DNA of 64,000 nt from NCBI RefSeq assembly GCF_000282115.1, contig NZ_AKJY01000085.1, positions 1 through 64,000 of the forward strand. Reading direction: 5' to 3'. This DNA comes from Chryseobacterium populi. GTDB lineage: Bacteria > Bacteroidota > Bacteroidia > Flavobacteriales > Weeksellaceae. The translations under genes and the position numbers were made by a program. How positions within the stretch are numbered: position 1 is the first letter of the stretch; each line of letters begins with the position of its first letter. Of this stretch, positions 1 through 64,000 are shown in pieces. The notes under the pieces were generated by a model. That model saw nothing but the letters and a program-made list of their open reading frames with translations, was not told where the DNA came from and ran no database searches.

Positions 1-208
1 TGTATTCTGTTGACAAATCAAGTTTCTCAATATTGTCATTCTCTTTTTTCAATTTATAGAAAAGGCTGTGTTTATCTAAGAATTTTTCTACTCCTTATCT
101 TCCTCTCAAAATACCTTTTCCCAAAAATTCAATAACTTATTACAAGCGGTATCTACTAGAGTAAAACTGTTAGGAATTTCGCCATATTAAATATTAATAC
201 ACAATAGC
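1..208. other. Left edge, no convincing gene
   Basis: No complete gene is seen. On the minus strand the frame from about position 94 to position 1 is open and its composition looks protein-like (charged, lysine/glutamate rich, with a KLKKENDN stretch). It has a stop just upstream and no ATG, so it could be the remnant of a gene running off the left edge. I do not assign it. Confidence 0.3.
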
Positions 209-1306
209 TTATGGAACTATCGTAATAAAAAGGTAAATTAAAAAAATAGCGATCAGTACAATTCCCTGCATGATATTGGTTCTGCCTGTTGCCAGTGAAA
301 CAGTAATAATAAAAAGAGACAGTCCCAAAAGTATTGTTGATTTAATATCTATTCCTAATGTCATTCTTATACCGGTTATTACAGATATGATAGCGATGGC
401 AGGAATACTCAGCCCGATACTAGCCAAAGCAGAACCAAAAGCCAGATTTAATGAGGTTTGGATTTCATCACTTTTCGCAGCCCTGAACGCAGCCAACCCT
501 TCAGGAAGGAGAACAATACCTGCAATAATGATACCTACAAGAGATTTGGGAGCACCTGCGGAAACCACTATATGCTCAACATCCTTTGAAAGAAGCTTTG
601 CCAGTAAAACAACTATTCCCAGGGATAATAGTAACAATATACAACTGATATACAATTGTTTTCGGGAAATCATTTCATGATTATCTTGTACTGGCTGATT
701 TTTGGATAGTTTGTTCTCTGGAGAAATGAAAAAGCTTCGGTGCCTAAAAGTTTGGATCATGGTAAATCCAAGATAAAGTCCTAAAGAAATCAAGGCGATA
801 AAAAGCAATTGAAAGGATGTATATTCGCCTCCGAGATGACTTATTGTATAATTAGGCAGAATAAGCACAAAAATAATAACAGAAGTAAGCGTAATGAGTG
901 CCGTACTTACCCCCTGTAATGTAAAGCTCTGTTCTCTGTATCTTAAGGAACCTATCACAATACAGCTCCCAATGATTCCGGTAAGGATTATCATTACGGC
1001 AGCAAAAACCGTATCTCTGGCAAGGGTAATGGTTTCTAAGCCTTTTGCTCCCAGCATAATAGAAATAATAAGTCCTACTTCTATGACCGTAATGGCAAAT
1101 GCCAGAAGCAAGGTTCCAAATGGTTCCCCCAAGCGATGGGCAATAACTTCGGAATGATACACCGCTGCCAAAACACTTCCCATCAAAAATAAAGCAAGAA
1201 TCACAGAGTAATACCCTGAAGAAAAAACAGTATTTCCAATATAAGAAAGCCACGCCAGAATAGGAACTAAAAAAGTCCACATCCATAAATATTTTTTTAT
1301 ATTCAT
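209..1306 (-). CDS. chaA: ChaA-type calcium/cation:proton antiporter
   Basis: Inner-membrane exchanger of the sodium/calcium exchanger family, expected to extrude Ca2+ (possibly Na+ or K+) against protons. The 365 residues are almost all hydrophobic, giving about eleven membrane segments. Both ion-binding alpha repeats are visible: the first at about residues 52-80 with GEPFGTL and VIEVGL, the second at about 257-300 with LLPEGLAAFRAA and GSALASIGLS. Their glutamates are the expected cation ligands. A charged linker near 185-220 separates the two halves. Length fits the ChaA group. The gene stands alone on the minus strand and no regulator is attached. The family call is secure; the ion preference is not visible from sequence. 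Confidence 0.85.
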   Translation of the reverse strand: MNIKKYLWMWTFLVPILAWLSYIGNTVFSSGYYSVILALFLMGSVLAAVYHSEVIAHRLGEPFGTLLLAFAITVIEVGLIISIMLGAKGLETITLARDTVFAAVMIILTGIIGSCIVIGSLRYREQSFTLQGVSTALITLTSVIIFVLILPNYTISHLGGEYTSFQLLFIALISLGLYLGFTMIQTFRHRSFFISPENKLSKNQPVQDNHEMISRKQLYISCILLLLSLGIVVLLAKLLSKDVEHIVVSAGAPKSLVGIIIAGIVLLPEGLAAFRAAKSDEIQTSLNLAFGSALASIGLSIPAIAIISVITGIRMTLGIDIKSTILLGLSLFIITVSLATGRTNIMQGIVLIAIFLIYLFITIVP

Positions 1307-1771
1307 AAAAACAATAATATTTTTTACAATTGAATTGTCCTTTGGAGAAAATCACAAGGTTTATATTCCCTTTTTCAAAAACAATTTCTAAATGATTTGA
1401 AGCAGACTAGAGAGGATATACTGGAAATATCAAATAATGAAAAAAGTGAATATGTCGGAACTTAGAGTCCGGATCATCAGTTCAATGTAGTTAATCAGCA
1501 AGATACAATTAATTAATAACTTATTAGGAATTATATAGCAGTATTTTAGGTTTACAATCATGTCCTAAGGCTCAATAATCTCTATTACTTCATAAATAGT
1601 CATCAAAACCATTGTTTTTAGGATCAACCGTCTTACAGATGCTCAAAAATTAAAACTGGAATTTTGCGAAAGTGTGATATGTGCAACATAAAAGAAACAA
1701 TCTGTAATACAATAGATTATTAAACACCCATCTTTGTACTGTAGCAATAAAGTTACAATAAAATCCACCAT
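1307..1771. other. Intergenic region, 465 bp, divergent promoters only
   Basis: Lies between the start of the antiporter (minus) and the start of the CsbD-like gene (plus), so it must hold both promoters. A weak -7 candidate for the plus gene, CATCTTTG at 1729-1736, differs from TAnnTTTG in the first base. I see no ORF with coding character, no RNA gene and no strong hairpin. Confidence 0.4.
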
Positions 1772-1984
1772 ATGGACAAAAACAAAGACGACAAATTTTT
1801 CAAAACTCCTGGAGACTGGATTGAGCAGTCAAAACAACTGAAAGAAAAATTTTCAACATTAACGGACTACGACCTGAAGCTTGAAGAAGGGAAAGAAAGG
1901 GAGATGCTGGAAAGAATCGGAAATAGATTAAGAAAAAACCGTGAAGAAGTTCTCAATATTATCAAAGAAATCAATCTTTCATAA
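1772..1984 (+). CDS. CsbD-like small stress protein
   Basis: A 70-residue, highly charged, soluble protein. The pattern GDWIEQSKQLKEKF, then LTDYDLKLEEGKE, then a leucine/arginine segment ending in KNREEVLNIIKEI matches the layout of CsbD-like proteins: an opening tryptophan, a central LTDxDL-type motif and a terminal amphipathic helix. CsbD family members are induced by general stress in many bacteria, but their biochemical role is unknown. It is transcribed alone and is followed by a clear intrinsic terminator. The family call rests on this motif pattern; sequence alone does not show a function. Confidence 0.6.
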   Translation: MDKNKDDKFFKTPGDWIEQSKQLKEKFSTLTDYDLKLEEGKEREMLERIGNRLRKNREEVLNIIKEINLS

Positions 1985-2046
1985 ATTGTTTTCAAGAACA
2001 GTTAAAACCTATTGATAAAAATATATTTATCAAAGACTTAATTGTA

Positions 2047-2086
2047 AAAAGGGATGGAATATCAGACAGTTCTATCCCTTTTATTT
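2047..2086 (+). terminator. Intrinsic terminator after the CsbD-like gene
   Basis: A 12-bp stem, AAAAGGGATGGA at 2047-2058 pairing with TCTATCCCTTTT at 2071-2082 (one G-T wobble), with a 12-nt loop and a T-rich end. It ends the CsbD-like transcript before the cupin gene. Confidence 0.75.
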
Positions 2087-2124
2087 ACAACAGATTCTAA
2101 TCTTCCATACTTAAAAAAGCAGTG

Positions 2125-2463
2125 ATGAAACATCAAGAAGTTGAAAAATCAAAAGTATATTTTATCAGTCAGATTGTGGAATACATATCGAATTCTGTAG
2201 TCAGTAAGACCATATTAGAAAAATTACCTTGCAATATCAGCGCTTTAGCATTTGATGAAAAAGAAGGATTATCTGAAAAAACTTCTCCTTTTGACGCATT
2301 TGCACAAATTATTGAAGGTAAGGCAGAAATTATTATAGACGGAGCCACTTATTTTATGGAAGAAGGTGAGTGTATTATTATTCCTGCCCATAAATCTCAT
2401 TCTATAAAAGGAAATAAACGCTTTAAGATGATCGTAACAATAATAAGAAGCGATAATGAATAA
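2125..2463 (+). CDS. Single-domain cupin protein
   Basis: A 112-residue cytoplasmic protein with one cupin barrel: FAQIIEGKAEIIIDG forms the first conserved strand set and EGECIIIPAHKSHSIKG the second, the usual PxxxxH pattern of small cupins. The first motif lacks the usual histidine pair (FDAFAQ in place of HxH), so metal binding may be weak or altered. Such proteins often bind small molecules or isomerise sugars, and the substrate cannot be read here. ATG at 2125 is preferred to the GTG one codon upstream. It lies between a terminator and an unknown small gene, so context does not help. Confidence 0.65.
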   Translation: MKHQEVEKSKVYFISQIVEYISNSVVSKTILEKLPCNISALAFDEKEGLSEKTSPFDAFAQIIEGKAEIIIDGATYFMEEGECIIIPAHKSHSIKGNKRFKMIVTIIRSDNE

Positions 2464-2607
2464 TCTAAATACCTTATCTATTTTAACAGAAAAGATATTT
2501 TAAAAAATTGAAATTCAAAAATAATTCTCTGAACCATCTAAGCTGAAAATCCCATTATTATTTCTTTTACAAATAAAGATCACCAAAATTAAATACTATT
2601 TGATGTT

Positions 2608-2856
2608 ATGAAAACAATACACCTTTTTCATTTTAAAAACTCAATTTTCCGTAAAATCCCTTTCTTCAAAGAAGACAATAGGATGAAAAGTGATGTAATA
2701 GAAATCGATATAATGAATATTGAAATAGTAACCGAGTATATTGTTAAAGCCCATGATAGTTTTACTTTTGAGAACACATCCAATACTGATCTTTTATCAA
2801 TGTGTAAAAAAGCCCAAAAAACGATAGAACATTACTTTGTCGTAAGATTGGAATGA
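2608..2856 (+). CDS. Small hypothetical protein
   Basis: An 82-residue ORF with an ATG start and balanced composition. The N-terminal third (FHFKNSIFRKIPFF) is basic and aromatic; the rest is acidic (IEIDIMNIEIVTEYIV) and ends in a short helix with LSMCKKAQKTIEHY. There is no signal peptide or membrane segment. I do not recognise it. It sits alone between the cupin and a convergent MaoC gene. Coding is plausible from codon use and the absence of a better frame, but it is not proven. Confidence 0.4.
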   Translation: MKTIHLFHFKNSIFRKIPFFKEDNRMKSDVIEIDIMNIEIVTEYIVKAHDSFTFENTSNTDLLSMCKKAQKTIEHYFVVRLE

Positions 2857-2921
2857 TTAGGATGTTATTTAACAAATCAGATTCCTTGCAGATAAGTAAG
2901 TATATATTTAATACGAACGGT

Positions 2922-3395
2922 TTACCTATTATTTTCTTCTAAAAAATGATATAGAAAAATAACATCTCCTGTATAAGCGGGCTTAGATTGATTTCTTATC
3001 AAAAGTTTTGCTTCTACCACTACTTTTATGGTTCTCCTGAGGTCGGTGACAGATTTTACAGTTGCCTGAAGTTTTACATCACTACCTACAGTTACAGCTT
3101 GACCAAATTTAAAATTCTCAATTCCATAATTGATTTCCATTTTTACGTTTCTCACCTCAGCAATTTGTTTCCAGAGATAAGGGATCAGCGATAAAAGCAA
3201 ATAGCCATGAGCAATAGTAGATTTGAACGGGCCTTCTTTTTCAGCTCTTTCTTTATTAATATGGATCCACTGGTCATCTAAGGTTGCCTCTGCAAACCTG
3301 TTGATTTGATTCTGATCTATGGTGTGCCAGTCAGAAAACCCAACCATTTGTCCTTCGAAAGCCTTATACTCAATAAAATTGTTAATGATAATCAT
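2922..3395 (-). CDS. MaoC-type (R)-enoyl-CoA hydratase
   Basis: A hotdog-fold hydratase/dehydratase of 157 residues. The hallmark catalytic segment is present: FAEATLDDQWIHINKERA at about residues 34-51, with Asp40 and His45 five apart as in PhaJ-like hydratases, followed by STIAHGYLLLSL. Such enzymes hydrate trans-2-enoyl-CoA to (R)-3-hydroxyacyl-CoA. There is no signal peptide, so it is cytoplasmic. It is separated from the upstream cold-shock gene by an intrinsic terminator, so it is probably transcribed alone. The substrate chain length cannot be judged. Confidence 0.8.
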   Translation of the reverse strand: MIIINNFIEYKAFEGQMVGFSDWHTIDQNQINRFAEATLDDQWIHINKERAEKEGPFKSTIAHGYLLLSLIPYLWKQIAEVRNVKMEINYGIENFKFGQAVTVGSDVKLQATVKSVTDLRRTIKVVVEAKLLIRNQSKPAYTGDVIFLYHFLEENNR

Positions 3396-3437
3396 ATTTG
3401 TCTGTCTTTTTATTTAAACTGATTGGAATTCTTTCTT

Positions 3438-3465
3438 GAAAAACCTCTCACATAAATGTGAGAGG
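3438..3465 (-). terminator. Intrinsic terminator after the cold-shock gene
   Basis: Perfect 10-bp inverted repeat CCTCTCACAT (3444-3453) and ATGTGAGAGG (3456-3465). On the minus strand it is followed at once by a run of five T. It lies between the stop of the cold-shock gene and the start of the MaoC gene and should end the cold-shock transcript. Confidence 0.75.
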
Positions 3466-3613
3466 CAAATGAACATAATGGAAAATAAAAAGTGATTTAC
3501 ATCAATGTTCTTTCAAACAATATTTCAAAGGTTACTGGACTTTGAATTGTAAAAAAATATAATACTGAAATTGAAAATAATTTTTATTTCAAACAGATGA
3601 TATTAAAGTTTTA

Positions 3614-3808
3614 TTATGCCAGTTTTACATTAACCGCATTTAAACCTTTATCACTCTTTTGTACATCGAAAACGACTTTATCATTTTCACGGATTGATCT
3701 TGTGTCTAATCCTGAAGAATGTACAAATATATCTTTACTCCCGTCTGTAGGAGAAATAAATCCGAAGCCTTTTGCTTCATTGAAAAATTTTACTGTGCCT
3801 TGTTGCAT
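3614..3808 (-). CDS. CspA-family cold-shock protein
   Basis: A 64-residue single cold-shock domain that binds single-stranded RNA/DNA and acts as an RNA chaperone. Both RNA-binding motifs are intact: RNP1 as KGFGFI at about residues 13-18 and RNP2 as DIFVHSS at about 26-32. Length is that of a minimal Csp. It lies 51 bp downstream of the broken DEAD-box helicase in the same direction, a pairing common in Bacteroidetes because both remodel RNA. An intrinsic terminator follows. Confidence 0.92.
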   Translation of the reverse strand: MQQGTVKFFNEAKGFGFISPTDGSKDIFVHSSGLDTRSIRENDKVVFDVQKSDKGLNAVNVKLA

Positions 3809-3859
3809 TGTAATTATTATTAAAAAATTATTTATCGTTTTCTGTAAACTCTACAGATT

Positions 3860-4977
3860 TTATTTATAAAATGATCTGACCGGCATTGTGAATCCTATCA
3901 GTTTTTGAATATTTTTAAGATCTAAGCGCTCATCGGTATCGCAAAATGAAATAGCGGTACCTTCCGTTCCTGCCCTTCCGGTTCTTCCGATCCTGTGAAC
4001 ATACGTTTCAGGAATATTGGGAAGCTCATACTTTACTACATGTGGAAGATCATCAATATCAATACCTCTGGCTGCAATATCTGTAGCTACCAATACTTTA
4101 ATCTTACTGCTTTAAAATCATCAAGTGCATTCTGTCTTGCGGTCTGAGATTTGTTCCCATGAATCGCTGCAGCAAAAATCCCTACTCCTTCCAATTGCTG
4201 TACCAGCTTATTGGCAATATGCTTAGTACGGGTAAAAACCAGTGAACGCCTCATATTTTCATTTTGCAATAAATCAATCAACAAACCCGTCTTATCTCCT
4301 TTTTCCACAAAATAAACGGATTGTTTCACCGTTTGTGCGGTTGAAGATACTGGAGTTACAGTAACCTCTACAGGATTATTCAGAATTGTTTCCGCAAATT
4401 TTCTTATACCTGAAGGCATTGTGGCCGAAAAAAATAAGGTCTGCCTTTTCTGGGGAATCAGCTTTAAAACTTTTTTGACATCATTGATAAACCCCATGTC
4501 AAGCATTCTGTCTGCTTCATCCAAAACAAATATTTCTATTTTAGAAAGATCAATATGTCTTTGATTAACCAAATCCAGCAATCTGCCGGGTGTAGCCACC
4601 AGAATATCTACTCTTTTCCTAAGAGCCGCAAGCTGTCCGCCCGCTGGGACTCCTCCATAAACAGAGAGTTGTGATAAAGGTAAATATTTGCTGTACACAG
4701 CAAAATTCTCTTCAATCTGTATTGCTAATTCCCGGGTCGGTGTAAGTATTAATGTTCTGATCTCTTTATGATCAGGGGTATATTTTTTTAACAACTGAAG
4801 AATAGGCATTGCAAATGCTGCCGTTTTTCCTGTACCTGTCTGGGCACATCCTATAATATCTTTTCCTGCAAGAATATGGGGTATTGCTGTATACTGTATT
4901 TCAGTTGGCTTAGAATACCCTGCTTCTGTTACAGCACGGATAATAGGATTGATTAAATTTAAATCTTTGAAACTCAT
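3860..4977 (-). pseudogene. DEAD-box RNA helicase (RhlE-like), frameshifted
   Basis: ATP-dependent RNA helicase split by a one-base frameshift near 4103-4110. The upstream part carries the Q motif, AQTGTGKT (I), PTRELA (Ia), ATPGR, DEAD (II) and SAT (III), then loses frame at DDFKAV and stops at 4087. The downstream part, in another frame, continues exactly where homologues do with [12 protein letters not shown] (V) and HRIGRTGR (VI), ending at 3860. Restoring one G in GCAG-TAAG gives the normal [16 protein letters not shown] place the start at 4977 (MSFKDLNL, the usual RhlE start), although an in-frame ATG lies at 5079. The loss separates motif VI from the ATPase core, so the product is probably inactive unless the shift is a sequencing error or is bypassed. 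Confidence 0.8.
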
Positions 4978-5079
4978 CATAATGTTCGGTCTTCCCGATA
5001 TTTTGTAAGCAAATTCCCTTTTCAGAATTTGAATTGGTGTATCATAATGATGAATAAAAAAATCTTTTTTCTTCATCAT

Positions 5080-5382
5080 TTTACTTGCTTAACTTCCGAT
5101 AAATTACCTGTGTAGTATTCATGAGCCTGCAATAACGTATCATTCTAGGATGAAAAGACTTGTGGAGTGTTTTCACATTCGAAACCCGATTGATAATTGG
5201 GTGGCTGAAAAAGCAAAAACTGAAAGAAAAAATGGTGAGTTTAAACTATTACAGAATGGCAAAGGCAGAAACCTGTTTTATAAATGTATTGCAAATATAC
5301 AACAAAACAATTAGGCAACAGTAAATTTAATTAACTGATTATCAAAAACATATTCGTAGCTTACGCACATAAACTGAATTGT
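5080..5382. other. Intergenic region, 303 bp
   Basis: Lies between the divergent helicase and glycosyltransferase and must contain both promoters. It also holds one small plus-strand ORF, listed separately. No RNA gene or strong hairpin was seen. Confidence 0.4.
5150..5314 (+). CDS. Possible 54-residue small protein
   Basis: ATG-started ORF of 54 codons, basic and hydrophilic, beginning MKRLVECFHIRNP and ending CIANIQQNN. It has a plausible amino-acid mix and no membrane segment or signal. It fills the gap between the helicase and the glycosyltransferase. I do not recognise it and there is no strong ribosome-binding site, so it may be chance. Confidence 0.2.
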   Translation: MKRLVECFHIRNPIDNWVAEKAKTERKNGEFKLLQNGKGRNLFYKCIANIQQNN

Positions 5383-5394
5383 TTGCCTGTGCGG

Positions 5395-6369
5395 ATGATT
5401 TTAAATTTCAGCCCCATGCAAAAGTCATTGTACATAACTCGTCCCCATTCCCAAACTACAGACCTGCATTCAGCTCCGCAGGTGAGGATTGCTTATTTTA
5501 TTATGATCCATCATAAACCTGATACATTTAAAGAAATGTTTCAAAAAATTTATACAAGGGATCAGTTTTACCTTATTCATATCGACCGGAAAGCAAAAGC
5601 AGAATTTACAGAAGAAATACAATTATATTTAATACACTTCCCCAATGTGTATATTTTGGAAAGCATGAATATTGTGTCCGGAGGATTTAGTATGATCCGG
5701 GCTGAACTTAATGCGATGGAATATCTTTTGAATGTAAGTCATGACTGGGATTATTTTATCAACCTGAGTGGTGAAGACTCCCCACTCAAGTCACAAAATA
5801 TTATACGTCAATTCCTTACCGTTAATAACGGAAGAAATTATCTTTTTTATTATGACCAGAAATTTTACAGGCCTGATACACTGCAAAGGATACAAAATCA
5901 TTTTACAGAGCTAACCCATAAAATATCTTCATTTATTTATAAAAGAGAATTTATGAAGGAAGTTATACCTTATATTGGTGGGAAATGGCTTATCCTTACA
6001 AGAGAAACCTGTGTATTTTTAACCAATAATAAAAGGGTAATGGATTTTGAAGATTATTACCTTCACACTCTTTTACCAGCTGAATCATTTTTCCAAACAG
6101 TACTCCTCAACACAGCCTTTAGTGATATTATTGTGAATGATGATAAAAGAGCAGTCATTGAAAAAACTTTTTTTAGTAAAGACCAATATGCTGACAACTT
6201 CATAGAAACTCTAAAATCCTCCAATGACCTTTTCATCAGAAAAATAGATGATAAAACAAATAAAAATATTCTAAAATATATTAATGACACTTATCTTCTT
6301 CCTTTACCTGAAATTAATGAAGTTGAAAGAGAACTTAAGAGAAATGATCACGATGACAAATGGTCATAA
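5395..6369 (+). CDS. Core-2/I-branching-type glycosyltransferase (GT14)
   Basis: About 324 residues, cytoplasmic or membrane-associated, no signal peptide. The fold signature of bacterial GT14 proteins is clear: RIAYFIMIHHKPDTFKEMF near the start, FYLIHIDRKA, then the donor-binding block around VSGGFSMIRAELNAMEYLL and DWDYFINLSGEDSPLKS, and further on GGKWLILTRE. Members transfer GlcNAc or xylose onto glycans, in bacteria usually cell-surface polysaccharides. The acceptor is unknown. The start is uncertain: an in-frame TTG lies at 5383, ATG at 5395, and the conserved domain begins about 28 codons later. No polysaccharide genes adjoin it, so its pathway is open. Confidence 0.75.
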   Translation: MILNFSPMQKSLYITRPHSQTTDLHSAPQVRIAYFIMIHHKPDTFKEMFQKIYTRDQFYLIHIDRKAKAEFTEEIQLYLIHFPNVYILESMNIVSGGFSMIRAELNAMEYLLNVSHDWDYFINLSGEDSPLKSQNIIRQFLTVNNGRNYLFYYDQKFYRPDTLQRIQNHFTELTHKISSFIYKREFMKEVIPYIGGKWLILTRETCVFLTNNKRVMDFEDYYLHTLLPAESFFQTVLLNTAFSDIIVNDDKRAVIEKTFFSKDQYADNFIETLKSSNDLFIRKIDDKTNKNILKYINDTYLLPLPEINEVERELKRNDHDDKWS

Positions 6370-6470
6370 GAAAGCTTTGTACGCTTGTAAATAAATTAGG
6401 AACTGCACACAAGATAGTTTCATATGAATAATTAAAATAAAAATTGATGCTGATAAAAGAGGAGCTTTTG

Positions 6471-7034
6471 ATGAACTATGGAGCTAAAATTGTAAATTTT
6501 ACAAAGGGAAAATATGTATTTAAAGAAAATGATGACGTAGTCTCTTATTTTCAAATTTCAACAGGAACTGTGAAGATTGTCAGTGAGAAAAAAGCGGGTC
6601 GTGAATTTATTCACAACATTTCTATTCAAGGTGATTGTCTAGGAGCACTTTTCCTGTTCTTAAAACATCCATATTCTGTAAGTGCCATTGCAATGGAGAA
6701 CTCTAGGATAATCAAATTGGAAAGATTGGGCTTTGATTTAATGCTAAAAGATAATCCCAAAATACTGTTAGATTTATACAAATATACCGCAGAAAATATG
6801 CATTATACCTACCTGATGAAAGGATTTGCATCAGAAAGCCCGTCAGAAAAAATAACGAATCTATTCAACTACTTAAAAAAATCAAAACCTCCGACTGATT
6901 CTTATCAAGTATTTCTCACCAGACAGCAAATTGCATCGCTAACAGGATTACGAGTGGAAACTGTTATAAGAACAATTAAAAAACTGCAAAATCTAGGAAT
7001 ACTCCTGGTTATCAATCGCAAAATATTTTATTAA
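6471..7034 (+). CDS. Crp/Fnr-family transcription regulator
   Basis: About 187 residues with an N-terminal cyclic-nucleotide-binding-like beta barrel (residues about 1-110, with VVSYFQISTGTVKIV) and a C-terminal winged helix (about 135-185, with FLTRQQIASLTGLRVETVIRTIKKLQ, listed here as its two halves QQIASLTGLRVETVIRT and IKKLQ). The recognition helix is typical of the family. There are no cysteines placed as in Fnr, so an iron-sulfur cluster is unlikely. ATG at 6471 is chosen because AGAGGAG lies six bases upstream, an unusually good Shine-Dalgarno site for this phylum; ATG at 6447 is the alternative. Targets are unknown. Confidence 0.75.
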   Translation: MNYGAKIVNFTKGKYVFKENDDVVSYFQISTGTVKIVSEKKAGREFIHNISIQGDCLGALFLFLKHPYSVSAIAMENSRIIKLERLGFDLMLKDNPKILLDLYKYTAENMHYTYLMKGFASESPSEKITNLFNYLKKSKPPTDSYQVFLTRQQIASLTGLRVETVIRTIKKLQNLGILLVINRKIFY

Positions 7035-7171
7035 TAATATATCTTTTTACTTGACTAAAAACTTCCAAATTGAATATTATAATGGCTACAGAAAATAATT
7101 TAGGTTTGCTTTTCATAAAATTTATTTTTGATTGGTTAATAATTATCTATTAAGAATCTTCCCCATTTCCA

Positions 7172-7633
7172 TTACTTATGATACTCTTCTTCTGTCACAG
7201 GTTGTAACCATTCTACCGAACCCTTCTTATTATCAGTGACTGCAATCTGAACGAAATATGAATTTTCACTAGCACCGTGCCAATGCTCAACATTTGCAGG
7301 ACATTTGATAACATCTCCTTTATGTAAAATCTTTTTAGGTTGCCCTTTTTCCTGATAATATCCTATCCCATCAGTTACAAGGATAATTTGTCCACCGGGA
7401 TGAAGATGCCATTTAGTTCTCGCTCCGGGTTCAAAAGTTACATTACCTACCCCCGTATTAAGTGTCTGTTCTTCCTGTCCCAGCATTTGCAGCCAAACGT
7501 TGCCTGTAAAATTGTTATTGGTTACTTTTCCCCCTTTAGGAAAAATATTAGTCCTTGCTCTTTCCAATGTGGATTTACTACAACAGCTTGATACAATTAA
7601 TATTGATAAAAGTAATGTAACTATTTGTTTCAT
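7172..7633 (-). CDS. Cupin-domain lipoprotein
   Basis: A 153-residue envelope protein. The signal ends in SSCC at residues 15-18, a lipobox, so it should be membrane-anchored outside the cytoplasm. The cupin core is FEPGARTKWHLHPGGQ followed by GDVIKCPANVEHWHG; the HxH pair and the later histidines can hold a metal, while the usual Glu of motif 1 is Gln. Single-domain cupins next to carboxymuconolactone decarboxylase-like proteins are a common pairing and are often annotated together. It is the last gene of the AraC-linked operon flavodoxin, CMD, hydrolase, cupin. Substrate unknown. Confidence 0.75.
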   Translation of the reverse strand: MKQIVTLLLSILIVSSCCSKSTLERARTNIFPKGGKVTNNNFTGNVWLQMLGQEEQTLNTGVGNVTFEPGARTKWHLHPGGQIILVTDGIGYYQEKGQPKKILHKGDVIKCPANVEHWHGASENSYFVQIAVTDNKKGSVEWLQPVTEEEYHK

Positions 7634-7719
7634 ATTTAAATATTTAATCTTAATTCTTTAATAAAAGAAGGCTTGTTATAATTTGCCTTGCCACACTTAA
7701 TATTAAAACTTTCAGCTTT

Positions 7720-8802
7720 TTATAGATTTTTTCCGAAAAATTCAGTCAGTTTTTTAACTGCTTTTTCTACATATTCAGGTCTCCAATACGTTTGGATATG
7801 CGTAGCACCATCAATGATGAATAGTTCTTTCCCTTTTGCATTTACTGCTTTCTGAAAAGCTTCATCCGTCATATATTTGGTATCTGCTTTACTTCCAGCT
7901 ATCATCAATAAAGGGTGATTAATCAAATCCATATTGTCCGCAGCATCCCAGGTCATTAAATCCAGTAAATTGCTGGTGGGATATAAAAAAGTCGAGTTGG
8001 GATGAGCATTGGTGCGATAATAATAAATATAACCTTCCCGATAGAGATCCGTATTTGTTTTCTGAATTTCTTCATCGGTAATGCTTGCCACACCTGAATA
8101 TACTATTTTACCACCCGCTACTTCCTGTGCCCTTGCATCGGAGGCTTGTTTCAAACGCTCCTGAATAGTATTCAATCCCGAATTCATAAATCCATTATGT
8201 CTTACTTCTCCAGAATTAAACATACTTAAAGTAGCAATCGCTTTAAATCTTTTATCTGATTGAGTGGCTTTCACAGTATAGCCACCACCACCGCAGATAC
8301 CGAATGCTCCGATTCTATTAATATCAACTCCAGGATATTGTGAAATGAAATCTGCCATTCTGCGAATGTCTTCCGTTCTATATACAGGTCTATCGGTGTG
8401 TCGAGGTTCTCCCCCACTTGCTCCCTGATAAGATGCATCTGCAGCAATGGTAATATAGCCAGCTTCCGCTAAACGTTGTGCATAAAGACCTGCTGTCTGT
8501 TCCTTAACACCTCCATTTGGGTGTGCAACAGTGATCGCAGCATATTTTTTTGAAGGATCATAATTTGCCGGTGTGTAAACATTGGCAGCGATATCAATTC
8601 CATTCAATTTATACTTTACAGGATAAATATTTACTTTTCCTGTTACATTTTCTTTGATTGCATCATCATAAACCAATCCGAAAGGATTATTATGTTTGAC
8701 AACTTCAATTTTTTCCATTTTTGTTTTTTTTGTTTGTGCATTAATACTAAAGCTTGTTGCTATAATAATTAATGTTGTCATTGACATTATTATCTTTTTC
8801 AT
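7720..8802 (-). CDS. Secreted alpha/beta hydrolase, dienelactone-hydrolase-like
   Basis: A 360-residue exported hydrolase. An N-terminal signal peptide ends near INAQ (about residue 23). The nucleophile elbow reads GICGG with Cys170 in place of the usual serine, as in dienelactone hydrolases; the oxyanion-side motif is AHPNGG near 94-99, and a DGATHIQTYW segment near the C-terminus provides the histidine. Enzymes of this type cleave lactones or esters; the substrate is not readable. It lies 18 bp downstream of the CMD gene in the same operon and 86 bp before the cupin gene. Confidence 0.75.
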   Translation of the reverse strand: MKKIIMSMTTLIIIATSFSINAQTKKTKMEKIEVVKHNNPFGLVYDDAIKENVTGKVNIYPVKYKLNGIDIAANVYTPANYDPSKKYAAITVAHPNGGVKEQTAGLYAQRLAEAGYITIAADASYQGASGGEPRHTDRPVYRTEDIRRMADFISQYPGVDINRIGAFGICGGGGYTVKATQSDKRFKAIATLSMFNSGEVRHNGFMNSGLNTIQERLKQASDARAQEVAGGKIVYSGVASITDEEIQKTNTDLYREGYIYYYRTNAHPNSTFLYPTSNLLDLMTWDAADNMDLINHPLLMIAGSKADTKYMTDEAFQKAVNAKGKELFIIDGATHIQTYWRPEYVEKAVKKLTEFFGKNL

Positions 8803-8820
8803 TTTTTTATTTTAGATCGT

Positions 8821-9561
8821 TTATTTAGGTTTATTTTCTAAAACCTGATTTAAAACCATTTTGGTTGCATTTGATTTTTCTTTATTAATAGTAGAGCTGA
8901 CAACAGTAACAAATTCCTTCAACTGCTGTGGTGACCATCCAACGTTTAACGAAATCCCTAAATGAGAGTGCAACATTGGTTCAGCATCACCAATAGCACT
9001 GATTACAGAAATCGTCACCAACTCTCTTTGTGCATAAGTCAAAACATCCCTCTCAAAAATATCTGCGAATAGATGTTCCTTTAGAAATATATCTATTGTC
9101 GGTGCAAATGCTGAATAGCCGGAAAGTTTGTCTGGTTGTTTTGTTTGGGTAAGTTGACCCAGAATTTCCTTTCCTCGCTCATACTTGTTGTTTTCATTAT
9201 CAATAAGCGAAGCTTCTTTTCCAACAATATCATTAATACCTTTCACCTTCCTTTCATCAAGAACTTCCATAAAAGTCTGTAAACCTCTTATGCTTCTTGG
9301 AAAACCACAATAAGCATAGGTATGTACCAAAATTTCCTTTATTTCATTAATAGTCAGACCCGAATCAAGACCGGAATTTAAACTACCTTTTAATTCTTTC
9401 AATTTACCTTGCGCTGTAAATGAGGAAATAGCAATGGTACTTTTATCTTTTTCACTTAAATGATTACTTGGTGTTGTTAATTGTTGTGCTTTCATATCAG
9501 TTACAAAAAGTGAAACACTCATTATCTGGATTATTAAAATGAAATACTTCAATTGTTTCAT
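8821..9561 (-). CDS. Secreted carboxymuconolactone decarboxylase-like protein, two domains
   Basis: 246 residues with a signal peptide ending near DMKAQ and two tandem AhpD/CMD-type helical domains: the first with EILVHTYAYCGFPRSIRGL at about 76-95, the second with RELVTISVISAIGDAEPMLHSHLG at about 181-204 (given as RELVTISVISAIGDAEP and MLHSHLG). Neither has the CxxC of redox-active AhpD, so peroxidase-type activity is unlikely. It sits between flavodoxin and hydrolase genes of the operon. Homologues occur beside flavodoxins and cupins; the reaction is unproven. Confidence 0.7.
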   Translation of the reverse strand: MKQLKYFILIIQIMSVSLFVTDMKAQQLTTPSNHLSEKDKSTIAISSFTAQGKLKELKGSLNSGLDSGLTINEIKEILVHTYAYCGFPRSIRGLQTFMEVLDERKVKGINDIVGKEASLIDNENNKYERGKEILGQLTQTKQPDKLSGYSAFAPTIDIFLKEHLFADIFERDVLTYAQRELVTISVISAIGDAEPMLHSHLGISLNVGWSPQQLKEFVTVVSSTINKEKSNATKMVLNQVLENKPK

Positions 9562-9592
9562 TATTTTACTTTTAAAGTTTAATTCAACTACA

Positions 9593-10222
9593 TTATTTAG
9601 ACATTCCGATCCTGGTAAGCCATTCTTTTACTTTCTTTTCTGCTTCAATTTTCTTCTTTCCTTCCATTACGAACAGAATACCATCCCGCTCAACACCACC
9701 TTTGATCGTAAAGCCTTCTAATATTGTACTGCCAGGACTTAGCTTTTTCACGGTGTCAAAACTGTTTCCAATACCATAACCTGCATTGGTATTAAAAGGA
9801 ATAATTGTTTTCCCTTTAAAATTGTTCTGGCCCAAAAAACTTTTCATCGGAGGTGGTAATTGCATTCCCCAGGTTGGAAACCCCAAAAAGATCACATCAT
9901 ATTTTTCTATATCGTCAATCTTTGTTTTAAGCGGAGGTAAAAAATTAGTGTCATTTTCTTTCGCCACCTGATCTACAATTGCTTTGTAATCTTCGGGATA
10001 AGGATTCTGTAATTCCAACTCAATTAAGGTTCCACCGGTATTTTGATGAATGATGTCGGCAATTGTTTTTGTATTTTTTGTTCGAGATAGATAAACAATC
10101 AATACATTTTTGTCTTTCAACATTTCCTTTTTTTCAGACATTGATTTCTGAGCTTTTGAGCAAGATGATAATAATAGAAGTACTGCACAAAACCATACAC
10201 CAAAATTTTTCAACTTTTCCAT
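9593..10222 (-). CDS. Flavodoxin-like lipoprotein
   Basis: 209 residues. The signal peptide ends in LLSSC (Cys21), so the protein is a lipoprotein. The flavodoxin fold starts at KNVLIVYLSRTKNTKTIA, which holds the FMN phosphate loop, followed by VIFLGFPTWGMQLPPPM and PFNTNAGYGIG, the usual FMN ring-binding stretches. It should carry electrons at the membrane surface or act as an FMN-dependent quinone reductase. First gene of the operon running to 7172; its promoter carries one of the two 36-bp AraC-type elements, 48 bp upstream of the start codon. Confidence 0.8.
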   Translation of the reverse strand: MEKLKNFGVWFCAVLLLLSSCSKAQKSMSEKKEMLKDKNVLIVYLSRTKNTKTIADIIHQNTGGTLIELELQNPYPEDYKAIVDQVAKENDTNFLPPLKTKIDDIEKYDVIFLGFPTWGMQLPPPMKSFLGQNNFKGKTIIPFNTNAGYGIGNSFDTVKKLSPGSTILEGFTIKGGVERDGILFVMEGKKKIEAEKKVKEWLTRIGMSK

Positions 10223-10240
10223 ATATCATTTATTGTTTAA

Positions 10241-10248
10241 CAAAATTC
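10241..10248 (-). promoter_or_regulatory. Degenerate -7 box of the flavodoxin operon
   Basis: On the minus strand reads GAATTTTG, the Bacteroidetes -7 box TAnnTTTG with its first T replaced. It lies exactly 21 bp downstream of the 36-bp element and about 19 bp before the start codon. The same spacing occurs at the second copy, which suggests an activator-dependent promoter. Confidence 0.5.
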
Positions 10249-10269
10249 AGAAAATAGCAGTTTAAAATC

Positions 10270-10305
10270 GGTAGACAGATTACGGATAATGCAACCAATA
10301 TTACT
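10270..10305 (-). promoter_or_regulatory. AraC-type operator, copy A
   Basis: A 36-bp element sharing 17 identical bases (beginning GGTAGACAGATTACGGA), a six-base variable centre and 13 identical bases (AACCAATATTACT) with the copy at 13617. Inside it ATTAC recurs after 21 bp, that is two helical turns, the spacing of AraC-family direct repeats. It overlaps the last five bases of the upstream hydrolase gene. Confidence 0.65.
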
Positions 10306-11371
10306 TATCCAACCCTTTCTCTTTCAACCATTTTGATAATAATCCTGCAACTTCTGCATTATTCAGATCAGACATTAGAAAATGGGTATTTCCTTTGATA
10401 CCCAATTCCGGAAGATGAACAATAGTAACGTCACCACCGTGACTATTGACAACTTTCGCCCATTGCCTTGCCGTTTTCAGAACGGTTCTCCAAAAATTTA
10501 GTGATGCTGCAGTAGTTTCTTCAGTTGGAATATAATCTCCATAGTAAACTATAATTGGGATTTTGGTTAGCTTCATAAAATCTTGTATGGGAACACCTTT
10601 TCCTCCTCGGTTTCCTTCAGGTTCTTCTCCTTCCGGAAAGGTGAATCCTCCGGGTTCATAGGCAACGACAGCTTTAATTTTTTCATTTTTAATGGCTGTT
10701 TTCCATCCGGGTGAGCCTCCTGCCGAATGTGTGAAAAGAATCCCGTTTCCGGATTTATCCATAACCGAAGACATTGCATTAACAATTATTGTTTCATCTA
10801 CATTTCCCGTATTAGGTGTCATCATACGGAAAAATTGATCCATAGAAACGCTGTCTTTTGGAAACTGAACTCCTTCATTGAATTTGGGGTACAGACCCAT
10901 TCGAAATTGGGTAAACCAAGTCTGGTCATCTGGCGTACCGCTAATTTGTCCGGGTTTTGTAGTTTGCCCTGCCTCTCCACGACCTGGTTGATCAACCAGA
11001 TAAACGCTATAACCTTTTCTTAAAAATAGATTGGAAAAACCTTCTCTTCCATCCGCTGTAGTCTGCCAGCTTCGTCTAGATTGTCCATAACCGTGCAGAA
11101 AAACCATCGAAAGTTTTTTAGGTTTTACAGGAATTTGGTAAAAAACATCAGCGTGATCTCCGTGTCTTGTTTGCCCACCTTGGGGAACATTCCATGGTTT
11201 TAAAGGATCGAAAACGCCATCACTTTTGATAACCGAACCTCCAGCAGAAAAATTGCCTTGTGATGCAATAGTAATTGGTTTTTGTGCCACCTGATTTTGT
11301 GCCTTAACAAAAAAATTGGAGACTAAAATTAAGGTGATTAAGCTTAAATATTTCATTGTTTTATTTGTCAT
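10301..11371 (-). CDS. Secreted alpha/beta hydrolase (esterase-like)
   Basis: 356 residues, or 351 if translation begins at the second methionine (11356), which gives a cleaner signal peptide ending near FVKAQ. Hydrolase landmarks: VFLHGYGQSRRSW near residues 90-102 for the oxyanion loop, and THSAGG near 215-220 for the serine nucleophile elbow. A late histidine in GNTHFLM could complete the triad. Members are annotated as esterases; the substrate is unknown. It ends the operon that starts with the AKR at 13524, and its stop overlaps operator A. Confidence 0.7.
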   Translation of the reverse strand: MTNKTMKYLSLITLILVSNFFVKAQNQVAQKPITIASQGNFSAGGSVIKSDGVFDPLKPWNVPQGGQTRHGDHADVFYQIPVKPKKLSMVFLHGYGQSRRSWQTTADGREGFSNLFLRKGYSVYLVDQPGRGEAGQTTKPGQISGTPDDQTWFTQFRMGLYPKFNEGVQFPKDSVSMDQFFRMMTPNTGNVDETIIVNAMSSVMDKSGNGILFTHSAGGSPGWKTAIKNEKIKAVVAYEPGGFTFPEGEEPEGNRGGKGVPIQDFMKLTKIPIIVYYGDYIPTEETTAASLNFWRTVLKTARQWAKVVNSHGGDVTIVHLPELGIKGNTHFLMSDLNNAEVAGLLSKWLKEKGLDK

Positions 11372-11476
11372 TGCTCATTCTTTTAAATTTAATTATCAAT
11401 AATTTAGAAAAGAAAATGAATACACTTTTCTTTTGGTAAGAATAAAATATTACACTTGATTGATTTTAGTATATTC

Positions 11477-12472
<996 letters not shown>

Positions 12473-12643
12473 TTATTTTGTTTTTAAAGGCGCTTCCACA
12501 TCGGAAAATTGCTGTACAAAAGGTGATATTCCTTCTGACAATTTATGATCAATTGTATTTGCTTTAAGTATGGAATTGAAAGTTTGCAATGTACTTCCAA
12601 CGGCTGCTAAACCAGCTGTCTTTATTATATCTCTTCTATTCAT
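12473..12643 (-). CDS. Orphan Tat signal peptide ORF, likely gene remnant
   Basis: A 56-residue ORF starting MNRRDIIKTAGLAAVG, a textbook twin-arginine signal (RR followed by a hydrophobic stretch GLAAVG), then about 35 residues ending in DVEAPLKTK and a stop. No mature domain follows: the next gene starts 12 bp later in its own frame. It is probably the front end of a Tat-exported oxidoreductase whose body was deleted, or a genuine mini-protein. It lies inside the AKR operon (29 bp after the upstream AKR), so it will be transcribed. Confidence 0.6.
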   Translation of the reverse strand: MNRRDIIKTAGLAAVGSTLQTFNSILKANTIDHKLSEGISPFVQQFSDVEAPLKTK

Positions 12644-12672
12644 TTGATCATATTTTTACTGATGAAATTTGA

Positions 12673-13536
<864 letters not shown>

Positions 13537-13587
13537 TTAAATTATTGCTTCATAGAGAAGTTAATATTCTTTATTAACTTGTTATTG

Positions 13588-13595
13588 CAAATTTC
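13588..13595 (-). promoter_or_regulatory. Degenerate -7 box of the DkgA-like operon
   Basis: On the minus strand reads GAAATTTG, again TAnnTTTG with the first base changed, exactly 21 bp downstream of operator copy B. The predicted leader to the AKR start is about 57 nt. Confidence 0.5.
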
Positions 13596-13616
13596 CAACC
13601 TATTGACAAGCATATT

Positions 13617-13652
13617 GGTAGACAGATTACGGAATTGATAACCAATATTACT
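13617..13652 (-). promoter_or_regulatory. AraC-type operator, copy B
   Basis: Second copy of the 36-bp element (30 of 36 bases identical to copy A, with differences confined to six adjacent bases). It lies between the divergent DkgA-like gene and the AraC regulator, 93 bp before the former and 69 bp before the latter, so it could serve both directions. The ATTAC half-sites are 21 bp apart. Confidence 0.65.
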
Positions 13653-13692
13653 GTTCTGACTCTGATTGTAAAAAAGAGGTTATTTTTATCTT

Positions 13693-13700
13693 TAGATTTG
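13693..13700 (+). promoter_or_regulatory. -7 box of the AraC regulator gene
   Basis: TAGATTTG, an exact match to the Bacteroidetes -7 consensus TAnnTTTG, ends 20 bp before the start codon. A TTG at 13666-13668 may serve as the -33 element, though the spacing is slightly long. Confidence 0.5.
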
Positions 13701-13720
13701 CATTAGAAAATGATACAGCA

Positions 13721-14617
13721 ATGAGCAATTCCATCAATTTTGAGACAGTGGATGATTATAATCAATTTAATAATCACGAAACTTTACATCCTTTGGTAAG
13801 TGTGATAGATTTTTCAAAAGCGCATAAAAGGACCGGGTCTAAAATGTACTTTAATCTGTACTGTATTTTTTTAAAAGATGTGAAATGCGGTGACCTCAAG
13901 TACGGTCGGGCAACTTATGATTACCAGGAAGGAACGTTGGTTTTTGTTTCTCCGGGACAAATTGTTGATGTAGAAAATAAAATTGACATCTATCAGCCTT
14001 TGGGACACGGATTAGTTTTTCATCCGGATTTAATCAAGGGAACTTCTTTAGCTAAAAGTATTTCTGAATACGGTTTCTTCGGATATCAAACCAATGAAGC
14101 ATTGCACCTCTCTAAAAAAGAGCAGCAAATGGTTTTGGAAATGTTCGCTGATATTCAATCTGAATTGAGCCGCCCAGTAGATAAACACAGTAAAAAAGTT
14201 ATCACATCAAATATTGAGCTTTTTCTTAATCATTGTGACCGTTTTTATGACCGTCAGTTTATTACGCGGGAAAATGTGAATAAAGGTATTTTAGAAAAAT
14301 TTGAAGAATTATTAAACAACTACTTTTCATCTGAGAAACCTAATACCGTAGGGCTTCCATCTGTGGCTTACTGTGCCGATGAATTACATTTTTCAGCCAA
14401 CTATTTTGGAGATCTGATTAAGAAAGAAACAGGAAAAACTGCGCAGGAATATATTCAGAATAAAATTATTGATGTTGCCAAGGAAAGAGTTTTCAACATT
14501 GATAAATCTATTGCTCAGATTGCTTATGAATTAGGATTCAAATATCCACAGCATTTTATCAGACTTTTCAAGCAGAGAACGGGTGTCACTCCTAATGAAT
14601 ATAGAAGTTTGAATTAA
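13721..14617 (+). CDS. AraC-family transcription regulator
   Basis: 298 residues. The N-terminal part (about 1-170) is a cupin-like sensor with YDYQEGTLVFVSPGQIV; the C-terminal part (about 195-298) is the AraC double helix-turn-helix with SANYFGDLIKKETGKTAQEY, SIAQIAYELGFKYPQHFIR and FKQRTGVTPNEYR. It is divergent from the DkgA-like operon, and the two 36-bp elements nearby are the obvious candidate targets. I infer it activates both reductase/flavodoxin operons in response to a small carbonyl or electrophile; the ligand is not visible. Confidence 0.88.
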   Translation: MSNSINFETVDDYNQFNNHETLHPLVSVIDFSKAHKRTGSKMYFNLYCIFLKDVKCGDLKYGRATYDYQEGTLVFVSPGQIVDVENKIDIYQPLGHGLVFHPDLIKGTSLAKSISEYGFFGYQTNEALHLSKKEQQMVLEMFADIQSELSRPVDKHSKKVITSNIELFLNHCDRFYDRQFITRENVNKGILEKFEELLNNYFSSEKPNTVGLPSVAYCADELHFSANYFGDLIKKETGKTAQEYIQNKIIDVAKERVFNIDKSIAQIAYELGFKYPQHFIRLFKQRTGVTPNEYRSLN

Positions 14618-15099
14618 GTGGATGCTAAATTAAGCTAATCCCCAAACAAATACTTATCATCAATATTTATAGGCTCATATGACATTCCTTTTTCAAAAAT
14701 TTGTGTTTCAATAGTATTTTAATTTAGACAACTATATATTTGGATGCAAAAAAAATAATCGCCCCACAATAATACAATCAACATAATCATGCTATAGCCA
14801 ATATTTTGTATCACTACAGGAAAGATGTTAAACTGTATATGATAATAATGCTAAATATGAGCTCCTATTCCTTAAAATTCTATCAAGATCTTCTCGAAAT
14901 TGGTTCGAAGTTAATACTGTCAAGTTCACCAACAGCCAAATGGCGCCGACCAGAAACAGTTGGCGCCTTTTAATTTACTTACTTCAGCGCCTCTTCATAA
15001 TACGAATTCTGGCAAACCAAATACATACAGAAACTATTACTCTCGAAAAAAACATTAATTTCCAAATCACTTTTCGATAGCTTACAAATATTTAAAGGC
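14618..15099. other. Convergent intergenic region, 482 bp
   Basis: Lies between the AraC gene and a minus-strand operon end, so only terminators are expected. The palindrome GGCGCC occurs twice (14943-14948 and 14963-14968), and the two copies can pair across a 14-nt loop; the second is followed by TTTT, giving a possible weak terminator. No gene is supported. Confidence 0.4.
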
Positions 15100-15507
15100 T
15101 TAATCCATTTTTTTAATTCTTATCATAGTAGCTGTCATTTTCGAAATTAATTTCATTTCACTGCTGTCATATACATATCCTTCACATACGGTTAAGGTTT
15201 TTCCATGTTGCAGAACCTTTCCAATAGCAACAAGTTTATCCGTATTGGCAGGTTTCATGAAATTAACTTTGAACTCAACCGTTAAAACTTCTGAATTATC
15301 TTCCATCATAGTTAATGCAGCGTAACCGCAAGCACTATCTACAATGCTTGTAGCTACTCCCGCATGAAAGAAACCATGTTGCTGCGTCAACCCCTCAAAA
15401 AAATGACAGCTTATTCTAACAGCACCCTTTTCAACTGAAATCAATTGTGCATTAAAAGTTTTCATTAATCCCTGATTATCAAAGCTTTCTTTAATTCTAT
15501 TATACAT
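15100..15507 (-). CDS. PaaI-type hotdog thioesterase
   Basis: 135 residues, cytoplasmic. The family signature is HGFFHAGVATSIVDSACGYAA at about 44-64 (given here in part: HGFFHAGVATSIVDSA), where the HG-type loop and the following Asp form the thioester-hydrolysing site, followed by LTVEFKVNFMKPA. It hydrolyses acyl-CoA thioesters; the substrate is unknown. Its start overlaps the end of the MarR-GNAT gene by 8 bp, so it is translationally coupled. A divergent paralogue is the first gene of the same operon. Confidence 0.8.
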   Translation of the reverse strand: MYNRIKESFDNQGLMKTFNAQLISVEKGAVRISCHFFEGLTQQHGFFHAGVATSIVDSACGYAALTMMEDNSEVLTVEFKVNFMKPANTDKLVAIGKVLQHGKTLTVCEGYVYDSSEMKLISKMTATMIRIKKMD

Positions 15508-16471
15508 TTGGTATGGTATTTAGGTTAAGTTCCATCTGAATATTACAACGTTCATATGGTGTAGACTTCCCTGTAATTTTCTCAAACCCCATCTTATAAT
15601 AAAGATTTATTGCTGGCTTTAAAACAGTATTGCTCTCAAGGTAAATTCTTTTTGCACCAAGTTCCTTTGCAGCTGTGATCACTTTTTGCCCTAAAAGCCA
15701 ACCAATACTTTTCCCCTGAGCTTTTGGAGAGACAGCCATTTTAGCCATTTCAAAATCGTATATTCCGTCGTCCATTTTAATAAGCGCGCATACTCCTAAC
15801 GGTTCATCATGATACAGTGCTACAAAAATTCGTCCCCCTTTATCAATAATATACTCTTTCGGATTATCCAAAGCTTTGTAATCCGCTTCTTCCATTTTAA
15901 AATATGAAGAAATCCATTCTTCATTTAGTTCCTTAAACGCTGAATGATATTTAGGTAAATATTCAACAATTTTAACCTCCAGACTCTCTCTAATTTTTTT
16001 TTGTTCCTGCACTCTTTTGAAAAGTGATTTTTGTTCCAGTAAGAATTCCCATTCAGCAATCGCTTCCCACAAATTGTGATTGGCTTCGGAAATAATTCCG
16101 TCAATTGCTTTTTCAATATCATTACATTGAATAGTAACCATCGTCTCAGCTACTTTTTTACCTTTGGCCGTAAGATCTATTACATTTCTACGTTTATCAG
16201 ATGATTTTAAATTATTATCTGCCAACCCCTTAGCACACATCTCTTTTACAATCTTTGTAACAGAAGGTTGTGAGTGCCCTATTTTTTCAGCTATTTCCGT
16301 TATCGTTTTTTCACCTTCATCAAATAAAATGAAAAGTACCGGAAACCATTTTGGAGAAAACTCAACATTGTACAACTCATAAATTTTGGAAGCATCGTCG
16401 GTAACTTGAGAAGTAAGTAATCTTAATCTACTTCCCAATGCCATTTTTCCCGTTCTATTAAAATAATCCAT
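15500..16471 (-). CDS. MarR regulator fused to GNAT acetyltransferase
   Basis: 323 residues, two domains. About 1-150 is a MarR winged helix (WFPVLFILFDEGEKTITEIA, then HSQPSVTKIVKEM as recognition helix, then DKRRNVIDLTAKGKKV as wing). About 165-318 is a GCN5-type acetyltransferase with MAVSPKAQGKSIGWLLGQKV as acetyl-CoA loop and NLYYKMGFEKI near the end. The fusion suggests a sensor that acetylates either itself, a neighbour or a small molecule while controlling transcription. It is fourth in a five-gene operon with two thioesterases, PanB and DinB, so it probably regulates that operon. Confidence 0.88.
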   Translation of the reverse strand: MDYFNRTGKMALGSRLRLLTSQVTDDASKIYELYNVEFSPKWFPVLFILFDEGEKTITEIAEKIGHSQPSVTKIVKEMCAKGLADNNLKSSDKRRNVIDLTAKGKKVAETMVTIQCNDIEKAIDGIISEANHNLWEAIAEWEFLLEQKSLFKRVQEQKKIRESLEVKIVEYLPKYHSAFKELNEEWISSYFKMEEADYKALDNPKEYIIDKGGRIFVALYHDEPLGVCALIKMDDGIYDFEMAKMAVSPKAQGKSIGWLLGQKVITAAKELGAKRIYLESNTVLKPAINLYYKMGFEKITGKSTPYERCNIQMELNLNTIPNV

Positions 16472-16485
16472 ATGTTCTTCGTTTT

Positions 16486-17304
16486 TTAGTAAGATTCCTG
16501 TTCATTGGGAAAATTTTTGTTCTTAACATCATTAATAAAGTTTTTTGTCGCTTCTGTCATTACACTATGTAAATCTGCATAACGACGTAAAAACTTCGGA
16601 GAGAAGTCTTTATTCATTCCCATTACATCCTGTATAACTAATACTTGTCCGTCAGTTCCTGAACCTGCTCCTATTCCAATTGTTGGAATTGAAACTTTAT
16701 TTGATATTTCTTCGCCTAATGTTGACGGAATTTTTTCAAGTAGTAAGCCGAATGCTCCTAGTTGCTCCATTAGAAGACAATCTTCAAGAAGTTTATCCGC
16801 TTCTTCTTTATCTTTTCCTCGTACTCCGTAAGTTCCATATTTATTGATAGATTGAGGCATCAACCCTAGATGAACCATTACCGGAATTCCTGCATCAATA
16901 ATTTTCTTAATATCCTCTTTAATTTCAGAACCGCCTTCAATTTTAATAGCATCTGCTCCACTCTCTCTCATCATTCGAATTGCAGCTTGTAAGGATTTTA
17001 GAGGATCTCCTGATACTGTTCCAAATGGCATATCTACGATAATTAATGCCCTTTTTGCACCATTGACAACCGAGGTTGCATAGTTGATCATTTGATCTAA
17101 TGAAATGGGAAGCGTGGTCTCATTTCCTATCATTGTATTGGACGCAGAATCTCCAACAATAATCGCATCAATTTCTGCTCCATCAATTATTTTTGCCATC
17201 GTATAATCATACGCAGTCAAAACACTTATCTTTTCTCCATTCTGCTTCATCTTTTTCAATTGAAGCGTTGTTATTTTTTTTTTAACTTGTTTATGAACTG
17301 ACAT
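16486..17304 (-). CDS. panB: 3-methyl-2-oxobutanoate hydroxymethyltransferase
   Basis: 272 residues, cytoplasmic. Catalyses the first step of pantothenate synthesis, adding a hydroxymethyl group from methylene-tetrahydrofolate to 2-oxoisovalerate. Characteristic blocks: LTAYDYTMAKIID, IIVGDSASNTMIG (metal/substrate Asp), VDMPFGTVSGDP, AIKIEGG, VMVHLGLMPQS and PTIGIGAGSGTDGQVLV. Length is normal. It is unusual to see it with thioesterases, a MarR-GNAT fusion and DinB rather than with panC/panD; this may be a second, specialised copy or may link CoA supply to acyl-CoA clearance. Confidence 0.93.
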   Translation of the reverse strand: MSVHKQVKKKITTLQLKKMKQNGEKISVLTAYDYTMAKIIDGAEIDAIIVGDSASNTMIGNETTLPISLDQMINYATSVVNGAKRALIIVDMPFGTVSGDPLKSLQAAIRMMRESGADAIKIEGGSEIKEDIKKIIDAGIPVMVHLGLMPQSINKYGTYGVRGKDKEEADKLLEDCLLMEQLGAFGLLLEKIPSTLGEEISNKVSIPTIGIGAGSGTDGQVLVIQDVMGMNKDFSPKFLRRYADLHSVMTEATKNFINDVKNKNFPNEQESY

Positions 17305-17325
17305 TTTTTTCTTTTAATAAATAAT

Positions 17326-17829
17326 CTATAGTGTAATACTTATTTTCTGGACCTTCTCTGCTGAAAAACCATAGAGCGGCGGCGTTTCAACACCAAGCAA
17401 ATTGAGATAGATATACAATTCTCCTCTATGATGAATTTCGTGTTCTACCATAGCTCGTAACCACTTCCATATTGTAATCTGAACGTTGGCAGGTGTTAAA
17501 CACTTTTTGTTTAGATCCTCATTTGAAAACTGACTAATGATCTCGATAGTCTGGTGATGTAACTCATTAAAATATTTAATAATAGTATCATAGCCATCTG
17601 CCAGATCTTTTCCACAGCCAGGATAGGCACTCCTTCTCCCAGAAATGGTCTCTCCATACATATACCTTTCGATAGTCGCAATATGTCTGATCTGATCTGC
17701 AACCGTATATTTACCAGATTTATAAGTGAATTCAAGATGTTCCGGTTGAACTACACTTAGAAGGCGATTAGTTCTTTCTCTCACTTTCTCATAGTAATCA
17801 AGAAATCCTTTTACTGAAGTTATTTCCAT
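17326..17829 (-). CDS. DinB-family protein
   Basis: 167 residues forming a four-helix bundle of the DinB/YfiT type. Metal-binding histidines appear in DQIRHIATIERYMYG and in MVEHEIHHRGELYIYLNLLG. Family members include thiol-dependent S-transferases using glutathione, mycothiol or bacillithiol; the reaction here is unknown. It lies 2 bp after the upstream thioesterase and 21 bp before panB, so it is co-transcribed. Confidence 0.78.
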   Translation of the reverse strand: MEITSVKGFLDYYEKVRERTNRLLSVVQPEHLEFTYKSGKYTVADQIRHIATIERYMYGETISGRRSAYPGCGKDLADGYDTIIKYFNELHHQTIEIISQFSNEDLNKKCLTPANVQITIWKWLRAMVEHEIHHRGELYIYLNLLGVETPPLYGFSAEKVQKISITL

Positions 17830-17831
17830 AT

Positions 17832-18281
17832 TTATTTCTGTTTGACTTTCATTAAGGTTACTAATGATGTCGCCACATGAGATTTTTCACCATCATTGAT
17901 TACATAACATTCACATTTGCAAATTACCAATGTTTTACCGCTTTTTATGACTTCACCCATAGTATGCAGAATTTCTCCATATGCAGGATTTAAGTAGTTA
18001 ACCTTTAATTCTACCGTTACAAAATAAGCATCTGACTCGTATAAGGTTGCTGCAGAAAAATAGGCAGCGGTATCAACTGCTGCTGCCACAACACCACCAT
18101 AAAAAAAACCTGCGCCTCTTATGAGTGCCTCTTGTCTAGGAATTTCCACTTCAACATACCCTTCAGCAATTTTACCTGCAGTGGCATTGTACATTTTCAT
18201 CAGATTTTGTTTACGAATTCCATTACTAATGAATTGTATTTTTTCGCTATTGAGTTCTTTTTTATCAGTCATTTCCATCAT
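17832..18281 (-). CDS. PaaI-type hotdog thioesterase, second copy
   Basis: 149 residues, cytoplasmic, first gene of the operon. The active-site region is GAGFFYGGVVAAAVDTAAYF at about 56-75, with the Gly-Gly and Asp positions of PaaI proteins, then VTVELKVNYLNPA. It resembles the thioesterase at the other end of the operon in layout but is clearly diverged (tyrosine replaces the histidine of the HG pair), so the two may act on different acyl-CoAs. The promoter should lie within 18282-18400. Confidence 0.78.
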   Translation of the reverse strand: MMEMTDKKELNSEKIQFISNGIRKQNLMKMYNATAGKIAEGYVEVEIPRQEALIRGAGFFYGGVVAAAVDTAAYFSAATLYESDAYFVTVELKVNYLNPAYGEILHTMGEVIKSGKTLVICKCECYVINDGEKSHVATSLVTLMKVKQK

Positions 18282-18745
18282 TCGTATAATTGATTACATA
18301 ACCAGTTATACAAATATATAATTTTCTAAATAAAATTTAACCGTTTCAAGAAAATTTATTGATTCCGAAATACATTTAAATCGCATACATTATATGAAAG
18401 AGCAATGGTTAAAAGCAACAAAACCTATTTATTATCAACTATATAGTGAATTTATTTAAAATTTTATATTTAGTATTTCAAAATCACTCTTTAACTAAAG
18501 TCTAATGATTCCTAGAAAGCAAAAATCATATTAATATTATTTGCTGAGGCTACATTAAAGCTAAAATTTATATAATAAAAAAATACGATTTAATTCTACT
18601 TTAATCTGACTTAAACTTACTAAATCATCTATAAAAGTGTTTGAAGATACGCTAGTCTTAGTCACATTAAAGAATTATTTAATTCTACGATTCTTTCCAA
18701 ATCTTCCACCAAATGTTTCGATATCTCTTCGTTTATGGGTACAAG

Positions 18746-18788
18746 ACCGGAAAGAGGTGATCATTCACTTTCTTTCCGGTTTTTTTTT
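18746..18788 (+). terminator. Strong orphan intrinsic terminator
   Basis: Near-perfect 15-bp stem from ACCGGAAAG (18746-18754) to CTTTCCGGT (18772-18780), tetraloop TCAT, then eight further T. No gene lies upstream on the plus strand for over 460 bp. Its inner part (AGAGGTGAT, one variable base, ATTCACTT) is shared with the hairpin at 24495, so the two belong to one family. Confidence 0.8.
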
Positions 18789-19216
18789 CGGATCTACTCA
18801 CTGTTATCTGGTAAATACAGGACAATAAAACATTGTTTCTAGCGGTTCGACGCCTCCATACTGTCACAGAACAGTCTTTCGAAACAAACTCAATAACAGC
18901 CAGGCAGCCCAACATTTTAAGCTTAGCAGAAACACTCTTACACGATGGAAGAAATGTAGCTTTTCTGAAACAATTTTATATCCTGTCATATCTTGTTTTT
19001 TTTAAAGCCTAATCTGAACCAGACTAATTTAGAAATGGTATAAAAATTCAAAAACCGAAAGAGCTTAACCTTCCAGCTATTTTATACGTTATTAATTTTA
19101 TTTATGTACTCCCAGACAAATAACTCAATAATAACCAACAACTTAAATACAATATACAGCTGGTCATTTTCCTGAAAAGGATAATCTATTGTTTTTCTAC
19201 AAACTAGATATTGGTC

Positions 19217-19224
19217 TATTTTTG
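19217..19224 (+). promoter_or_regulatory. -7 box of the tail-fibre-like gene cluster
   Basis: TATTTTTG matches TAnnTTTG exactly and lies 33 bp before the first start codon of the three-gene cluster. No clear -33 element was found at the usual distance. Confidence 0.45.
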
Positions 19225-19256
19225 TCTCAAATTTTTATAAAAACTAACATTAAGGT

Positions 19257-20309
19257 ATGAAAAAATTATTGATTGCTTTAGGAATGTTTAATGCATTCTT
19301 TATTTCAGCTCAAGTAGGGATTAATACAGACAAACCAAATGCAGCCTTAGACATTGTATCAGATAAAAGCGGAATCTTAATTCCCAGAATGACAGCCGTC
19401 CAAATAGAACAAATCAATACACCCACTGAAGGAGAGCTAATTTTCAGTACAACGAATACAGGCAGTGTAGTCAATACTATCGGATTTTGGTATTTTGATG
19501 GCATTGCCTGGAATCCTATTACCGCTAATAATTCTGTGGGTGAAAATATTTATAACTCTGACGGTATCCTTGCTGGCAATAGAATTGTCAGTCTTAACAA
19601 TCATGATCTGAATATTGGACCCGATAAACTGTTTATATCCGGAAGTACAGGTAATATTGGCATTAACACTAATCTTCCAACAGAAAAATTAGATATTAAC
19701 GGAGGAATGAGAATCCGTAGCCTCTCTAAAGGAAATGTGATAACCACAGGAGACGGTGTATTGTCTTTTGATACCGGGCTGATTAATCATTATGGAGATA
19801 TCCAATATTCTTATCTTCCGGCAGATCATGAAGGCTGGTATCTACTTAATGGAAGGGCACTTACTACATTACCTGCAAGTGTTCAATCAAGGGCTACTAC
19901 TCTTGGAATTGCAGGAAACCTTCCCAATGCTGCAGGAAGGTATATTAAACAGGGAACCCCAGGAACACTAAGCGGAGCCACGAGTGTAGTTCTTTCCCAA
20001 GCCAACTTACCAAATTTTGTTCTTAGCGGAAACACAACAAATTTGTCTCATAGTCATCCTCTGGTAAGCCCAGGTAATGCCCAGGTAAGAGGAACAGATA
20101 TTCTGCAAACCGTTAATGGTAATGCTAATTCATGGCAATTGGCGGGTGGGGCAATACCGGGATCAACACTTTCCGAAGGGACTTATACAAGCTCTTCATC
20201 GGGAGCACACAATCACACCGTAACCATACCTACAGGAGGAACCGGAGCTGCTATTGCACTCACTCCCGATTACGTACAGTTTAATTACTTTATTTATTTA
20301 GGAATTTAA
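19257..20309 (+). CDS. Secreted tail-fibre/collar-like protein 1
   Basis: 350 residues. Signal peptide to about residue 18 (FFISAQ). Then a segment VGINTDKPNAALDIVSDKSG and ILIPRMTAVQ, a motif frequent at the N-terminus of Flavobacteriia surface proteins, followed by a beta-rich repeat region. The C-terminal half resembles phage tail collar or microcystin-dependent-type domains: DHEGWYLLNGRALTTLP, PNAAGRYIKQG, and a glycine/histidine-rich end (HSHPL and GAHNHTVTIPTGGTG) finishing in YFIYLG. Probably a trimeric surface fibre. First of three tandem paralogues, 10 and 11 bp apart, clearly one operon. Role unknown; adhesion is a guess. Confidence 0.7.
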   Translation: MKKLLIALGMFNAFFISAQVGINTDKPNAALDIVSDKSGILIPRMTAVQIEQINTPTEGELIFSTTNTGSVVNTIGFWYFDGIAWNPITANNSVGENIYNSDGILAGNRIVSLNNHDLNIGPDKLFISGSTGNIGINTNLPTEKLDINGGMRIRSLSKGNVITTGDGVLSFDTGLINHYGDIQYSYLPADHEGWYLLNGRALTTLPASVQSRATTLGIAGNLPNAAGRYIKQGTPGTLSGATSVVLSQANLPNFVLSGNTTNLSHSHPLVSPGNAQVRGTDILQTVNGNANSWQLAGGAIPGSTLSEGTYTSSSSGAHNHTVTIPTGGTGAAIALTPDYVQFNYFIYLGI

Positions 20310-20319
20310 AAATTAAATT

Positions 20320-21357
20320 ATGTTACATAAAACTACGATTAAAATTATATCCATACTCAATCTTCTTTTTTTTCTTCCTATTGATGCACAGCGTGCAGGT
20401 ATTGGTACAGCCAATCCTAATGCAGCATTAGATGTCAGTTCCACAACACAGGGCATACTCATCCCCAGAATGACTGCCCTACAGGCAGAAGCCATCACAA
20501 ACCCCATTACAGGAGAACTGGTTTATGCAATTACAAACAATGGTGCTATCATTAATAAAACAGGTTTCTGGTATTATGACAACACTGTATGGCGTCCCTT
20601 TGGAGGCAGTTCCCAGCCAATTATTAATATCTACAATAGTAATGGTACTTTGACTTCCAACCGCACTGTAACAATGAACGGGCGCAATTTATCATTTGAT
20701 ACAGACAAGCTCTCTATTCATTCTGTGGAACGAAAAATAGGAATAGGAAACAATATTCCCTCATATACAGTTGATGTAAATGGGAATATCCGCGTCAGAA
20801 ATCTTACCGGTGGAAATGTAAAGGCCCTCTCAGATGGAACTTTATCTATAGGGCCTAAAGTAGCTTACGGCACCGTTAAAGAATCTCTGCGTTCAGATGA
20901 CCACAACGGCTGGTATAAGCTGAACGGCCGGGCTATCAGTACACTTCCTGCTATTGCACAAAGCAATGCTTCAGCAATAGGACTCAGCGGCACACTGGTG
21001 AATACCAATGGCAGGTTGATGAAACAAGGAGTACCGTTCACTACAGGAGGCTCTGATACAACTACATTGATCAGAGCTAATCTTCCTAATGTTAATTTAA
21101 CAGGAGTAACATCAACAGCAGCAGCACATACTCATTCATTAACTGCCGGCGGTTACAATTTTGCTCAAAATGCAGCCGGTAATGCTTATGTGTTTAGAGC
21201 AGGAAGGGGAACAGTTTCCGGAACTACAGCTATAACTCTTCCCGCTTCTGGTGCGCACAGTCATGTTGGAACCGTTAATACGGGCGGAAGCGGTACTCCC
21301 TTTGCTATTGTACCGAAAAACATATCATACAGTTATTTTATCTACCTAGGACAATAA
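20320..21357 (+). CDS. Secreted tail-fibre/collar-like protein 2
   Basis: 345 residues, paralogue of the gene before it. Signal peptide ends near PIDAQ. It shares GIGTANPNAALDVSS plus GILIPRMTALQ, the GFWYYDNTVWRPF block, then the collar-like part DDHNGWYKLNGRAISTLP and a C-terminal His/Gly-rich end (AAHTHSL, GAHSHVGTVNTGGSG) closing in YFIYLGQ. The middle is clearly diverged from its neighbours, while both ends are conserved, the pattern expected for a fibre with variable shaft or tip. Start 10 bp after the previous stop. Confidence 0.7.
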   Translation: MLHKTTIKIISILNLLFFLPIDAQRAGIGTANPNAALDVSSTTQGILIPRMTALQAEAITNPITGELVYAITNNGAIINKTGFWYYDNTVWRPFGGSSQPIINIYNSNGTLTSNRTVTMNGRNLSFDTDKLSIHSVERKIGIGNNIPSYTVDVNGNIRVRNLTGGNVKALSDGTLSIGPKVAYGTVKESLRSDDHNGWYKLNGRAISTLPAIAQSNASAIGLSGTLVNTNGRLMKQGVPFTTGGSDTTTLIRANLPNVNLTGVTSTAAAHTHSLTAGGYNFAQNAAGNAYVFRAGRGTVSGTTAITLPASGAHSHVGTVNTGGSGTPFAIVPKNISYSYFIYLGQ

Positions 21358-21368
21358 AAATTAAATCA

Positions 21369-22427
21369 ATGAAAAGAACAATTACAATATTTATTTTCTC
21401 TTTAGGGCTACCTGTACCTTCTCTGGCACAAAAGTCATTAGTAGGAATAGGGACAGCTAATCCTCAAGTCGTGTTGGATGTAGTTTCCACTAATCATGGA
21501 ATCTTGATCCCCCGTCAGACAGCTTTTCAGATTGAAAATATGCAAAGTCCCGATGAATCAGAGCTGGCTTATTCATTAACAGATAATGGAATTATAATCA
21601 CCAGAAAAGGGTTTTGGTATTTTCATGCAGGAACCTGGTTCCCTCTTACAGGAAACAGTAGTAATAATGAAAACATTTATACTGTAAATGGGACTTTAAT
21701 CTCAAACCGGCAAGTTAGTCAAGATGGAAAACAACTTAATATAGGTCCTGGACTTCTTTACCTGGATGGAGCCACCTCAGCTACAGGAATACTTACTTCC
21801 TCTCCCACTCAGACAATTGATGTAGATGGCAATGTCAGAATTCAAACCTTTAACAAAGTAGCTGGTGTTATGTCCAATGCACAGGGTGTACTTATGAATA
21901 ATTCTGACTTTTTTGAAATAGGAGACGTAAAACCTTCATTTGTTACATCAGACCATGATGGATGGTATCTGCTAGACGGAAGAAATATCACTACTCTCCC
22001 GCAAGCAGCCCAGAATAATGCATCAAGTATACTAGGAATAACCACCTTGCTACCTAATGCGGCAGGCAGCTATTCCATGGGAACTACGGCAGCCACCGGT
22101 TCCATTTCAGGAAGCAGTACGGCAACTCTCACCAGGGCAAATCTGCCTAATGTAAACCTCAACTATACAACAGATGCGGAAGCGGGCCACTCCCACACTA
22201 TGACCTATCAAAGGATCAGGACTACTACCGCATTTGGTGGTGGAAATAATATCCATGTATACTGGCTGGCAGGAACAATTGTTGGAGGTGGAGGACTTTA
22301 TAATATAAGTTCAACAACAATCGGGCATAGTCATACCTACACCGTAAACTCCGGAGGAACTGCAGCCCCTATAAACATTCAGCCGGCAGCATTAAATGCT
22401 AATTACTTTGTGTATTTAGGACAATAA
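21369..22427 (+). CDS. Secreted tail-fibre/collar-like protein 3
   Basis: 352 residues, third paralogue. Signal peptide ends near SLAQ. It has the GIGTANPQVVLDVVS and GILIPRQTAFQ block, a FWYFHAGTWFPL segment, SDHDGWYLLDGRNITTLP, PNAAGSYSMG and a His-rich end (AGHSHTMTY, GHSHTYTVNSGG) closing in YFVYLGQ. It ends the operon; no terminator was seen directly after the stop. All three have the same architecture, so duplication within the locus is the simplest history. Confidence 0.7.
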   Translation: MKRTITIFIFSLGLPVPSLAQKSLVGIGTANPQVVLDVVSTNHGILIPRQTAFQIENMQSPDESELAYSLTDNGIIITRKGFWYFHAGTWFPLTGNSSNNENIYTVNGTLISNRQVSQDGKQLNIGPGLLYLDGATSATGILTSSPTQTIDVDGNVRIQTFNKVAGVMSNAQGVLMNNSDFFEIGDVKPSFVTSDHDGWYLLDGRNITTLPQAAQNNASSILGITTLLPNAAGSYSMGTTAATGSISGSSTATLTRANLPNVNLNYTTDAEAGHSHTMTYQRIRTTTAFGGGNNIHVYWLAGTIVGGGGLYNISSTTIGHSHTYTVNSGGTAAPINIQPAALNANYFVYLGQ

Positions 22428-22790
22428 AACTTTTAGATATTAGGCAATGATATACTAAATGAACTAGTTTATAGAAATTAATACAGAGCTTCTTACTTAA
22501 ACTCATGTATTCGCCTTTTTTAAGCAGTACTAAATTTCACTTCATAATAAGTATATCATTGCATTTACTTTTTCAATCCTCTTTGGAAAGGCATTACTTT
22601 CAGATCATCTGCTCAACAGTCATCTTTCTTTATAACAATGCTTTGCCGGGCTTTATACTTTTGGGATCAATAGCTGGTATTTTTGATGAATGCAAACTAT
22701 TTTGATGTGTCAGAATCATCCACAATCCCACCGCTATCATTAGACATACAGCAAGTAAAACTGAAATACACTTTATTTACCTGAAATTAC
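22428..22790. other. Convergent spacer, 363 bp
   Basis: Lies between the end of the tail-fibre-like cluster (plus) and the end of a minus-strand gene. One 66-codon plus-strand ORF inside is hydrophobic and lacks a coding pattern. No strong hairpin is seen. Nothing is annotated. Confidence 0.35.
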
Positions 22791-23333
22791 TCAGCAGCCG
22801 CCTTTACGGTGGATACGCCTATAAATTATTTTACCATCTCGCTCTACATAATCGCCCGGTACTATTGGATATGAATACTTGGGAGCGTACATTACACTAT
22901 GGCTTCTTATAATTATTTTGTCGTTCACTTTCAGGCGATGCAATTGCTGAAATTCATTAGAGTTTTCCAGTCCAAAACTGAGAATATAATCTTCACCATT
23001 AATCCTGACCATCACTCCGAAACCTAATCGTGAGCCTGGCGGAAGAGAAAGAGAGCTTACATTAGCTTCCATATTAGTAAAATCCCTTACCTGATTCCTT
23101 ATTTTAGCAGCACCATCAAGCACTTTTTTACCTTTCGGAGACGCTTTCCATTTGTTGAACTTTATACCATCAGGGGAAGCTTCCCATTTTTTCAATGCGG
23201 CTTTCATTTCAGCAGCAGAGAGTGTCTTTCGGGTTGACTTTTTAGAAGTTTCGTTTTTGATTTCGTAATTCGCAAATACTAGTCCGCTTACCACAAACAG
23301 TGGCAAAATCAGTACATAAATGATTTTTTTCAT
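22791..23333 (-). CDS. Small secreted protein of unknown function
   Basis: 180 residues. N-terminal signal peptide (VLILPLFVVSGLVFA), then a lysine-rich stalk containing two copies of a short repeat, KWEASPDGIKF and KWKASPKGKKV, near residues 49-71. The C-terminal part (about 90-180) is a beta-rich domain with PPGSRLGFGVMVRINGEDY and LHRLKVNDKIIIRSHSVM, and it ends in a Gly-Gly-Cys. I do not recognise the family. It is divergent from a membrane-bound regulator with a 180-bp shared promoter region, which suggests a functional link. Confidence 0.55.
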   Translation of the reverse strand: MKKIIYVLILPLFVVSGLVFANYEIKNETSKKSTRKTLSAAEMKAALKKWEASPDGIKFNKWKASPKGKKVLDGAAKIRNQVRDFTNMEANVSSLSLPPGSRLGFGVMVRINGEDYILSFGLENSNEFQQLHRLKVNDKIIIRSHSVMYAPKYSYPIVPGDYVERDGKIIYRRIHRKGGC

Positions 23334-23513
23334 ATTTTTATAAATTTAATTAACATAGATTTATTTCCTGAAAATCAGATTCGTTTAAGACATTTCTTTT
23401 GTCTTTTCGTATCTTTTTAAAGCTGATGCAACAAAAATACTTTGATAATGTGCAGACGGAGGAACCTGGATTGTAAATAATAGTGTAACCTTTGTAAATA
23501 AATTGTAAATAGT

Positions 23514-24404
23514 ATGTCTGAAACCCGAAATCTCCTCTCCGGGAAACGCAAATATCTGTGCGGAGTAATATTACTCTTGTTTATCTCTGTGATCTGCGTG
23601 GCGTTCAGTATGACCGGCAGTGATGATTTTGATATCGCCAGGAGAGAAATTTTGCTTCGGAGGATAGGAGATGAACTACTCAGGCAGTCAGGCGACAGTA
23701 AATCAAGAGTGCTTCCGGTAAAAAAAATCGCCGAAAATGAATACCAGATCAGGTTTCAGAATGAGCTTACCTTTAAACCGGACTCGCTGGTGAATACTAC
23801 CCGGCATTTGTTGTCCAAAGACCCTCTCACACGTGATTATGTAGTTAATGTTCTGAACTGTGACAACTCCAGTGTGGTCTATGGATACGCTATATCCAGC
23901 AATAAAAAAGATGATATTATAGCCTGCCGAGGAAGAGTACAACCCAAAGGATGCTATATGGTCAACATCAAATTTAAATCAACCGGAATAAATACAGCAA
24001 AGAATGGTTATGTTGTGGGTATCCTGTCATTTTTGGCATTTGTTGGTTTCATTTTTCTGAGATCAGGTAAACCGCGAAGAGCCATGCCTGGTGATCAAAA
24101 CACTAATATTTTAACGTTTGGATCAGTCTTGTTTAATGTGCAGGAACAACAACTGGTAATAAATAAAAACACCATAGACCTGACCGGAACAGAAACACGC
24201 CTGCTACTCATTTTCGCGTTGTCTCCTAACCAAACTATAGAGAGAAGCCGGCTGCAAAAAGAGATATGGGAAGATGAAGGTGTTATTGTGGGGCGCAGCC
24301 TGGATATGTTTATATCAAAACTTAGAAAAAAACTGGAATTTGATCCGAATATCAAAATTGTTGTTATCCGCGGAAAAGGATATAAGCTTGAGATTAGCTC
24401 TTAA
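23514..24404 (+). CDS. Membrane-anchored winged-helix regulator with periplasmic domain
   Basis: 296 residues with two membrane segments (about 13-33 and 163-180) enclosing a periplasmic domain of roughly 130 residues that has two or three cysteines (LNCDNSS, IACRGRV, KGCYMV), followed by a cytoplasmic OmpR/PhoB-type winged helix at about 200-296 (TETRLLLIFALSPNQTIERS, GRSLDMFISKLRKKL, IRGKGYKL). No receiver domain is present, so it is a one-component, ToxR-like sensor, but with the DNA-binding domain at the C-terminus. Similar Flavobacteriia proteins exist, as far as I know without a described signal. It likely controls the divergent secreted-protein gene. Confidence 0.75.
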   Translation: MSETRNLLSGKRKYLCGVILLLFISVICVAFSMTGSDDFDIARREILLRRIGDELLRQSGDSKSRVLPVKKIAENEYQIRFQNELTFKPDSLVNTTRHLLSKDPLTRDYVVNVLNCDNSSVVYGYAISSNKKDDIIACRGRVQPKGCYMVNIKFKSTGINTAKNGYVVGILSFLAFVGFIFLRSGKPRRAMPGDQNTNILTFGSVLFNVQEQQLVINKNTIDLTGTETRLLLIFALSPNQTIERSRLQKEIWEDEGVIVGRSLDMFISKLRKKLEFDPNIKIVVIRGKGYKLEISS

Positions 24405-24494
24405 GAAGAATCTCCTTGCCAAAACTGATCTTCATTAGACTTCACAATCTGGCATTTATAAAATTCTATCGTGAACTATTAATACGGTATCATT

Positions 24495-24536
24495 AAAGCC
24501 GGAGAGAGGTGATAATTCACTTTTCCTCCGGCTTTT
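24495..24536 (+). terminator. Terminator hairpin, sibling of the one at 18746
   Basis: 10-bp outer stem, AAAGCCGGAG (24495-24504) with CTCCGGCTTT (24526-24535), and an inner stem GTGA/TCAC. It lies between the convergent regulator and galT, so it can serve both. Its inner loop sequence is shared with the hairpin at 18746. Confidence 0.7.
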
Positions 24537-24642
24537 CATTATAAACTCATTATTAATCTGAAAGTTATAAGTCAGTATAATATTAATGATGAAGTAATTC
24601 TGTAAAATATTCTTGGATAGATTCAAATAAATCTTTTCTACA

Positions 24643-25716
24643 TTATTTATCTCTATAATGTACACGCAAACTATTTTTTAATATTTCTGCGCTTTGTTCT
24701 GGTGTAATATCACGTTGAGGTTCTGCCAACATTTCGTAGCCGACCATAAATTTTTTAACATTGGCATTTCGAAGCAATGGCGGATAAAAATGCATATGAA
24801 AATGCCATTCCGGATGCGGTTCCCCATCTGTGGGAGATTGATGGATTCCTGCAGAATACGGAAAAGAAATCTCAAAAAGATTGTCGTAAATGATTGTTAA
24901 ATCCTTTATTATCGCTGCTAAAGAAAACTTTTCGTTATCTGAGAACCGCAGCAAATTTTCAGCTTTTCTTTTGCTGACAATCATTGTTTCGTAAGGCCAA
25001 ACCGCCCAAAATGGTACAACACCCACAAAATCCTCATTTTCCAGAATGATTCTTTCGTCTATTTCCAGTTCTTTTTTTACATAATCTTTCAAAAGAGAAT
25101 TACCGGTTTTTTCAAAATATTTCTTCAGGTTATCCTGAGTTCTCAAAACTGACGACGGGATCGAAGACTGTGCCCAGATTTGCCCGTGTGGATGCGGATT
25201 GCTGCATCCCATCACACTTCCTTTATTTTCAAAAATCTGAATGTGATTAATGTAATCTTCAGCTCCTAGCTCTTTATACTGTTCCTGCCAGACATCTACC
25301 ACATTTTTGATGTCATCGACTTCCATTTCCGGTAAAGTAAGGCCGTGATTTTCTGAAAAACAAATAACTCTGTTGATGCCCCGCTCCGGCTTTAATGAAA
25401 AAAAATCCGACGGTTCATCAGAAAATTCAACATCTTCTTTCATCAGAGAGCCAAAATCATTGTCAAAAACATAAACTCCTTTGTAATCGGGATTTCTTTC
25501 GCCATTTACACGCATATTCCCTGAACATAAATAGCAATCCGGGTCGTGAATGGGAAGCTTTTCTTCGGTTACTCTTTCGGTCTGCCCCTGCCACGGCCGG
25601 CTGGCTCTTTGCGGAGAAACCAGAATCCATTCATCCAATAGGGGATTGTATCTTCTGTGAGGATGCTTATTCTGATTAAATGACGAATTCATCTCTTTTG
25701 TATTCATTAATTCCAT
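24643..25716 (-). CDS. galT: Galactose-1-phosphate uridylyltransferase
   Basis: Transfers UMP from UDP-glucose to galactose-1-phosphate in the Leloir pathway. 357 residues, normal length. Visible motifs: the zinc-binding CYLCSGN at about 42-48, RVICFSENHG, and the catalytic NPHPHGQIWA with the nucleophilic histidine, then PTDGEPHPEWHFHMHFYPP near the end. The first methionine overlaps galK by 41 bp; methionines at 25707 or 25692 reduce the overlap and may be the true start. Last gene of the locus; with galK it handles galactose released from side chains. Confidence 0.93.
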   Translation of the reverse strand: MELMNTKEMNSSFNQNKHPHRRYNPLLDEWILVSPQRASRPWQGQTERVTEEKLPIHDPDCYLCSGNMRVNGERNPDYKGVYVFDNDFGSLMKEDVEFSDEPSDFFSLKPERGINRVICFSENHGLTLPEMEVDDIKNVVDVWQEQYKELGAEDYINHIQIFENKGSVMGCSNPHPHGQIWAQSSIPSSVLRTQDNLKKYFEKTGNSLLKDYVKKELEIDERIILENEDFVGVVPFWAVWPYETMIVSKRKAENLLRFSDNEKFSLAAIIKDLTIIYDNLFEISFPYSAGIHQSPTDGEPHPEWHFHMHFYPPLLRNANVKKFMVGYEMLAEPQRDITPEQSAEILKNSLRVHYRDK

Positions 25717-26875
25717 CCGATATTTTTACATGATATACTTTCATTTCGATGTCAAAACCTGCTTTGTATTTTGCGCTGATGTTTCTAATCACTTCATCTA
25801 CATTTTCATTTTTGATAAGATTGATACTGCATCCTCCGAAACCACCACCCATTATTCTTGCGCCCAAAACACCTTTTTCCTTCAAAGTTGCCTCTACCAT
25901 AAAATCAAGTTCTTCACAACTCACTTCAAATTCAGTGGAAAGCCCTGAATGAGTTTCGGTAAGAAGTATTCCCAAATATTCAACATCACCTTCAGCTAAA
26001 GCCTTAGCTGCCTTTTCTACTCTTTTTATTTCCTTCAGGAGATACAAACATCTTTTGTAGGAGGTCTCTCCTATTTTTTTTCTCACAGCATCAAGCATTG
26101 GAACATTGAAATCTCTGAATTTATCTATTTCAGGAAACATTTCCCACAAAACTTTTTTCCCTTTATCAACATCTTTTCTCCTGTCGTTGTAGCCGGAAGT
26201 CAGGTGCGTGTGCTTTACACAACTGTCGAAAAGCACAAAACTGTATCCTTCCATATTCGCTTCAAAATACTGATGTTCCAAAGAATTACAATCAAGCATT
26301 ATCACCTGATGTTCTTTGCCGAAAACGGATGCGAACTGATCCATAATACCGCACTTTACACCCACAAACGTATGTTCGGATTTCTGACCAATGAGAGCCA
26401 GGTCTTTTTTAGATAAATTTAAATCAAAAACCTGGTTGAGAATAAAAGCAAATCCACATTCCAAAGCAGCCGAAGACGACAGCCCCGATCCCATCGGAAT
26501 CGTACTGCTGAAAGCAATCTGTAAACCACCGATCTGTTTTCCGCTTTCCTGAATAGCATTGAAGACACCCAGCAAATAATTGACCCAGGCTTGTGAAACC
26601 GGACTTTGTTTGTGATTAATATTAAAGCTAAAAGAATCATTAAAGTCTTTTGCAAAAAATGTACAGCTCTCAGAATCATCCACCTTTTTTACGGCAAAAC
26701 AAATATGTTTGTCGATAGCGGCAGGAAGTACAAAACCATCACTGTAATCTACGTGTTCACCAATAATATTAATTCTTCCCGGAGCAAGAAAAATTTTTTC
26801 CGGCTCTGACCGGAAGAACGATTGAAATGCTTCTTTTGTATAATTGATTAATTTCTCCTTCATAGATAACCGCAA
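25676..26875 (-). CDS. galK: Galactokinase
   Basis: Phosphorylates alpha-D-galactose with ATP. 399 residues; the start may be the internal methionine at 26863 (MKEKLINYT). GHMP kinase motifs are clear: APGRINIIGEHVDYSDGFVL near the N-terminus (galactose-binding), PMGSGLSSSAALE (phosphate loop) and GARIMGGGFGGCSINL near the C-terminus. Its 3' end overlaps galT, so the two are translationally coupled. A gap of 113 bp separates it from the transketolase gene upstream. Confidence 0.94.
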   Translation of the reverse strand: MRLSMKEKLINYTKEAFQSFFRSEPEKIFLAPGRINIIGEHVDYSDGFVLPAAIDKHICFAVKKVDDSESCTFFAKDFNDSFSFNINHKQSPVSQAWVNYLLGVFNAIQESGKQIGGLQIAFSSTIPMGSGLSSSAALECGFAFILNQVFDLNLSKKDLALIGQKSEHTFVGVKCGIMDQFASVFGKEHQVIMLDCNSLEHQYFEANMEGYSFVLFDSCVKHTHLTSGYNDRRKDVDKGKKVLWEMFPEIDKFRDFNVPMLDAVRKKIGETSYKRCLYLLKEIKRVEKAAKALAEGDVEYLGILLTETHSGLSTEFEVSCEELDFMVEATLKEKGVLGARIMGGGFGGCSINLIKNENVDEVIRNISAKYKAGFDIEMKVYHVKISDGINEYKRDEFVI

Positions 26876-26988
26876 TTTAAGCCTTTATAATATATTTTAG
26901 CTAATTATTCATTTTTGAAAATGGCTAAAGCTTATTCCGATTGGTAATTATTTAAAACCTTCGCTAAATAAAAATGCCAATCAGCAAA

Positions 26989-27942
26989 TTATTTTCTTCT
27001 TATTACTTTTTTTGCTGCTTTAACAATGTCATTCGCAGTAAGTCCATATTTTTCCATCAGCTGGTCGGGTGTTCCGCTTTCTCCGAAGCTATCGTTTACC
27101 GCAACATATTCCTGAGGTGCAAGATATTCCGTAACCAGAAGCTGTGCAACGCTGTCGCCCAAACCTCCTAATCTGTTGTGTTCCTCGGCAGTTACCACAC
27201 ATCCTGTTTTTTTAACGGAATTAAGAATCGCTTCTCTATCCAAAGGCTTAATAGTGTGAATGTTGATGATTTCTGCATCAACACCCTGCTCTTCGAGAAT
27301 TTCTCCGGCTTTTATGGCTTTCCAGACGAGATGCCCAGTTGCAACAATCGTAACATCTTTTCCTTCGTTGACCATCCAGGCTTTCCCAATTTCAAAAGAT
27401 TGGTTTTCCTCAGTAAAAACAGGGATCACAGGTCTTCCGAAACGCAGGTAAACCGGGCCTTCATAATCTGCAATAGCAATAGTTGCCGCTTTGGTCTGGT
27501 TATAATCGCAGGTGTTGATGACCGTCATTCCGGGAAGCATTTTCATCAGACCGATGTCTTCCAGAATCTGGTGTGTTGCACCATCCTCGCCTAAAGTAAG
27601 CCCGGCGTGTGAAGCGCAGATTTTTACGTTTTTACCGGAATAAGCCACCGACTGACGAATCTGGTCATAGACTCTTCCTGTAGAAAAATTGGCAAAAGTT
27701 CCTGTAAAAGGAATCTTACCTTCCGTGGCCAAACCGGCTGCAATCCCAATCATATTGGCTTCAGCAATCCCAATCTGAAAAAAACGGCCGGGTGCCTTTT
27801 CTATGAATTTTTCCATTTTCAGGGAACCGATAAGATCGGCACAAAGTGCTACAACATCCGGATTTTTATCTGCCAGTTCTGCAAGGCCGGCTCCGAAACC
27901 GCTCCGGGTATCTTTTTTTTCTGTGTATGCATATTTTTTCAT
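26989..27942 (-). CDS. Transketolase, C-terminal subunit
   Basis: 317 residues holding the pyrimidine-binding and C-terminal domains of a split transketolase. FFQIGIAEANMIGIAAGLA contains Glu61, which activates the thiamine diphosphate; GEDGATHQILEDIGLMK and the C-terminal VVTAEEHNRLGGLG complete the pattern. It works with the N-terminal subunit encoded upstream to interconvert pentose phosphates with triose and hexose phosphates. A 216-bp gap with a repeat-like sequence lies between the two subunit genes. Confidence 0.9.
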   Translation of the reverse strand: MKKYAYTEKKDTRSGFGAGLAELADKNPDVVALCADLIGSLKMEKFIEKAPGRFFQIGIAEANMIGIAAGLATEGKIPFTGTFANFSTGRVYDQIRQSVAYSGKNVKICASHAGLTLGEDGATHQILEDIGLMKMLPGMTVINTCDYNQTKAATIAIADYEGPVYLRFGRPVIPVFTEENQSFEIGKAWMVNEGKDVTIVATGHLVWKAIKAGEILEEQGVDAEIINIHTIKPLDREAILNSVKKTGCVVTAEEHNRLGGLGDSVAQLLVTEYLAPQEYVAVNDSFGESGTPDQLMEKYGLTANDIVKAAKKVIRRK

Positions 27943-28080
27943 TGTATGGTTCTAGGTTTAAAATTTGACATTGATAATTTTGAAGGGAATTCGCAAAGTT
28001 TTTAACTATTTGCTATTTTTTGGTTCATAAGGTGTTTTACTGAGCGGAGGCATAGTATATTTGTTACTATAAATTTTATA

Positions 28081-28155
28081 ATAGAGATTGCTTCACTTCG
28101 TTCGCAATAAAAAAAAGCAGAAACGAAGCGCGGAATAGCTGTTCAAATAATTTAA
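28081..28155. repeat. Intergenic repeat-like element, copy 1
   Basis: Lies between the two transketolase subunit genes. It contains ACTTCGTT pairing with AAACGAAG across an A-rich loop and ends with GCGGAATAGCTGTTCAAAT, nearly repeated at 61880-61900. Probably a member of a dispersed intergenic repeat family; it could form an mRNA hairpin between the two subunit genes. Confidence 0.45.
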
Positions 28156-28158
28156 TCC

Positions 28159-29007
28159 CTAATAATCTCCTAAAGTTTCTTCAAGCTGGTCTAACGCTTT
28201 TGCCAATTGCTCATCATTAGGTGCTTTTCCGTGCCAGGCGTGGCTTCCCATCATATAATCGACTCCGTATCCCATTTCTGTTTTCAGGAGAATACAAATT
28301 GGCTGTCCCTGCCCTGTCAATGATTTTGCCCTGTCTAAAGCAGTAAGAATTTCTTCCATATCATTTCCGTTTTCCACTTCCAGAACTTTCCAGCCGAAGG
28401 CCTCGAATTTGGTTTTAAGGTTACCTAAAGACAGTACTTTGGAAGTAGGACCGTCAATCTGCTGACCATTGTAATCTACGGTTGCAATAAGATTGTCGAC
28501 CTTGTTGTGAGATGCATACATAATAGCTTCCCAATTCTGTCCTTCCTGTAATTCACCATCGCCATGAAGCGAGAAAACGAGGTTTTTATCTTTGCTTAAT
28601 TTTTTACCGACTGCGTGGCCAATCGCCACAGACAAACCTTGTCCAAGCGAACCGGAAGCAACGCGAACACCGGGAAGATGCTCGTGTGTAGTGGGATGAC
28701 CCTGCAATCTGGAATTCAGTTTTCTGAATGTCACCAGTTCTGATTTGTCGAAATACCCTGCGTGTGCCAAAATGCTGTAAAAAACAGGTGAAATATGACC
28801 GTTGGAAAGATAAAAAACATCCTCATCTTTTCCCGTCATATCAAACTCTTCTTTTCTCTTCATCGAATCAAAATACAATGCTACCAGAAAATCCGCACAG
28901 CCGAGCGAACCTCCCGGATGACCCGACTGACAGGCATGAACCATTCTTACAATATCTCTTCTAACCTGTGAAGCAATATTTTTGAGTTTTGAAATATCGT
29001 GCTGCAT
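28159..29007 (-). CDS. Transketolase, N-terminal subunit
   Basis: 282 residues with the thiamine diphosphate-binding domain: SGHPGG at 28-33, LGQGLSVAIG, and the cofactor motif starting GDGE at 149-152 and ending at Asn180 in VDYNGQQ. Half of a split transketolase whose other half is the next gene. Starts only 4 bp after the transaldolase stop, so the two are coupled. In this setting it channels xylulose-5-phosphate from arabinose and xylose into glycolysis. Confidence 0.92.
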   Translation of the reverse strand: MQHDISKLKNIASQVRRDIVRMVHACQSGHPGGSLGCADFLVALYFDSMKRKEEFDMTGKDEDVFYLSNGHISPVFYSILAHAGYFDKSELVTFRKLNSRLQGHPTTHEHLPGVRVASGSLGQGLSVAIGHAVGKKLSKDKNLVFSLHGDGELQEGQNWEAIMYASHNKVDNLIATVDYNGQQIDGPTSKVLSLGNLKTKFEAFGWKVLEVENGNDMEEILTALDRAKSLTGQGQPICILLKTEMGYGVDYMMGSHAWHGKAPNDEQLAKALDQLEETLGDY

Positions 29008-29011
29008 ATCA

Positions 29012-29665
29012 TTATTTCATTTTTTGTGAATCTTTTATAAACTGTTCCAAACCGCTGTCTGTTAAGGGATGCTTCAATAGTGACAAAATCGGAGGTAAAG
29101 GACAGGTTACCACATCGGCACCTATTTTCGCACAATTTATAATGTGCATACTGTGCCTTACGGAAGCTGCTAAAATTTCTGTCTCAAAGCCGAAATTATC
29201 AAAAATGGTCCTGATTTCTTCAATTAAATTCAGCCCATCGGTAGAAATATCATCCAGCCTGCCTAAAAAGGGTGAAACATAAGTCGCTCCTGCTTTTGCA
29301 GCCAAAAGTGCCTGTCCGGCAGAGAAAATCAGGGTACAGTTGGTACGGATTCCTTTTCCGGAAAAATATTTGATTGCTTTGATACCATCTTTAGTGACCG
29401 GAACTTTTACCACAATCTGTGGGTGAAGTGCTGCCAGTTCCTCTCCTTCCGTTATCATTTCATCATAAGTAATTCCTATAACTTCGGCACTTACATCTCC
29501 ATCTACGATATCACAGATTTCAAGATAATGGTTGAGTATATTTTCTTTTCCGGAGATCCCTTCTTTCGCCATAAGAGAAGGATTGGTGGTAACGCCATCA
29601 AGAATGCCCAATGCATTGGCTTCTTCTATCATCGAGAGATTGGCAGTGTCAATAAAAAATTTCAT
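29012..29665 (-). CDS. FSA/TalC-type transaldolase
   Basis: 217 residues, a small transaldolase or fructose-6-phosphate aldolase. The Schiff-base lysine is Lys87 in IVVKVPVT; other landmarks are FIDTANL and GVTTNPSL at the N-terminus, and [10 protein letters not shown]. Length is that of the short FSA/TalC subfamily. The two activities cannot be told apart here. First gene of the pentose-phosphate operon with transketolase; a perfect 29-bp palindrome that fits the AraR operator precedes it by 18 bp. Confidence 0.9.
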
Positions 29666-29683
29666 AAAATAGATTGTTAAAAT

Positions 29684-29712
29684 TATATAAGTGTTAAAAT
29701 TACACTTATATA
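29684..29712 (-). promoter_or_regulatory. AraR operator-like perfect palindrome
   Basis: Perfect inverted repeat with 11-bp arms, TATATAAGTGT and ACACTTATATA, around a 7-bp centre. The core (ATAAGTGT-N7-ACACTTAT, 29687-29709) fits the operator consensus found at araR, GH127, araB and GH3. It lies 18 bp before the transaldolase start, where a repressor would block transcription or initiation. Confidence 0.75.
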
Positions 29713-29819
29713 TTCATCCATACAATTTTTTCTCTGAAATTTATAGATATGTCTTTAACTTCACAATCTTACTATTTCAGAGAAATAAGGATATAATAAG
29801 TGATTTCAGTATTAGAAGC

Positions 29820-31871
29820 TTAATTATGATGCCCCATATTAAGTTTAATCTTTTTTAAATCTTCCAGTTCGTGAACTGGTCTTTCAATGTCATAAGGAAT
29901 CGGCAATTTAGAAAATGTCTGGAAATATAGCAGACAGGCATCTTTCCACCACACGGCATCTCTTGCCTGAATTTTAAGCTTCGACTGAACCTGCTGAAAC
30001 CTCTCATCATCAATATATGGCTGCATTCTATCCCATGTTTTTTGATATTCGCGTACCTTCTTTACCCCTGTATCATATTTATAAGATAATTCTTCCCATA
30101 AGGTTTTACCATCCTTCATTTTATAATCCCAGGGAACGTGGTGAAACCAAAGAATCAGATTTTCCGGACAGGTTTTTATATTTCCATACGTTTCATTTAA
30201 TGGAGAAAAATATTGTGAAACAGCATTACTTCCGGATATTGTCCGGTCAAATCCTAAGCCCTGTGCATTGGCCTGATGATAATATACCGGCGACCAGTCC
30301 GGTCTTCCGCCTTTATAATCACCCCAGGGTTCCGGGCCATAATGATGTCCTGATGCGAAAATATGGTGCAAACCAAGCGGCATCATATAATCGACCGCCG
30401 TTTCTCTTGAAGTCAGCATTATTTCTTTTACAGGATTAAGAAAATTATTATCATGGGTAAACGTCATTTTAATCCATTCATCGGCGATCTGCTCAGCAGT
30501 CAGGTCATGGTTCCATGCCAGACGTCCGAAAGCATACCAATTGGCCTGCGCAAACTGATGTCCGGTCCAGTTTTTATCTTCCCCGATATTGGAAACAGCT
30601 GAAATAGCTGAAATTTTTGCGGATCTTAATGTTCCGTCCGTTATCCTGGCAATTGTCGAACCCTTGCCGTCAGAATAGGTATCGCTGTCTAAGGTTTCTT
30701 TAAATAGAGGAGCAAGAAACACAAGATGATTTGAAGAGCCCAGATATTCCTGAGTAATCTGAAATTCAACCATTTCAGGTGTTTTCCTTAATGCTCCGAA
30801 AAGCGGATTAAATGCTTCACGAGGCTGAAAATCAACAGGCCCGTTTTTAATCTGGATAATGACGTTATCCCTGAATTTTCCATCAAGAGGAACAAATTCG
30901 AGATAAGCCTGTTTCGCACGGTCTTCTTTGCTCGGGCTGTAAACGAATGCTCTCCACATGACAATTCCACCATGAGGTTTCAGGATATCTGCCATCATAT
31001 TGGCTCCCTCTGCGTGCGTTCTTCCGTAATCCTGCGGGCCGGGCTGCCCCTCGGAATTGGCTTTCACCAGGAATCCTCCAAAGTCAGGAATTAGTTTATA
31101 AATTTCCGAGGCCTTTTCTTTCCACCATTTCTGAACATCTTTGTTTAAAGGATCAGAATTCTCAAGACCTCCCAAAACTTTTGGCGATGAGAAATTCACT
31201 GACAAATAAACTTTAATTCCGTAAGGTCTGAAAATGTCTGCCAAGACTTTTATTTTTTCAAGATAATCTTTGCGGAGCATATTCGGCGAAGTATTCACAT
31301 TGTTGAGAACGGTCGCATTAATTCCAATTGAGGCGTTGGCCCTTGCATATTCTTCGTATCTCGGGGAAGTTTTATCCGGCAAATCTTCCCATTTCCACAG
31401 AGAATGCCCGGCATAGCCACGCTCTATCGTTCCGTCCAGGTTATCCCAATGGTTTAGAATCCTGACGTCATATGAGGGTTTTTCGGTAATATTAAGATTT
31501 GTTGTCGCAGAATTGGTCTGCTGTAAACGCAAAATATGATAAACTCCATACAACAAACCGATTTCTTTTTCAGCAGAAATGACAAGTCTGTTCTGAACTG
31601 ATTTTATCATATAGCCGCCTTTCAGGTTTTTTAATGATTTGTCCGTACGAAGTTCCACAGCCTGACCCTGCCAATGGCTGCTCAGTTCTTTTTTAGCAAT
31701 GTTCAGAGTAGGATTATTCCCCTTGGAAATGATCTTATCGGCAGAAACGCCGTTTTTTGCCGGAAACCGAAGCCACAGCTGACTTCCGTCCTCCGCCAAA
31801 ATCGTTAACGGAATCATTAAAAATAATAGAAAATACTGTCGGAAATTTTGCATTTGGAATTGTTTTTTCAA
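29820..31871 (-). CDS. GH67 alpha-glucuronidase
   Basis: 683 residues with a signal peptide (FLLFLMIPLTILAE). Removes 4-O-methylglucuronic acid from the non-reducing end of xylo-oligosaccharides. Catalytic residues fit the family: Glu274 (ANSEGQPGP), Asp347 (GPVDFQP) and Glu375 (ITQEYLG); the spacings of 73 and 28 residues equal those I recall for Cellvibrio GlcA67A. It acts after endo-xylanase, probably in the periplasm. Last gene of the GH127 to GH67 operon. A GH115 enzyme with the complementary internal specificity lies elsewhere in the locus. Confidence 0.94.
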   Translation of the reverse strand: MKKQFQMQNFRQYFLLFLMIPLTILAEDGSQLWLRFPAKNGVSADKIISKGNNPTLNIAKKELSSHWQGQAVELRTDKSLKNLKGGYMIKSVQNRLVISAEKEIGLLYGVYHILRLQQTNSATTNLNITEKPSYDVRILNHWDNLDGTIERGYAGHSLWKWEDLPDKTSPRYEEYARANASIGINATVLNNVNTSPNMLRKDYLEKIKVLADIFRPYGIKVYLSVNFSSPKVLGGLENSDPLNKDVQKWWKEKASEIYKLIPDFGGFLVKANSEGQPGPQDYGRTHAEGANMMADILKPHGGIVMWRAFVYSPSKEDRAKQAYLEFVPLDGKFRDNVIIQIKNGPVDFQPREAFNPLFGALRKTPEMVEFQITQEYLGSSNHLVFLAPLFKETLDSDTYSDGKGSTIARITDGTLRSAKISAISAVSNIGEDKNWTGHQFAQANWYAFGRLAWNHDLTAEQIADEWIKMTFTHDNNFLNPVKEIMLTSRETAVDYMMPLGLHHIFASGHHYGPEPWGDYKGGRPDWSPVYYHQANAQGLGFDRTISGSNAVSQYFSPLNETYGNIKTCPENLILWFHHVPWDYKMKDGKTLWEELSYKYDTGVKKVREYQKTWDRMQPYIDDERFQQVQSKLKIQARDAVWWKDACLLYFQTFSKLPIPYDIERPVHELEDLKKIKLNMGHHN

Positions 31872-31921
31872 TAGGTTTCACCTACAGTTATTAATATTGA
31901 AGGCTTCTGAATTTTTTAAGC

Positions 31922-32890
31922 TTAATTATCCAGACCTTCAATGGTTTTAATTTTACCATTTTCATCATATTCAAGCTCAATTACTTTCATACTTCTTAGC
32001 CAGGTTTTTCCTTCGCTCGGTACAGAATCATGGAAGAACAAATACCATTTTCCTTTAAATTCTACAATACTGTGATGGGTTGTCCATCCAACGACAGGTG
32101 TCAGGATCTCACCCTGAAAAGTAAACGGCCCATAAGGACTGTCACCGGTTGCATAACAAATTAAATGAGTATCGCCGGTAGAATATGAAAAATAATATTT
32201 ACCGTTGTATTTATGCATCCATGAAGCTTCAAAAAAACGATGCTTGTCGCCGTGAAGTAAAGGATTGCCGTTTTCATCAAGAATCAGAACGTCTTTCGGT
32301 TCTTCTCCGAATTCCAGTATATCATCGCTCAGCAAAGCAACTTTTGAAGGAATTGCAGGTTCATTCTCATGAGGAAGAATCGCTGATTCCAATGCTTTGT
32401 TGTTTCTGTAACGCTGCAATTGCCCACCCCAGATTCCGCCGAAATACATATAATGTTTTCCGTTTTCCTCAAAAATACAAGGATCGATGCTGTAGCTTCC
32501 CATCATAGGGTGTTTCTCGGGTACAAAAGGTCCGTAAGGCTTGTCGCTCACTGCAACGCCAATCCTGAAGATGTCATTTTTATCTTTTAACGGAAAATAC
32601 ATATAATATCTGCCGTTTTTATATGCAACATCACAATCCCACAGTTGTCTTCCCGACCACGGAATATCCTTTACCGAAAGGACAACACCATGGTCTGTGA
32701 TTTCACCATTCTCCACATCATCCAGGGAAAAAACGTGGTAATCATTCATATCAAAATGGTCTCCGTTGTCATTTTCTTCCATTCCGCTCTCCCGGTCATG
32801 TGATGGGTAGATGTACAATTTACCTTCAAAAACATGTACGGAAGGGTCTGCCATATAATCTTTCGGAAAGAGATATTTTGCTTTTTTCAT
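31922..32890 (-). CDS. GH43 beta-xylosidase/arabinofuranosidase
   Basis: 322 residues, single five-bladed propeller domain, no signal peptide, so probably cytoplasmic. The three GH43 acidic residues are visible: Asp15 (YMADPSVH, base), Asp136 (SIDPCIF, pKa modulator) and Glu221 (FFEASW, acid). Such cytoplasmic enzymes split imported xylo- or arabino-oligosaccharides. The exact sugar cannot be decided from these motifs. It lies 34 bp after GH10 and 50 bp before GH67. Confidence 0.88.
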   Translation of the reverse strand: MKKAKYLFPKDYMADPSVHVFEGKLYIYPSHDRESGMEENDNGDHFDMNDYHVFSLDDVENGEITDHGVVLSVKDIPWSGRQLWDCDVAYKNGRYYMYFPLKDKNDIFRIGVAVSDKPYGPFVPEKHPMMGSYSIDPCIFEENGKHYMYFGGIWGGQLQRYRNNKALESAILPHENEPAIPSKVALLSDDILEFGEEPKDVLILDENGNPLLHGDKHRFFEASWMHKYNGKYYFSYSTGDTHLICYATGDSPYGPFTFQGEILTPVVGWTTHHSIVEFKGKWYLFFHDSVPSEGKTWLRSMKVIELEYDENGKIKTIEGLDN

Positions 32891-32924
32891 TGTTTTAATT
32901 AGAAGTTAGATACTAAATATTAGA

Positions 32925-34046
32925 TTATTTTTCTTTTGTTAGCTGAATAATTTTTTTCACCACAGGTTTTGCCTGATCATTCCGGTCAAAAAGTAACGGA
33001 TAATCGGTTCTTCCTTTTACCGGGAAATCATTTTTCCAGGATTGGGCATCGGTAACACCCCATAAAGTCACTCTTCTGATTTTATCCTGATGTTTCAGGA
33101 ATATTCTGAAAAAATCAAGATAACGGTTTTCCCACTCTGCTTTTACATTTTCCGGAAGACCTTTGGTATAGGGATTCATTTTTGCCTGATATTCCACGGT
33201 GTCCGAAATATTGGCGGAAGTTCCCCACGGAGAAGGAAGCGCGCTGATTTCCATTTCAGTAATATTTACTTTGACACCGGCTGAAGCATAATCAACAATT
33301 GCTTTTTCATATTCATTAATTGATGGAGTATCCAAACCGACATGGGTCTGCATCCCTACACCATCAACTCGTATACCTCTGGATTTCATATTTTTAACCA
33401 TTTTTATCACGGTCTGAACTTTTCCGGGATACCACTCATTGTAATCATTGTAATACAATTCTGCATTCGGGTCTGCTTCCTGCGCATACTGAAATGCTAA
33501 GGGAATAAATTCTTCACCAAGGATTTCGTAGAATTTACTTTTACGGTAGGAGCCATCTTCCATTATCGCTTCATTCACTACATCCCAACCTTTTACACGG
33601 CCTTTGTACCTGGTCACAACTGTTGTGATGTGATTCTTCATTCTTTGTTTAAGAATTTCTGCAGAAACGTCTTTCCCGTCTTTATCCACGAAAAACCAAT
33701 TCGGCAACTGTGAATGCCAAATTAAAGTATGCCCGATGATAAACATTTTATTTTTCTCACCGAACGCTACAAATTTATCGGCATCATCAAAAAAGAATTT
33801 GCCTTCTTCCGGCTGCAGAAACATTGATTTCATACAGTTTTCCGCAACAATGGAGCTAAACTGATTTTTAATGATTCCAACTGATTTCTCATCTGTTTCA
33901 TGAACCTGCGGAAGGTTCATTGCTGTTCCGATGTAGAACTTATTTTTGAATGCATTTTTCAGGGTGGCACCAGAATTTACCGTACCTGCTGTTTTGCAAG
34001 AGATTGTTAAGGTTAGAATTCCTAATAATGCTACTATTTTTTTCAT
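32925..34046 (-). CDS. GH10 endo-1,4-beta-xylanase lipoprotein
   Basis: 373 residues. Lipoprotein signal with Cys17 in TISCK, so it is anchored in the envelope, probably on the outer membrane. The GH10 barrel is complete: [13 protein letters not shown] at 105-117, acid/base Glu159 in DVVNEAI, and nucleophile Glu264 in VNITEMEI. Cuts the xylan backbone and tolerates side chains, releasing decorated oligosaccharides for GH67, GH43 and the arabinosidases. A gap of 238 bp separates it from the transporter gene upstream, so a second promoter is possible. Confidence 0.95.
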
Positions 34047-34284
34047 AAAGATTTTTATTTTTTAATAAATCAGTTCCATAGAGAACAGAAAATTTGTGAA
34101 CGCAAAAGCCCGTAAGGTTTTTGGATTACTAAATATTTTAGGTTCGCAAAGGCATAAACTCAGCAAAGAACTATTAGTCATTAACTCTTTCAGTGTATTG
34201 ATCTTAGCTCAGCATGAATGAAATCTTCGATTGTACTCAGGATAAATTCAGACGGATAAAGCTTCCCAAATTTTTATCAGATCA

Positions 34285-35739
34285 TTAATCTTTTGATTTT
34301 CTTCTTTCTTTAAGATCCTGTTCGATTTTGATTTCCATTTTTTTGTTGATTTCGTAAAACAACAGCAATCCGCACGCTAAAAAGAACGGGATGGAAGGAA
34401 ATATGCTAACCAGCATTTTGGCACCCATTGAAACTGTTTCCGGTTGTATTACATTAACCGAACCTTCTGAGGAGATATAGCCGTATTTCCCGATAATTAG
34501 TGCGACTAATGAACTTCCGATACTTAAGCCTACCTTTAAGCCTACCATCATTGCAGAGAAAATAATTGCTGTCGCCCGCCTGTTGTTTTTCCATTCTGAA
34601 TAATCGGCGACATCCGCGATCATTGCCCAAAGTAGTGGCGTGCCTATTCCGTAGAAGAAACCATGCAAAATCTGTGACAAGAACATCAATCCTACCGATT
34701 TTGGGGGATAAAATATAAATGCAAGCACAAATAATGTTGAAATAAACAACGATGCGATGAATGCATCTCTTTTGCCATATTTATCGGCAAATCTTTTGGA
34801 AAAGGTAATCCCGACAATCATCATAATAATTCCGCCTGCATTAAAGAGCCCGAAACCTGCTGAACGAGGATCTTCGCCAAAGAAATTCATCCCGATGGAA
34901 TTGAAGAAATCAGTAATCGGCGATATAAATTGCTTAAGCGAGGCTTCATCTACATAATTGTTAAAATAATATACATAAGAACCACCTTTCATTGCTAATG
35001 TAATAAAAATCAACGCTGTAACTGTCAGCATTATAATCCAGGGTTTGTTTTTCTTCAAATCTTTTAAATCTGCACCTAAACTTGATTCCTGCTCCGGTTT
35101 CGGAATGACTCTTTCTTTGGTCGTGAAGAATGTGATCAGCAGCATTACCGTGCCGATAATGGCCAGCCAGGTCATTACTACCTCGATTCCGGCAGCTTTG
35201 TCACCATGTCCGGCAGATAAGATAATCGGCAGCATAAATACCTGAACAAAAAACTGTGCAAACATTACAGCAACAAAACGATAAGAGGAAATACTGTTTC
35301 TTTCGCCCATATCACCGGTAATAACACCGCTTAAAGCTGCATAAGGTAAGTTATTGGCCGCATAAAGCAATAGCAGCAAAGAATAAGTAACTGCGGCATA
35401 AATCATTTTCCCCTGATACGAAAAATCGGGTGTGCTGAAGGCGAAAAATGCCGCTGCACCCAGCGGAATTGCTGAAAGTAAAATCCACGGACGGAATTTC
35501 CCCCATTTTGTTCGGGTTCTGTCTGCCAATGCACCGACAAGAGGATTGAAGCCAAAACCTGCAACCAGGCCAACACTGAGTGTGATGACAGACGCGTCTT
35601 CTGCTTTTAACCCGTAAATATCTGTGTAAAAATACGCCAAATACGTTACGAGCGTCTGGAAAACCAAATTGGCAGCCAAATCTCCTAAGCTGTAGCCGAC
35701 TTTTTCAACGACAGATATTTTTTGAGATGAATGATTCAT
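34285..35739 (-). CDS. GPH-family sugar/oligosaccharide transporter
   Basis: 484 residues, about twelve membrane segments, major facilitator of the glycoside-pentoside-hexuronide type (cation symport). The family signature is present: EKVGYSLGDLAANLVFQ at the N-terminus, and ADRTRTKWGKFRPWILL in the loop between helices 2 and 3. The likely cargo is xylosides or glucurono-xylo-oligosaccharides, judging by its neighbours. This is inner-membrane uptake; no outer-membrane SusCD is seen in the window. Confidence 0.9.
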   Translation of the reverse strand: MNHSSQKISVVEKVGYSLGDLAANLVFQTLVTYLAYFYTDIYGLKAEDASVITLSVGLVAGFGFNPLVGALADRTRTKWGKFRPWILLSAIPLGAAAFFAFSTPDFSYQGKMIYAAVTYSLLLLLYAANNLPYAALSGVITGDMGERNSISSYRFVAVMFAQFFVQVFMLPIILSAGHGDKAAGIEVVMTWLAIIGTVMLLITFFTTKERVIPKPEQESSLGADLKDLKKNKPWIIMLTVTALIFITLAMKGGSYVYYFNNYVDEASLKQFISPITDFFNSIGMNFFGEDPRSAGFGLFNAGGIIMMIVGITFSKRFADKYGKRDAFIASLFISTLFVLAFIFYPPKSVGLMFLSQILHGFFYGIGTPLLWAMIADVADYSEWKNNRRATAIIFSAMMVGLKVGLSIGSSLVALIIGKYGYISSEGSVNVIQPETVSMGAKMLVSIFPSIPFFLACGLLLFYEINKKMEIKIEQDLKERRKSKD

Positions 35740-35826
35740 ATGAGTTTAGATATTAGGTATATAAATAATTGATAATAATCTATTTAAAGTTTGTTTTAGA
35801 TAATATCCGGAGTACCGGCAGCTTCC

Positions 35827-37740
35827 TTATTCTGTTGTAAACGGCGAAGCGGGAAGTCCGGTTTTGTTTTTCAGGTTTCCGTCAGGATTGTCTGCCCAGT
35901 CGTAGCGGACTGCGGACGGTTCGTTTACATCATCATTCCATACAGTGATATTCTTACCTTCAATTTTTGCTTTTGCCCATTGGTATTTTCCATCTTTGCC
36001 TTTAATGGCAAAACCTTTCAGTTCTGAAACAGGAGCAAAATCATCAGTTCCGTTTTTAAAGGAAAGAATAATCTTATTTCCTTCTACTTTCATTGACTGA
36101 TAAACCGGTCCGTCTGCAATAATATTTTTTTTGTATGCAACTTTAAGCGCCTGCAAAGCCAACCTGTCTCCGACTGTTTTCTTATCAAGCGGATGAATAT
36201 CATTCCATTCTCCTACATCAATGATTACAGCAAGTCCGGTGTTCGGGACTTTGAGGGAAACCTGACGCTGCTGATTTCTGAGTTCTGCCCAGTTACTTTC
36301 AACAGGCTGTGTTTTTGGTTCCATAAAATTAGCCAATTGTACGATAAAGAAAGGCAAATCTTTCCGGTTCCATTTATTTCGCCAATCCAGAATCATCATG
36401 GTCAGCAAATCTCCATATTCTTTTGGTTTTCCGGTATTACTTTCGCCCTGATACCAAATTGCACCTTTAATATTATAATTGATAAGAGGATTAATCATTG
36501 CATCATACAATCCGATCGGTTTCCAACGGATAAACGTTTGTCCGGGAGCCATTTTTTCCATTTTAGCTCCTATTTTATATTTCCATTCGGCCTTTAAATC
36601 GATTTTATTTCCGTCAATTTCAAGATAGTAGGGTTTGTCCATTATGAATTCTCCTTTTCCGTTTCCGTTGGAAATTCTTACGGCAATCACATTTTTTCCT
36701 TCTTTTAAAACACCTTTCGGAATATTGTACCAGCGAGGTGGATATTCGTAGGTTACATTTCCTACTTTTGCACCGTTGATGTAGGTCACATCGGCATCTT
36801 TTATTCTTCCTAAATTTAAAAATGCAGCTTTTCCTGCCTGATTTTTAGTTAAACTAATTTCTTTTCTGAACCATATGGAACCTTCGAAAGGGCCTTCTTT
36901 ATCTTCCCACGAACCGGGAACCTGCATTATTTTCCATCCGGAATCATCCAAATCGAAGCTTTCCCAGTGTTGACTTAGCCCGATATCGCTTTGATCAAGC
37001 TCTGTATACCACGCTTTGCTGAGTGACCGTTCTGTAGATTCTGTAGATTTTATCAGCTCATCGTCTTGCCATTTTTTGGCTTCATCCACATATTCAGGAT
37101 ATTTTTGAAGAGAATTTTCATCCATCCAGGCCTGAACCGGAGAACCGCCTAAACTTGTGTGGATGATGCCAACAGCAACCTTATTTTTCAGACTCAGTTC
37201 TCTTGCGAAAAAATAGGCAACACCTGAGAAATTAAGAATAGTCTGAGGATTTGTAGCTTCCCATTTACCACCGTCAAGCTCAGTTTGGGGTGACTTAAAA
37301 TTATATTTTTGGGGAACGGTGAAAAATCTGATATTCTGATTATTTGCATTTTTGATTTCCTCAGCATAAAGCGGTGTCAGTCTTCGCATCGGAAGCTCCA
37401 TATTCGATTGTCCGGAAGCCAGCCAGACATCCCCGATAAAAATATCTTTCAATGTAATTTCATTGATGGTCATCGTATACGGACCTCCAGCTTTCTGCTT
37501 TGGAAGAGTCATTTTCCAGTCTCCGTTTGGATCTGCAGTTGTATTGTATTTTCTGTTTAGGAATTCTACTATCACTTTTTCTCCGGCATCTGCTTTTCCC
37601 CAAACATTCAGCTTTTGGTTTCTCTGTAAAACCATTCCGTCTGAAACCAATGCAGGAAGCTTAACTTTAGCAGTGATAAAAGAAATACATAATAAGCCGA
37701 CGAAGAAAATTAATATTTTAAAAAAGATCCTGTTTTTCAT
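35827..37740 (-). CDS. SASA-type acetylesterase (acetylxylan esterase-like)
   Basis: 637 residues with a signal peptide (residues about 1-24). SGNH-like esterase of the sialate O-acetylesterase domain type: GQSNMELP with Ser112, the GAIWYQGESN block near 435, and NDIHPLDKKTVG near 520 giving the Asp/His pair. A galactose-binding-like beta-sandwich is inserted at about 250-390 (SWEDKEGPFEGSIWFRKEI, then NPGKG-like loops). In xylan loci such proteins remove acetyl groups from xylan or its oligosaccharides; sialic acid is not expected here. Confidence 0.82.
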   Translation of the reverse strand: MKNRIFFKILIFFVGLLCISFITAKVKLPALVSDGMVLQRNQKLNVWGKADAGEKVIVEFLNRKYNTTADPNGDWKMTLPKQKAGGPYTMTINEITLKDIFIGDVWLASGQSNMELPMRRLTPLYAEEIKNANNQNIRFFTVPQKYNFKSPQTELDGGKWEATNPQTILNFSGVAYFFARELSLKNKVAVGIIHTSLGGSPVQAWMDENSLQKYPEYVDEAKKWQDDELIKSTESTERSLSKAWYTELDQSDIGLSQHWESFDLDDSGWKIMQVPGSWEDKEGPFEGSIWFRKEISLTKNQAGKAAFLNLGRIKDADVTYINGAKVGNVTYEYPPRWYNIPKGVLKEGKNVIAVRISNGNGKGEFIMDKPYYLEIDGNKIDLKAEWKYKIGAKMEKMAPGQTFIRWKPIGLYDAMINPLINYNIKGAIWYQGESNTGKPKEYGDLLTMMILDWRNKWNRKDLPFFIVQLANFMEPKTQPVESNWAELRNQQRQVSLKVPNTGLAVIIDVGEWNDIHPLDKKTVGDRLALQALKVAYKKNIIADGPVYQSMKVEGNKIILSFKNGTDDFAPVSELKGFAIKGKDGKYQWAKAKIEGKNITVWNDDVNEPSAVRYDWADNPDGNLKNKTGLPASPFTTE

Positions 37741-37766
37741 AACAAATTTGAATTCTGCAGTTTATT

Positions 37767-40142
37767 TTAGTTTTTGTCGGGTATTTGATTAAGCAACCGT
37801 ACCTCAATGATTTTCGGTGTAAGGTATTTTTCATCTGAATTAAATTTTACCGTAAGAATTTCCTTACGAGTTTCAGATTCAGGAATCGGGATTAATAATG
37901 ATTGTGGAGAGCTGCCTGATTTTCCATCGAAATGTTTAGAAATAACTTTTACTCCATTGATTTCCGCATTCAAAGTGCGGTTGCTATTGGCATCAAAATA
38001 AAGAAGATAAAGATATTTTGCATTGTTATTCCTGTTTCTCATCTGATAGCTGAACCAGCCTTTTGCCTCACGAAAATGGCGGTCTTCCATGTAGCCGGTA
38101 CCGGAATCTTGGCTGTCGATAAAATGATCTGATTCCGGCTGCTGCTCACCCAACCGGATGTTGTCTGCAGTAATGCTGTTCAGCTTTCTGATTTCCTCTT
38201 CTTCCCTGGCTTTCTGCTTCTGAATCATTTCAATCTTATCCTGATTCGCTTGTGGAAAATAAATGATATAACGCTCTTCCTGAATTTTATAAAACGGAAC
38301 CAATTCTAATCCATTGCTGAATTTACTTTGAGGATATAAGCCTGTCAATCTGAATGTCAAATCCTTTCCATTAATTGTTTCCAAATGGTTTAAAACTGAT
38401 GTTGGGCTTCCCAAAATTGCAGGAATTTCATTTAAAGGAATCTGAGGTCCGTGCGCAATATGCCCGCCTCTGCTGTCATCAGCAAAAAGTCCGTCCTGAT
38501 TTTCTTTTCCATATTTCGCAGCCAAAACAATCGGGCCATATTTGAATGCAAAATAATCTGAATGGTCCGGAAGCTGTTCTGCGGAAAGGTGCATTGGCAT
38601 TTTCATTTCGATAACATCACCTTTTTTCCATTTTCTTTTGACAGAAAAATAACCTTCGGCGTCAATCGGCACATTTATATTTTTATGATTCACTGAAATG
38701 GTAATCTGAGAGGCATCTGACCATTCCGGTGCCCTTAATTTCATATTTATATCTGATTTTGAAACAACATCAAAAATTAATTTTGTTGATGCCGACTCCG
38801 GAAAATTGTTTTCCTGTCTCAGAACCATTTTCTTTTCAGACCACTTTAAAATGGAAGGAATAAACAGATTCACATAAAGATCTTCATCTGAATGTGCGTA
38901 AATCATTTCGCCATATTTGGCGTGATTTTCCATCCCGGAACCTACACAGCACCAAAAGCTTGTTTCCGGTTGGGAATAAACTCTGTAATGACCGGGACGC
39001 ATCGGCGTGAAATAGACAAAACCTCCTTTTTCGGGATTTTGTGTGGAAAGTATATGATTGTATAAGGCCCTTTCGTAATAATCTATATAAGACGATTTCG
39101 GATTCGTCGCATATAATTCTTTGGAAAGCTTCAACATATTGTAGGTATTGCAGGTTTCCGGGCCTTCGATACTTTTAATCATTCCGCTGAAATCATTGAT
39201 AGGATTGAAATGTTCGCTCACACTGTTTCCCCCTATAACCGCTGATCTTTTTTGCGTGACATTAATCCAGAAAAAATCTGCCGCATTGCTCCATTCTTTA
39301 TTGTTTTCCAAATCTGCAATTCTCTTAAAACCGATTACTTTCGGAATCTGCGTGTTGGCGTGGATTCCTGTAAATTTATCTTCACCATTCAACAACGGGT
39401 TTAAAATGGCAAGATGAGAAAAACGGTGAGCCAGCCTGAGATATTTCGGATTTTTTGTAATGTCGTAAACGTCTGCAAAAACTTCGTTCAGTCCGCCGTG
39501 TTCACTTCGAAGCATATTCTGAATCTGTGCATCGGAAAGCACGGAAACTTCGCCAACCATCCAATCTGTGAGCCTGATAAGCATTTTTTTCGCTTTCCCA
39601 CTATCTGCATACCAATAGGCATCGCGCAAACCTGAATATATTTTGTGAATATTATATAAAGGAACCCAACGGTCATTCAAGCCGAAAGTCGCGGCACGGA
39701 TGTTTCCACCGGCAATTTCCTTCCAAATTTTCTTCCCATTCGGAACACCTGAAAGATAACCGTTTTCTGAAAGGTTCTGGCAACGCTCCAACTCATCAAT
39801 CATATAATCCAGACGCTGCTTAACTTTGGCATCGCCTGTGGAAGCATACATCAGCGCCAAAGCGGAAATATAATGCCCCCCGATATGGCCATCCAGTCCT
39901 GTATTTTCCCAATTGGGATAGTTTGCTTTTTTAGGTTTCAACCCTGCTTCTTTCAAATAGGGTGCAAGAAGCCGGTCAGCATCCATCGACAGAATATATT
40001 TCTCATCTGTCTGCATCGCTTTACTGAAGACACTTTCGGACAAATGAACCTTGTTGAGCGGAAAGTAATTAACATTTTTCTTCATCTGTCCGAAAGTCAG
40101 AGAAGTAAAGCCTAAAAGCCATATCAACGATTTTTTATTCAT
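37767..40142 (-). CDS. GH127 beta-L-arabinofuranosidase
   Basis: 791 residues, signal peptide at the N-terminus (LLGFTSLTFG). DUF1680-type (alpha/alpha)6 barrel. The zinc/nucleophile set is intact: Glu329 and Cys331 in GPETCNTYN and Cys398-Cys399 in SFWCCVGSG, where the first of the pair is the nucleophile in HypBA1. Releases L-arabinose from beta-linked arabinofuranosides. A C-terminal domain with coiled-coil-like residues (IEMIQKQKAREEEEIRKL) precedes a final beta-sandwich. First gene of a six-gene operon; AraR-like operators lie just upstream. Confidence 0.9.
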   Translation of the reverse strand: MNKKSLIWLLGFTSLTFGQMKKNVNYFPLNKVHLSESVFSKAMQTDEKYILSMDADRLLAPYLKEAGLKPKKANYPNWENTGLDGHIGGHYISALALMYASTGDAKVKQRLDYMIDELERCQNLSENGYLSGVPNGKKIWKEIAGGNIRAATFGLNDRWVPLYNIHKIYSGLRDAYWYADSGKAKKMLIRLTDWMVGEVSVLSDAQIQNMLRSEHGGLNEVFADVYDITKNPKYLRLAHRFSHLAILNPLLNGEDKFTGIHANTQIPKVIGFKRIADLENNKEWSNAADFFWINVTQKRSAVIGGNSVSEHFNPINDFSGMIKSIEGPETCNTYNMLKLSKELYATNPKSSYIDYYERALYNHILSTQNPEKGGFVYFTPMRPGHYRVYSQPETSFWCCVGSGMENHAKYGEMIYAHSDEDLYVNLFIPSILKWSEKKMVLRQENNFPESASTKLIFDVVSKSDINMKLRAPEWSDASQITISVNHKNINVPIDAEGYFSVKRKWKKGDVIEMKMPMHLSAEQLPDHSDYFAFKYGPIVLAAKYGKENQDGLFADDSRGGHIAHGPQIPLNEIPAILGSPTSVLNHLETINGKDLTFRLTGLYPQSKFSNGLELVPFYKIQEERYIIYFPQANQDKIEMIQKQKAREEEEIRKLNSITADNIRLGEQQPESDHFIDSQDSGTGYMEDRHFREAKGWFSYQMRNRNNNAKYLYLLYFDANSNRTLNAEINGVKVISKHFDGKSGSSPQSLLIPIPESETRKEILTVKFNSDEKYLTPKIIEVRLLNQIPDKN

Positions 40143-40144
40143 TA

Positions 40145-40167
40145 ATAAATGTTATTTCTACATTTCT
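40145..40167 (-). promoter_or_regulatory. AraR operator-like site in front of GH127
   Basis: ATAAATGT-N7-ACATTTCT, with perfect AATGT/ACATT half-sites. It ends 3 bp before the GH127 start codon, so it would lie in the leader or transcription start area and block initiation or elongation. Confidence 0.65.
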
Positions 40168-40319
40168 AAAATAAAAGAAAGTATCCAAATGGCAAACAAT
40201 TTTCAGAATTCAGCAACAGGCTCTGTTAAGAAAGTATTTTCAGACAATGAAAAATGCCTTTGAAAATCTTTAGCTTATCATAAAAAACAAGAATAGACAA
40301 ACAATAGAATATCAATTCA

Positions 40320-40342
40320 ATAAATGTAATTTAGTCATTATC
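40320..40342. promoter_or_regulatory. Weak AraR operator-like site
   Basis: First half-site ATAAATGT is perfect; the second (TCATTATC) matches only partly. It could be an auxiliary site for the GH127/araR region. Confidence 0.35.
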
Positions 40343-40587
40343 AAAATAGATATCGTATGTTTAGATGAGCCAATAAAAATTGATACCCGGACTTATCGTA
40401 TTTTAAAGAATATGCCCCGTATAAATACTTACTGAAGCTCCGAATAAAATTTTAACATAATTTTAACGTTACATTCATATTGGATTCATGTAATTTAGAC
40501 AAAAAATTCTCTGAAATGATGAAAAAAAATCCCCAAAATCCTGCCTGAAACCAGCAAATCCTCAAAAAAGGGAGTATGAAGAAAAAA

Positions 40588-40610
40588 TAAAGTGTTCAAT
40601 ATACATTTAT
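40588..40610 (+). promoter_or_regulatory. AraR operator-like site in front of araR
   Basis: AAAGTGT-N7-ACATTTAT, with AGTGT/ACATT half-sites at the same 7-bp spacing as the other copies. It lies 36 bp upstream of the araR -7 box and suggests autoregulation. Confidence 0.65.
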
Positions 40611-40645
40611 TCATTTTTTCCTGTTATAATCTGCTCTAAAACATT

Positions 40646-40653
40646 TAACTTTG
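40646..40653 (+). promoter_or_regulatory. -7 box of araR
   Basis: TAACTTTG, a perfect TAnnTTTG match, ending 16 bp before the ATG, so the leader would be only about ten bases. Confidence 0.55.
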
Positions 40654-40669
40654 TATAAAATCATTTTTG

Positions 40670-41356
40670 ATGGAAGAAAATTATCTTAATTATCCTAAAC
40701 ATCTTGTCGCAGTAGACTGTATCATTTTCGGTTTTGACGGTGAAAATCTGAAAATTCTTCTGGTACAAAGAAATTTCGAGCCAAAAAAAGGAGAATGGTC
40801 GCTGATGGGTGGATTTATTGATGATAAGGAAAATTCTGACCAAGCTGCTAACCGCGTACTGAATTCGTTAACTGGATTGGAAAATATCTACCTGGAACAA
40901 CTGAATGCCTATACTGAAATTGATCGCGAACCTACAGCCAGAATTATGTCAATCTCTTACTACGCTTTAATCAATATTCAGGATAATATTCAAATCAATG
41001 AAAAATACAGTGCAAAATGGTTTGACCTGAAAGACTGTCCTGATCTGATTTTTGATCACAACGCAATGGTAAAAGATGCCGTTCTGAGACTGAGAAGAAG
41101 AGCAACCACAAGACCGATTGGCTTTGAGCTTTTGCCTGAAAAGTTTACAATGAAAGACCTTCAGAATCTTTATGAAGCTATTTTTGATGAAAAATATGAC
41201 AAGCGTAATTTCACCAGCAAAATCAATGCACTGGATGTCCTGGTAAAAACGAATGAAAAAGATATGAGCTCTTCTAAAAAAGGGTCTTTTCTCTACACTT
41301 TTGACGAAGAAAAATACAATAAGAAAATTTCGGAAGGCTTTATGTTTAAAATTTAA
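40670..41356 (+). CDS. araR: AraR, Nudix-type arabinose repressor
   Basis: 228 residues from the ATG (a TTG lies one codon earlier). An N-terminal Nudix domain (about 1-140) begins YPKHLVAVDCIIFGF and contains the Nudix-box region near GGFIDDKENSDQAANRVL, where the catalytic REVEE core is lost, so it is likely non-hydrolysing and ligand-binding. A C-terminal winged helix (about 150-220) has FTMKDLQNLYEAIF. This architecture and setting match AraR of Bacteroides, the L-arabinose-responsive repressor of the NrtR family. It is divergent from GH127 and central to an arabinose/xylan locus carrying repeated palindromes. It converges with the DUF294 gene, one base apart. Confidence 0.85.
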   Translation: MEENYLNYPKHLVAVDCIIFGFDGENLKILLVQRNFEPKKGEWSLMGGFIDDKENSDQAANRVLNSLTGLENIYLEQLNAYTEIDREPTARIMSISYYALINIQDNIQINEKYSAKWFDLKDCPDLIFDHNAMVKDAVLRLRRRATTRPIGFELLPEKFTMKDLQNLYEAIFDEKYDKRNFTSKINALDVLVKTNEKDMSSSKKGSFLYTFDEEKYNKKISEGFMFKI

Positions 41357-41357
41357 C

Positions 41358-43265
41358 CTAGAAACTTCCGGTAAATTTCACTTTGATTCCCAGCTGAAAA
41401 TTGGCGATAGTCTTGAAAATTTCGATTAAGGTCACACGTTCTATTTTAGTCAGTTTACTAATTTCGATATAATTATCAGGATTTTTTTTATCCATATTAA
41501 TTTGATTCGCCTGATTTTTGAGTCTGAGCGCCATGAGATAATAGTAAGAATGGTGCATTTCGTTATACTGCTGTTTTGTGAAAACTCCGATGTCAGTCAG
41601 CTTTTTCATTCGTTCACCTGTATTTTCTATTTCCAGATGATTTTTCAGTGCGTATACACGAACCAGGTCTACAATTGGAGACATCGCTGTTTTAATATCG
41701 AAAACTTCTGATTTCCCGACAGTCTGCGTTTTTATCCTTTTAAAAAAGGTCAGAGGAGGTTCGTACTGCAATGCATTTTTTGCAATGTGCGCAAAGAAAA
41801 TCTGATTGGGCGAAACCAGTTTTTCCTTGATAAAAACTTTCAGTTCACGTACAATATTTTCATCACCATAAATAAAACGGAAATCAAAAAAAGTTGAAAA
41901 TTTCATTGCATTTTCGGGTACTGATTCTTCAATCCATTGGGTATAATTTCTTTTCCAGTGAGAAAGAGAATGGGTCCATTTCGGATTGCTTGCCATAAAA
42001 CCACCTTTGCAGTACTCAAAACCAATTTTGTTAAGGTCTTCTGAAACTTTTCCGGCAAAATCCAGAAAATACGCCCTTACCATTTCCCGATGTTCGTTGG
42101 CCTTGTCTTCGTAAATAATCCCGTTATCCTGGTCGGTACTCAGCGTCTGTTCTTTTCGTCCTTCACTTCCGGTGACAATGAAAGCAAATTTTGCAGGTGG
42201 TTTTCCTATTTCCTTTATAACTTTCTCAATTACTTTTCCGGTAATGGTATCGGCAATCGTGGTAATGATCTGACTGGCAATTTCGCCATGCACTCCTCTT
42301 CCCAAAAGCTGATTGATAATATCCGGAACCTTTTTCCATTTTTTGCGAAGCTCTTCGGTATTTTCTGCCTGCTTCACTGATTGGATAAAAACCAGCGGAC
42401 TTTGCGCCTGCTCGCTCAGCAAACGGTTTCTGCTCAGGAATCCTATATATTCTTCTTTATTTTTCACCAGAAGATACCTCGATTTGGTTTTAAACATCAT
42501 CAGAACTGCTTCATACAAATAAGCATCGCTTGAAATGCTTACAATCGGATTATCCATTACCTCTGAAATGGCTATCCCTGAATCCAGACTGCGGGCAATG
42601 ACGTTATCCCGCAAGGTAATATCTGTCACATAACCAATAATTTCATCACTCCCCGACTTTTTGATGAAAATACAACTTACCTTATAGGCTGCCATCATTT
42701 TAGCCGCTTCAAAAACGGGTGTCCTTTCTTCGCACGAAATTATACTTTTGTAAGCAATCCCTTCAATTTTCCTGGAATATAGCTGGTCGGCTGCGAAATA
42801 ACTCTCCTCAAAAGTAGCAGGTGTTTTTATAAAGTGGGAAAACTCCTCATCCAGCATTTTCTTTCCAAAATCTGAAGTGAAATAATGAAAAAAATCTTCG
42901 TAGGCATTACACAATTCGTAAAATTCCTTTTTAGGTAAGGTATAAACCACAGTTCCTTTTTTTGCTATCGCAGATTTCAGCGCACGAACTCTGTTCAGAA
43001 CCACTGAAATTCCTCCAAAACAATAAGGCGAATGGTGTCTGGTCACACATCTTTTATTTTCTGCCGCATCGAAAAAGAAAGTTTCATATTCCCCCGACGA
43101 TATAATATCTACACCTGTCAGCTCAGTAACTTCCTGGCGATAAACCAGCGTGTCTCTGGAAAACCCGGTTTTTGTAAGGGTTTCAGAAATTTCAGCAAGA
43201 ACCGTTTCGGGCAAAAGATGAAATGGCTCTGTAATTTTAAGTAATGAAATAACTTTTTCTTCCAT
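41358..43265 (-). CDS. cNMP-binding/CBS/DUF294 nucleotidyltransferase
   Basis: 635 residues in four parts: a cyclic-nucleotide-binding-like domain (about 1-140, PETVLAEISETLTKTGF), a CBS pair (about 165-300, with VMDNPIVSISSDAYLYEA), a nucleotidyltransferase core (about 330-430, GSEGRKEQTLSTDQDNGII with catalytic acidic pair) and the helical DUF294 C-terminal domain. Related to GlnD-like regulators that modify proteins or sense nucleotides. It lies 4 bp before the exonuclease gene. Such pairs near sodium:solute symporters recur in other bacteria, from memory, which suggests a link to symporter or carbon control; substrate unknown. Confidence 0.85.
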   Translation of the reverse strand: MEEKVISLLKITEPFHLLPETVLAEISETLTKTGFSRDTLVYRQEVTELTGVDIISSGEYETFFFDAAENKRCVTRHHSPYCFGGISVVLNRVRALKSAIAKKGTVVYTLPKKEFYELCNAYEDFFHYFTSDFGKKMLDEEFSHFIKTPATFEESYFAADQLYSRKIEGIAYKSIISCEERTPVFEAAKMMAAYKVSCIFIKKSGSDEIIGYVTDITLRDNVIARSLDSGIAISEVMDNPIVSISSDAYLYEAVLMMFKTKSRYLLVKNKEEYIGFLSRNRLLSEQAQSPLVFIQSVKQAENTEELRKKWKKVPDIINQLLGRGVHGEIASQIITTIADTITGKVIEKVIKEIGKPPAKFAFIVTGSEGRKEQTLSTDQDNGIIYEDKANEHREMVRAYFLDFAGKVSEDLNKIGFEYCKGGFMASNPKWTHSLSHWKRNYTQWIEESVPENAMKFSTFFDFRFIYGDENIVRELKVFIKEKLVSPNQIFFAHIAKNALQYEPPLTFFKRIKTQTVGKSEVFDIKTAMSPIVDLVRVYALKNHLEIENTGERMKKLTDIGVFTKQQYNEMHHSYYYLMALRLKNQANQINMDKKNPDNYIEISKLTKIERVTLIEIFKTIANFQLGIKVKFTGSF

Positions 43266-43269
43266 ACTA

Positions 43270-43914
43270 CTATTTCATTTTACCTGTTAAAAATTTCAAT
43301 TTACATTCTATTTCGTCATGGATATTTTGAAGTTCATTGTCAGAAATTTCTCCTCGTGAACGAATTTCAAAAAAACATTTTGCTGTCATTTCCACATCAA
43401 TCATTGCATCGTGAGCAGGTTGCATCTTTTCATTAAAAAGGAAATCGTAAAGCTGCGGCAAGCGAAAGTAATCTGCTTCGGCATTCAAAACATAGTCTTT
43501 ACTTTTGAGCATCGTGCAGTAAAAATGACTTTGCTGAAATGGGTTTTCCAGATCTGCCCTGTAATAATCACAACTGAGCGTATGAATATCAAATTCTGTG
43601 AAATGCCCAGTAATCAAAGGATGATATTGCTGGATATCTTCTGAAAGTTTTTCTAAAACAACCCTTCGGTTTTCTCCGTTTCTGCTTAAAAATTCTTTGC
43701 TAATTCCGTGAACTCTGAACGACTTTGCACTGATTTTCAAATCCTCTGCATTAATATAAAAATTTTCCCTTTTAATCTCGCTACCGGTTTCGTCATACAA
43801 AATCCACGACAGCTGAACTGCTGAAGGCCAGTTATCTGTTTCAGAATATGGAACGTTCCAGCGCTTCGGAATTGCTGTTGTCTCTGTGTCGATGAAAAGG
43901 AGATATTTTTTCAA
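43270..43914 (-). CDS. DnaQ-family 3'-5' exonuclease
   Basis: 214 residues with the three DEDD motifs: FIDTETTAIP near residue 7 (Exo I, Asp and Glu), ITGHFTEFDIHTL near 98 (Exo II), and PAHDAMIDVEMTAKCFF near 163 (Exo III with His and Asp). Predicted to degrade single-stranded DNA or RNA from the 3' end. Not a polymerase subunit by context: it lies 4 bp upstream of the DUF294 gene and after a symporter terminator, so it forms a two-gene unit with DUF294. Confidence 0.85.
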   Translation of the reverse strand: MKKYLLFIDTETTAIPKRWNVPYSETDNWPSAVQLSWILYDETGSEIKRENFYINAEDLKISAKSFRVHGISKEFLSRNGENRRVVLEKLSEDIQQYHPLITGHFTEFDIHTLSCDYYRADLENPFQQSHFYCTMLKSKDYVLNAEADYFRLPQLYDFLFNEKMQPAHDAMIDVEMTAKCFFEIRSRGEISDNELQNIHDEIECKLKFLTGKMK

Positions 43915-43951
43915 AACTTTTTTAAAATTACAAAATCATCAGTATTTTAAC

Positions 43952-43979
43952 AAAAATAGGATGCCATAACGACATCCTA
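43952..43979 (-). terminator. Intrinsic terminator of the araBDA-symporter operon
   Basis: 7-bp stem TAGGATG (43957-43963) and CATCCTA (43973-43979), loop of nine, and a run of five T on the minus strand. It lies 20 bp after the symporter stop, so the exonuclease and DUF294 genes are a separate unit. Confidence 0.75.
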
Positions 43980-43998
43980 CTTTTAATTATTTCTGAAA

Positions 43999-45726
43999 TT
44001 ACCAGAATCTCACATAAAGTGCAGTCAATAAAAGAACTGTAACTACAATCATTATTAAAGTTCTGGAATCTACTTTGAACATAGTTGCATCGATGGCGAA
44101 GGCTTTCGGATTCACTTTCGGGCCAGCCAAACTTATCAGGACCATAACAATAACAGTAATGAAGAATGACCATCCCATATTAATTAAAAATGGAATTTCC
44201 GTAATGGTATGAACCACACCATTTTCTAATTTTTCATAAGTGAAAGCTGTATACAGCCAGGTTTCTTTTCCGAAAATACCGACAGCAAAACTGTTGAAGA
44301 AAATAGCCAGTAAGAAACCGAGAAGAACGCCTACCAAAGCTGCCGTTCCTGTGGTCCTTTTCCAGAACATTCCCAAAAGGAACATCGCAAAAACACCCGG
44401 ACTGATAAATCCGGTATATTTCTGAATAAACGTGAAGCCACCTTCTCCGCCGATCCCCAAAACATCAGTCCACGTAAATGCCAAAGCCACGAACATTGCA
44501 ATAATAATTGCCCAACGTCCTGTTCTAACCATCTGAATTTCGGTGGCATCTGCTTTCAGGTATTTTTTATAGATATCCAAAGTAAAAATCGTGGAAATAC
44601 TGTTTACTTTACCCGCCAAAGAAGCAACGATCGCTGCGGTAAGCGCTGCGATTGCAAGTCCTTTAAGACCGGTAGGTAAAAAGCTTAAAATGGCTGAGTA
44701 AGCTCCGTCTTTTACTCCGTTGAAACCAGGTAAATGTCCTTTTGTGTATAAAACATATGCTGCAATTCCCGGAAGCATTACGATAATCGGCATAAATAAT
44801 TTCAGAAACCCTGCGAATAAAATTCCGGTTCTTGCAGTTTTCAAATCAGCACCCAAAGCACGTTGCGTGATATACTGGTTACATCCCCAATAATTCAGAT
44901 TTACAATCCACTGTCCCGCAAAATACATCGCCAGACCCGGTAAAACAACATATTTCTGAACATTCAGGTTTTCCGGCATTGCCAGTGTTGTGGTAGTTGT
45001 AGCTGGTTTATCAAGAATTAATTTAAAATGCTGCGGTGCTTCGTTTATTAATGTCTGGAAACCTGCTAAAGCATTTCCTACAGCCACTCCGTTTATTCTC
45101 TGGTCGACAATCTGGAGGGCCATATAAACGGTCGCAAAACCTCCGATAATCAAAACCGCTACCTGGATCACATCGGTGTATCCGATAACTTTCATTCCAC
45201 CTAAGCCGATCAGCAAAGCCATCAGAAGCAATCCAATCATAATGGTGTGCAGATTATCTCCACCCAACAAAGTATTAATAGCCAAAGCACCCAGATAAAG
45301 AATTGAGGTTAAATTTACAATCACATACAGAAACAGCCAAAAGACCGCCATAATCAGTGAAACTGATTTGTTGTAACGGGTTTCCAGAAACTGGGGCATT
45401 GTATAAATTTTATTCTTTAAATAAATCGGTATAAACCATACGGCGATGATAATCAGTGCAATTGCTGCAATCCATTCGTAAGCCGCAACAGCGATTCCTA
45501 CAAAAAATCCTTCACCGCTCATCCCGATAAACTGTTCCGCCGAAATGTTGGATGCAATCAAACTGGCACCGATTGCCCACCAGGTGAGTGAACCTTCTGC
45601 CAGAAAATAATCTTTACTGCCTGTAGCCGCGGATTTTTTCCTGTTGTAAATCCAAATTCCGTATCCCGCTACCACCACAAAATAAATAAGAAATATGATG
45701 ATATCAATAGTCGCTAAGTTTCCCAT
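43999..45726 (-). CDS. Sodium:solute symporter, sugar type
   Basis: 575 residues, about fourteen membrane segments, SSS family (LeuT fold), Na+-coupled sugar uptake across the inner membrane. Landmarks: FLAEGSLTWWAIGASLIASN in the first membrane helices (Na+ site), and NYWGCNQYITQRALGA, typical of SGLT-like sugar symporters. Substrate probably L-arabinose or galactose, as judged from araB, araD, araA and galM just upstream; xylose is possible. It lies 3 bp after galM and ends the ara operon at a clear terminator. Confidence 0.92.
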   Translation of the reverse strand: MGNLATIDIIIFLIYFVVVAGYGIWIYNRKKSAATGSKDYFLAEGSLTWWAIGASLIASNISAEQFIGMSGEGFFVGIAVAAYEWIAAIALIIIAVWFIPIYLKNKIYTMPQFLETRYNKSVSLIMAVFWLFLYVIVNLTSILYLGALAINTLLGGDNLHTIMIGLLLMALLIGLGGMKVIGYTDVIQVAVLIIGGFATVYMALQIVDQRINGVAVGNALAGFQTLINEAPQHFKLILDKPATTTTTLAMPENLNVQKYVVLPGLAMYFAGQWIVNLNYWGCNQYITQRALGADLKTARTGILFAGFLKLFMPIIVMLPGIAAYVLYTKGHLPGFNGVKDGAYSAILSFLPTGLKGLAIAALTAAIVASLAGKVNSISTIFTLDIYKKYLKADATEIQMVRTGRWAIIIAMFVALAFTWTDVLGIGGEGGFTFIQKYTGFISPGVFAMFLLGMFWKRTTGTAALVGVLLGFLLAIFFNSFAVGIFGKETWLYTAFTYEKLENGVVHTITEIPFLINMGWSFFITVIVMVLISLAGPKVNPKAFAIDATMFKVDSRTLIMIVVTVLLLTALYVRFW

Positions 45727-45729
45727 AAT

Positions 45730-46887
45730 TTATTTTTTAACTGAGAATTTATAAATCGTTTTAGTCTGATATTTTTGTCCCGGCTTCAGCTCTGTTGAAG
45801 GGAAAGAAGCCTGATTCGGAGAATCCGGAAAATGCTGGGTTTCCAGACAAAACCCTGTTCGGAATTCATTTTTCCCACCGGTTTTAGTCTCAAATTTCCC
45901 ATCCAGAAAATTTCCGGAATAGAACTGAACGCCCGGCTCATCTGTAAAAACCTCCATCACTCTTCCTGATTCCGGATGATAGACCTTTGCAATGCTTCTC
46001 AATCCAGTTCCGTTCAGAATCCAGTTATGATCATAGCCTTTTCCTTTTTTCAACTGGTCATCGGCAGCATTAATATCTTTTCCGATAGGTTTAGAAACTG
46101 TGAAATCAAACGGGCTTCCTTTTACTGCCTTCTGTTCGCCAGTCGGAATTAATGTTTCATTGACAGGTAAAAATTGATCTGCGTTGATTTGCAGTTCGTG
46201 GTCGGTAATGGTTTTTGTGAAATTTCCTGAAAGATTAAAATAAGAATGCTGGGTAAGATTCACAACCGTTGCTTTATCTGTAGTTGCTTCATAAGAAATC
46301 TCCAAGGCATTGTCGTCTGTCAAAGTATATAAAACAGTTGTAGTTAATTTTCCCGGATAGCCTTCTTCGCCGTCTTCACTTGTGTAAGTAAGTTTCAATG
46401 TTGGAAACTCAGCATCTTTCACAGATTCAATATGCCAGAATTTGGTATGGAAACCATCTTTTCCCCCATGAAGGCTGTTTGGTCCGTCATTCTTGTCGAT
46501 GTCATAAGTTTTGCCCTCTAAAGTAAATTTTGCGTTGGCAATCCTGTTTCCATAACGGCCGATCAAAGCCCCAAAATAATACGGGTTTCCGTTGAAATAA
46601 TCTTCAGGTTTCGTAAAACCTAAAACAACGTCTTCATATTTTCCGTTTTTATCAGGGGCAGTCAGTGAAGTGATAATTCCACCGAAATTGATAACTTCTA
46701 CCTTCATCCCGTTTTTGTTGATCAGAGTATATTTTTTAACAGTATCGCCTTTTGCCGTCACTCCGTAGCCTGAAACCTGTATGTTTTCCATATTTCCTTT
46801 TTGGGTCTGATTGTTGTTTTCTTTTTTGCAGCATCCGAAAATACATAAAAACGCAATGATAATCAGATTATAGCTTATTTTTTTCAT
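45730..46887 (-). CDS. Aldose 1-epimerase (mutarotase) lipoprotein
   Basis: 385 residues. Interconverts alpha and beta anomers of aldoses. Active-site landmarks: NSLHGGKDGFHTKFW (His), NLTQHSYFNLSG (His) and FCLETQHFPDSPNQ (Glu base). The N-terminus is a lipoprotein signal with a Cys pair (CIFGCCKKE), so the enzyme is probably exported and periplasmic-side, ahead of sugar import. It sits between araA (21 bp) and the symporter (3 bp), so it may supply the anomer the symporter prefers. Confidence 0.9.
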   Translation of the reverse strand: MKKISYNLIIIAFLCIFGCCKKENNNQTQKGNMENIQVSGYGVTAKGDTVKKYTLINKNGMKVEVINFGGIITSLTAPDKNGKYEDVVLGFTKPEDYFNGNPYYFGALIGRYGNRIANAKFTLEGKTYDIDKNDGPNSLHGGKDGFHTKFWHIESVKDAEFPTLKLTYTSEDGEEGYPGKLTTTVLYTLTDDNALEISYEATTDKATVVNLTQHSYFNLSGNFTKTITDHELQINADQFLPVNETLIPTGEQKAVKGSPFDFTVSKPIGKDINAADDQLKKGKGYDHNWILNGTGLRSIAKVYHPESGRVMEVFTDEPGVQFYSGNFLDGKFETKTGGKNEFRTGFCLETQHFPDSPNQASFPSTELKPGQKYQTKTIYKFSVKK

Positions 46888-46908
46888 AGTCTAAATGATT
46901 TTGCAAGT

Positions 46909-48405
46909 TTAACGATAATAAATCTCATTCCACCTAAGCATATTCTTAAAATCACGGATTTTTGTATCTTCATCAATAACCAACGACTCTATCCCTGCGA
47001 TTTCCGCAAAATCCTCCAATTGTTCTGCGCTGATATTTTCACTGTAACACGTATGATGCGCACCGCCTGCCAGAATCCAGGCTTCGGCAGCTGTGTACAA
47101 ATCCGGAAAAGGCTTCCAAAGGACTCTTGCCACGGGAAGTTTTGGTAATTCTTCTGTGATCTCCAATGCTTTTGTTTTGTTGATTAACAGCCTGAAATGG
47201 TTTCCGAAATCCATAAGGGCGGCATTCAGGGAATCAATATTTCCTCTTGAATTGAAAACCAGGCGAACAGGATCTGCCTTGCCCCCAATTCCCAACTGAT
47301 GAATTTCGCAAGATGGTTTGTCAACCGCCAAAACCGGGTCAACTTCCAGCATGTGAGAACCTAAAACAGAAGGATTTGCCGGATTGAGATGATAGGTATA
47401 ATCTTCCATAAAAGCATTTCCCCCTTCCAGACCTTGCCCCATGGTTTTCATTGCACGGACAAGCGCTGCTGTTTTCCAGTCACCTTCTCCGGCAAAACCA
47501 TACCCCTTTTTCATCAGTCTCTGAACGGCAATTCCAGGAAGCTGCTCCAACCCGTGCAGATCTTCAAATGTATCTGAAAAACCTTTAAAATTCCCGTCTT
47601 TCAGGAATTTTTCCAGTCCTAATTCTATTCTGGCAGCTGCTTCAAGTGATTTTCTGTTGCTTCCGCCTAACAGAAGAGATTCTGCCATCTTATAAGATGC
47701 TTCATATTCTTCCATCAAAGTTTTCACTTCGCCATCACCTATGGAGTTGACAACACTTACTAAATCACCGATTCCCCAAGTATTTACCGAAAATCCAAAT
47801 TGGGTCTCCGCTTCTACCTTATCTCCGTCTGTAACGGCAACATATCTCATATTGTCTCCAAAACGGGCAAATTTCGCGCCTTGCCAATCATCCCATCCTG
47901 CTGCAACACGACTCCAGTCCCCGATTTGTTTCTGAACTCTTTCTTCAGACCAATGTCCGACAACTACTTTCCTGTTCTTGCGGAGACGGCTTACCATAAA
48001 ACCAAATTCACGGTCGCCATGAGCGGCCTGGTTGAGGTTCATAAAATCCATATCCATGGTAGACCACGGGATATCCTGATTGAACTGTGTGTGAAGATGC
48101 AGCATCGGTTTCTGTAAAGCGGTCAACCCGCGAATCCACATTTTGGCAGGGGAAAAAGTGTGCATCCAGGTTACGATACCAATACAGTCTTTTGCAAAGT
48201 TGGCGGCTGTAAGGGTTTCAAAGATTTCTTCCGTGGTTTTTACGGTTGATTTCAAAACAACCTTTACCGGAATGGATGAAGATGCGTTGAGCTCTTCCAC
48301 TATTTTCCCTGAATGTCCGGCAACCTGAGCCAATGTTTCAGGTCCGTATAAATGCTGGCTTCCGGTGATGAACCAGATTTCTTTTGTATTGAGAGGTGTT
48401 AACAT
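46909..48405 (-). CDS. araA: L-arabinose isomerase
   Basis: 498 residues, converts L-arabinose to L-ribulose. N-terminal [17 protein letters not shown] is diagnostic; metal-binding residues lie in [15 protein letters not shown] and [19 protein letters not shown] carries the ligand-binding histidine, and [12 protein letters not shown] is near the end. Normal length, cytoplasmic. Second of the ara metabolic genes in the direction of transcription after araB and araD, followed by galM. Confidence 0.96.
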
Positions 48406-48489
48406 ATGTTATAAATGATGATTTTTTATGCTTTCCACAGGTTTTATCTGTGGTTATTATTGAACCCTTTAAATAAATTTGTTTATCAG

Positions 48490-48516
48490 CCTTATAGGTT
48501 TCAGAAACCTATAAGG
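48490..48516. repeat. CCTTATAGG palindromic hairpin, copy 1
   Basis: Perfect inverted repeat CCTTATAGGTTT (48490-48501) and AAACCTATAAGG (48505-48516) with a 3-nt loop between araD and araA. A close copy lies at 53323 and a half copy at 61776, so it belongs to a dispersed family. It could attenuate transcription or stabilise mRNA. Confidence 0.6.
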
Positions 48517-48545
48517 TTTGCTTTTGTTTTCCACTAATAACACCG

Positions 48546-49244
48546 TTACTGTCCGTAATAAGCATTTTTACCATGTTTGCGTTCATAATGTTTTTTGATA
48601 AGCGAATTTTTCAAACGCGGTGCATCCGGATTGATTTGTCTCGTGAGATAGGCCATTTCTGCGATAGTTTCCAGGACTTTGCTGTTGTAAACGGCTTTAT
48701 CAGCATTTTTTCCCCAGGTAAAGGGTCCGTGATTTCCGATAAGAATCATTTCCACTTCCTCGTACGAGAGTTCTTTTTCTTTAAAATAGTCAAGAACCTG
48801 TATTCCGGTGTTGTATTCGTAGTTCCCTTCGATTAAATCGTCCCGCATCGGCGGTGCACAGGGAATATCTGTCGTGAGATGGTCTGCGTGTGTGGTCCCC
48901 AAAATCGGAATATCCAACTGCGCCTGTGCCCAAGCTACGGAATAAATGGCGTGAGTATGGGAAATCCCACCGATGTTCTCCCAATTCTTGTAAAGGTAGG
49001 CATGGGTTTTGGTGTCGGAAGAGGGTCTTAATTTTCCTTCGACCAGATTGGCATCATAATCTAAAATCACGATGTCTTCCGGTTTTAAAAGCTCGTAAGG
49101 AACGCCGCTCGGCTTGATGGCAAAAATTCCTTTGTCACGGTCTACGGCACTTACATTCCCAAAAGTGTAAACGACAAGCTTCAGTGCATCCAGCTGCATA
49201 TTGGCTTCGTAACATTCTCTCTGGAGTTCTTTATATCTGCTCAT
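48546..49244 (-). CDS. araD: L-ribulose-5-phosphate 4-epimerase
   Basis: 232 residues, class II aldolase fold, converts L-ribulose-5-phosphate to D-xylulose-5-phosphate. The zinc and active-site residues align with E. coli AraD with a one-residue offset: Asp77 (SSDTKTH), His96 and His98 (GISHTHAIYS) and His172 (GNHGPFTWG). N-terminal FGNVSAVDRD is typical. It lies 65 bp after araB. Confidence 0.95.
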   Translation of the reverse strand: MSRYKELQRECYEANMQLDALKLVVYTFGNVSAVDRDKGIFAIKPSGVPYELLKPEDIVILDYDANLVEGKLRPSSDTKTHAYLYKNWENIGGISHTHAIYSVAWAQAQLDIPILGTTHADHLTTDIPCAPPMRDDLIEGNYEYNTGIQVLDYFKEKELSYEEVEMILIGNHGPFTWGKNADKAVYNSKVLETIAEMAYLTRQINPDAPRLKNSLIKKHYERKHGKNAYYGQ

Positions 49245-49309
49245 TTTATTATTTTTTTATATTTTTTTAATGCAAAGCCTGCAAAAATTCTTTGACTGCT
49301 AAGTGTTTT

Positions 49310-51010
49310 TTAGTCCGTCAATGTTTTGCTTTTCCTGCTTTTCTGTTTTAAGCTGTTTTCGGTAAAATCAGCAAGAATCTGATACTGGCTCATCAACTCT
49401 GCATATTTTTCTACCTGCTCTGCCTGCGGAAAATATTCGGCTTCGAAATCCGAACCCATTTTCTGGCTTGCTTCCTGAATATTGGGATAAATTCCCGCTG
49501 CAACCGCTGCATAAATCGCCGCACCCAAAGCCGGAGCCTGGTCGGATGCTGCCACTACAATCGGCATATTGAGGACGTTTGCCAAGGTCTGCATAATGAA
49601 AGGAGATTTTCTGGCAACACCACCGATTCCGATTACTTTTTCGATTTTCACACCTTCTTCTTCGAAACGGTCGACTATTTTTTTCGAACCAAAACAAATG
49701 GCATTCACCAATGCTTTGAAAATATGTGGTGCTTTTGTTCCTAATGAAAGATTGCTGATGGTGGCTTTCAGCTCCTGATCGGCATCAGGCGTTCTTCTTC
49801 CGTTGATCCAGTCCAGGGCAATAGGGACAGCTTCAGAAAGAGGAATTTTTTCTGCTTCCAAAGTGAGCTTCCGGATAATGTTTTCTTCTATTTCTTCTTT
49901 TAAAAGTTGTTTTTGATTTTCATCAATGATATCGGAATTCATCAGAATATGGTGAACAGGCCAGGTGAGAATATCCTTGTACCAAGCCAGAAGATCACCG
50001 AATGCCGATTGTCCGGCTTCCAGGCCAATCAGTCCCGGAATAACAGAACCGTTGACTTGTCCACAAATACCTTTTACGGTCTTGTCCTGGATAATTTCGT
50101 TAGATGCAACCATAATATCGCAGGTTGATGTTCCCATGATTCTGATGAGCGTGTTCTCTTCTACTTTTGCTCCAACAGCTCCGGAATGTGCGTCAAAAGT
50201 TCCTACAGCAATTACAGTATTCGTAGTCAATCCCAGTTTTGCAGCCCATTCAGCGTTTAAGTTTCCTGCAACCTCATCGGAAGTATAGGTTTTATCATAC
50301 AATCTTTCCCGAAGTTCGGCTAAGGAAGGGTCTAACTGACCAAGAAAATCTTTTGAAGGAAGTCCGTCCCATGACTCGTGCCACATTGCTTTATGACCGG
50401 CTGCACACCGACTTCTTTTAAACGTTGCCAAATCCTGGTTATCGGAAAGAAGAAATGTGATATAATCGCAATGTTCCATCCAGCTGTGGGCAGCATTTTT
50501 CACATTTTCATCCTGTCTGCTGATATGAAGGATTTTTGCCCAAAACCATTCAGATGAATAAATCCCACCCTCAAATCTGGTATAATCTTCGCCGTCCCAA
50601 TTTCTTGACAAGCGGTTGATTTCTTCTGCCTCTTCAATGGAAGTATGATCTTTCCACAAAACCATCATCGCATTAGGGTTTTCTTCGAACCCCGGAGTCA
50701 AAGCCAATGCCTGGCCTTCTTTATTTACCGGAAGCGGTGATGAGCCTGTAGTGTCAATACAAATGCTGACAATACTTTCGGGCGCTACTCCACTTTCTTT
50801 TACTACATGGAAAATGGTTTGTTGCAAACCTTCAATATGGTCTAAAGGATGCTGACGGAACTGATTTTGTTCCGGCTGGCAGAATTTTCCTTCTTTCCAT
50901 CTCTGGTAATAGCTTACAGATGTTGCGAGTTCTGCTCCGTTTTCTGTATCAATCAGGACTGCACGAACTGAATCTGTTCCGTAATCTAATCCGATAACAT
51001 ATTTTTTCAT
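49310..51010 (-). CDS. araB: Ribulokinase
   Basis: 566 residues, FGGY kinase, phosphorylates L-ribulose with ATP. N-terminal YVIGLDYGTDSVRAVLID is the ATP/phosphate motif; ICIDTTGSSPLPVN and VGTFDAHSGAVGAK (catalytic Asp) are characteristic of ribulokinases. Normal length. First gene of araB-araD-araA-galM-symporter; its promoter carries an AraR-like operator and a TATATTTG -7 box about 165 bp upstream of the start. Confidence 0.95.
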   Translation of the reverse strand: MKKYVIGLDYGTDSVRAVLIDTENGAELATSVSYYQRWKEGKFCQPEQNQFRQHPLDHIEGLQQTIFHVVKESGVAPESIVSICIDTTGSSPLPVNKEGQALALTPGFEENPNAMMVLWKDHTSIEEAEEINRLSRNWDGEDYTRFEGGIYSSEWFWAKILHISRQDENVKNAAHSWMEHCDYITFLLSDNQDLATFKRSRCAAGHKAMWHESWDGLPSKDFLGQLDPSLAELRERLYDKTYTSDEVAGNLNAEWAAKLGLTTNTVIAVGTFDAHSGAVGAKVEENTLIRIMGTSTCDIMVASNEIIQDKTVKGICGQVNGSVIPGLIGLEAGQSAFGDLLAWYKDILTWPVHHILMNSDIIDENQKQLLKEEIEENIIRKLTLEAEKIPLSEAVPIALDWINGRRTPDADQELKATISNLSLGTKAPHIFKALVNAICFGSKKIVDRFEEEGVKIEKVIGIGGVARKSPFIMQTLANVLNMPIVVAASDQAPALGAAIYAAVAAGIYPNIQEASQKMGSDFEAEYFPQAEQVEKYAELMSQYQILADFTENSLKQKSRKSKTLTD

Positions 51011-51176
51011 TAAGGTAAGTAGTTAATTTTTTGACAAATTATTTTTAAGCCTCCGCCAGGCTCAGGACGACATCTCCATAACTAAATATTGCTGTTTGTG
51101 TTCATTTAAAAGAAAAAGCGAATGATCTTTAATGAGACTTTAACAAATACTTATATTTTTTGTTTAAGAGATAAAA

Positions 51177-51221
51177 CAAATATAAGATTCTATTTTAAAT
51201 AAATGTAAAAAACACACTTAA
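51177..51221 (-). promoter_or_regulatory. araB promoter and AraR operator-like site
   Basis: Minus-strand -7 box TATATTTG at 51177-51184, then 14 bp, then the operator at 51199-51221 (minus strand TTAAGTGT-N7-ACATTTAT). The operator covers the -33 region, so binding should block RNA polymerase. A 36-bp block here (51176-51211) is identical to the GH3 promoter at 56068-56103. Confidence 0.7.
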
Positions 51222-51255
51222 TTTTATTTTTTTCTTTGCTGATCGATGGTGGGAT

Positions 51256-53232
51256 TTATTTAAGCTTTAAAATCACGAAAGAATTAGCGGGAATATCAAC
51301 CAAAAATTTCCCTTTTTTCAAAGCTAAAATCTCCTCAACCGGTTTGATATTCTCTGTTTGGAAGTTATTTTCAGCAGAGAGCTTTGATGCTGTTAAGGTT
51401 ATTTTGTTGAGCTTATTTCCTATTTGTCTGCTTCCTGGATTGATTTCAACTGATTTTCCCTGAGAATCTGTATTGACCACCTTGATGATAGTCTCTCCTT
51501 TGTTTCTATCCTGAACGGCGGACGCAAAAAGCTGATGTTGTCCTTTAACAGGGTTTCCATTTTCAGAAATTTTAATTAAATCGGTTCCCTTATTGTTGGA
51601 AAACAATTGCTGAACATAATAATTCGGGGTTGCATAGGACTGAAGATTGTTGAACCATATCAGATCCGGTGTCCATTGCCATCCGTCTGCGTGTGCGAAA
51701 AGCGGTGCATAAGAAGTCATCGCAACGACATCAGCGTTACGCTCAAGCCCGGTCATAAAAGCAGCTTCCGACAATGCAGTCTGCCAGTTGTTTTTGTTGT
51801 CGGGTTTCACTACACCCACAGACTGAGCAGCATATTCCCCGGCAAAAACCTTTGGTCCTGAACGGTCGTAATCATCATATCTTCCAGCATTTTTTGTAAA
51901 CCACTCCGGTGAATTGTAATAATGCTCATCAACAATCTGTGCATTGAGTTTTTTAAGCTCTTTCCAGCCATAATCAAAAAATTCTCCGTCCGGCGACGGC
52001 CCGCTTCCGGAAATAATTTTAATTTCGGGATATTTGGAGTGAATAGCCTTTTCAAAAACTTTATATCTTTCAATATAATCTTCGCCCCACTGTTCGTTCC
52101 CGACACCGACAAATTTTAAATTAAAAGCTTTCGGATGCCCCATATCGGCACGCAGTTTCCCCCACTTTGTATTGGTATCACCATTTGCAAATTCGATTAA
52201 ATCTAAAGCATCCTGAACGTAAGGATTTAATTCTTCCAAATGAACCAATTCGCCTGTATTAAACTGACAAGCCATTCCGCAGCTCAGAATCGGGACAGGT
52301 TCTGCTCCCAAATCCTCGGAAAGCTGAAAATATTCGTAAAAGCCCAATCCGAACGATTGATAATAATCAGGAGTCGGCCGATGGGCAAATCCTGAACTCC
52401 ATTTATTGATGAGATGTTCTCTGTCCGCAACATTCCCAATTGTTTTTTTCCATTGATATCGCTCATTAAGTGTTCTTCCCTCTACAATACAGCCTCCGGG
52501 AAAACGGAGAAATCCCGGCTGCAGATCGTATAATTTCTGAACTAAATCTTTTCTCAAACCGCCTTTTCTTCCTTTCCACGTATCCTGCGGGAACAGGGAA
52601 ATCATATCCATATTTACAACGCCGTTTCCGGTAAAGGTGATTTGTAGTCTTGCTTTTTCAACCGTTCTTGATGGAGAAAAAACGGCAGTATATTTTTGCC
52701 AGCCTATTCCTTTGATAAGGATCGGAACTTTGGAAATAACCATCCCGTTTTCATCTATGAGACTTGCATTGACCGCGGAAATATTCCCGGAAACGTTTTC
52801 CAAATCAAAACTGAAATCATATTGGGTATTCTGATGAATACCAATTCCCCGGAAACCTTCATTTTCCAGAATATAGCTTTTATCATTATTTACAGTGATT
52901 CTAGCATAGTTCTTATTGGTTTTGGAATCATCTGAATATATGGTGAGAACTCCGGAATCAAGATTATGAGAAAGTATCCTTGAATTCTGCTGCTTCCAAC
53001 CCATCAATGGCTCATCAAATTCAAAGCTTCGGTTTTTGATTAATTCAGCGTAAATACCGCCATCTGCAGCAAAATTGATGTCTTCAAAGAAGATTCCGTA
53101 CATCGTCGGCTGGATTTTGATATGGGTAGAGATTCCGTCTAAATCAAGGATATGCTTATTGCTGTCTTGGGCTGATAGAAATGCAGCACTCAAAAAGAGT
53201 ATTCCTGTAAAGATTTTATTTTTTGTTTTCAT
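51256..53232 (-). CDS. GH51 alpha-L-arabinofuranosidase
   Basis: 658 residues with a signal peptide (ILFLSAAFLSAQ). Removes arabinose side chains from arabinoxylan or arabinan. The GH51 start is YGIFFEDINFAADGGIYAE; a carbohydrate-binding-like module lies at about 100-215; catalytic acid/base Glu380 in GVGNEQWGED and nucleophile Glu466 in FAGEYAA. Released L-arabinose feeds AraBAD downstream. It follows GH3 by 140 bp, with a palindromic repeat between. Confidence 0.94.
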   Translation of the reverse strand: MKTKNKIFTGILFLSAAFLSAQDSNKHILDLDGISTHIKIQPTMYGIFFEDINFAADGGIYAELIKNRSFEFDEPLMGWKQQNSRILSHNLDSGVLTIYSDDSKTNKNYARITVNNDKSYILENEGFRGIGIHQNTQYDFSFDLENVSGNISAVNASLIDENGMVISKVPILIKGIGWQKYTAVFSPSRTVEKARLQITFTGNGVVNMDMISLFPQDTWKGRKGGLRKDLVQKLYDLQPGFLRFPGGCIVEGRTLNERYQWKKTIGNVADREHLINKWSSGFAHRPTPDYYQSFGLGFYEYFQLSEDLGAEPVPILSCGMACQFNTGELVHLEELNPYVQDALDLIEFANGDTNTKWGKLRADMGHPKAFNLKFVGVGNEQWGEDYIERYKVFEKAIHSKYPEIKIISGSGPSPDGEFFDYGWKELKKLNAQIVDEHYYNSPEWFTKNAGRYDDYDRSGPKVFAGEYAAQSVGVVKPDNKNNWQTALSEAAFMTGLERNADVVAMTSYAPLFAHADGWQWTPDLIWFNNLQSYATPNYYVQQLFSNNKGTDLIKISENGNPVKGQHQLFASAVQDRNKGETIIKVVNTDSQGKSVEINPGSRQIGNKLNKITLTASKLSAENNFQTENIKPVEEILALKKGKFLVDIPANSFVILKLK

Positions 53233-53322
53233 AGATTTTTATTGTCCAAATAGACACTTCGACTACGCTCAGTATGATATCTATAATATTATTTGAATGA
53301 GCTGTATTAGTATATTTATTGT

Positions 53323-53355
53323 AAACCTTACAGGTTTTGAAAACCTATAAGGTTT
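53323..53355. repeat. CCTTATAGG palindromic hairpin, copy 2
   Basis: AAACCTTACAGGTTTT and AAAACCTATAAGGTTT form a near-perfect stem with one mismatch in the GH3-GH51 spacer. Same family as 48490. Confidence 0.6.
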
Positions 53356-53372
53356 CGTTGCGTGACAACAGA

Positions 53373-56000
53373 TTACCTGACTTTCAGCTGCATATTTTTT
53401 AATCCAGAATTTGCTGAAGTTCCCCCATAAAGAATCGTATAATCTCCTGATTTTGAAATCAAATCATCTGCTTTTTCATCGTAAAATTTAAATGATTCTT
53501 TGGAAATCGTCAATTGAATATTTTTTGTTTCTTTTGACCTGATCAAAACTCTTTCAAAAGCTCTTAAAGTTTTTACAGGAGCCAAAACATCGTTATTTCT
53601 TTTCACGTAAACCTGAACTACTTCTTCCCCGTCTCTATCCGAAATATTCGTAACAGGAACTGTTATGATAATATCCTCATTAGGACTGATGCTGTTTTTG
53701 CTCAGCTTTGCATTGCCATAATTGAATTTTGAATAACTCAAACCGTGACCGAATGCATACAAAGGATTTTCCGTCATGTAACGGTAGGTTCTTCCCTGCA
53801 TATCGTAATTTTCAAATCCCTGGTGCTTGCTGGTTTTTGAAAGCGCATTATCAAGCTGCTCCAGATTTTTGTAAAAAGTAACCGGTAACCTTCCGGAAGG
53901 GTTGTAATCTCCTGCCAAAACATCTGCCACGGCAGTTCCGCCAGATTGACCACCATACCATGCATTAAGCAACACATCATAATTTTTTTCGTCCTGCTCC
54001 AGACCGAGTGAGCTTCCCGTACAAAGGACAAAAACAACAGGTTTTCCGGTTTTTCTTAACTCAGCCAGTAATTCACGCTGAACTTTCGGAAGCTCTATTG
54101 ATGTTTTATCGCCACCTTTGAAGCCTTCGGCATTAACCAACATTTCTTCGCCTTCCAGACTTGGTGAAAGTCCGCCCGCAAAGACAATCACATCTGCATC
54201 TTTTACTTTTTCTTTTACCGATGCAAAGTTTACAGGATCTTTTCTATAAACTTCAAAGCTGATGCTCACATATTTTCCTTTTTGGGTGTGCCGCAATTCT
54301 ATCTGATATTCTTTTCCTTTCTCCATTTTTACAGGAAATTCTGAAGAATGTCTTGCATCCGGACCTTTTCTGGTAGCGATTTCTTTTCCGTCAACAAACA
54401 GAGTGTATACATCTGATGTAGCTGCAGAAAGTATCACCTCCCCGGAATAGCTGCTTTTGAAAACCCCGGAAATTCTTGCTGAAGTATTCTCTCTTGCAAC
54501 TCCCGGTGCAAGCTGAGTTCCACCGAAACTATTATAAGTGATTCCCGTTTTGTTAACAGAAATATTGACAGGACTCCCTTTAAACTCATTATTATTAAAA
54601 AACTCTACTTTCATCCCTTTTCCGCCATTTTTCTGACTCAAAAAATTCTGGTAAAGTGAAGCTCTGGACGATGGATCGGCAACTTCGCTGCCTTTTTCGT
54701 AAATGATTTCCGTATTTGGAAATTTAGCCTTGATTCCTTCCAAAATGGTTACTATTGAAGAAGGTGTTCCGTTATAATTTCCCAATTGCATCATTTCGTC
54801 ATCGGCATTAGGACCTACAACTGCAATTTTTTTTATATTTTTATTGAAAGGCAGAATATTATTTTCATTTTTCATCAGCACAATTGATTTTTGTGCCATT
54901 TTCAGCGCCTGTTTTTTGTGCTCATCCGAATCTACAACCGAATATGGGATCTGGTTCCAAAGCACGGAAGATTTTGGATCAAGCATTCCAAGCTCAAACC
55001 AGCCTTTTAGGATCCTCCGCATTGAAATGTCAATATCTTTTTCAGTAATCAATCCACCTGCAAGAGATTTGTTGAGATTGTTATAAGTATCTCCGCATTC
55101 CAGATCTGTGGAATGTTTCAAAGCATCTGCAGCAGTGCTTTTTTCATCGGGATGTGTTCCATGGTATTTCTCCTGATAAAAATCTGCCAAAGCCCAACAG
55201 TCGGAAACCACCATTCCGTCGTACTTCCATTTACCGCGAAGAATTTCGTTAAGCAGGGTATTGCTGGCACAGCAAGGCTGTCCGTCAAAAGCGTTGTAAG
55301 CGCACATCACTTCTCTCACATTTCCTTCTAAGACTAGCGATTTGAAGGCGGGAAGATAGGTTTCATACAAATCTCTTTTGGAAACTTCTGCATTGTAAGA
55401 ATGACGGTTCCATTCCGGTCCGCTATGAACTGCAAAATGTTTGGCACAAGCATGTGTTTTGAAATATTTCGGATCATTTCCCTGCAAGCCTTTTACTGCA
55501 GCAACGCCAAGAACGGAAGTTAAATAAGGATCTTCTCCATAGGTTTCCTGGCCCCTTCCCCATCTTGGGTCGCGGAAAATATTGATATTGGGAGTCCAGA
55601 ATGTAAGACCTTCATAACGTCCTGTTTTACTGGCTTCGTCGAAAGATTTATTGTATTTTGCCCTTGCTTCATCAGAAATCATTTCAAAAGTTTTGAGATG
55701 CTCCGGAACATCCCAGGCTGCCGCCATGCCAATTGCCTGGGGAAAAACCGTAGCTGTTCCTGCCCTCGCAACACCGTGAAGCGCTTCATTCCACCATCCG
55801 TAAGCAGGAATCTCCAGACGGGGAACCGCTTTGGAATTGTCCATCATCATTCCTATTTTTTCATCAACTGTCAGTAGCCCAAGCAGGTTTTCTATTCTTT
55901 GCTCTACCGGAAGATTGGGATTTCGGAATGGATATTTGTAATTCTGTCCAAATGAAAAGGCACAAATGAAAATGGATATATTTAATATTATTTTTCTCAT
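53373..56000 (-). CDS. GH3 beta-xylosidase/beta-glucosidase with PA14 insert
   Basis: 875 residues with a signal peptide (IFICAFSFGQ). GH3 catalytic domain first (LTVDEKIGMMMDNS, NEALHGVAR, DPRWGRGQETYGEDP), nucleophile Asp267 in MVVSDCWAL; a PA14 domain is inserted at about 455-585 (GMKVEFFNNNEFKGSP), then the second GH3 domain and a C-terminal fibronectin-III-like domain. This layout is typical of xylosidases that trim xylo-oligosaccharides. First gene of the GH3-GH51 unit; an AraR-like operator lies 91 bp upstream. Confidence 0.9.
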   Translation of the reverse strand: MRKIILNISIFICAFSFGQNYKYPFRNPNLPVEQRIENLLGLLTVDEKIGMMMDNSKAVPRLEIPAYGWWNEALHGVARAGTATVFPQAIGMAAAWDVPEHLKTFEMISDEARAKYNKSFDEASKTGRYEGLTFWTPNINIFRDPRWGRGQETYGEDPYLTSVLGVAAVKGLQGNDPKYFKTHACAKHFAVHSGPEWNRHSYNAEVSKRDLYETYLPAFKSLVLEGNVREVMCAYNAFDGQPCCASNTLLNEILRGKWKYDGMVVSDCWALADFYQEKYHGTHPDEKSTAADALKHSTDLECGDTYNNLNKSLAGGLITEKDIDISMRRILKGWFELGMLDPKSSVLWNQIPYSVVDSDEHKKQALKMAQKSIVLMKNENNILPFNKNIKKIAVVGPNADDEMMQLGNYNGTPSSIVTILEGIKAKFPNTEIIYEKGSEVADPSSRASLYQNFLSQKNGGKGMKVEFFNNNEFKGSPVNISVNKTGITYNSFGGTQLAPGVARENTSARISGVFKSSYSGEVILSAATSDVYTLFVDGKEIATRKGPDARHSSEFPVKMEKGKEYQIELRHTQKGKYVSISFEVYRKDPVNFASVKEKVKDADVIVFAGGLSPSLEGEEMLVNAEGFKGGDKTSIELPKVQRELLAELRKTGKPVVFVLCTGSSLGLEQDEKNYDVLLNAWYGGQSGGTAVADVLAGDYNPSGRLPVTFYKNLEQLDNALSKTSKHQGFENYDMQGRTYRYMTENPLYAFGHGLSYSKFNYGNAKLSKNSISPNEDIIITVPVTNISDRDGEEVVQVYVKRNNDVLAPVKTLRAFERVLIRSKETKNIQLTISKESFKFYDEKADDLISKSGDYTILYGGTSANSGLKNMQLKVR

Positions 56001-56068
56001 AAGATGATATTAAAAACAGATTATGATTAATAAAATTTTAGATATTATGGTCGTTTTTATGATAAATA

Positions 56069-56113
56069 CAAATATAAGATTCTATTTTAAATAAATGTAA
56101 AAACAACACTTAT
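56069..56113 (-). promoter_or_regulatory. GH3 promoter and AraR operator-like site
   Basis: Minus-strand -7 box TATATTTG at 56069-56076, 14 bp, then operator ATAAGTGT-N7-ACATTTAT at 56091-56113. Layout and 36 bases are identical to the araB promoter. Confidence 0.7.
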
Positions 56114-56157
56114 TATTTAAGAAAAAATAAAGAAATTAATCTGTATTATGAATATAA

Positions 56158-56194
56158 ACAAAGTCATCATAATCAATTGGTATGATGACTTTGT
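56158..56194 (-). terminator. Hairpin after the GH30 gene
   Basis: Perfect 14-bp stem ACAAAGTCATCATA (56158-56171) and TATGATGACTTTGT (56181-56194), loop of nine, 20 bp after the GH30 stop. There is no good T run on the minus strand, so it may be a terminator or an mRNA-stabilising hairpin separating GH30 from the GH3 promoter. Confidence 0.55.
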
Positions 56195-56213
56195 GATAAA
56201 TTAGCTGTACTAT

Positions 56214-58946
56214 TTACTGCTTAATAAATTTCTGTGAGATCATCTTATTATTTTGAGATGAAATTTCAATATAATATACTCCTGTAGGAAGACCACTTAC
56301 TTCGATACGGTTTTTTCCAAAAGCCATTTTCAATCCGGATCTAATCTGTCTGCCTCTCGAATCAAAAATTGAAGCCATTGCCTCCGAAGTTTTCAGTACA
56401 ACAAAAATTTCCGTTTTTGCAGGATTTGGATATATTTTTACTTCATTTTTATCTGTAATACTGTTTTCGGCACCCAATACTGCAAAGTTTAAAGGAAGAA
56501 CACTTACCGTAAAAACGTTTTCTTCTGTAAGATATGCCCTGAAAGGATTAATCACCGGCTCGCTTCCTGCTATAACTTTATAGAATCCTGTGATCCCGTT
56601 TTCAGTTTTTAAAATGTAGCTGTTGGCAGGCACTTTAATCGTATGATATACTCCATTCATCTGATTTACAGTAATTGCTTTTGGTGTAGAAACATTTCCT
56701 GTACCGTTAAAAGTAAAGCTTCCGGTTGCATTCACAAGGACTGGTGTATTTGCCGGAATTACACCACCGGAAACAGCTGTACAAGATATGCCGGCTGCCC
56801 CCGGTGACATGAGATAAACATTCACTCCGGCAGGTGTAGTTGCTTCGAATGGCAGCAAAAGGACATCGTAACCATTAAAAACCCTGGTGTAAGAAGCTGT
56901 ACCCGCATTAAAGTTAAAAGGAACCTGGAAATCTTTACCCTGATCTGAAAGAACAAGGTTTGAACAGCTGGTCCCGGAAATCACATTGTTGGCAGACGAA
57001 GTCACGTTGGAATTCACATAAAATATACTGTTTGTATTCGCAGTTAGCGGCTGCCAATTGTTTGACGGTGTAATTCCTGAAGTAATCCTGAAATCTAATG
57101 AAGTATAATAACCGTTTTCAAGAGCATCCATCAGATTGCTGTCGCTGCTGGAATATGTTCCTTCAAACCTTGATGCGATTTCATTTCCTATATTAAAATA
57201 AACATCTCCTAAATTAAGGGTGAGAACAGAGCTATAATTGGAATTTCTGAGTCCAAGAATCCCTTTACAACCGTCAGTAAGAACCTGTCTGGAAATATCC
57301 AGCACAATATCAAAATTTCCTCCTGCCGGAAAATTTATCCTTCCGTAATTATATGATTTTGCAACCCCCTGACTGTTGATATAGTATAATGTTGTATTGT
57401 CCGAATAACTCTGTCCGGCTGTTGTATAGCTGTTGACATGCAAAATGAATTTATTAAATCTGTCATTAAGCTGAAGATACCCATTGGCAGAAGTCATATT
57501 ACTGCTTATAAGGGGACTGGGATTTGAAAAAGTTACATTAGTATTGCTTATATTGAATGCTGTGCCGAAAGCAGCATTGGTAGTCGATTGGGTTTCAATT
57601 TTATTATAATGAACGTTACTGCCGGTCATAAGGGAAACCGGTCTGTCTCCGCTTTTATTGAAAACAAACGTCATAACACTTGAAGGGCTGATCTCAATAG
57701 CCGGACGGAATGTAGAGCTGGCCATTGATATGGGCGTGGTGGCCATATTCGTGATTGTATTCGTGAGCACTTTTGTACCTGAAGCAGTATAAAAAGGCAG
57801 ATCTGCCTTAAGATTATATGTATTGGAAGATGAATTGATTACCATAAGAACCACCTGGTTACCGTCCTGAGAAATATAAGAAGATCCCTGCAATATTCCG
57901 GTTTTATCATCCCATTTGGCATCTATTCTTGTTTTTCCCGTGGTGTATTTGGCATAGTGAGAAAGTATGTAGCCTCTTTTAGTCATAATCCCTGCAGAAG
58001 TTCCGTAGGTTCCGTCGCCCATTAATCCGTAATACCGTTTTGAGGCGTAATGAATCCATGCGTTTACATTTCCTAGCAAAGCGTTATTTACACTATTGGC
58101 AAAAGAAAAAGCATCAATATTCCAGCTAAAATCACGTGGAGTCTGACTGTTGGATGAATTCCAGTTGATAAGATATTCTGTCTGCCATATTTCTTTGTTA
58201 TAATTTTGAAACTGTTTGTAAGCGGATTGCATAAGGCCATACTGGTGACCGCCATACACTTCAAAATTAGCCATTGTAGCGGGATTCAGCAATGCATTGG
58301 CAAAGTTATCCGTCAAGCCTACACTTTCCGGTGCAATAACTTTACAGTTGATAAGATTTCCATAATCCTTTATGAATGTTGCAATCTGCGTTGGAGTCCA
58401 TATGCATCCCTGATACTGAGCCATTTCATCCGGTTCATTCTGAATAGAAATATAATCGAGCTCCACACCGTTTGTCTGCAGATAAGTCACAAAACTATTA
58501 AGATAAAGTGCATAATCCTGATAATTTTCAGGTTTTAAATACCCAATCTGCTGTACTCCGTTTGTATCGGTATAAACGGCGTTGACATGATTATTGGTTT
58601 TCCAGGCTGCCGGCATAGTCCACGGGCTGGCAAAAATAGTAAGTCCCAATGATTTTGCAAGCTGGGCAGTAGGCAGTACAGAACTCCAATTGCTGCTGTT
58701 TTCAGGAATATATAATCTCATGATATTGTATCCTGCTTCACTGCCCGCTCCCCAAAGTGTCTGGATTTCTGACGTGGACATGTGGTTATAAGCAAACTGC
58801 GGACTGCATACAAATCCTCCAAATCCCTTTATTTTCTGATAAGTAATATTCTTATCAATTTTAACTGTTGTAAGCTGTCCGTATAAAGAACTGCCGAAAA
58901 GCAGCCATATAAAATGTATTACAATAAGATGAACAAGTTTTTTCAT
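56214..58946 (-). CDS. GH30 endo-xylanase, T9SS-secreted
   Basis: 910 residues. Signal peptide (WLLFGSSLYGQ), then a GH30 catalytic barrel and side beta-structure (about 25-440): GFGGFVCSPQFA, YIPENSSNW, acid/base Glu171 in ISIQNEPDEMAQY, and nucleophile Glu257 in IWQTEYLIN. A beta-rich middle (about 450-830) is followed by a C-terminal type A T9SS sorting domain (KIYPNPAKTEIF, then LPTGVYYIEIS), so it is exported to the surface or medium. Probably a glucuronoxylanase-type GH30, judged by its company; the subfamily cannot be set for sure. It is the only T9SS signal among these enzymes. Confidence 0.88.
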   Translation of the reverse strand: MKKLVHLIVIHFIWLLFGSSLYGQLTTVKIDKNITYQKIKGFGGFVCSPQFAYNHMSTSEIQTLWGAGSEAGYNIMRLYIPENSSNWSSVLPTAQLAKSLGLTIFASPWTMPAAWKTNNHVNAVYTDTNGVQQIGYLKPENYQDYALYLNSFVTYLQTNGVELDYISIQNEPDEMAQYQGCIWTPTQIATFIKDYGNLINCKVIAPESVGLTDNFANALLNPATMANFEVYGGHQYGLMQSAYKQFQNYNKEIWQTEYLINWNSSNSQTPRDFSWNIDAFSFANSVNNALLGNVNAWIHYASKRYYGLMGDGTYGTSAGIMTKRGYILSHYAKYTTGKTRIDAKWDDKTGILQGSSYISQDGNQVVLMVINSSSNTYNLKADLPFYTASGTKVLTNTITNMATTPISMASSTFRPAIEISPSSVMTFVFNKSGDRPVSLMTGSNVHYNKIETQSTTNAAFGTAFNISNTNVTFSNPSPLISSNMTSANGYLQLNDRFNKFILHVNSYTTAGQSYSDNTTLYYINSQGVAKSYNYGRINFPAGGNFDIVLDISRQVLTDGCKGILGLRNSNYSSVLTLNLGDVYFNIGNEIASRFEGTYSSSDSNLMDALENGYYTSLDFRITSGITPSNNWQPLTANTNSIFYVNSNVTSSANNVISGTSCSNLVLSDQGKDFQVPFNFNAGTASYTRVFNGYDVLLLPFEATTPAGVNVYLMSPGAAGISCTAVSGGVIPANTPVLVNATGSFTFNGTGNVSTPKAITVNQMNGVYHTIKVPANSYILKTENGITGFYKVIAGSEPVINPFRAYLTEENVFTVSVLPLNFAVLGAENSITDKNEVKIYPNPAKTEIFVVLKTSEAMASIFDSRGRQIRSGLKMAFGKNRIEVSGLPTGVYYIEISSQNNKMISQKFIKQ

Positions 58947-59226
58947 AATGTTTTAGTTTTTGCGAATATTCGCGATTCATTTTCAGCAGAAATAGCTGAT
59001 TTACAGATAATAAATACCCTTTCAAGGCAACTAACACGTCTGTTAGCCATCAAGAACTTACCCTGAAAATCATTCCAGGTAACTATCACGTAAATAAAGT
59101 CGTTACAAAATCAACTGCCGCTTACATTCTCCATTTTTGTTTAAACAATATTTAAAAAATTTAATGCAGTCAGAACCGGTTCCTCATATATTTAATGTGT
59201 TTGGTTGAAAAGTTTTCATGTCATTT

Positions 59227-61752
59227 TCAGTGAAGAAGATCACTTTCGGGTGCACCCAGATAAGAAGGTTTAAGACCTCCTGTATTGATCAATATTTTTT
59301 CAAGTACAATTCCCGGTTCAAGTACCCTGAAACGCAGTGTATGTTTTCCGGGTTCTAAAATCGAATGTTTTGTAACGGATTTAATGATGTGCTCCGCCTG
59401 CCATTTTCCCAATTCGCCTTTGTAATGGCCATTAAAATTGACGGTCTGCGGTGTTCCGCTATCAAATGAAATTTCATAGCGCAATCCTTTATTGTGATTG
59501 AAATTCAATGTTGGAGCTAACAGCAATTGTACTTCAAACTCACCTTTTGACTCAAAATTAATATCATATTCCAGATAGATATTTTCATCAGCTTTCGGAC
59601 AGGCATTTTGAGGAAATGTAGTCACGCCGGATTTTGTCTTTCCAAAATCAGGGATAACTTCCCAATGGATCCTGTCTGAATTCTTCATTCTCACAAAATT
59701 TTCCGCTTCAATAGAAACGTAACCCTCTTTTTCTGCAACTACTTTTTCTTTAGAAACACTCGCTTCGGAAACATAGGTTACCTCAGGCATTATATTTTCT
59801 TTTCCATCAAACCAGGCTTTGTATCCTATCTTCATCTGGTCCATCATATGTGTCCATTTTCCGCCGGCAATCTCATTGTTATATTGATTATCGAGATAGG
59901 CATTTCTTTCAAAACACGCTTTCACTTTATCTGCATAGAAATTGGCTTTAATATCATTTCTGGCCGCCAATTCTTTGTTTTTAGCCAGCGCATAATACAT
60001 TTCATACAAATTACTGCATGCATCAATCGGATAAAGAACCAACTGATAATAAGCATCCTGATATGCTGCAGGAATCTGGTCTTTCAAACGTAAAGCATCT
60101 ATTGCCAAAGCTCTGTAATCATTGAGTACGGTTTCAAATTCATTATAATTCTGCAGGCTGAAAGTATTGCCGTCAAGTGTTTCCGGTGTTACCCGCCGGT
60201 TGTATTTGGCGTACAGGTTAATCATTCCGGCGATTTCTTTTGCATGCTTTTCCCCAAACTGCTGTGCAGCCCATTTTTCGGTATATTCCAAAAGGTTTTT
60301 AGCATTAAACTGTTTTGGATTCCATGCCATTTCCAAAAAAAAGCTGATCGGGAATTCCATTGGTTTTAAATCACCTACATTTACCACCCAAACTTTATCT
60401 ACTTTATGTTCGTATGACAGATTCATCTGCTCCCAAACACGCTGGATCGGACTTATGTTGATCCATTTGGAATTCCTTGGCCCGCCAACATAATCAAAAT
60501 GATAATACATTCCGTAACCGCCATTATGCAGGGTTTTTGAGAGATCCGGAAGTTTCCTCACATTGCCCCAGTTGTCATCACAAAACAGCAGAATAACATC
60601 ATCAGGAACCCTCATTCCTTTGTCGTAATAGTCCTGGACTTCTTTGTACAAAGCCCAGACCTGAGGCGTTTTGTCCGCTTTTTTTCCGGTCACATCTGCA
60701 ATAATTTTGCGCTGGTCTTTTACAATTTTTTCAAGTAAGGAAATATTAGTTCCCTCTCCCATTGCTTCGTCACCTTCGCCACGCATCCCGACAGTAACCA
60801 GTTTTTCCCAACTTTTGCTTCTTATGATCCCTGCTTTCCAAAATTCCTGCAACACTTTGGCATTTTTTGAATAATCCCAGACGTTCGGAAGGTTATTTTT
60901 TTTAATGTACCTGTGCCAGTCGGTTTGTGCCTGCGCCATAGGCTCATGGTGAGAAGTTCCCATCACAATTCCCATTTCATTGGCTAAAGGTCCGCTCAGA
61001 GCATCATCGTCATAAAATGCTTTGCCCCACATGGCAGGCCAGAGATAGTTGCCTTTCAACCGAAGAATCAGCTCAAAAACTTTTTCGTAAAATTTAGAAT
61101 TAACCCCTCCAAAAGTCGCTCTTGCCCAGCCTCCAAGAGAGGGTTCTTCATCATTCAGGAAAATTCCACGGTATTCTACAGCCGGTTCTCCATCGGTATA
61201 AATCCCTTTTTTGAAATATAGATTTTCTTTCGCTTCCACAGGAACATCTGCCCAATAATGCCAGGGCGAAACACCAATCTGCTTCGAAACTTCATAAATC
61301 CCATAAATCGTTCCCCTCTTGTCACTTCCTGCAATTACGATCGCTTCCGAAACTCCCGGAAACGGGTTGCTGATATTCTGAATGATGTATTTTTCACGTT
61401 TTCCCACTAATGCTTTGCTATCAATCTTTTTTTGTCTGATCAAATCATCAATTACAGATTGTGTTCCTACGGTTCCGATAATGATTAATGGGGTATTCAT
61501 TCCGGAAACCTGACTCAGGATGTCAGGCTGTTTTCCTGTTACTTTCTGAAAATCGGATTGCAGATTTCTTACAGCTCTCAATATTCCTGCATCTGTCTGA
61601 GCATCTGTGTACAAAGAAATCCTGACAGATTGGTCTTTCAGGAGAATGACATCATTTGTTTTTTCGGTTGTAATAAACCTTTCGGTTGCTTTAACATTAA
61701 AACAGACACAAAACAATAATGCAACGAAAAATAGTACTGGTAATCTGTTCAT
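59227..61752 (-). CDS. GH115 alpha-glucuronidase
   Basis: 841 residues, signal peptide (LFFVALLFCVCFNVKA). Removes (4-O-methyl)glucuronic acid from internal and terminal xylose, so it complements GH67. N-terminal domain IIIGTVGTQSVIDDL, then the catalytic barrel: WHYWADVPVEAKENLYFK, EYRGIFLNDEEPSLGGWAR, NYLWPAMWGKAFYDDD and GTSHHEPMAQAQTDW are all family hallmarks. A C-terminal beta-domain (EAENFVRMKNSDRIHWE) could bind carbohydrate. It lies 150 bp after GH97 and 280 bp before GH30. Confidence 0.93.
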   Translation of the reverse strand: MNRLPVLFFVALLFCVCFNVKATERFITTEKTNDVILLKDQSVRISLYTDAQTDAGILRAVRNLQSDFQKVTGKQPDILSQVSGMNTPLIIIGTVGTQSVIDDLIRQKKIDSKALVGKREKYIIQNISNPFPGVSEAIVIAGSDKRGTIYGIYEVSKQIGVSPWHYWADVPVEAKENLYFKKGIYTDGEPAVEYRGIFLNDEEPSLGGWARATFGGVNSKFYEKVFELILRLKGNYLWPAMWGKAFYDDDALSGPLANEMGIVMGTSHHEPMAQAQTDWHRYIKKNNLPNVWDYSKNAKVLQEFWKAGIIRSKSWEKLVTVGMRGEGDEAMGEGTNISLLEKIVKDQRKIIADVTGKKADKTPQVWALYKEVQDYYDKGMRVPDDVILLFCDDNWGNVRKLPDLSKTLHNGGYGMYYHFDYVGGPRNSKWINISPIQRVWEQMNLSYEHKVDKVWVVNVGDLKPMEFPISFFLEMAWNPKQFNAKNLLEYTEKWAAQQFGEKHAKEIAGMINLYAKYNRRVTPETLDGNTFSLQNYNEFETVLNDYRALAIDALRLKDQIPAAYQDAYYQLVLYPIDACSNLYEMYYALAKNKELAARNDIKANFYADKVKACFERNAYLDNQYNNEIAGGKWTHMMDQMKIGYKAWFDGKENIMPEVTYVSEASVSKEKVVAEKEGYVSIEAENFVRMKNSDRIHWEVIPDFGKTKSGVTTFPQNACPKADENIYLEYDINFESKGEFEVQLLLAPTLNFNHNKGLRYEISFDSGTPQTVNFNGHYKGELGKWQAEHIIKSVTKHSILEPGKHTLRFRVLEPGIVLEKILINTGGLKPSYLGAPESDLLH

Positions 61753-61775
61753 AACCTTTATATTGTATTTGATTG

Positions 61776-61790
61776 AAACCTATAAGGTTT
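61776..61790. repeat. CCTATAAGG half hairpin, copy 3
   Basis: AAACCTATAAGGTTT, matching one arm of the hairpins at 48490 and 53323 without the second arm. Confidence 0.45.
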
Positions 61791-61802
61791 TATTTAATAT
61801 TT

Positions 61803-61900
61803 TTGACTGCAAATCGCTCGCAGTCCGACTTGAGCGGAAATCCTTTTTGTTTTCTTAAAACAAAAAGATTGGGAGCGGAAGGCGGAATAGCTGCCCAAAT
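61803..61900. repeat. Intergenic repeat-like element, copy 2
   Basis: Lies between GH97 and GH115. Contains GACTGC with GCAGTC, then TTTTTGTTTT with AAAACAAAAA, and ends in GCGGAATAGCTGCCCAAAT, nearly the same end as the element at 28081-28155. The layout of nested inverted repeats suggests a dispersed intergenic family. Confidence 0.5.
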
Positions 61901-61901
61901 T

Positions 61902-63833
61902 TTAATTTTTCAAAACAAATCCACCATTCGGCTGAATTTCTATTTCGTATTCTCCTTTTTTACTGATGGAAATCGTTTTTGTAAAAGTGGTTCCGGATTT
62001 ATCATCATTGATGAGTTCCATATTTTTGCCTGCTGCCATCGGGAGCTTTAGTTTAAGCTTTTTAACACTTTTTCCGGCATTTATTCCTACAACATACCAC
62101 TTGTCCTGATGCCTTCTTGCAACAGCCGAATATTTGCCCGGATAACCATCGATGAAAACCGTTTCGTCCCAAAGGGTCGGAATTTCTTTCATAAAATCCA
62201 GCTGAAATTTTGGAGTATCAACCAGGTTATTCGGCATTACGGCAAACATCTGGATCGGATTCTGAAACAGAACAGCTGTAGCTAACTGAAATCCGTCTGT
62301 GGTTGATCTTCTGTTTTTTTCTTTGTTGGATTGGGTTAAGAATTTATTGAGAAAAGTTCCTCCAAATTCCATACTTCCCACCGTATTCCTGATAAAAGGA
62401 TGCAAAGTGGCAAAAAATGCTTCCTGCTTACGAACATCTTCCGAAAAATAAAGCATCTCAGAGGCCAGAACGGCTTCGCTTCCTGCATAATTCGGATACA
62501 TCACTTCCCAGCCCCTCGGCAAAGTGGCACCATGGAAAATAATCGTCAAACCAAAATCATTGGCATCCGACAAAATATCTTCGTACAGACGCATTGTTTC
62601 CTGCTTGTCTCCGCCAAAAAAATCGACTTTCAAACCTTTTACGCCGGTTTCTTTCAGCCATTTCATTTCTTTTTTGCGTTCTACAGAAGTATTCATTTTA
62701 TTTCTCGGCCCCATTGGCGCATCATTGGCGGCTCCGTTGGAATTGTACCAAAGCATCACACCCACGTTTTTGGATCTGGCATATTGAACGAGCTCTTTCA
62801 TCCTTTCTTTTCCGATGTTTTTATCCCAAAGTGCATCAATGAGAATCAATTCATATTTCAAAGCAGCAGCAAGGTCTATAAATTTTATCTGATCGTCGTA
62901 GTTCATGCTCGCATCCTGCCATAGAATCCAGCTCCATGTAGAACGCCCAAACTGATATTTCTGTGAAGGCTTATAAAGCGGATCTACTACATCAAAAGGA
63001 ATGGTGGTTTCCACAATCGGTTTTAAAGAATCTCCAATTGTGATCGTTCTCCACGGTGTTTTTCCCGGAAGAGAAAGAGCTGCACCGGAACTCCCGAAAC
63101 CGTTATTTTCTGCCATATCCGGATAAGCTACTTGATAAAGTTTTTTTTCCGCAGTAGTGTTGAGATGTGAAGCGCAGTACAAACTGTTCACTCCTGTCTC
63201 TGAAAGCAAAATCCAGCCATCATTCCCAATATGGAAGAGTCCGGGGAAAACGTAACCATAATCTGATTTAGCTCCTAATTCCGCATCTGCTTTATAACCA
63301 CTTTCGTAGCTTGGTGCTGTTCGGGCAAAGCCGGTCATCGGCTTCATCATAGGCGAGAGGAACGTGGTGGTCTGTGGTGGAAAACGGTACCCGGTAACTT
63401 CCGACTGTACAACAATACTGAAACGGTCTTTCATTGGCGGAATATCGTATCGGAACGCCACATTGTTATTACTTACCTGAAATTCAATTCCGATATTGAA
63501 CTGATCTGCATTAATGAAACTGACAGTTAATACATTGGCTTTATATTCAACTTCTGATTTTTTGATTTTTTCGTTGGTATATTTTTTAGAAATATTGTCT
63601 TTTTTGCTGCTGATGAATTTTAAATTTTCAGAAAAATCCGATTCATTGGTTATCAGTCCCAACGGAGATTTTCCAAGCATTGTTTTTCCCTGGAAAGTCA
63701 CGGTATACGATGCTTTTCCTTCTTCTGAAAATACATTCAGCTTCAGCTTGCCGTCCGGACTTGAAATTTCAGCAACCTGCGCCTTAAAACAAAAGCTTAT
63801 TAATGATAGAAATATGAGTGTAAATTTTTTCAT
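61902..63833 (-). CDS. GH97 retaining alpha-galactosidase-like enzyme
   Basis: 643 residues with a signal peptide (LIFLSLISFCFKAQ). The nucleophile is Asp404 in LKVDFFGGDKQ and the acid/base Glu459 in LASEMLYF; the 55-residue spacing equals that I recall for Bacteroides BT1871 (415 and 470). This aspartate marks the retaining branch (alpha-galactosidase) rather than the inverting SusB branch. It probably releases galactose from xylan side chains, which GalK/GalT then use. Its start lies 6 bp after the preceding stop, so it is co-transcribed with the gene at the edge. Confidence 0.88.
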   Translation of the reverse strand: MKKFTLIFLSLISFCFKAQVAEISSPDGKLKLNVFSEEGKASYTVTFQGKTMLGKSPLGLITNESDFSENLKFISSKKDNISKKYTNEKIKKSEVEYKANVLTVSFINADQFNIGIEFQVSNNNVAFRYDIPPMKDRFSIVVQSEVTGYRFPPQTTTFLSPMMKPMTGFARTAPSYESGYKADAELGAKSDYGYVFPGLFHIGNDGWILLSETGVNSLYCASHLNTTAEKKLYQVAYPDMAENNGFGSSGAALSLPGKTPWRTITIGDSLKPIVETTIPFDVVDPLYKPSQKYQFGRSTWSWILWQDASMNYDDQIKFIDLAAALKYELILIDALWDKNIGKERMKELVQYARSKNVGVMLWYNSNGAANDAPMGPRNKMNTSVERKKEMKWLKETGVKGLKVDFFGGDKQETMRLYEDILSDANDFGLTIIFHGATLPRGWEVMYPNYAGSEAVLASEMLYFSEDVRKQEAFFATLHPFIRNTVGSMEFGGTFLNKFLTQSNKEKNRRSTTDGFQLATAVLFQNPIQMFAVMPNNLVDTPKFQLDFMKEIPTLWDETVFIDGYPGKYSAVARRHQDKWYVVGINAGKSVKKLKLKLPMAAGKNMELINDDKSGTTFTKTISISKKGEYEIEIQPNGGFVLKN

Positions 63834-63839
63834 TCTGAT

Positions 63840-64000
63840 TTATTTTGAAAACATCCAATAATCGAAAAACATAATATCTTTTTCCGCTTTACCATTACAC
63901 ACAAAATAAAGGTCATGAATACCAGTCATTTTGTTAAGTAAATTAATTTTAACCGTTTCAAAGCGGTCGTCTCCCCCGGTAAGAGGAACTTTTATACTTC
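63840..64000 (-). CDS. C-terminal end of a CBM6-like domain protein (partial)
   Basis: Only the last 53 codons are in the window. The sequence [20 protein letters not shown], then [13 protein letters not shown] and FFDYWMF, is the typical end of a CBM6 carbohydrate-binding module. It probably belongs to a glycoside hydrolase of the same locus whose catalytic part lies beyond the right edge; the next gene GH97 begins 6 bp after its stop. Confidence 0.75.

Follow-up and report, generated by a model that had tools for sequence, protein, structure and literature searches.

A divergent gene pair in the Chryseobacterium populi window, by which we mean the whole 64,000-nucleotide stretch of DNA analysed, belongs on sequence comparison to a wider regulator module. 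In this module a conserved membrane-anchored winged-helix regulator is encoded beside a partner from at least eight exchangeable families, and many of the partners end in a cysteine. We propose that the membrane-anchored regulator and its exchangeable periplasmic partner give thiol feedback, a proposal that we regard, taken as a whole, as evenly poised between right and wrong. Its separate steps differ in strength and are graded where they are discussed.

The two ORFs lie at 22791-23333 and 23514-24404 and are divergent, with start codons 180 bp apart (23334-23513). The first-pass annotation had described a divergent pair of a secreted protein and a membrane winged-helix regulator, and both ORFs and the 180-bp spacer were recovered. 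Across the Bacteroidota, the partner at this locus, which we call SEC, is 52-79% identical and the regulator 30-85%. With dN/dS values of about 0.35 for the partner and about 0.14 for the regulator, both ORFs are therefore real and not chance ORFs. Purifying selection acts on both genes. The source genome assembly is 4.48 Mb and the genus is large. Two key features fell outside the earlier annotation: an array of TGTAA[AC] repeats and an invariant cysteine as the last residue of SEC. Further along the window, at 19257-22427, are three tandem paralogous ORFs for secreted proteins of 350, 345 and 352 aa. They have in common a 'DHxGWYxLxGRxxTTLP' segment that is reminiscent of phage tail-collar/fibre proteins and has no Pfam match.

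The regulator has a periplasmic domain between two membrane helices and a DNA-binding domain at its C-terminus, as follows.

23514-24404, plus strand: membrane-anchored winged-helix regulator, 296 aa
23556-23612, plus strand: transmembrane helix 1, residues ~15-33 by hydropathy (model helix 12-32)
23613-23996, plus strand: sensor domain in the periplasm, residues 34-161, apparently akin to that of a histidine kinase
24003-24059, plus strand: transmembrane helix 2, residues ~164-182, by hydropathy and model
24108-24401, plus strand: OmpR/PhoB-type winged-helix DNA-binding domain, residues 199-296, by Trans_reg_C and structure

Trans_reg_C matches residues 219-292 with an E-value of 1.5e-16, and the winged helix matches the DNA-binding domains of SaeR, ToxR and CadC in structure with Z of 13-14. 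Domain E-value and fold Z thus both place it among the OmpR/PhoB winged helices (Trans_reg_C). Domain-family searches of the regulator found no kinase or receiver domain. With a DNA-binding domain and transmembrane helices in one chain, and neither kinase nor receiver, the protein is a transmembrane one-component regulator. The Trans_reg_C match, hydropathy and structure bear out the earlier reading of it as a periplasmic domain between two membrane helices followed by an OmpR-type winged helix.

The sensor domain matched no Pfam family above the cut-off and no solved relative by sequence. In the structure search with the regulator the matches listed were filled by the winged helix and barely covered the sensor part. 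The domain is probably related to the sensor of a histidine kinase in the same genome, since alignment with the periplasmic domain of this kinase by hhalign gave an E-value of 2.8e-5 and a probability of 74. The sensor profile also hits kinase-size ORFs of other genomes, with E-values of 1e-7 to 1e-8. The kinase of the same genome (L137:1086-3032; C111), with its apparently sensor-related periplasmic domain, is followed by an OmpR-type response regulator. The simplest origin of the regulator is probably a fusion of a kinase sensor and its two transmembrane helices to the winged helix of a response regulator, skipping kinase and receiver.

The divergent neighbour encodes SEC, with the following features.

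22791-23333, minus strand: SEC gene, 180 aa, signal peptide at about residues 1-21
23121-23189, minus strand: pair of KWxASPxGxK units at residues 49-71, with a helical-hairpin prediction
22818-23072, minus strand: predicted OB-fold domain, residues 88-172 (AlphaFold2 pLDDT mostly >90)
22794-22796, minus strand: codon of the invariant last residue, C180 (...RKGGC)

An N-terminal signal and two KWxASPxGxK units, which in the window read KKWEASPDGIKFN and KWKASPKGKKV, had already been assigned to this product and are present. W50, G56, W62, S65 and G68 are invariant within the units. The best structure matches of the SEC model were PriB/SSB-type OB folds; their Z of at most 7.7 points to a shared arrangement only. 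No Pfam, NCBIfam or PADLOC family matched SEC above the cut-off, and no solved structure was found by sequence with a convincing E-value. Two candidate assignments were rejected. A ComEA-like match of SEC (E 0.14, with 11.9 bits where the cut-off is 98) is chance, and a match to Tox-HDC that had suggested a toxin (E 0.013) is below the cut-off, absent from most members and fits chance.

Between the two genes lie a candidate operator and a promoter element for SEC.

23472-23509, no strand: operator-like array of four units, TGTAAA (23472-23477), TGTAAC (23484-23489), TGTAAA (23493-23498) and TGTAAA (23504-23509)
23432-23439, minus strand: Bacteroidota-type -7 promoter match TATTTTTG for SEC, 32 bp from the proximal repeat

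OmpR/PhoB-type winged helices normally target direct repeats with a period of 10-11 bp. The window repeats are spaced by 12, 9 and 11 bp, and this 9-12 bp spacing agrees with a period of about 10-11 bp and marks the array as a candidate site. It ends 4 bp before the ATG of the regulator and starts 138 bp before the start codon of SEC. To count as positive, a gene had to have at least two TGTAA[AC] units at 9-12 or 20-23 bp spacing within 140 bp upstream. Such repeats precede 154 of 171 regulators compared with 4 of 478 control genes in the same flanks, and three of these four are themselves regulator or SEC genes. Each of 10 shuffles gave 0/94. The repeats persist down to about 30% regulator identity. 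TAnnTTTG is the Bacteroidota-type -7 element; an exact copy within 60 bp was found at 53 of 141 loci versus 3 in shuffles. It is 31-32 bp from the proximal repeat in 38 of the 53, and most of the 53 have it at 31-32 or 42-43 bp.

The full repeat element occurs once in the genome. A wide regulon in the same genome was rejected, as a loose three-repeat pattern gave 16 sites versus 8 in the reversed control; the known site is the only one free of mismatches, and no further target is supported. An inverted repeat, TATCAAAG...CTTTGATA, is present in many relatives. It is degenerate in the window and was set aside.

The best evidence that the regulator most likely acts on the SEC promoter comes from SEC genes elsewhere in a genome. 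SEC is encoded in 39 genomes of a Chitinophagaceae-like sample, in 13 of them away from the regulator, and four of the 13 have no regulator at E<=1e-15. The distant SEC genes have 3-4 upstream repeats in all nine genomes with a regulator elsewhere, while two repeats were found in none of the four regulator-less genomes (Fisher 0.0014). At seven of the nine the repeats are near the window distances (~-175, -165, -156, -144), and at two they are shifted (L251, L255). Because the repeats track the presence of the regulator and not its adjacency, the regulator most likely controls SEC, also in trans. We hold it highly probable that the regulator controls its partner through the TGTAA[AC] repeats. 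Upstream of one orphan SEC gene (L258, SEC at 3032-3535), the opposite strand reads like a regulator gene's 3' end. It is as if the regulator had been lost there, and none was found in that genome.

The two genes had been taken for a sensor and its effector or ligand, with co-occurrence named as a check. Among 60 sampled genomes of the genus this check came out strictly, with regulator and SEC in the same five genomes, that of the window included, and always adjacent. The Chryseobacterium locus L098 has the same regulator-SEC pair. In the wider sample either gene occurs without the other. SEC is within reach at 40 of 90 loci with a close regulator, about half of these regulators have another secreted protein, and the 13 of 39 genomes with a distant SEC add to the separation. 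As separation is frequent, the idea of a dedicated, exclusive pair is refuted. The regulatory link to the divergent neighbour stands and, given operator-like repeats that are also found at distant SEC genes, is very probable.

Outside the genus, regulators of up to 85% identity are encoded in Mucilaginibacter, Chitinophaga, Pedobacter, Flavobacterium and others. At 30-45% identity, 27 genomes among 395 sampled from the phylum have the regulator (three of them only via kinase-sized ORFs or weaker), as do 65 of 244 Chitinophagaceae-like genomes and 28 of 296 in the order. High identity across families, together with patchiness within the genus, suggests horizontal transfer of the regulator module.

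We also examined which partners take the divergent place of SEC. They include a Reg_prop propeller, a BNR/Sortilin-like propeller, YceI, a beta-lactamase-like protein and others, with Pfam matches to YceI, Reg_prop and BNR/Sortilin and a TonB_C match below the cut-off. On a FastTree tree of 171 distinct loci the partner class changes at least 45 times, compared with 83-95 times when labels are shuffled. Partners thus partly track the regulator tree, yet were swapped many times. The first residues behind the shared promoter are often identical (MKNKRN...) with differing protein bodies, and at some SEC loci an MKNK stretch is still present in frame ahead of the SEC start. A chimera at L266 (1496-2779), which joins the SEC signal peptide to a BNR-type body with NHC as its end, is direct evidence for swapping behind the signal peptide. 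Partner classes stand in tandem behind one regulator at L245, L178, L193, L195, L196, L055, L264 and L265, for example MKNK190 with SEC and Reg_prop, or BNR followed by SEC. This looks like an accumulation of partner genes beside the promoter. At L184 two regulators of the family share one neighbourhood, one by SEC and the other by a beta-lactamase-like gene. Two distant regulators (L222, L221) have Cys-ending secreted neighbours upstream in the same orientation, unlike the divergent layout.

The periplasmic domain of the regulator has three cysteines.

23859-23861, plus strand: C116, paired with C147 by co-variation
23925-23927, plus strand: C138, invariant and partnerless
23952-23954, plus strand: C147, paired with C116 by co-variation

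C138 is kept in all 108 aligned regulators. At positions 116 and 147 both residues are Cys in 90 of these and neither is in 18, with one alone in none. To be kept or lost together is the pattern of a disulfide, which leaves C138 as the single invariant periplasmic Cys. A role for thiols in the periplasmic domain is plausible.

On the partner side, a terminal Cys is found in 32 of 32 aligned SEC proteins (alignment A2). Counted across loci, which are phylogenetically non-independent, the last residue is Cys in 108 of 184 classified partners versus 7 of 461 other ORFs, two of the seven being SEC. Six of the eight partner families include members ending in Cys. These are nearly all members in four classes (47 of 48 SEC in the 171-locus set, 36 of 38 BNR, 7 of 7 TonB_C-like and 4 of 4 LP111 lipoprotein-like) and a minority in Reg_prop (7 of 45) and YceI (7 of 31). 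The beta-lactamase-like proteins (0 of 8) and MKNK190 (0 of 3) have none. SEC and BNR dominate the counts and have similar tails (VIYxxPxKGC), so the Cys tail may have arisen independently fewer times than there are families; the tails of TonB_C-like, LP111, YceI and Reg_prop proteins look separate.

In our proposal the regulator would bind the repeats at 23472-23509 from the membrane. They overlap with the regulator's 5' region, and relative to the divergent promoter they occupy about -44 to -82. As this is the usual place of an OmpR/PhoB-type activator, activation of the partner is the most likely outcome, with the regulator's own expression limited. The regulator would activate the partner gene and restrain its own, and we consider activation of the partner, as opposed to repression, fairly probable. 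Once exported, the partner may report back to the sensor, which we rate just short of an even call. A thiol contact between its C-terminal Cys and C138, probably a mixed disulfide, would be made or broken, and C116-C147 would only stabilise the sensor fold. This chemistry between C138 and the terminal Cys is, to us, doubtful. Contact through a conserved tail rather than a conserved fold would explain replacement among unrelated secreted proteins. In its fullest form the regulator would be thiol-gated and covalent, taking a secreted protein of any fold as input by way of a Cys tag at the C-terminus, disulfide-bonded to C138. We think this form somewhat unlikely, and the literature searched held no case of tail-addressed, fold-independent signalling.

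Feedback from the partner has to be weighed against control in one direction only. The regulator would then sense a fixed envelope signal, with C138 as a redox or metal ligand, and switch on the adjacent effector. The terminal Cys would work for the effector itself, in anchoring, dimer formation or metal or thiol chemistry, with no contact to the regulator. C138 is invariant even beside partners with no terminal Cys (38 of 45 Reg_prop, 24 of 31 YceI and 8 of 8 beta-lactamase), so it must have an additional role independent of the tail, in line with one-way control. The terminal Cys kept by the four SEC copies in regulator-less genomes argues the same way, and effectors of unrelated folds behind one promoter fit a locus with a fixed signal and a variable response. 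Unexplained by one-way control is the convergence on a Cys end of members of six unrelated families that have only the promoter in common, at the frequencies given above. We judge one-way control possible but tentative.

Two further explanations would change what the repeats or the partner do. The regulator may be a repressor and the partner a periplasmic inducer or anti-repressor, in which case the repeats would keep both genes blocked and the partner or a ligand would lift the block. The end of the array 4 bp before the regulator ATG is consistent with this, and strong conservation over the 5' region of the regulator suggests autorepression. The repeats are, however, 31-32 or 42-43 bp upstream of the partner -7 element, and this constant helical phase is typical of OmpR-type activation. 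Repression of both genes is improbable. A mobile, polymorphic conflict or competition cassette, made up of a secreted toxin-like protein and a control gene, would account for the patchiness in the genus (5 of 60), the regulator identity of up to 85% across families and the swapping of partners. No immunity gene or recombinase was noticed, the known partner families YceI, Reg_prop and TonB_C-like are no toxins, and regulator and SEC are both under purifying selection. The locus also had no match to a PADLOC defence family, an absence on which a defence system was rejected. A conflict cassette is highly improbable. We retain feedback from an exchangeable partner as the working proposal.

If this wiring holds, a widespread Bacteroidota regulator family gains its DNA site and its target genes together, and a set of orphan secreted proteins (the new OB-fold family, BNR, Reg_prop, YceI and TonB_C-like) gets a common context. 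If in addition the terminal Cys addresses the sensor, unrelated proteins would be pluggable into one receptor through a single C-terminal residue. Were the tail a tag of this kind, evolution could connect new periplasmic sensors or effectors to a single switch. The regulator family, its repeats and the C-terminal-Cys partners are undescribed in the literature searched, in which subscription journals are largely absent.

Among known systems, the co-component systems VtrA/VtrC and ToxR/ToxS also combine a membrane-tethered wHTH regulator with an adjacently encoded periplasmic partner (PMC9214523). A disulfide of the sensor domain, here a predicted one, and a partner that changes fast are further points of likeness. 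In VtrA and ToxR the wHTH is N-terminal, followed by one transmembrane helix and a C-terminal periplasmic domain (PMC9214523), whereas the window regulator has the reverse order and two helices and so departs from the ToxR/CadC-like layout of N-terminal wHTH and single helix. Partners of the VtrC/ToxS type are downstream in the same orientation, membrane-tethered and lipocalin-like (PMC9214523); here the partner is divergent, has a signal peptide and comes from at least eight families. Co-component systems such as VtrA/VtrC are also marked by periplasmic domains that pair as an obligate heterodimer. The co-component arrangement, with the partner directly downstream in the same orientation, is thus not found at this locus. 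SEC itself has only an N-terminal signal, is modelled as helices and an OB-like barrel, and gave no lipocalin-like fold among the matches listed.

By the usage of PMC10269533, the window regulator counts as a transmembrane transcription regulator. Like CadC-type and other transmembrane regulators, which are enriched in Bacteroidota (PMC5430869, PMC10269533), it is a single membrane protein with both a sensor and a DNA-binding domain. Unlike CadC (PMC5430869), it has a reversed domain order, an unnamed sensor domain and a conserved secreted partner gene, often with a terminal Cys. Its winged helix is nearest to RprY (E 3e-22) and its sensor is probably related to that of the kinase in the same genome, but in contrast to the two-component system RprX/RprY it lacks kinase and receiver, and C138 is missing from that kinase. 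The YceI, Reg_prop, BNR/Sortilin and TonB_C families provide alternative partners elsewhere, and SEC of the window matches none of them. At regulator loci, members of the partner families share one operator-like array and many have a C-terminal Cys. We see the wider module as a variation on a known kind of regulator, and the recurrent C-terminal Cys is its surprising feature.
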